20,109 nt of DNA from a virus. Where the stretch lies: positions 1 to 20,109 of the IMG/VR virus record IMGVR_UViG_3300032117_000194; one strand, written 5' to 3'. The notes under the pieces are model-generated. The model was given only the letters and a program-made list of their open reading frames with translations. It did no database searches and was not told the DNA's origin. Positions 1-20,109 of this stretch are shown here, piece after piece (within the stretch, counting starts at the first letter, position 1; every line of letters starts with the position of its first letter). Both the position numbers and the translations under genes were made by a program.

Positions 1-1
1 C

Positions 2-1546
2 CATGCGTCAGCATTTAAGTTAGCTAATCCACGATTTGACCAAGCTCGTTTCTTTAAAGCAGCTGGTATCACTGATGAAGGCATCGCTGGCCAAGCGGCT
101 GGTACATTAGCTGGTGGCGCACTAGGTGGGCCAGTGGGCGCTGCTATTGGTGGCGCAATTGGCAATAATTTAACAGGCGATGGCGCTGTTGAAGAAGGTT
201 TTGACGACATGGATGCTTGGTTGAAACAGCGCGAAGCAGAAAAAGGCACAGGCAAGTTTGATAAGCGTAAAACATCAACTGGTACTGTGTACACACGCAA
301 GCCAGAAACATTTGATGAGCCAGATGCTAGTGATGATAGCGGATCAGCAGTTAAGCGTGGTCGTGGCCGCCCAGCTGGTACTAAAGGTGCTACAGGTTCC
401 CGTGGACCTACTGGCAAAAGTAAATTAATGTCTAAAGGTTCCATTCGTGAAGAAGGTGATCATGTTTGTTCTGAATGTGGACAAATGATTGCTGAAAAAT
501 CAAAAAGCCAAGCACAAGCACACATGATGGCTGGTGTAGCACACAATCCTAAATTTGCTAAAAAAGTTGGAATCAAACAGTCTGTAGGCAAAGAATTTAA
601 CAAAGCCGACAAAGGTAAAGACATTAGTAAGTTACCTAAAAAAGTTAAAAAGACTGAAGAAGGTAAGGGCGACGGCAATTTAGCCAACAATGCTAAACCT
701 TATGACAAAGTAACTAAGGGTGATGTTATCGCTGGGCGTCTTGGTAAAGACGAAGAAGGCGGTAAGAAGAAATTTAAAAAAGAAGAGAAAGTTGATGAAA
801 CAACAACTTCTGGTAGCGTAGCAACTTCTGCGCCAAAAGCTGCTAAATCTGGCGGCATGAAATTTGGCGGCGGCATTTACGATTCATGGAATCGTGATAT
901 CGAAGCTATGATTAGTGAATCAGTTCAAGTTAAACAACAAGTAGTTGAACACGCAGAAGATGGTGACGAAGAAGCGATTACAATTACAGCCACAGGTGCT
1001 GATGTACATCGTATCAAAGAGTTATTAGCCGCAATGGGTATTCAATCAAGCGAAGAAGGTCACTCACATGACGATGGCGCTTGCGGTACTTGTGGTGGCG
1101 TCCCATGCCAATGTGATGAGATGAATGATATGGAAGAAGGCGTTAAGGGTGCTATTGCTGGAGCCGCTTTAGGTTCAGTAGCTGGCCCATTAGGTGCTGT
1201 AGCTGGCGGATATGCTGGCGATAAAATTGGCGATTATGTAGATGACAAATTAAATTCTGCTCCTGCTGCCGCTCCTGCTGCTAGCGATCCTACAGCTTCT
1301 ATTACTGATACTAGCGATGAAGAAGAAATTGCCGAAGCAGATGCTCCTGTTACACAAAACAGTCCAGATTATCCTTCTAATCAAGAATATGATGATGATG
1401 CATTACAATATAGTGGCGGATTAAATGGGCCTAAGTCAACTGGACAGTCTACTATTCCTGTATTAGCAAGTCAAGATGAGCGTCAAGTTTCTGAAGCTAG
1501 TAGCTTTTTGAATTTGTACAAAGCATTCGCTAAGATTGTAAAATAA
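2..1546 (+). CDS. Probable internal/virion protein with glycine zippers, AT-hook and Cys clusters (5' truncated)
   Basis: The reading frame is open from base 2, so the true start lies upstream; at least 514 residues are visible. A GTG at 134 could act as a start, but the coding sequence continues through it. Visible features in order: a Gly/Ala zipper (about residues 30-55), an AT-hook-like KRGRGRPAGTKG (about 118-129), a CxxC followed by His (VCSECG, about 155-160), Lys-rich low-complexity stretches, a His/Cys cluster CGTCGGVPCQC (about 361-371), a second Gly/Ala zipper (about 379-410) and an acidic Ala-rich linker to the C-terminus. The AT-hook and basic stretches suggest DNA contact, and glycine zippers can pack in membranes or oligomers. 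It lies next to two genes with capsid-targeting-like leaders, so an internal head protein is a reasonable inference. The family is not one I can name, and the function is unproven. Confidence 0.8.
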   Translation, partial: HASAFKLANPRFDQARFFKAAGITDEGIAGQAAGTLAGGALGGPVGAAIGGAIGNNLTGDGAVEEGFDDMDAWLKQREAEKGTGKFDKRKTSTGTVYTRKPETFDEPDASDDSGSAVKRGRGRPAGTKGATGSRGPTGKSKLMSKGSIREEGDHVCSECGQMIAEKSKSQAQAHMMAGVAHNPKFAKKVGIKQSVGKEFNKADKGKDISKLPKKVKKTEEGKGDGNLANNAKPYDKVTKGDVIAGRLGKDEEGGKKKFKKEEKVDETTTSGSVATSAPKAAKSGGMKFGGGIYDSWNRDIEAMISESVQVKQQVVEHAEDGDEEAITITATGADVHRIKELLAAMGIQSSEEGHSHDDGACGTCGGVPCQCDEMNDMEEGVKGAIAGAALGSVAGPLGAVAGGYAGDKIGDYVDDKLNSAPAAAPAASDPTASITDTSDEEEIAEADAPVTQNSPDYPSNQEYDDDALQYSGGLNGPKSTGQSTIPVLASQDERQVSEASSFLNLYKAFAKIVK

Positions 1547-1556
1547 GGAATAATAA

Positions 1557-2090
1557 ATGAGTCAAGCTAACGTATACACATCAGTATCAAACGCAGTATG
1601 GTACACTGATAAATGCGAAATTGTAACTGGTGCTACAACAGTAACATATAACATTTACGAAGTTGCTATTGGTCCTAACATTTTGTTTAGCGGCACAACA
1701 GCTAACGGCAGTAATATTATTACTACCTCTGCGGCAATGTTTTTACCAGCTAACAGCGCAATTAGCGGAACTGGTATTTCTAGTGGCACTACAATTAGTT
1801 CACAAGTTACTTACGAAAGCGTAACATTAAGTGCGGCAGCAACTGCTAATGCTACTAATGTGTTTACGGTAACTCCTCCACCTAATGGTAATATGTACTC
1901 AGCTGCTCCACAAGTAGCGGCTAATAGTCGTCAACAAATTTTTGTTGGAGCTGGTAATCGTTTAACAATTACTGGTGCTGACTTTACTGCTCGTGAATTA
2001 GGCACAGCTTCTTCTGCCACAGCAGGTGTAATTGGTACAAATTATAGTGATGGTGTTGTGCCATCCGATAATGTACCAGATGTTGCTTAA
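1557..2090 (+). CDS. Thr/Ala/Gly-rich hypothetical protein, possible virion structural protein
   Basis: This 177-residue protein starts at an ATG preceded by AAGGA (about 7 bases upstream). Its composition is strongly biased to Thr, Ser, Ala, Gly and Asn, with alternating small and beta-branched residues (for example SGTGISSGTTISSQ), typical of beta-rich phage surface or fibre-like structural proteins. No Cys-rich, enzymatic or membrane motif is visible apart from a single Cys near residue 20. It follows the glycine-zipper protein by 10 bases and precedes the two leader-peptide proteins by 5 bases, so it is probably co-transcribed with them. A decoration or minor capsid role is only an inference from composition and position. 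Confidence 0.75.
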   Translation: MSQANVYTSVSNAVWYTDKCEIVTGATTVTYNIYEVAIGPNILFSGTTANGSNIITTSAAMFLPANSAISGTGISSGTTISSQVTYESVTLSAAATANATNVFTVTPPPNGNMYSAAPQVAANSRQQIFVGAGNRLTITGADFTARELGTASSATAGVIGTNYSDGVVPSDNVPDVA

Positions 2091-2095
2091 CAATT

Positions 2096-2464
2096 ATGCG
2101 AGCTAAAGAGTTCATAGCCGAAGCTCATGAAAAATTTTCAGATGAGCAACTAATGCCTATGGCCGGCGCCGAGCGTTATGACGGCTTAGATAACTCTAAT
2201 CCTTATGCTATGTGGCGTTTTATTGTAGCGGCTGCTGGATGCGGTGGCAAAGATAATCCGCATCCACCGCTAGCTAAGTTGGGTCCTATTGGACAAAAAT
2301 TATCTACACTAGCTTACAGTCAAGGTGACGCAGATATTTTAAATGCGACAGCAAAGGCTATGGGCGAAAAAAGCACACCGATTAGCACTATTAAATCTGA
2401 AGAACCTAGTACAGTACACAAAACAAGTCCTGTAAAAGGATTTGCAGGTTATAAAAGAAAATGA
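2096..2464 (+). CDS. Small protein with capsid-targeting-like leader, paralogue 1
   Basis: This 122-residue protein begins MRAKEFIAEA, which closely resembles the leader of T4 internal head proteins (MKTYQEFIAE form). Such leaders are removed by the prohead protease gp21 after a (L/I)xE motif, and IAE at residues 7-9 fits. The body contains NPYAMWRFIVAAAG, and the C-terminus is SPVKGFAGYKRK. Both are shared with the next gene (NQDPYLQYRFGVAIAG; SPVTGFAGYKRK), so the two are tandem paralogues with a variable middle. Its stop overlaps the next start (ATGA), indicating translational coupling. A packaged internal protein is the inferred role; no enzymatic motif is visible. Confidence 0.8.
   Translation: MRAKEFIAEAHEKFSDEQLMPMAGAERYDGLDNSNPYAMWRFIVAAAGCGGKDNPHPPLAKLGPIGQKLSTLAYSQGDADILNATAKAMGEKSTPISTIKSEEPSTVHKTSPVKGFAGYKRK
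2425..2462 (+). repeat. Direct repeat, copy 1 (3' end of paralogue 1)
   Basis: This 38-base stretch encodes the shared SPV.GFAGYKRK tail. It matches 2823-2860 at 35 of 38 positions by eye, which is evidence for a fairly recent duplication or for gene conversion of the tail. Confidence 0.75.
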
Positions 2465-2862
2465 GAGCTAAAGAATTCATCACAGAAGTAGCTCTTGGTC
2501 GAACAGGTAGTTTACAACAAGATATTGCGTTAGCTTTACCAGGTGCGTGGAAAATTCCAGCACTTAAAAATCAAGATCCATATTTACAATATCGGTTTGG
2601 TGTAGCTATTGCCGGGGCAAAAGGCGCTGCTCAGCGTAAAAAAGATGGTGTACCGCCATTTGAAAAAGATAATGTATTTGGTGAAAATGAATTTGTAGTA
2701 AGTTATGATCCGCATACCGGAGTATATATTCGTGATGCGTTAATAGCTATGGGATTACCTGGCGACGATGCTATACAAATAGCCACAATGGCTAGTGAAG
2801 AAATGCCAGATATAGATAAAGTAAGTCCTGTTACAGGATTTGCTGGTTATAAAAGAAAATAA
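2461..2862 (+). CDS. Small protein with capsid-targeting-like leader, paralogue 2
   Basis: This 133-residue protein starts at the ATG that overlaps the previous stop by four bases. It begins MRAKEFITEVA, again giving an (I)xE site at residues 7-9 for a gp21-type prohead protease. It shares with its upstream paralogue the leader, the central PY..[QW]RF.VA.AG motif and the C-terminal SPVTGFAGYKRK. The middle differs: it contains an Asp/Glu-rich SEEMPDIDK stretch and a YDPHTGVYIRDALIAMG segment. The conserved ends around a variable core look like a cassette in which the ends carry the targeting information. The role inside the capsid is inferred. The protein may be host-takeover or DNA-condensing, but nothing visible decides this. 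Confidence 0.8.
   Translation: MRAKEFITEVALGRTGSLQQDIALALPGAWKIPALKNQDPYLQYRFGVAIAGAKGAAQRKKDGVPPFEKDNVFGENEFVVSYDPHTGVYIRDALIAMGLPGDDAIQIATMASEEMPDIDKVSPVTGFAGYKRK
2823..2860 (+). repeat. Direct repeat, copy 2 (3' end of paralogue 2)
   Basis: This is the partner of 2425-2462; both encode the same C-terminal tail in the two neighbouring paralogues. Confidence 0.75.
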
Positions 2863-2879
2863 TAATTAAGGAGTTACAA

Positions 2880-3704
2880 ATGAAGAAGTTATTTACAGGA
2901 CTATTATTAGTCTTAGCAACATCAACAGTATTTGCGTGGACACAACGTGCCCCATTTCCAGTAGCACAATGTCAAGCACACGCACCATATGGTTTCCCAC
3001 AAAGTGCTAAACCAATACAGCCATTATGCCAACAAGCGTATCTAGTAGGCTATGACGCACAAGCTAAGTTACCAGAATTTGTTATGTATGAATTATTGCC
3101 ACAAAACGCATTAGGTTGTGTCGCTCGTACTAACGCATTTGCTCCAAATCAATTTGTTCAAAATGGCGCTGTTCCAGGCGACTATGCTGGCACAGGTTAC
3201 GATAAAGGACACATGGCTCCAGATGGTGATTTATCATGGGATCCACAAGTAGAATATGAATCATTCTTAATGACTAATATGAGCCCACAAGCCGGCTCGT
3301 TGAACCGTGGTATTTGGAAATTATTAGAAACTAGTGTTCGTGGTTGGGCTGTACAACGCAACCAGTCGTACACAGTTATTGCGGGTGGTTTGTATGGGCA
3401 AGGCGATAAAGTTATTGGTAAAGGCGTTATTGTACCACATGGCTTTTACAAGATTGTAATCAACAATCAAACTAAAGAAGTAGCCGGCTGGGGCTTCCCA
3501 CATACAGCACCATACCCTAACTTGGGTAATGACTTAACTAAATTCCGTGTTCCTGTTGCTACTATCATGGCAGACGCACAAGTTAAGTATGCTTTACCAC
3601 AAGGTTATATTGAATTAGCCCCAGGTAAAGAATGGAGTGTGGATTTTGGAAAATTAACTCAAATGAAACGCCAAAAATGCGGAGCTAACGCTTCAGACGA
3701 TTAA
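2880..3704 (+). CDS. Exported DNA/RNA non-specific endonuclease (Serratia nuclease-like, NUC family)
   Basis: This 274-residue protein has a clean signal peptide: MKK, a hydrophobic core, then a predicted cut after VFA (residue 19). The catalytic region contains YDKGHMAPDGD (residues 107-117), a variant of the family DRGH motif with His111 as the likely general base. It is followed by TNMSPQAGSLNRGIW (132-146), where the Asn residues match the metal-binding segment of Serratia-type nucleases. Cys residues at about 31, 50 and 80 could form disulphides in the periplasm. A strong ribosome site AAGGAG (2868-2873) lies 6 bases before the ATG. The protein would cleave nucleic acids in the periplasm or outside the cell. 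Its place in a late structural block is unusual, and roles in excluding superinfecting DNA or in nucleotide scavenging are inferences. Confidence 0.85.
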   Translation: MKKLFTGLLLVLATSTVFAWTQRAPFPVAQCQAHAPYGFPQSAKPIQPLCQQAYLVGYDAQAKLPEFVMYELLPQNALGCVARTNAFAPNQFVQNGAVPGDYAGTGYDKGHMAPDGDLSWDPQVEYESFLMTNMSPQAGSLNRGIWKLLETSVRGWAVQRNQSYTVIAGGLYGQGDKVIGKGVIVPHGFYKIVINNQTKEVAGWGFPHTAPYPNLGNDLTKFRVPVATIMADAQVKYALPQGYIELAPGKEWSVDFGKLTQMKRQKCGANASDD

Positions 3705-3731
3705 AAACTTGCCGATCAAGGGTCATAACAG

Positions 3732-3739
3732 TTAAATAC
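3732..3739 (+). promoter_or_regulatory. Late-promoter-like box TTAAATAC upstream of terminase
   Basis: The TAAATA core (3733-3738) resembles the T4 late promoter TATAAATA recognised by gp55. The terminase ATG follows after only 5 bases and no Shine-Dalgarno sequence is present, so transcription would begin at or next to the start codon. This is a sequence match only. Confidence 0.45.
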
Positions 3740-3743
3740 AATT

Positions 3744-5306
3744 ATGGCCTTTGACGCAAGCTCGCTAGCTAAAACCCCCCACAAACAACAAGTTTGGACT
3801 GAACAACAGCTCAAAGAATTCGCTCTTTGTGCTGATCCAGTAACCGGCCCAGAATATTTTATGGATCATTTCTTCTATATCCAGCATCCGGTTAGAGGGA
3901 AAATGCAGTATCATCCTTTTGAGTATCAAGAGCGATTAATTAACACTTATCACAATTATCGTTTTAGTATTTCTATGATGCCACGACAAACAGGTAAGTC
4001 TACATCAGCCGCAGGTTACTTGCTATGGTATGCAATGTTTGTTCCAGATTCCACAGTTCTAATTGCCGCACACAAGTATGACGGCTCCCAAGAAATTATG
4101 ACTCGTGTGCGATATGCGTATGAAATGTGTCCTGATCATATTCGCGCTGGCGCCACAAACTATAATAAAGGCTCTATAGAATTTGAAAACGGTTCACGCA
4201 TTGTGTCGGCAACAACTACAGAAAACACAGGTCGTGGTATGTCTATATCACTATTATATTGTGATGAGTTCGCATTCGTTCGACCTAGCGTAGCACAAGA
4301 ATTTTGGACTTCAATTTCGCCAACACTAGCAACTGGTGGTAAATGTATTATTACATCTACACCTAACTCAGACGAAGATCAATTTGCGCTGTTATGGAAA
4401 GGCGCTCTTAAAATGGAAGATTCACACGGTAATCCACAAGAAGTAGGCATCAATGGTTTCCGTGCTTTCCGTAGCTATTGGAGAGAACATCCAGACAGAG
4501 ATGACGCTTGGGCTGCGGCGCAACGAGCACAATTAGGTGAAGACCGTTTCCGTCGCGAGATGGATTGCGAATTTATTATTAACGATGAGACGCTAATCGC
4601 GCCGGCTAAACTCATAGACTTAGAGGGAATGGAGCCTATACACCGTACAGCACAAGTTCGTTGGTATAAACAACCTGAGCCTGGCAGAATGTATTGCGTA
4701 GGTCTAGATCCATCATTAGGTACTGGCGGCGATCCTGCTGCCATACAAATTTTTGAAGCAAACACCACAGAGCAAATAGGTGAGTGGAAACACAACAGAA
4801 CACCTATTCCAGAGCAAATTCGCATACTTGCGGACATTGTCAAATACATTTATACTATTGTTAAAGACGAAGAATCAGTTTATTATTCTGTAGAAAATAA
4901 TACCATTGGCGAAGCGGCACTTATATCCATTGATCAGTTTGGAGAAGAAAATATTAAAGGCTATTTCTTGTCAGATCCTACCAGAGGAGCCGGCAGGTAT
5001 CGTAAAGGTTTCAACACTAGCCCTAAAAACAAACTTACAGCTTGTGCTAAATTAAAAACATTAATTGAAACAAATAAAATGAAATTACGCAGTCGTCCAT
5101 TAATTTCTGAACTAAAAACATTCGTGGCCAACGGGGTTAGTTATGCGGCAAAACCAGGCAGTACCGACGACTTAGTTATGGCTACATTGCTGGTTACACG
5201 CATGATGATATTACTTCAAACTTACCATCCAGAAATGGATACGCAAATGCGTGATTTCGGGGAAAGTATTACCCCGCCGTTGCCCTTTATTTCAACAATG
5301 TATTAA
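3744..5306 (+). CDS. 17: Terminase large subunit, ATPase and nuclease (gp17)
   Basis: This 520-residue packaging motor powers translocation of DNA into the prohead and cuts concatemers. Visible motifs: Walker A MPRQTGKST (79-87), Walker B LLYCDEFAF (170-178, Asp174/Glu175), the coupling motif IITSTPN (202-208), then an RNase H-fold nuclease domain with VGLDPSLGTG (319-328, Asp322), SVENN (382-386, Glu384) and the late acidic STDDLVMA (473-480). These match the order in T4 gp17, although the protein is about 90 residues shorter, mostly at the N-terminus. The start ATG has no ribosome site but sits 5 bases after a TAAATA box. The flanking genes are not the T4 neighbours gp16 and gp18, so gene order is rearranged here. 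Confidence 0.95.
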   Translation: MAFDASSLAKTPHKQQVWTEQQLKEFALCADPVTGPEYFMDHFFYIQHPVRGKMQYHPFEYQERLINTYHNYRFSISMMPRQTGKSTSAAGYLLWYAMFVPDSTVLIAAHKYDGSQEIMTRVRYAYEMCPDHIRAGATNYNKGSIEFENGSRIVSATTTENTGRGMSISLLYCDEFAFVRPSVAQEFWTSISPTLATGGKCIITSTPNSDEDQFALLWKGALKMEDSHGNPQEVGINGFRAFRSYWREHPDRDDAWAAAQRAQLGEDRFRREMDCEFIINDETLIAPAKLIDLEGMEPIHRTAQVRWYKQPEPGRMYCVGLDPSLGTGGDPAAIQIFEANTTEQIGEWKHNRTPIPEQIRILADIVKYIYTIVKDEESVYYSVENNTIGEAALISIDQFGEENIKGYFLSDPTRGAGRYRKGFNTSPKNKLTACAKLKTLIETNKMKLRSRPLISELKTFVANGVSYAAKPGSTDDLVMATLLVTRMMILLQTYHPEMDTQMRDFGESITPPLPFISTMY

Positions 5307-5316
5307 ATTAAAAATA

Positions 5317-5328
5317 GCTAAATAATAT
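5317..5328 (+). promoter_or_regulatory. Late-promoter-like box GCTAAATAATAT
   Basis: The TAAATA core is at 5319-5324, and the ATG of the 755-residue protein follows after 7 bases without a Shine-Dalgarno sequence. The same 12 bases recur at 20026-20037 before the last gene of the window, which supports a shared regulatory element. Confidence 0.55.
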
Positions 5329-5331
5329 ACC

Positions 5332-7599
5332 ATGGCAGAAAACAACGCTAACCAGAAATTAAACGACTTACTCATTAGTAAGAATTTTGACCCGCAGTCA
5401 TTAGATAGTATGGGCAAACCTGCCCCATCTCCAGAACAAGCTGATTTATTTTCTTTTGATTACAAAGGTGAATCAGGACAAAACTATGGCACAGTAGTTG
5501 TGATGCTTACCGAAGACAATAATCTAAATGTTTACTTTGGCGATAATATTGGTAAAAGTATGGAAGGCGATGACAAAAAAGGTTGGTTTGACTTTTTATA
5601 TCAATTGCGTATGTTTGCCAAGAGAAATTTATTAAGTTTCTCATTACAGAATTTAAACAAATTAAAATACAGTATGCAAGGTCAAGCCGCAATTAGCGAA
5701 GGCTTATTTGAATCTTGGGCTGGCACAAAAACTCAATCATGGAATGGCGCAGAAACTGAAGCTAGACTAATGATTAAACATAAACGAGCTATTGGCGAGA
5801 ATGATGCTCGCTTCCGTTATGTAGAATCTTTATTTGTAGAGACAGCCGAAGGTGAACGCTATAAATTGCCGTTTACAAAATTATCAGCTGGTCGTGCTAT
5901 GGTAGAACACGTGCGTCAAGGTGGTAAGCCTTACGATATTCGCGGACAACATATTGCTACTATTGTTGAAGAAATGAATTTATTAAGTCGTTTCCGTCGT
6001 GCCAATCAAGGTAAAATCTTTGAAGGTGAAACACAGCACTTAGTAGAACAAGCTACACATTATTACGAAACATTACAAAGTAATCTAAAAAGTTTAAGTA
6101 CAAAAAATGGTTACGCAAAGTATTTTGAAGGTTGGGATCCAGCCGCATTAAGTGACGAAGATGTTATTATCGAAGATTTGCGTCATATGTTTGTGGAACA
6201 AAACATAGATTCACGCATCGAGCAAGCACTACCATTATTGGCAAAATTACAACGGGAACAAAGCATGAAAGAAGCTAACATATTTGAAAATTGGGCAAAC
6301 CTTATTCTTGAAGGTACTTGGGCAGTTCCGGATACTAAAGAGAAACAAGCTCAACTAGTTAGCTTGCTTAGTCAAGAATTACCAGTAGGTCCTGATGCTA
6401 CTAATGCTACAGAACTATTATATGACTTGTTAGGCGATGACGAATTGTTTGACCGTTTAGAAGAATTGGCTGAACAAGATGCCAATGCCGACGCTCGTGA
6501 AATTATTCTTTCTCGTTTGGAACAATTAAAAAGCAATCCAGCTATAGCACAAGTTATTGGACAATTAAAGAACCCAATCCCAGATTCACAAGAACCAGTT
6601 CAAGAGCGCATTAAAGATCCACACACACAAACAGAAGATCCACCAAATACACAGCAACCAGAAGTTACTCCTAATATGCTAGACGAATTAAGTCCAGACA
6701 CATTAGGTAGCTATGTTAAGCGAGCAAGCTCTGACCGTGCTATGAAAAACTTCGACCAAGGTGTAGATATGGGCGTTTCATATGGCGAACGTCAACCAAA
6801 ATTTGACGCAGAAAAAGATCGGCAAGATAACAATCGCCGTCGTGGTATTCATAAGGCAGTTAATCGTTTAGTTAAAGAAGGCGCAATGAACGAAGTAGAT
6901 ATTTTACTACAAGATATTGCTCGCAACAATGTTGATATCTACAATATCTATGCTAATCCAAAAACTAATGTAGAAAAATTTGTAAGTAAACAAATTCATG
7001 ATAAAATTGACGAGATTACATTCGAAACTGGATTACATCCAAAAGACGACATTGATAAAATATTACAAATAATTTATGATGATATAGCCAAAGACTATGA
7101 CGTCGACGAAGGCGCTATTGGTAAAGGATTGGGATTGATTGCCGGCGAATTAATTGCTCCAGAAATTCCAGGTAGCGGAATGATAGGCGCACATATCGGT
7201 GATACATTAGGCGATAAATTGAGCAATATGATTAGCGGCAACAATGACGAAGTGGACGAAACCGCTAGTAGTACTGCTGACCAAATGAAACAAGTACAAG
7301 ATGAAATTGAAAAAATTGTCCGCTCGGGCGGTCGTGTGGGATTAAATGATCCGTTAAGTCAAAAGTTAAAAGCACTTAAAGATAAGTTACATTCTGCCAA
7401 AGAAGTTAACGAAAATACAGCGTTAACTGGCCCGTACGGACACTCTGGCAAATTAGAACCAGTCGAAGGCACTGACGAAGATATGATGGCAAGAATTAAG
7501 TTCTTAGCAGGAATCAGAGAAACCGACGCACCAACCGAAACTCAAGCAGATTCCAATTTAACTACCATGAAATCTGTCAGTTCCATCTTCCTTAGATAA
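5332..7599 (+). CDS. Large conserved phage protein of unknown function (755 aa), glycine zipper near the C-terminus
   Basis: I recognise this as the kind of long protein conserved in environmental T4-like phages, but no function is established that I can name. The N-terminal half (about 1-310) is globular, with NYGTVVVMLTEDNNLNVYFG, WFDFLYQLRMFAKRNLL and ETAEGERYKLPFTKL segments. The middle is acidic and helical with a Pro/Gln-rich linker (about 415-450). The C-terminal part has a Gly-rich amphipathic stretch (GKGLGLIAGELIAPEIPG, about 602-619, and GMIGAHIGDTLGDKL) like the zippers in the first gene, and ends with an ARIKFLAGI motif. No nucleotide-binding or catalytic signature is seen. It lacks a ribosome site and relies on a TAAATA box. 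A virion or injected-protein role is inferred from its late-type promoter. Confidence 0.8.
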   Translation: MAENNANQKLNDLLISKNFDPQSLDSMGKPAPSPEQADLFSFDYKGESGQNYGTVVVMLTEDNNLNVYFGDNIGKSMEGDDKKGWFDFLYQLRMFAKRNLLSFSLQNLNKLKYSMQGQAAISEGLFESWAGTKTQSWNGAETEARLMIKHKRAIGENDARFRYVESLFVETAEGERYKLPFTKLSAGRAMVEHVRQGGKPYDIRGQHIATIVEEMNLLSRFRRANQGKIFEGETQHLVEQATHYYETLQSNLKSLSTKNGYAKYFEGWDPAALSDEDVIIEDLRHMFVEQNIDSRIEQALPLLAKLQREQSMKEANIFENWANLILEGTWAVPDTKEKQAQLVSLLSQELPVGPDATNATELLYDLLGDDELFDRLEELAEQDANADAREIILSRLEQLKSNPAIAQVIGQLKNPIPDSQEPVQERIKDPHTQTEDPPNTQQPEVTPNMLDELSPDTLGSYVKRASSDRAMKNFDQGVDMGVSYGERQPKFDAEKDRQDNNRRRGIHKAVNRLVKEGAMNEVDILLQDIARNNVDIYNIYANPKTNVEKFVSKQIHDKIDEITFETGLHPKDDIDKILQIIYDDIAKDYDVDEGAIGKGLGLIAGELIAPEIPGSGMIGAHIGDTLGDKLSNMISGNNDEVDETASSTADQMKQVQDEIEKIVRSGGRVGLNDPLSQKLKALKDKLHSAKEVNENTALTGPYGHSGKLEPVEGTDEDMMARIKFLAGIRETDAPTETQADSNLTTMKSVSSIFLR

Positions 7600-7602
7600 A
7601 TA
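7596..7602 (+). promoter_or_regulatory. Late-promoter-like ATAAATA overlapping the upstream stop codon
   Basis: ATAAATA is close to the T4 late consensus and lies about 155 bases before gp32. T4 gene 32 also has several promoters, including late ones, so a late source of gp32 mRNA is plausible. No transcript evidence is available. Confidence 0.35.
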
Positions 7603-7620
7603 AGTATTAGAAAGCAATAA

Positions 7621-7756
7621 TCGGCAACATTAATAAGGCAACTTAACCAGTTTAGTAGTAAACACAGACAGTCCTGTGTATAATAAAGACTGTAGGCAAC
7701 TTTAATCTAGTAACATAGATAGGCATCACATTTTATAATTTGAAAGGCAACTTAAA
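7621..7756 (+). repeat. Four GGCAAC-[TA]T-TAA repeats in the gp32 leader
   Basis: GGCAAC followed by an AU-rich T(T)TAA-type tail occurs four times: near 7622 (GGCAACATTAA), 7637 (GGCAACTTAA), 7695 (GGCAACTTTAA) and 7747 (GGCAACTTAA, just before the ATG). The final copy supplies AAGG as a weak ribosome site. The T-even gene 32 leader also has short UUAAA-type repeats that bind gp32, so these may be operator subsites. That function is inferred. Confidence 0.55.
7662..7693 (+). promoter_or_regulatory. Predicted H-type RNA pseudoknot in the gp32 leader (autoregulatory operator)
   Basis: Stem 1 pairs ACACAG (7662-7667) with CTGTGT (7674-7679). The loop CAGTC (7669-7673) pairs with GACTG (7688-7692), leaving a 1-base loop 1 (A7668) and an 8-base AT-rich loop 2. 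The two stems abut, so they could stack coaxially. T-even gene 32 leaders carry an H-type pseudoknot with the same plan (1-base loop 1, about 7-base loop 2) roughly 40-70 bases before the start, where it nucleates gp32 binding that represses translation. Here it ends 63 bases before the gp32 ATG and is followed by little-structured AU-rich RNA. The pairing is read directly from the sequence; the regulatory role is by analogy. Confidence 0.65.
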
Positions 7757-8746
7757 ATGGCATCATTAGCAGAAATCAGAGCCCGCTTACAAGCGGCAGA
7801 AGGTAATAAACAAGGCGGTAATTCACAAGGCGACCAAGCAATTTATCCACATTGGTCAATTGACGAAGGTCAAAATGCCACACTCCGCTTCCTCCCAGAC
7901 GGTAATACAAAAAACACATTCTTTTGGCAAGAACGAGCAATGATTCGTTTACCATTTAGTGGTGTTAAGGGAGAATTAGAATCCAAACAAGTACAAGTTC
8001 GTGTTCCATGCGTTGAGATGTGGGGCGAGACTTGCCCAATCTTGTCAGAAGTACGCACATGGTTTAAAGATCCAGCGTTGGAAGATATGGGTCGTAAGTA
8101 TTGGAAAAAGCGTGATTACATTTTCCAAGGCTTTGTTCGTGAGAACCCATTGTCAGATGACAAGGCTCCAGAAAATCCAATTCGCCGTTTCATTATCGGC
8201 CCACAAATCTTCACACTTATCAAAGGTGCGTTGATGGATCCAGAGTTGGAAGAATTACCAACAGACTATTTAAAAGGTCTTGACTTCCGTATCTCTAAAG
8301 GTAGCAAAGGCGGCTTCGCTGACTATTCAGGCTCTAAGTGGGCTCGTAAAGAATCAGCACTAACAGAAGCTGAACAAGCGGCTATTGAACAATATGGTTT
8401 GTTTGATTTATCAACATTCCTTCCAAAGAAACCAACTGATGTTGAGTTGAAAGTTATCAAGGAAATGTTCGAAGCATCAGTGGATGGTCAGAGCTATGAT
8501 GCTGAGCGTTGGGGTCAATACTATCGTCCAGCAGGAGTAAATGCTCCGGCAGGTACTTCAGCACCAGCGGCCATAGCAGAAGATGCTCCAGTAGCTAAAG
8601 CGGTGCCAGCGCCAGTAGCTTCTAGTTTTGATGAAGAAGATGATGTTCCTGTAACAAGTGCTCCAGTTTCAACTTCTGCGGCAACTTCGGACAAAGCGCA
8701 AGATATTTTGCAAATGATTAGAGCACGTCAACAAAAGACTGTTTAA
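7757..8746 (+). CDS. 32: Single-stranded DNA-binding protein gp32
   Basis: This 329-residue protein coats single-stranded DNA during replication, recombination and repair and interacts with UvsX, UvsY and the replisome. Recognisable segments are the N-terminal cooperative region SLAEIRARLQ, the OB-fold region with LRFLPDGN (43-50), TFFWQER and the KYWKKRDYIFQGFV stretch (114-127) that matches T4-like gp32 proteins. The tail is acidic (SSFDEEDDVP) and then ends in a basic helix DILQMIRARQQK. Only two cysteines (Cys85 and Cys93) are visible near the T4 zinc site, and no His/Cys4 set is apparent, so the zinc site looks incomplete. It has a structured leader with a pseudoknot and heads the recombination operon. 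Confidence 0.93.
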   Translation: MASLAEIRARLQAAEGNKQGGNSQGDQAIYPHWSIDEGQNATLRFLPDGNTKNTFFWQERAMIRLPFSGVKGELESKQVQVRVPCVEMWGETCPILSEVRTWFKDPALEDMGRKYWKKRDYIFQGFVRENPLSDDKAPENPIRRFIIGPQIFTLIKGALMDPELEELPTDYLKGLDFRISKGSKGGFADYSGSKWARKESALTEAEQAAIEQYGLFDLSTFLPKKPTDVELKVIKEMFEASVDGQSYDAERWGQYYRPAGVNAPAGTSAPAAIAEDAPVAKAVPAPVASSFDEEDDVPVTSAPVSTSAATSDKAQDILQMIRARQQKTV

Positions 8747-9423
8747 TGACCGTAGCTTTTGTCTATAAATGGACTCACATACCGACCTTAAAGTGGTATG
8801 TGGGTTCCAGAACCGCCGAAGGCTGCCATCCAGATGATGGGTATATCGCATCGGCTAAATTACTGAGAAAGCATATCTTAGAAAATAAAGAAGAGTGGAA
8901 ACGAGAAGTCATCAGTATCGATAGTGTTAAAAATGTATTAGATCTAGAAACAGAAATCTTACAAATGTTTGACGCAAGACACGATCCTAGAAGTTGGAAT
9001 CGACACAACAATGATGGCATAATCGTAATCACAGGCGATAAAAATCCAATGAAAGATCCAGAAGTGGCACAACTAGTAGCAAATGCTATTCGTGGTGATA
9101 ATCACTGGACCCACAACTTAGATGGTAAAGAACATCCGCAAAGAGGACAAAAGCGACCAACAATAACGGGCGACAATCATCCAAATAAAGATCCAATAAA
9201 TGCTGCTAAGATTAGTAAAAGTCATACAGGTAAACGACATGAATACATGGACGGCAAAAAAAATATTATGCATCGTGAAGAAGTATTAGCGCAATTATCG
9301 GGCGGCAATCATTGGGTGAATAAAATTGAAAACCGGTTGACTTGTGAACATTGCGGCATTACAATAATGAAAAGCAATTACACTCGTTGGCACAGCAAGA
9401 ATTGTAAATTTAAAAAGGAATAA
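8746..9423 (+). CDS. GIY-YIG-like free-standing homing endonuclease (Seg-type)
   Basis: This 225-residue protein overlaps the gp32 stop by one base (TAATG). The N-terminus has a degenerate GIY-YIG core: VYKWTH for GIY, WYVGSRT for YIG with the catalytic-type Arg, a GCHPDDGYIASAK loop and a Glu in DLETEILQMF. The C-terminal half holds NUMOD3-like DNA-binding repeats (GDKNPMKDPEVAQ, GDNHPNKDP, KISKSHTGKRH). It ends with a Cys/His finger, CEHCGITIMKSNYTRWHSKNC in outline (Cys-x2-Cys then His/Cys). Such enzymes cut phage lineages lacking them and spread by repair. It is a selfish insertion between gp32 and uvsX. Whether it is active is unknown. Confidence 0.8.
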   Translation: MTVAFVYKWTHIPTLKWYVGSRTAEGCHPDDGYIASAKLLRKHILENKEEWKREVISIDSVKNVLDLETEILQMFDARHDPRSWNRHNNDGIIVITGDKNPMKDPEVAQLVANAIRGDNHWTHNLDGKEHPQRGQKRPTITGDNHPNKDPINAAKISKSHTGKRHEYMDGKKNIMHREEVLAQLSGGNHWVNKIENRLTCEHCGITIMKSNYTRWHSKNCKFKKE

Positions 9424-9425
9424 AA

Positions 9426-10484
9426 ATGGCTAAACCTTACGACTTCAGTAAGTTCAGGAAAGATATTACAAAATCTATTGACGGAATGTCAATTGGATTT
9501 AACGATCCAACAGATTGGGTTAGTACTGGCAATTTTGCTTTGAACTATCTCATCTCAGGAGACTTTAACAGAGGAATTCCTTTGGGTAAAGTAACAGTAT
9601 TCGCAGGTGAATCGGGCGCAGGTAAGAGTTATATCTGTTCTGGTAACATTGTAAAGAACGCACAAGACCAAGGTATTTTCGTAGTATTAATTGATACAGA
9701 AAATGCGCTAGATGAAAAATGGTTACACAATCTAGGCGTCGATACAAGTGAAAGCAAATTGCTTAAACTTAACATGGCTATGATTGATGACGTGGCTAAA
9801 ACAATTTCAACCTTTATGCAAGATTACAAAACATTACCAGACGGCGAGCGTCCAAAGGTATTGTTTGTAGTTGACTCATTGGGTATGTTGTTGACTCCAA
9901 CTGACGTTAATCAGTTTGAAGCTGGCGATATGAAAGGTGACATGGGTCGTAAACCTAAGGCACTTACAGCGTTAGTTCGTAACTCAGTTAACTTCTTTGG
10001 TAGCTTTAACGTTGGTATGGTATGTACTAACCATACATACGCTTCACAAGATATGTTCGATCCAGATGATAAAATCTCAGGCGGACAAGGCTTTATCTAC
10101 GCATCAAGTATTGTTGTTGCTATGAAGAAAATGAAGCTCAAAGAAGACGAAGACGGTAACAAGATTAGCGATGTTATGGGTATTCGTGCTGGGTGTAAAG
10201 TAATGAAAACTCGTTATGCTAAACCTTTTGAAGGAATGCAAATTAAGATTCCTTATGAAACAGGTATGAATCCGTACAGCGGTATGGTGGACTTAGCTGA
10301 AAAGCGTGGCTTGCTCAAGAAAGAAGGCAACAGTTTAGTATTCGTATCGTCAGATGGCGAAGTTATTAAACAGTTCCGTAAAAAATGGGAAGCTAATGAA
10401 GATGGTTGCTTGGATAAAATCATGGCAGACTTCGGAAAACCAGCAGAAACAGTAAGTACTGATGACACAGTAACGGAGGAATAA
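9426..10484 (+). CDS. uvsX: UvsX RecA-like recombinase
   Basis: This 352-residue ATP-dependent strand-exchange protein forms filaments on single-stranded DNA with help from UvsY and gp32. Visible motifs: Walker A GESGAGKSY (61-69), the TEN segment with Glu92 as the likely catalytic residue, Walker B VLFVVDS (145-151), and the DNA-binding loop KISGGQGFIYASSI (216-229). It is about 40 residues shorter than T4 UvsX (391). A ribosome site AAGGAA lies just before the ATG, inside the end of the upstream endonuclease gene. It is followed two bases later by an acidic protein and then by uvsY, the classic functional partner. Confidence 0.95.
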   Translation: MAKPYDFSKFRKDITKSIDGMSIGFNDPTDWVSTGNFALNYLISGDFNRGIPLGKVTVFAGESGAGKSYICSGNIVKNAQDQGIFVVLIDTENALDEKWLHNLGVDTSESKLLKLNMAMIDDVAKTISTFMQDYKTLPDGERPKVLFVVDSLGMLLTPTDVNQFEAGDMKGDMGRKPKALTALVRNSVNFFGSFNVGMVCTNHTYASQDMFDPDDKISGGQGFIYASSIVVAMKKMKLKEDEDGNKISDVMGIRAGCKVMKTRYAKPFEGMQIKIPYETGMNPYSGMVDLAEKRGLLKKEGNSLVFVSSDGEVIKQFRKKWEANEDGCLDKIMADFGKPAETVSTDDTVTEE

Positions 10485-10486
10485 GA

Positions 10487-10744
10487 ATGTCAGTAGATTT
10501 AGCAAAAGAAATTTATAACGAACTAAAGCGTTTTGTAAACGTAGTGGATCGCGATGAAGCCGCAGAAACATTAGTAGCAGTACTAATTGATAACGATATT
10601 GATGCGGACGATATCAAAGATACATTTAAATCTGAGTCAGAAGTTAAACGAGCTCTTACAAGTTATCTTAAAGATCATCAAGATGATGAAGATGATGATG
10701 AGGAAGACTTTGAATACGATGACAACGAGAACGAAGACTATTAA
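10487..10744 (+). CDS. Small acidic protein between uvsX and uvsY
   Basis: This 85-residue protein starts two bases after uvsX and its stop overlaps the uvsY ATG (TAATG), so it is certainly part of the operon. The N-terminal 65 residues look helical (LAKEIYNELKRFVN, AAETLVAVLIDNDIDADDIKD, EVKRALTSYLKDH). The last 20 or so are almost entirely Asp and Glu. Similar short proteins sit beside uvsX in environmental T4-like phages, as far as I recall, but I know of no function. The acidic tail could mimic DNA or bind a basic partner such as UvsY or UvsX; this is a guess from charge and position. Confidence 0.8.
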   Translation: MSVDLAKEIYNELKRFVNVVDRDEAAETLVAVLIDNDIDADDIKDTFKSESEVKRALTSYLKDHQDDEDDDEEDFEYDDNENEDY

Positions 10745-11196
10745 TGTGGTATAGTCGTGTAACAGCCGATTTGGGTGCGATACCAGATTTTATTGCACAC
10801 TATGAAACTGAACTCGAAGATGCTAAACGGGAATGCCGGGTAGGTGGTTTGATTGAAAAAAATATTACTGCTTTACCTGGTATTACTGAACACAGGTTCA
10901 ATCAGCTTCAAGAAATTGAAGCGGTATTGAATTATCTTAATATACAATTACGCAAAATTCGTCGTAAGCATTTTCAAAAGTATTTGGAAGGATATGCTCG
11001 TGCGTTAACTAGTCGCGATGCTGAAAAATATGTAGATGGTGAAGACGAAGTTATTGATTTCGAAACACTCATCAATGAAGTAGCATTGTTACGCAATCGC
11101 TATCTCGGTATTATGAAAGCTATGGAATCTAAAAACTTTATGTTAGGTCATATTGTTAGACTCAGAGCAGCAGGAATGGAAGATATACAGGTATAA
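10744..11196 (+). CDS. uvsY: UvsY recombination mediator
   Basis: This 150-residue protein would load UvsX onto gp32-coated single-stranded DNA. Identification rests on its size (T4 UvsY is 137), helical Lys/Arg-rich content (LNIQLRKIRRKHFQKYLEG) and a C-terminal pattern ALLRNRYLGIMKAMESKNF with MLGHIVRLRAAGME, which matches the T4 C-terminal LDAIKSRGFAIKHIQDMRA segment. It sits in the expected place downstream of uvsX. Its start overlaps the previous stop. No ATPase motif is present, as expected. Confidence 0.85.
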   Translation: MWYSRVTADLGAIPDFIAHYETELEDAKRECRVGGLIEKNITALPGITEHRFNQLQEIEAVLNYLNIQLRKIRRKHFQKYLEGYARALTSRDAEKYVDGEDEVIDFETLINEVALLRNRYLGIMKAMESKNFMLGHIVRLRAAGMEDIQV

Positions 11197-11197
11197 A

Positions 11198-11950
11198 ATG
11201 TTTAGAAACGAAGACGAAGCACATCAACATAGTTTACAGATTCTCAATCACTTAGCCCAATATGAAGATTTTATGATGTCTATTAAGACATTAGCTGATA
11301 TTGGGTGTGGCACTGGTCGAGATTTAGAATGGTGGGCCACTAGAACTACAAGCGGAGATAGACCTTCACCTCTCAATATACAATGTCAAGGTATAGATAT
11401 TGTAGAGAGTTTGCCAATGGCACATCAATATACCAATATCACTTATCAGAAAGTAGATTTTGAATCAAGTATCTATCCACCGCCTGATAAATTTGATGTA
11501 TTGTGGTGTCATAATTCATTTCAATATGCGCTCAATCCAATTCAAACATTAATCAATTGGCGAGACATTACTTCGCCTGGGGCTATGTTAGCCTTGGCCA
11601 TCCCACAAACAACTAATATACATCATAAAGATTTAGATTTTAGTCAACAGGATGGATGTTACTATCACTATACTTTAGTTAACTTAATTCATATGTTAGC
11701 GGTAGCAGGGTGGGATTGTAAATCTGGATTTTTTAAACGAGATCCTATTGATAATTGGTTATATGTTGTGGTGTACAAAAGCGAAACGGCTCCCTTTGAT
11801 CCTAAAACTGTTCGTTGGTACGACTTAGTTGACGCTAAACTATTACCTGATTCTGCTGATAAATCAGTATTGGCAAGAGGCTATTTGCATCAGCAAGATT
11901 TAGTCCTGCCTTGGCTAGACAAGAGTTTAACTTGGTTGGGCGCACAGTAA
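11198..11950 (+). CDS. Class I SAM-dependent methyltransferase
   Basis: I chose the ATG at 11198 (one base after the uvsY stop); an in-frame ATG at 11153 lies inside uvsY and would add 15 residues. The 250-residue protein has the SAM motif I LADIGCGTGRDLE (about 31-43), an acidic motif II in QGIDIVESLP and a motif IV-like FDVLWCHNSFQYALNP, typical of type 11/12 small-molecule or RNA/protein methyltransferases. The target is not evident. No DPPY-type motif of DNA amino-methyltransferases or PC motif of cytosine enzymes is visible. It ends the recombination operon, which terminates at 11977-12000. Confidence 0.8.
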   Translation: MFRNEDEAHQHSLQILNHLAQYEDFMMSIKTLADIGCGTGRDLEWWATRTTSGDRPSPLNIQCQGIDIVESLPMAHQYTNITYQKVDFESSIYPPPDKFDVLWCHNSFQYALNPIQTLINWRDITSPGAMLALAIPQTTNIHHKDLDFSQQDGCYYHYTLVNLIHMLAVAGWDCKSGFFKRDPIDNWLYVVVYKSETAPFDPKTVRWYDLVDAKLLPDSADKSVLARGYLHQQDLVLPWLDKSLTWLGAQ

Positions 11951-11976
11951 TTCGTTGTATTAAAACAACACATTTG

Positions 11977-12000
11977 ACCCCCGTTTTTAGGGGGTTTTTT
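11977..12000 (+). terminator. Rho-independent terminator after the methyltransferase gene
   Basis: ACCCCC (11977-11982) pairs with GGGGGT (11990-11995) around a 7-base loop GTTTTTA, followed by a run of T. It is a compact, GC-rich stem in an AT-rich genome and closes the gp32-methyltransferase operon. Confidence 0.9.
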
Positions 12001-12005
12001 GTAGG

Positions 12006-12034
12006 TTGACGAATAATTGCCATTTTGCTATACT
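12006..12034 (+). promoter_or_regulatory. Sigma-70 promoter TTGACG-N17-TATACT with extended -10
   Basis: The -35 is at 12006-12011 and the -10 at 12029-12034, with TGC just before the -10. It lies immediately after the terminator and about 36 bases before the 55-residue protein, giving a leader of roughly 30 bases with an AAGGA ribosome site. Confidence 0.85.
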
Positions 12035-12069
12035 ATTAACATAGTAAACAATTAAGCAAAGGAAATAAT

Positions 12070-12237
12070 ATGTCAGTATATAATGTAACTTACACAGTAT
12101 ATCGCCCAGGTAGTGGTGAAGTTTTAAGCGAAGGCACTATGCCTATTAACACTAGTTCAGCTTATATGGCTGAACAAACAGTTAAAACTATGTTTGGCTC
12201 CGCAGAAGTGGTAATTCGTTATACCAATCCTGCTTAG
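12070..12237 (+). CDS. Small hypothetical protein (55 aa)
   Basis: ATG at 12070 is preceded by AAGGAAAT (ribosome site about 7 bases upstream) and by a strong promoter, which makes this short frame convincing. It reads MSVYNVTYTVYRPGSGEVLS at its N-terminus and ends VVIRYTNPA. Alternating hydrophobic residues suggest a small beta-rich fold. No cysteines or charged clusters are present. Its stop is directly followed by the -35 of the next promoter. The strong promoter suggests early expression, perhaps a host-takeover or accessory role, but I see no motif to support a function. Confidence 0.75.
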   Translation: MSVYNVTYTVYRPGSGEVLSEGTMPINTSSAYMAEQTVKTMFGSAEVVIRYTNPA

Positions 12238-12266
12238 TTGACAATAAATTGTTTTTACAATATAAT
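12238..12266 (+). promoter_or_regulatory. Perfect-consensus sigma-70 promoter TTGACA-N17-TATAAT
   Basis: Both hexamers match the consensus exactly with 17-base spacing (12238-12243, 12261-12266). The -35 touches the stop of the 55-residue gene. The spacer contains a small inverted repeat ATTGT/ACAAT that could be an operator. The expected leader is about 28 bases before the AAA ATPase ATG. Confidence 0.92.
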
Positions 12267-12300
12267 AGTTACTTAAAATATAAAAGTAGGAGCTAAAAGT

Positions 12301-13347
12301 ATGGCAAAGGTATTAATTAAAAATGGTGTGTATCGCAATATGCCAGTTCAAAATGTTGCGTTCACTTTAGTAAAAGATTTTCAAACAGGCGCCAAAGGAG
12401 GCTATGTGACAGTAAAATCAGATGGCTTTTTTGGTCCAGAGTATGACGATGTTCGTGTTAAAATAAATGGAATCGACGATGTAGAATTTGTTGTCGACGG
12501 CGAATATTCTCCTTATGTTCCTCAGACAACTTTTAAAGAAATTGCTCAAGCGAAAGAAATTACGCCAGCAGAATCTGATGAAGAAGTAATGAATCGTATT
12601 GAAGAACGATTCGAAATCCTACATCAAATGACTCGTGCTACTATCGCAGGCGATGTTCGTGCGATGATTGTAGTTGGCCCCCCAGGCGTAGGTAAGTCCT
12701 ATGGTGTAGAATTTGAACTTGAGAAGTCAGGACTGTTTGACAAAATCTCAGGTAAGAAAATTAAGTACGAAGTAGTTAAAGGTGCTATGACTCCAATTGG
12801 TCTGTACTGTACACTTTATCGTCACTCAGACGCTAATAACGTCTTAGTATTCGATGACTGTGACTCAGTATTCCAAGATGAATTGGCGCTAAACATTCTT
12901 AAGGCCGCATTGGATTCGGGTAAGAAACGGAAGATCCACTGGAATTCAGATAGCGCAATGTTGCGCCGTGAAGGTGTACCAGATATGTTTGACTTTAAAG
13001 GTGGTGCTATCTTTATTACGAACTTGAAGTTTGATAACATCAAGAGTAAGAAGATGCAGGATCACTTAGAAGCATTACAATCTCGTTGTCACTTTTTGGA
13101 TTTGACCCTCAATACAATGCGAGATAAGTTTTTACGCATCAAGCAAATCTTCCGCCAAGGACAGTTGTTTAAGGATTATGATTTTAGTCCAGAAAAAGGC
13201 GAAGAAATCTTAGCGTTCATGGAGTCCAATCAAGATAAATTGCGTGAGATGTCTTTGCGTATGGCATTGAAATTAGCGGACTTAACTAAGGTATCTGAGT
13301 CTAACTGGAAAGCATTGGCAGTATCAACTTGTATGAAGAACAATTAA
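12301..13347 (+). CDS. AAA-family ATPase of unknown target
   Basis: This 348-residue protein has a ribosome site (TAGGAG, about 9 bases upstream). An N-terminal domain of about 90 residues (beta-rich, VTVKSDGFFGP) precedes the AAA module: Walker A VGPPGVGKS (125-133), Walker B VLVFDDCDSVF (181-191), a sensor-1-like IFITNLKF (237-244) and an arginine-finger-like Arg in LQSRCHF. The second acidic residue of Walker B is Asp rather than Glu. It does not look like clamp loader gp44, helicase gp41 or terminase; it is a conserved phage ATPase whose substrate I do not know. The very strong promoter points to early, abundant expression. Confidence 0.85.
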   Translation: MAKVLIKNGVYRNMPVQNVAFTLVKDFQTGAKGGYVTVKSDGFFGPEYDDVRVKINGIDDVEFVVDGEYSPYVPQTTFKEIAQAKEITPAESDEEVMNRIEERFEILHQMTRATIAGDVRAMIVVGPPGVGKSYGVEFELEKSGLFDKISGKKIKYEVVKGAMTPIGLYCTLYRHSDANNVLVFDDCDSVFQDELALNILKAALDSGKKRKIHWNSDSAMLRREGVPDMFDFKGGAIFITNLKFDNIKSKKMQDHLEALQSRCHFLDLTLNTMRDKFLRIKQIFRQGQLFKDYDFSPEKGEEILAFMESNQDKLREMSLRMALKLADLTKVSESNWKALAVSTCMKNN

Positions 13348-13348
13348 T

Positions 13349-13636
13349 ATGAAACTTCCGAAACCAAAGCGAACATTAGATAGTCTTACAGATGATGAAA
13401 TTGAAAGTTGTTTTGATGGATCATCTAACGTAGCACTAGTTCGCTCACTGTTAGAAGACAACCTTGCCCCGGATGGGTGGATCTGGGCTATGGATTTTGG
13501 AGCAGAGTTTGCCGAAGCCATCGAAGGATTCATCGGAGCAGACGAAGGCACACCAGAATGGGACGAAGCATGGGAAATTAACTGTGAGTGGGGTGAAAGA
13601 ATTGGCGATAACATTAACGAATTGCTAGCAGGATAA
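13349..13636 (+). CDS. Hypothetical acidic protein (95 aa)
   Basis: It starts one base after the ATPase stop, so the two are very likely translated from one message. The protein is acidic and rich in Trp, Glu and Asp (GWIWAMDFGAEFAEAIEGF, EWDEAWEINCEWGERIGD). The N-terminal 15 residues are basic (KLPKPKRTLDSLTDDE). No known motif is seen. It may be a partner of the ATPase, which is inferred only from the tight coupling. It is followed by two hairpins ending the transcript. Confidence 0.7.
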   Translation: MKLPKPKRTLDSLTDDEIESCFDGSSNVALVRSLLEDNLAPDGWIWAMDFGAEFAEAIEGFIGADEGTPEWDEAWEINCEWGERIGDNINELLAG

Positions 13637-13709
13637 TATGAATCTAACACTCGTGATCCAGAAATTTTACCATTCACTCTAGGGCGAATAAGTATTCACA
13701 GTAGCTCCT

Positions 13710-13727
13710 GTACCGTGAAAACGGTAC
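13710..13727 (+). terminator. Hairpin with GAAA tetraloop ahead of the terminator
   Basis: GTACCGT (13710-13716) pairs perfectly with ACGGTAC (13721-13727) around GAAA, a stable GNRA-type loop. ATTTTAT follows, so it may be a weak terminator or a 3'-end protecting hairpin paired with the one downstream. Confidence 0.65.
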
Positions 13728-13734
13728 ATTTTAT

Positions 13735-13765
13735 CAGACACCCGTAAAACGGTGTCTGTTTTTTT
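13735..13765 (+). terminator. Rho-independent terminator before uvsW
   Basis: CAGACACC (13735-13742) pairs with GGTGTCTG (13751-13758) around CGTAAAAC, followed by seven T (13759-13765). It separates the ATPase operon from uvsW. The stretch between 13637 and 13795 otherwise holds no convincing gene. Confidence 0.9.
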
Positions 13766-13784
13766 GCTCTTTGCGTACTAAGTA

Positions 13785-13793
13785 TGCTATAAT
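13785..13793 (+). promoter_or_regulatory. Extended -10 promoter TGC-TATAAT for uvsW
   Basis: TATAAT (13788-13793) is preceded by TGC; the -35 region is weak (TTGCTC, 18-base spacing). The expected start point is about 13800, just before or at the ATG at 13802, so the message would be leaderless or nearly so. Confidence 0.65.
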
Positions 13794-13801
13794 AAATGAC
13801 A

Positions 13802-15259
13802 ATGCGAACTGCTACAATTATAATTAAAGATGAAGTTAATATCAAAATAGAAGGACTCGAGCTTGATGTCCGTAAAAAATTGGTTAATACTTTTAAGTAC
13901 GAAATGCCAGGGGCTAGATATCAACCTGCGGTTAGACTTGGTCGGTGGGATGGCAAAGTAGCATACTTTCAAATGGGCGGTAGCACTTATACAAACCTAC
14001 TACCTGAAATTATTCCTATATTAGAAAACTATAACTATGACGTTGAGCTTGATGATCTTCGTGATTATTCTACTACTTTTGATTTTGAGCGAGTAACCGA
14101 AGATACTTTTGCTCATATCAATTGGGGCAAGGGCCATCCCATGGAAGGCCAACCTATTAAACTTCGCGACTATCAAGTAGAAATTATTAATAACTTTTTA
14201 GAAAATCCGCAAAGCATACAAGAAATTGCCACTGGCGCTGGCAAGACTATTATGACAGCGGCATTGAGTCAGCGTTGTGAACAGCATGGCAGAACTATCG
14301 TAATTGTCCCTAATAAGAGCTTGGTAACCCAAACAGAAAAAGATTATCGCGGATTAGGATTAGATGTTGGTGTTTACTTTGGCGACAGAAAAGAATGGGG
14401 CAAGACACATACTATTTGTACTTGGCAATCATTGAACATTCTAATGAAGAATACTAAAGCAGGCGCCGAAGTTACTATACAAGATTTTATCGAAGGCGTA
14501 GTATGTATTATGGTCGATGAAGTACATATGGCCAAAGCAGATGCGCTTAAAACACTATTGACAACAATTATGTCTAAGGTACCTATCCGTTGGGGATTGA
14601 CTGGTACAGTACCTAAGGAAGCATTTGAATTTCAAGCATTAAAATGTAGTTTAGGTCCTGTTATTAATCAACTTAGTGCTAGTGAGCTACAGGATCGCGG
14701 TGTCCTAGCACAATGTCACGTAAACGTTGTACAGTTAGTAGACCACGCAGAGTTTTCAAACTATCAAAGTGAGTTAAAGTTCTTATTAGAAGAACCTGAT
14801 AGACTTGATACTATAGCGCAATTAGTTGATAAAGTTAATGCCACAGGCAATACATTAGTCTTAGTGGATCGTGTAGCCGCAGGACACGCCATTGTAGAAC
14901 GATTAGGCGACAAAGCTGTATTTGTAAGCGGAGCAACAAAAGGAACCAAGCGAGATGAAGAATATGCGGAAGTGGCAACGGCCACTGGAAAAGTTATTGT
15001 GGCTACCTACGGTGTTGCTGCTGTTGGTATTAATATACCCCGTATCTTTAATCTTGTTCTTGTTGAACCTGGTAAATCTTTTGTGCGAGTTATTCAATCG
15101 ATTGGTCGGGGTATTCGTAAAGCAGAAGACAAAGACTTCGTCCAAATCTGGGACGTCACCAGCACCTGTAAATTCGCACGACGACATTTAACCAAGCGTA
15201 AACAGTTTTATAGAGAAGCAAACTACCCATTCACACAAGAGAAACTGGAATGGAAATAA
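13802..15259 (+). CDS. uvsW: UvsW-like SF2 helicase
   Basis: This helicase unwinds R-loops and branched recombination intermediates and helps switch T4 from origin- to recombination-dependent replication. I chose the ATG at 13802 because the promoter's expected start lies at about 13800; an ATG at 13796 would add two residues. In the 485-residue protein the N-terminal region has RYQPAVRLGRWDGKV, matching the UvsW RF..R.GNWDGRI region. Helicase motifs follow: Walker A ATGAGKT (143-149), IVIVPNKSL (Ia), DEVH (239-242), GLTGT (265-269), VATYGVAAVGIN (V) and VIQSIGRGIRK (VI). T4 UvsW is a similar length (about 500). The gene ends tail-to-tail against the reverse-strand HNH gene. Confidence 0.92.
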   Translation: MRTATIIIKDEVNIKIEGLELDVRKKLVNTFKYEMPGARYQPAVRLGRWDGKVAYFQMGGSTYTNLLPEIIPILENYNYDVELDDLRDYSTTFDFERVTEDTFAHINWGKGHPMEGQPIKLRDYQVEIINNFLENPQSIQEIATGAGKTIMTAALSQRCEQHGRTIVIVPNKSLVTQTEKDYRGLGLDVGVYFGDRKEWGKTHTICTWQSLNILMKNTKAGAEVTIQDFIEGVVCIMVDEVHMAKADALKTLLTTIMSKVPIRWGLTGTVPKEAFEFQALKCSLGPVINQLSASELQDRGVLAQCHVNVVQLVDHAEFSNYQSELKFLLEEPDRLDTIAQLVDKVNATGNTLVLVDRVAAGHAIVERLGDKAVFVSGATKGTKRDEEYAEVATATGKVIVATYGVAAVGINIPRIFNLVLVEPGKSFVRVIQSIGRGIRKAEDKDFVQIWDVTSTCKFARRHLTKRKQFYREANYPFTQEKLEWK

Positions 15260-15877
15260 TTACAGGTAACGCCAGCCACTAACTCCGCGAGTAATTCTTC
15301 CTCGTAATGCAGGTGGAGATAAATTATATGCGTTGGCTGCTTCGATAGTACTATTAAATATTTCACCTAGCGGAGAAATACACGCTTTAATATGAGAAAT
15401 AGCTAATAATTTTTTTGATTCTGCGGTATGCGATTTATTTTTGAATCCAGATACTCTGCCCATTGATTTGCGAGAAAGAATTTCTCTAGATGACTTAGTA
15501 TGTTTTGGTTTACCTTTAGTTAGTTTTGAATGAGCAGTGGCAGCATCTCGTTTAAGCATCTCAAATATACGGGAAGAACAAGAATGTCGGGTATGTTTAG
15601 TAGTAGCAATAGTCATCAAATGAGCCGCCTTGACCATTTGATGTTGAGCTTTGCCGTCAACCATTTTAGTTAATAGCAAATGACATATAAAATGTTCTCT
15701 AGCTGTTAAATATACTAAATTATCAACGGTGTTAGTTCCGCCAAGAGCTTTTGGAATGATGTGATGTTTTTCAGTATAACCGAATAACTTTTTGGCATCT
15801 TTCCTTGTAGAAGCTCTTGACTTAGCCCGGTTGACTATGTTATAGTAGCATATGGTGTATTTGTTTTTGAGATACAT
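15260..15877 (-). CDS. HNH homing endonuclease (reverse strand)
   Basis: This 205-residue protein is encoded opposite to its neighbours. Motifs: an HNH core EKHHIIPKALGGTNTVDNLV with HH at 38-39 and Asn53, then LTAREHFICHLLL with His62; NUMOD3-like DNA-binding repeats (KGKPKHTKSSREILSRK, KNKSHTAESKKLLA); and an intron-encoded-nuclease-repeat-like tail (ISPLGEIFNSTIEAANAYN). Its stop directly abuts the uvsW stop with no base between, so it seems inserted between uvsW and the following operon. A TAAATA box stands 7 bases before its ATG without a ribosome site. Homing sites are probably in uvsW or the gene downstream; this is inferred. Confidence 0.88.
   Translation of the reverse strand: MYLKNKYTICYYNIVNRAKSRASTRKDAKKLFGYTEKHHIIPKALGGTNTVDNLVYLTAREHFICHLLLTKMVDGKAQHQMVKAAHLMTIATTKHTRHSCSSRIFEMLKRDAATAHSKLTKGKPKHTKSSREILSRKSMGRVSGFKNKSHTAESKKLLAISHIKACISPLGEIFNSTIEAANAYNLSPPALRGRITRGVSGWRYL
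15817..15846 (+). promoter_or_regulatory. Possible sigma-70 promoter TTGACT-N18-TATAGT inside the HNH gene
   Basis: The -35 is at 15817-15822 and the -10 at 15841-15846, with an extended TGT before the -10. It would drive the small-protein operon from 15908, with a leader of about 55 bases. It lies antisense within the first codons of the HNH gene. Confidence 0.4.
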
Positions 15878-15884
15878 ATAATTT

Positions 15885-15890
15885 TATTTA
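15885..15890 (-). promoter_or_regulatory. Late-promoter-like TAAATA upstream of the reverse-strand HNH gene
   Basis: On the reverse strand TAAATA lies 7 bases before the ATG, the same arrangement as before the terminase and the 755-residue gene. A second TAAATA is at 15900-15905. There is no Shine-Dalgarno sequence. Confidence 0.4.
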
Positions 15891-15907
15891 TTAAGGACTT
15901 ATTTACC

Positions 15908-16408
15908 TTGCGCATTTTAACATTAGACAACGAGCCTTACGATTTAGATCATCTTCCAGAAGAAATTGATGATATGCGATTTAGTATTTTAGATAATAGT
16001 AATCCGCAAGACCCAGATTATCATTATATTCCATTGATATTTCTTGAAAGTTTTAATGCGCCAGCACTAGTATTACGCATTGGCGACCATAAAGTTAGAA
16101 TGCCGGTAGACTGGCAACTACTAATCGGCGAGCCAGATTTTGGCGACTTGGAAGTTATTCCATTGTCAGCATTAAACGATAGAGGATTTAAAGCGTTTCA
16201 GTTTAACCCAATTACAAGTTTCCGTCCAAGTTTTCTTGATGTAGAAATACTAGATGTGTATCAAGATGTAGCTTGGTATGCGCCTAAATTAAAGAACGGA
16301 CAGATGCTATGCGTTCCGTTAGGCGAAGGTAAAGAACCTGAGTGTGTCTATTTTGTTAAGGATATTAGTCGCACTTGTGAAGTAGTAGATTATAATAAGG
16401 CATTCTAA
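15908..16408 (+). CDS. Conserved T4-like phage protein of unknown function (166 aa), TTG start
   Basis: The start is TTG, supported by AAGGA (15893-15897) 10 bases upstream and by coding character before the first in-frame ATG (15974): TLDNEPYDLDHLPEEIDD looks like part of the fold. Similar proteins with an N-terminal LDNEPY..DHLPEEIDD occur in environmental T4-like phages as I recall, without known function. The protein is acidic with EVIPLSALNDRGFKAFQFNP and LDVYQDVAWY segments. No catalytic motif is visible. It begins the overlapping operon that continues to 18906. Confidence 0.75.
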   Translation: MRILTLDNEPYDLDHLPEEIDDMRFSILDNSNPQDPDYHYIPLIFLESFNAPALVLRIGDHKVRMPVDWQLLIGEPDFGDLEVIPLSALNDRGFKAFQFNPITSFRPSFLDVEILDVYQDVAWYAPKLKNGQMLCVPLGEGKEPECVYFVKDISRTCEVVDYNKAF

Positions 16409-16626
16409 TGGACCAATATAAAACGTCAGATACTATAGACACAGGCACAGTAAAACCTGTTACAAAAACTCCCGAGCAAAAAACTATCGAATCGCTTCAG
16501 GTAAGCATTAAAGAATTAAACGCTCGTATAGATACACAGTACAAACTTGTAGATAAATTGGTTCGTGATATTAAGCGAATTAAGGATCAAATTAGTGTTA
16601 TAGCAGGAAAATTACCTCGTGGATAA
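16408..16626 (+). CDS. Small coiled-coil protein (72 aa)
   Basis: The ATG overlaps the previous stop (TAATG). Residues 25-66 form heptad-like repeats (TIESLQVSIKELNARIDTQ, LVDKLVRDIKRIKDQISV) that predict a coiled coil. The N-terminal 24 residues are Thr-rich and probably disordered. The function is unknown; such a protein may bridge replication or transcription proteins, but nothing decides this. Confidence 0.7.
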   Translation: MDQYKTSDTIDTGTVKPVTKTPEQKTIESLQVSIKELNARIDTQYKLVDKLVRDIKRIKDQISVIAGKLPRG

Positions 16627-17074
16627 GTTACATATTTCAAATGAAATGGCACAATTCGATAAAAAGAATCGTGATTTTTACGATAGCCTTACTGACGAAG
16701 AGCGTAAAAAATGTTGTAAATCGCTATTTCCGTTTATCCGATGGAACAGTAGTGTAGTTGGTAATAGCGATTTACAACATTTTTATCTTGTTGCTACTAA
16801 CGAGCGTCATAATAAACATTTCTTTAACTTAAATAAACATCCAAATTTACAATGGCTCGTGGGAACTACAGTAAGCCCAGATTTAGGAGTTTTCCGTCAT
16901 AATTGGATAGCTCCAAAGAAAAAAGAACCAGGCGCAGGTAGCATTAAGAAGCAGTTAGCAGAACTATATCCGCATTTAAAAGATGATGAAATAGAAGTCA
17001 TGGCAATGATTAATACTAAAAAAGATATAGACGAATATTTAAAATTATTAGGACAGGAGACTAAGAAAAAATGA
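16619..17074 (+). CDS. 62: Probable clamp-loader small subunit, gp62-like
   Basis: The GTG start at 16619 overlaps the upstream gene by eight bases and has AGGA 10 bases before it; the next ATG (16646) has no ribosome site. In the 151-residue protein, the order FDKKNRDFYDSLTDEERKK, LFPFIRWNSSV, SDLQHFYLVATNER, W-rich middle and RHNWIAPKKK, then LYPHLKDDEIEVM..INTKKDIDEYLK resembles the layout of small phage clamp-loader subunits, which pair with gp44 to load the sliding clamp gp45. The match is by pattern memory, not a catalytic motif, so it is tentative. A perfect 22-bp inverted repeat lies within the gene. Confidence 0.5.
   Translation: MDKLHISNEMAQFDKKNRDFYDSLTDEERKKCCKSLFPFIRWNSSVVGNSDLQHFYLVATNERHNKHFFNLNKHPNLQWLVGTTVSPDLGVFRHNWIAPKKKEPGAGSIKKQLAELYPHLKDDEIEVMAMINTKKDIDEYLKLLGQETKKK
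16707..16784 (+). repeat. Perfect 22-bp inverted repeat inside the gp62-like gene
   Basis: The left arm at 16707-16728 (five A, then TGTTGTAAATCGCTATT) is the exact reverse complement of 16763-16784. Beyond one mismatch, three further pairs extend it. The spacer is 34 bases. Both arms are in coding sequence (reading KKCCKSLF and NSDLQHFY). It would form a long hairpin in RNA or a cruciform in DNA. Confidence 0.9.
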
Positions 17075-17304
17075 TTTGGCCATTCAAAAAAGAAGCAGCA
17101 GTTCCAGAATTTAAAGGTATATTCTTTACAGATACCAACGGTGATAAATGGTTTTACAAACCCGTAAAACATATTACGGCCCTTGAAGTTGCTAAACTAT
17201 TGCCAGTATTTGGGGCAAGCTATACCAACAATGTTGACCGTATTGCTTATATTAAAGCTGAAAAACTTGAAAGACATTTTGTAATTAATCTAGAAAACGA
17301 ATGA
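17071..17304 (+). CDS. Hypothetical protein (77 aa)
   Basis: The ATG overlaps the previous stop (ATGA), and its own stop overlaps the next ATG, so it is a fully coupled operon member. It starts MIWPFKKEAAVPEF and continues with a beta-rich GIFFTDTNGDKWFYKPVKH segment and a helical LEVAKLLPVF stretch. The N-terminal IWPFKK looks like short membrane-proximal leaders in phage proteins but there is no membrane segment. Function unknown. Confidence 0.7.
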   Translation: MIWPFKKEAAVPEFKGIFFTDTNGDKWFYKPVKHITALEVAKLLPVFGASYTNNVDRIAYIKAEKLERHFVINLENE

Positions 17305-17975
17305 GCTATACTTGTCGTTATTGTAAGAAAAGTTTCTCCCGCGAAAATACTCTTGCGGTCCATGTTTGCGAACCAAAGAAACGAATTCAAGAACAAAACG
17401 AAACTGGTGTGCGTTTAGGCTTCAACGCATATTTAAAATTTTACGAAATAACACAAGGCTCAGCTAAAACAAAAACATTCGAAGACTTTGCTGAATCACC
17501 GTACTACAGAGCTTTTGTAAAATTTGGTTGGTATTGCGTTAGTATTCGCGCTATCAATCCTGCTCGTTTTACAGAATGGGTTTTAAAGAATAATAAAAAA
17601 ATTGACTACTGGTGTAAAGATAGTATCTATGGCGAATATCTTTTATTTTACTTAAAAGTTGAAACTATGGAAGATGCTTTAGCTAGAGCACTAGAATATT
17701 CTATAAAGTGGGCCGAAGAAAAAGGAGCGCCATCTTGTGATTATTTGCGATACGGCAATCACAATATTATAACTAACGCTATTGTTAATGGCCGTATTAG
17801 TCCGTGGGTACTATATAACTGTGAATCGGGTCAAAAGTTTTTATCTGAAATGAGTACCGAACATCAAAGTATGGTATGGCCGTATATCGATCCAGATATT
17901 TGGCAAAAGAAATTAAAAGAAGACCCAGCTAATCGTATCGAAGCACAGGAACTATTAAAGAAAGCAGGTTGGTGA
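17301..17975 (+). CDS. Conserved phage protein with N-terminal zinc finger
   Basis: This 224-residue protein begins MSYTCRYCKKSFSRENTLAV, with Cys5, Cys8, His21 and Cys23 forming a C2HC finger of the C2H2 class. The rest has conserved Trp/Tyr-rich blocks (AFVKFGWYCVSI, WVLKNNKKIDYWCKDS, LRYGNHNIITNAIVNGRISPW) and ends in ELLKKAGW. I recall related proteins in environmental T4-like phages without assigned function. The finger suggests nucleic-acid or protein binding. Its position in an operon with a probable clamp-loader subunit and a polymerase-like protein hints at a replication or transcription role. Confidence 0.75.
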   Translation: MSYTCRYCKKSFSRENTLAVHVCEPKKRIQEQNETGVRLGFNAYLKFYEITQGSAKTKTFEDFAESPYYRAFVKFGWYCVSIRAINPARFTEWVLKNNKKIDYWCKDSIYGEYLLFYLKVETMEDALARALEYSIKWAEEKGAPSCDYLRYGNHNIITNAIVNGRISPWVLYNCESGQKFLSEMSTEHQSMVWPYIDPDIWQKKLKEDPANRIEAQELLKKAGW

Positions 17976-18343
17976 TGACAACGCTAACAATTATTTTATT
18001 AGCACTATTTGGGATTAAACATTTTATATGTGACTTCTGGCTACAGTTTCCTTATATGTTATCAGAAAAAGGAATATACGGAGCAGAAGGCGGTAGACAT
18101 CATGCGTTACTTCATACCGCCGGAACTTTTTTAGTATTGGCTGTAGCTATTCCATCTATCGAGTTAGCAGTTATATTAGGATTTTTAGATGGCATCATCC
18201 ATTATCATATTGATTGGGTCAAAACAAATCTTGCTCGAGACTATACACCCAACGACAAAGAGTTTTGGATATTACACGGCGCCGATCAAGGGCTACATTA
18301 CTTGACTTATATTGGAATTATTGCTATACTAGTGCTACTATGA
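17975..18343 (+). CDS. DUF3307-type integral membrane protein
   Basis: I chose the ATG at 17975 (overlapping the previous TGA); TTG and GTG codons just upstream are in frame but unnecessary. The 122-residue protein has three or more hydrophobic segments (TIILLALFGIKHFICDFWL, then FLVLAVAIPSIELAVILGFL, and YIGIIAILVLL) separated by conserved polar motifs: KHFICDFWLQ, HHALLHT, HYHIDWVKT and HGADQGLHYLTY. This His/Asp pattern is that of DUF3307 proteins, found in bacteria and phages, whose function is not established. Its 3' end contains a promoter-like sequence for the next gene. Confidence 0.75.
   Translation: MTTLTIILLALFGIKHFICDFWLQFPYMLSEKGIYGAEGGRHHALLHTAGTFLVLAVAIPSIELAVILGFLDGIIHYHIDWVKTNLARDYTPNDKEFWILHGADQGLHYLTYIGIIAILVLL
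18302..18330 (+). promoter_or_regulatory. Possible promoter TTGACT-N17-TGC-TATACT ahead of the PolIII-alpha-like gene
   Basis: The -35 (18302-18307) and extended -10 (18325-18330) sit inside the membrane protein gene. The expected start would be about 18337, within 3 bases of the ATG at 18340, again giving a nearly leaderless message. It could be a chance match in coding DNA. Confidence 0.5.
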
Positions 18344-18906
18344 GCGCAGATATTGATATCGATTTAGCTGACAGAGAACAAGTTTTAAAACTTATTCAAG
18401 CTATTCCTGCCAGGCAGATCACACAAAATCAAGTCAGACGTCACGCATCAGGTGTATATGTTACTGATATTCCGTATGACCCAGTAAATGAATGTGCGGC
18501 TATCGATTACGAGGAAGCCGAACAACGAGGATATTTTAAAATTGACTTACTTAATATGTCAGTTTATCAATTAGTTAAATCTCCTGAACATTATCGAGCA
18601 ATGCTAGATAAACAACCGCCGTGGGAAAGACTATGGACTGACCCCGAGTGGGCTAAACAGTTAGTACATATTGGAAATTATACAGACTTGTTAAGTAAAA
18701 TGAAGCCAGATTCAATACCAAGAATGGCGGCATTTATCGCGATTATTAGGCCAGGTAAGGCCCACTTACAAAATAAACCTTGGAAGGAAATCTTTGAAAC
18801 TGTTTGGGACGGGGATGATTCTAAAGGCTTTACATTCAAAAAGGCCCATTCAATTTCTTACAGCGTCTTGGTGGCGTTGCACATGAATTTATTGTCAGAA
18901 AAATAA
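18340..18906 (+). CDS. Miniature DNA polymerase III alpha-like protein (188 aa)
   Basis: I chose the ATG at 18340 (ATGA overlap with the upstream stop); an earlier in-frame ATG at 18214 lies inside the membrane gene. The protein carries, in order, short motifs of the bacterial C-family replicative polymerase: SADIDIDLADREQVL (2-16, like E. coli FDVDF...RDQVI with Asp401/Asp403), RRHASGVYVTDIP (33-45, like KHAGGVVIAP), GYFKIDLLNMSVYQL (64-78, like VKFDFLGLRTLTI with Asp555), MAAFIAIIRPGK (129-140, like IALVALFRPGP) and FTFKKAHSISYSVLVAL (164-180, like YGFNKSHSAAYALVSY). The intervening hundreds of residues are missing, yet the putative catalytic aspartates persist. It may be an accessory or regulatory derivative; activity is unproven. 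Confidence 0.7.
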   Translation: MSADIDIDLADREQVLKLIQAIPARQITQNQVRRHASGVYVTDIPYDPVNECAAIDYEEAEQRGYFKIDLLNMSVYQLVKSPEHYRAMLDKQPPWERLWTDPEWAKQLVHIGNYTDLLSKMKPDSIPRMAAFIAIIRPGKAHLQNKPWKEIFETVWDGDDSKGFTFKKAHSISYSVLVALHMNLLSEK

Positions 18907-18921
18907 CACAATGCGTTTTCT

Positions 18922-18932
18922 TAAATAAATAC
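18922..18932 (+). promoter_or_regulatory. Late-promoter-like TAAATAAATAC before the HNH gene
   Basis: Two overlapping TAAATA cores, including ATAAATAC, end about 15 bases before the HNH ATG. Unlike the other late-type boxes it is followed by a good ribosome site AAGGAG (18937-18942). Confidence 0.5.
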
Positions 18933-18947
18933 TTGTAAGGAGTAGTT

Positions 18948-19613
18948 ATGGGAAGACCAAAAGGCAGTCTAAGTAAAATATCAAAAATACAATATCCTCG
19001 TAAGTGTGAGCATTGCGATTATATCTCAAATAATCCGCAGATGTATCACTACCATAAGCAAATACACGAAGCGATACCAACTGGACAAATTTGTGATTTA
19101 GGATGTGGGCAGGTTGCCCTATTTAAAAACACTAATGGGAAATATTGTTGTCACAAAATATCTCATCAATGCCCTGCATCTGTTAAACGGGCGGTAGCCC
19201 GTGTTTCTAACGATTGGAAAAACGCAGACAATCGTAAAGAAAAAACTAGAGAAACATTTTTCAAGCATTGCTGCGGGCAACCAGGCCCGCTAGCAAAAAT
19301 GAGAGAAACTAAACTTAAAAAAACTAATATGCTTGATCCGCAAACCGCCAAGGATTATAGACATTATGCCCGACGTGTTAGAAGCAAAGCTCAGCAATGG
19401 GCCCGCGAACAAGGGTATGTATTAGGTCAGCAGACCTATCATGTGGATCATAAATTTAGTATTATGGATGCGTGGAATGCTGGTTTAAGTATAGAAATTG
19501 TAAATCACCCAGCAAATTTACAGATATTAGAAGCTAAGAAAAATAGTAGCAAGGGTATGAAAAGTAGTATTACTCTTAACGAACTAACAAACTTAATCCA
19601 TTCTACGGACTAA
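18948..19613 (+). CDS. HNH homing endonuclease with N-terminal zinc finger
   Basis: This 221-residue protein has AAGGAG 5 bases before its ATG. It begins MGRPKGSLSK (AT-hook-like), followed by a C2H2 finger CEHCDYISNNPQMYHYHKQIH and a further Cys/His-rich segment (ICDLGCG, YCCHKISHQC), then basic helices. The catalytic core is near the C-terminus: YHVDHKFSIMDAWNAG, then NHPANLQILEAKKNSSKG, where the VDH and NLQ.L motifs are typical of HNH nucleases. It stands after the polymerase-like gene and overlaps the reverse-strand gene by 21 bases at its 3' end. It is a free-standing homing enzyme by context. Confidence 0.85.
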   Translation: MGRPKGSLSKISKIQYPRKCEHCDYISNNPQMYHYHKQIHEAIPTGQICDLGCGQVALFKNTNGKYCCHKISHQCPASVKRAVARVSNDWKNADNRKEKTRETFFKHCCGQPGPLAKMRETKLKKTNMLDPQTAKDYRHYARRVRSKAQQWAREQGYVLGQQTYHVDHKFSIMDAWNAGLSIEIVNHPANLQILEAKKNSSKGMKSSITLNELTNLIHSTD

Positions 19614-19970
19614 AGTAATACTCTTTCGTTTACTTTTCTTGCGGCCCATTTCAGCTAAACTGCATACTGGGCCATGTAATATTTCGAGATCTTTGTTGAC
19701 AAAAGTACGCAAATAGCCCTTAAATGGGTGCCATTCTTGCTTTAGAAATATGTTAATAGGAATGCTACGATTGCTTTCCCACCACCAAATATTAGCTAAT
19801 TCTAAGAATAGCTTTTTTGCTTCTAAATCAGTGATACTGCCAAAGTCATAGATAGTAGTGACAGCATCATCTCTATTTTGTATAATCCCGACGTATTCTT
19901 GAGAAGCGTAAACACACAGCGTTATAAACGGGTATTTGTCGGTTAATTTTGTGAATATTTCTGAAGTCAT
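19593..19970 (-). CDS. Conserved phage protein of unknown function (125 aa, reverse strand)
   Basis: It is transcribed opposite to its neighbours and overlaps the end of the HNH gene. Features: VGIIQNRDDAVTTIYDFG, then FLELANIWWWESNRSIPINI, a Trp-rich motif, then HPFKGYLRTF, LHGPVCSL and a basic C-terminus GRKKSKRKSITLVRRMD. I recall this Trp-rich motif in proteins of T4-like marine phages, with no known function. The start at 19970 is preceded by TATACT only two bases away on the reverse strand, so the promoter is unclear. The intergenic region to the next gene holds a late-type box for the opposite direction. Confidence 0.75.
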   Translation of the reverse strand: MTSEIFTKLTDKYPFITLCVYASQEYVGIIQNRDDAVTTIYDFGSITDLEAKKLFLELANIWWWESNRSIPINIFLKQEWHPFKGYLRTFVNKDLEILHGPVCSLAEMGRKKSKRKSITLVRRMD

Positions 19971-20025
19971 CTAGTATAGTTATCGTTTGGAATATTTATG
20001 GTATAAAAATATCTCGTTAAATATC

Positions 20026-20037
20026 GCTAAATAATAT
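20026..20037 (+). promoter_or_regulatory. Late-promoter-like box GCTAAATAATAT, second copy
   Basis: This is identical over 12 bases to 5317-5328. The TAAATA core (20028-20033) ends 6 bases before the ATG at 20040, with no Shine-Dalgarno sequence. Confidence 0.6.
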
Positions 20038-20039
20038 GT

Positions 20040-20109
20040 ATGTATTCAACCACCGCTTATATCTACCAACAACGAACACAGGTGCTATTGCTCGACAGCA
20101 GTGGGCAAT
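20040..20109 (+). CDS. Start of a T4-like structural protein gene (3' truncated)
   Basis: Only 23 codons are visible, starting at the ATG at 20040, MYSTTAYIYQQRTQVLLLDS and SGQ. This resembles the N-terminus of a conserved structural protein family of cyanophage-type T4-like phages (MY.T.AYLYQQ...VLLVDTSG), as I recall. An out-of-frame ATG at 20036 gives a different peptide and is less likely. The late-type box just upstream fits a virion gene. The function cannot be judged from this fragment. Confidence 0.6.
   Translation, partial: MYSTTAYIYQQRTQVLLLDSSGQ

What the first reader, a model, noticed from the sequence alone, without database searches (positions are those of the whole stretch)
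7662..7693. H-type pseudoknot in the gp32 leader with T-even-like geometry
Stem 1 (6 bp), a 1-base loop, stem 2 (5 bp), an abutting junction and an 8-base AT-rich loop reproduce the plan of the T-even gene 32 autoregulatory pseudoknot, 63 bases from the start codon, although the sequence itself is different. It suggests that autogenous control of the single-strand binding protein is conserved in a distant T4-like lineage. A GACTG/CAGTC crossing pairing placed exactly there is unlikely to be chance.
Basis: partly seen in the sequence, partly recalled or inferred. Interest (0 to 1): 0.75.

Follow-up and report, generated by a model that had tools for sequence, protein, structure and literature searches.

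The report
Conserved pseudoknot before phage SSB gene
The messenger RNA of a single-strand DNA-binding protein (SSB) gene in a distant relative of phage T4 carries, just ahead of the gene, a small knotted RNA structure that about 70 related viral leaders keep by matched changes in both strands, so it is real and probably lets the protein control its own production as in T4, although its sequence and layout differ and protein binding is untested.

Summary
At 7662-7693 there is an H-type pseudoknot: S1 7662-7667/7674-7679, S2 7668-7673/7688-7693, 8-nt loop. It is the only one of this form on either strand of the window, and 6 of 3000 shuffled leaders have one. It lies 63 nt before a gp32-fold SSB gene.

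About 70 relatives carry it, nearly always once and before the SSB gene. S2 differs between lineages but stays complementary. Of 362,880 ways to re-pair nine S2 types, the true one alone scores best. Pair counts agree. An upstream nested alternative fails the same test. It is therefore an RNA structure.

Best reading: a nucleation site for autogenous translational repression by the SSB, as in T4. That step is inferred. It is not a T-even operator by descent or detail: sequence, stem sizes and downstream repeats (AGGCAAC, not UUAAA) differ.

Two caveats. The loop contains TATAAT exactly 17 bp from a conserved TAGNAA, so the element may also be a promoter. Close relatives have swapped it for a leader without a pseudoknot. 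Homing-endonuclease-like genes often run into it, as segG does in T4.

The parts
7662..7667 (+). pseudoknot stem 1, 5' arm (ACACAG)
   Evidence: outer 4 pairs nearly invariant, pair 5 varies as A-U, G-C and U-A, first pair A-U to G-U in L538 and L068
7668..7673 (+). stem 2, 5' arm (ACAGTC; A7668 may instead be the 1-nt loop 1)
   Evidence: compensatory changes at 4 of 6 pairs in A3; permutation test
7674..7679 (+). stem 1, 3' arm (CTGTGT)
7680..7687 (+). loop 3 (ATAATAAA), AT-rich and nearly invariant as AUAAUNA in relatives
7688..7693 (+). stem 2, 3' arm (GACTGT)
7656..7684 (+). possible promoter overlapping the knot: TAGTAA 7656-7661, 17 bp, TATAAT 7679-7684
   Evidence: sequence; T, G, A, A of TAGNAA and TATAAT near-invariant in 48 non-redundant leaders; spacing kept at 17 by a compensating indel in the L242/L037 subtype
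7655..7661 (+). conserved 5' flank GTAGNAA directly before stem 1
7705..7720 (+). small hairpin ATCTA-GTAACA-TAGAT between the knot and the start codon; other sequences form it in relatives (e.g. ATTTAAG/CTTAAAT), seen by eye
7694..7700 (+). AGGCAAC repeat copy directly after the knot
7721..7727 (+). AGGCATC repeat variant after the small hairpin
   Evidence: sequence; family statistics
7745..7751 (+). AGGCAAC copy next to the start codon; its AAAGG (7743-7747) is the likely Shine-Dalgarno sequence
7636..7642 (+). AGGCAAC copy upstream of the knot (a further GGCAAC at 7623-7628)
7596..7602 (+). ATAAATA, resembling the T4 late promoter core; start expected near 7608, so that this RNA would carry the whole knot
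   Evidence: TAAATA upstream of the last 60 nt in 235 of 269 relatives' leaders
7757..8746 (+). single-strand DNA-binding protein, gp32 homologue, the regulated gene
   Evidence: phrog_1192 E 3.6e-67; T4 gp32 matches the same profile at 3.5e-16; model matches RB69/T4 gp32 structures

Best explanation
The element is an H-type RNA pseudoknot in the leader of the phage SSB (gp32) mRNA. Shown: the structure is under selection as RNA, because S2 changes on both sides while pairing is kept. Inferred: on mRNAs that begin upstream of it, excess SSB not engaged on single-stranded DNA recognises the folded knot with its invariant stem 1 and AU-rich loop, then spreads cooperatively over the weakly structured stretch with the AGGCAAC repeats to the ribosome-binding site, and so represses its own translation until ssDNA draws it off. 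This is the T4 gene 32 mechanism built on an unrelated sequence.
For: Covariation: nine S2 types, the true pairing is the unique best of 362,880 permutations. In A3, 19 cells over 5 pairs (4 of them in S2) change on both sides, and the covariation score is 0.332 against 0.085 shuffled and at most 0.177 when slid; A4 has 5 cells and 2 pairs. Stem 1 pair 5 varies as A-U, G-C, U-A. Gene specificity: one copy in each of four 110-200 kb contigs, at the SSB gene; 38 of 41 distinct pattern hits before an SSB gene have S2 of 5 bp or more, against 12 of 34 elsewhere, of which two are leader duplications. The gene product is a gp32-fold SSB. In 9 of 72 leaders a separate promoter-like sequence lies upstream, so the knot would be inside its mRNA. 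In L431 (61% identical SSB) the same knot is followed by a run of UUAAA repeats before the start, as in the T4 operator. Upstream ORFs, many endonuclease-like, run into the knot in 20 of 69 leaders, as T4 segG does (PMC535899). T4/RB69 autoregulation through such knots is established (PMC535899, PMC3014915).
Against: No binding or expression data exist. The knot is patchily distributed: at least 8 gains or losses are forced by well supported branches of the SSB tree, and near relatives carry a leader without it, so it is not indispensable to this SSB. Outside this class, pseudoknots are barely commoner than in shuffles (11 of 212 against 0-5). The loop contains TATAAT at 17 bp from TAGNAA; RNA begun there would lack the knot. 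The downstream repeats are AGGCAAC, not UUAAA, and also precede at least one other gene (L528).
Confidence: 0.52

Rival explanations
1. The element is above all a promoter (TAGNAA-17-TATAAT) whose DNA overlaps the knot. The SSB's main mRNA starts in or just after stem 2 and lacks the knot; the knot folds only in RNA coming from upstream (late promoter or endonuclease gene), where it insulates, processes or silences that RNA without SSB binding.
For: TAGNAA and TATAAT are near-invariant, and the spacing is 17, kept by a compensating indel. Most knot-bearing leaders show no other sigma70-like promoter within 260 nt. In sister leaders without the knot a strong TTGACR-17-TATACT promoter occupies the same place inside a terminator-like hairpin. 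T4 gene 32 promoters lie inside segG (PMC2988022).
Against: A promoter does not explain compensatory change between its spacer and the region after its -10. In 9 of 72 leaders the knot and its AUAAU loop persist downstream of another promoter. The -35 match is weak (3-4 of 6). L431 departs from the TAGNAA/17-bp pattern but keeps knot and loop.
Confidence: 0.25
2. The knot binds another factor (ribosome, RNase, another phage protein, or a ligand) and sets mRNA stability or initiation, independent of the SSB.
For: Invariant stem 1 and loop with variable stem 2 also fit other pseudoknot regulators. T4 gene 32 mRNA is cut by RNase E just upstream of its knot (PMC3014915). AGGCAAC repeats occur before another gene.
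Against: The knot occurs nearly only at the SSB gene, and the two copies elsewhere are leader duplications before genes inserted next to the SSB gene. No Rfam family matches the leader.
Confidence: 0.15
3. The sequence conservation is a protein-coding or mobile-element relic: the C-terminal codons (VNTDxxVYN) of homing endonucleases once inserted here.
For: In 20 of 69 leaders an upstream ORF runs through the region in this frame.
Against: Third positions of AAC, GAC, GTG, TAT and AAT are near-invariant; the third position that varies freely is the ACN one, which lies in stem 1 pair 5. Several unrelated endonuclease ends run into the same leader. Stem 2 codons are not conserved as amino acids and include stops. 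The window has a stop in this frame just upstream.
Confidence: 0.04
4. Chance complementarity.
For: S1-S2 crossings of 5+5 bp are common in AT-rich leaders.
Confidence: 0.01

Closest known systems
T-even phage gene 32 translational operator pseudoknot (T2, T4, RB69)
   Same: H-type knot with crossing, abutting stems, very short loop 1 and AU-rich longer loop, in the leader of a gp32-fold SSB gene. A homing endonuclease ORF overlaps the knot, as segG does in T4.
   Different: No sequence similarity. Stem 1 5-7 bp and stem 2 5-6 bp here, against 4-5 and 7 bp in T4/RB69. Ends 63 nt from the start, not 39-45. AGGCAAC repeats and a small hairpin instead of UUAAA repeats. TATAAT in loop 3. Binding untested.
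STAXI motif (tandem pseudoknots near ssb and other DNA-handling genes, Weinberg 2010, PMC2864571)
   Same: Pseudoknot near an SSB gene.
   Different: STAXI is repeated 2-3 times with UUCG tetraloops, near several kinds of genes; here the knot is single and has no such loop. No Rfam match in the leader.
T4 gene 43 (DNA polymerase) operator hairpin
   Same: Autogenous translational operator of a T4 replication protein.
   Different: A simple hairpin, other protein (PMC3014915).

Membership tests
T-even gene 32 autoregulatory pseudoknot | in the mRNA leader of a gp32-family SSB gene | tested here: met
   PHROG 1192/224 cross-matches; AlphaFold model best matches RB69/T4 gp32 core, TM 0.70 by target
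T-even gene 32 autoregulatory pseudoknot | H-type pseudoknot supported by comparative evidence | tested here: met
T-even gene 32 autoregulatory pseudoknot | stem and loop sizes of T4/RB69 (S1 4-5, L1 = A, S2 7, L3 5-6) | tested here: not met
   window S1 6, L1 0-1, S2 5-6, L3 8; similar plan, other proportions
T-even gene 32 autoregulatory pseudoknot | sequence homology of the knot | tested here: not met
   blastn of the leader against 50,697 phage records gave only short chance matches; T4 and RB69 knots share no sequence with it
T-even gene 32 autoregulatory pseudoknot | downstream UUAAA repeats reaching the ribosome-binding site | tested here: not met
   AGGCAAC/AGGCATC repeats and a small hairpin in the window; UUAAA repeats only in relative L431
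T-even gene 32 autoregulatory pseudoknot | bound by gp32, repressing translation | not testable with these tools
   needs RNA binding and translation assays
T-even gene 32 autoregulatory pseudoknot | knot is part of the mRNA | tested here: inconclusive
   ATAAATA upstream, and separate upstream promoter-like sequences in 9 of 72 leaders, but also TATAAT inside the knot
Rfam RNA families | covariance-model match at the leader | tested here: not met
   cmscan of the window, E up to 10, no match at 7600-7760

The most novel reading that the evidence does not exclude
A composite element in which promoter and pseudoknot share the same bases: the mRNA begun at its own TATAAT lacks the knot and is free of control, while mRNA begun upstream (late promoter or endonuclease read-through) carries the knot and is repressed by the SSB, so that start-site choice decides whether autoregulation applies; the module spreads between phages as a cassette with homing endonucleases.
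Probability: 0.25. Interest if true: 0.75.

Novelty: new variant of a known kind. Interest (0 to 1): 0.56.

Why it matters
Whether gp32 autoregulation extends beyond the T-evens has been open: RB49 was reported to lack the knot, and the 2010 review calls for study in diverse T4-related phages (PMC3014915). Here a covariation-supported knot with no sequence relation to T4's stands before a gp32-fold SSB in dozens of uncultured phages. It offers many natural variants for learning how an SSB without sequence preference picks out its own message.

Tried and rejected
Chance: rejected. Nested alternative (CAGUUU with AGACUG, the minimum-energy fold): not conserved, 8152 of 40,320 permutations as good, against 1 for S2. 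Coding constraint from endonuclease C-termini: rejected by near-invariant third positions. Pseudoknots as a general feature of all SSB leaders of this protein family: not supported beyond the knot class, except a possible second type in L404/L457/L459. UUAAA repeats as a family trait: only L431 has them; its nearest relatives do not. Rfam: nothing in the leader; the weak Trp_leader hit at 11931-12003 ends in a terminator-like hairpin elsewhere. Leaders of cultured relatives (PA5oct, Phosso, Atu_ph07, CBB, Vibrio 2.275) lack this knot; PA5oct has a weaker candidate without informative relatives. A single MAFFT alignment of all knot types misplaced the stem 2 gaps (A1, A2), so types were counted in two gap-free sets and by permutation.

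Full report
Observation. The string ACACAG-A-CAGTC-CTGTGT-ATAATAAA-GACTG lies at 7662-7692, and A7668-T7693 can add a sixth pair to stem 2. Under a strict definition it is the only such knot on either strand of the window; 6 of 3000 dinucleotide shuffles of the leader contain one. The following gene (7757-8746) encodes a gp32-type SSB: PHROG 1192 at 3.6e-67, T4 gp32 matching the same profile at 3.5e-16, and an AlphaFold model (pLDDT 72.5) whose six significant PDB matches are all RB69 or T4 gp32. The setting is terminase, a virion gene, SSB, an endonuclease-like gene, UvsX, UvsY and a helicase, that is, a T4-like myovirus of the PA5oct/Rak2/CBB side.

Relatives. SSB genes and leaders were collected from viral contigs by protein search and by DNA pattern, giving 346 distinct leaders. 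About 70 carry the knot. The pattern scans select for parts of stem 1 and loop 3, so invariance there is partly imposed, but stem 2 was left free in both scans, and leaders found by protein search alone show the same picture.

Covariation. Stem 2 comes as ACAGTC/GACTGT, ACAAGG/CCTTGT, CCAAG/CTTGG, CCTAG/CTAGG, CTTAG/CTAAG, ACAAC/GTTGT, ACAGC/GCTGT, ACGAC/GTCGT, ACAGT/ACTGT and CAGTG/CACTG. For nine of these types the true assignment of 5' to 3' arms is the single best of all 362,880. On gap-free alignment A3, four of six stem 2 pairs have changes on both sides, and the covariation score is 0.332 against 0.085 +/- 0.022 for shuffles and 0.177 or less for slid partners; A4 agrees on fewer sequences. 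Stem 1 has four nearly invariant outer pairs and a fifth that is A-U, G-C or U-A; the sixth forms in only part of the leaders, and one lineage has GCACAT/ATGTGT. This is RNA-level selection for a crossing pairing. The alternative of ordinary folding, pairing the 3' arm with sequence upstream of the knot, is not conserved.

Specificity. Four contigs of 110-200 kb have exactly one match, at the SSB gene. Two loci (L107, L167) have a second knot 560-715 nt upstream, before a gene inserted next to the SSB gene, which reads as duplication of the leader with the insertion. In 20 of 69 leaders the ORF upstream, often with a Cys/His-rich endonuclease-like end, runs into the knot. In T4 the endonuclease gene segG overlaps the gene 32 knot in the same way (PMC535899). 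On the SSB tree the knot is scattered, with at least 8 changes forced by well supported branches and 19 needed in all. Pairs of close relatives differ in the whole leader, for example L155 against L019. The regular expression used for the tree missed a few knot-bearing leaders (L273, L329, L354), so the count of changes is somewhat too high. Recombination, perhaps by homing with co-conversion, is the natural reading (inference).

Transcription. ATAAATA at 7596-7602, like the T4 late core, lies 60 nt before the knot; TAAATA occurs upstream of the last 60 nt in 235 of 269 relatives' leaders. RNA from there would contain the knot. However, loop 3 holds TATAAT 17 bp from TAGTAA, and both boxes are near-invariant in 48 non-redundant leaders, with spacing kept at 17 when stem 2 loses a base. 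Sister leaders without the knot have a strong TTGACR-17-TATACT in the same place, nested in a terminator-like hairpin. An overlapping promoter is therefore likely enough to be a serious rival or a second role. It cannot by itself explain stem 2. In 9 of 72 leaders the knot sits 27-63 nt downstream of another promoter-like sequence and keeps its loop, which argues that the loop matters in RNA too.

Mechanism. The downstream leader is weakly structured apart from a small hairpin, and carries AGGCAAC repeats to the ribosome-binding site. Such AGGC(A/T) repeats average 2.26 per 100 nt in 343 leaders against 0.47 in shuffles. T4's operator is a knot that nucleates gp32, followed by UUAAA repeats over which gp32 spreads (PMC535899, PMC3014915). 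L431 combines this knot with a run of UUAAA repeats, the closest thing found to a bridge between the two, though its nearest relatives lack both. I commit to SSB autorepression at about one half, with the structure itself above nine in ten. Shown: the structure, its gene association, its mobility. Inferred: SSB binding, spreading, repression.

Comparison. It works like, but is not shown to be a member of, the T-even operator: no sequence homology, other stem proportions and distance, other downstream repeats. Rfam has no match. The literature held here reports the knot in T2, T4 and RB69 and its absence in RB49, and asks for wider study (PMC3014915); searches found no report for this group.

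Noticed in passing
window 7623-7751 and leaders of most relatives: Short AGGCAAC/AGGCA repeats, usually 2-3 copies, before the SSB start codon in most of 343 leaders, far above shuffles, including leaders without the knot; two copies also precede a 108-aa ORF in another part of a relative's genome (L528:801-825).
   Followed up: partly
L003, L004, L007 and many others, about 60-130 nt before the SSB start: A sigma70-like promoter (TTGACR-17-TATACT) nested inside an intrinsic-terminator-like hairpin whose arms vary but stay complementary: upstream RNA would stop where new RNA starts.
   Followed up: partly
window 3733-3744 and 5319-5334: TAAATA late-promoter-like boxes 5-7 nt before the ATG of terminase and the next virion gene, with no Shine-Dalgarno sequence: possibly leaderless late mRNAs.
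   Followed up: no
window 8746-9423: Homing-endonuclease-like gene (PHROG 314, 7.8e-12) overlapping the stop of the SSB gene and followed by uvsX.
   Followed up: no
L107 (9618 bases) and L167 (4479 bases), reverse strand: Two knots in tandem, 714 and 559 nt apart, the first before an inserted gene; in each locus the two knots have different stem 2 sequences.
   Followed up: partly
L404, L457, L459 leaders, 68-75 nt before the start: A possible second, unrelated pseudoknot type (S1 7-8 bp, S2 7 bp) with TAAGTAT/ATACTTA changed to TAAGTAA/TTACTTA, directly after a promoter-like sequence.
   Followed up: partly
window 11931-12003: Weak Trp_leader match (below gathering score) that ends in a terminator-like hairpin with a T run after the 11153-11950 ORF.
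   Followed up: no
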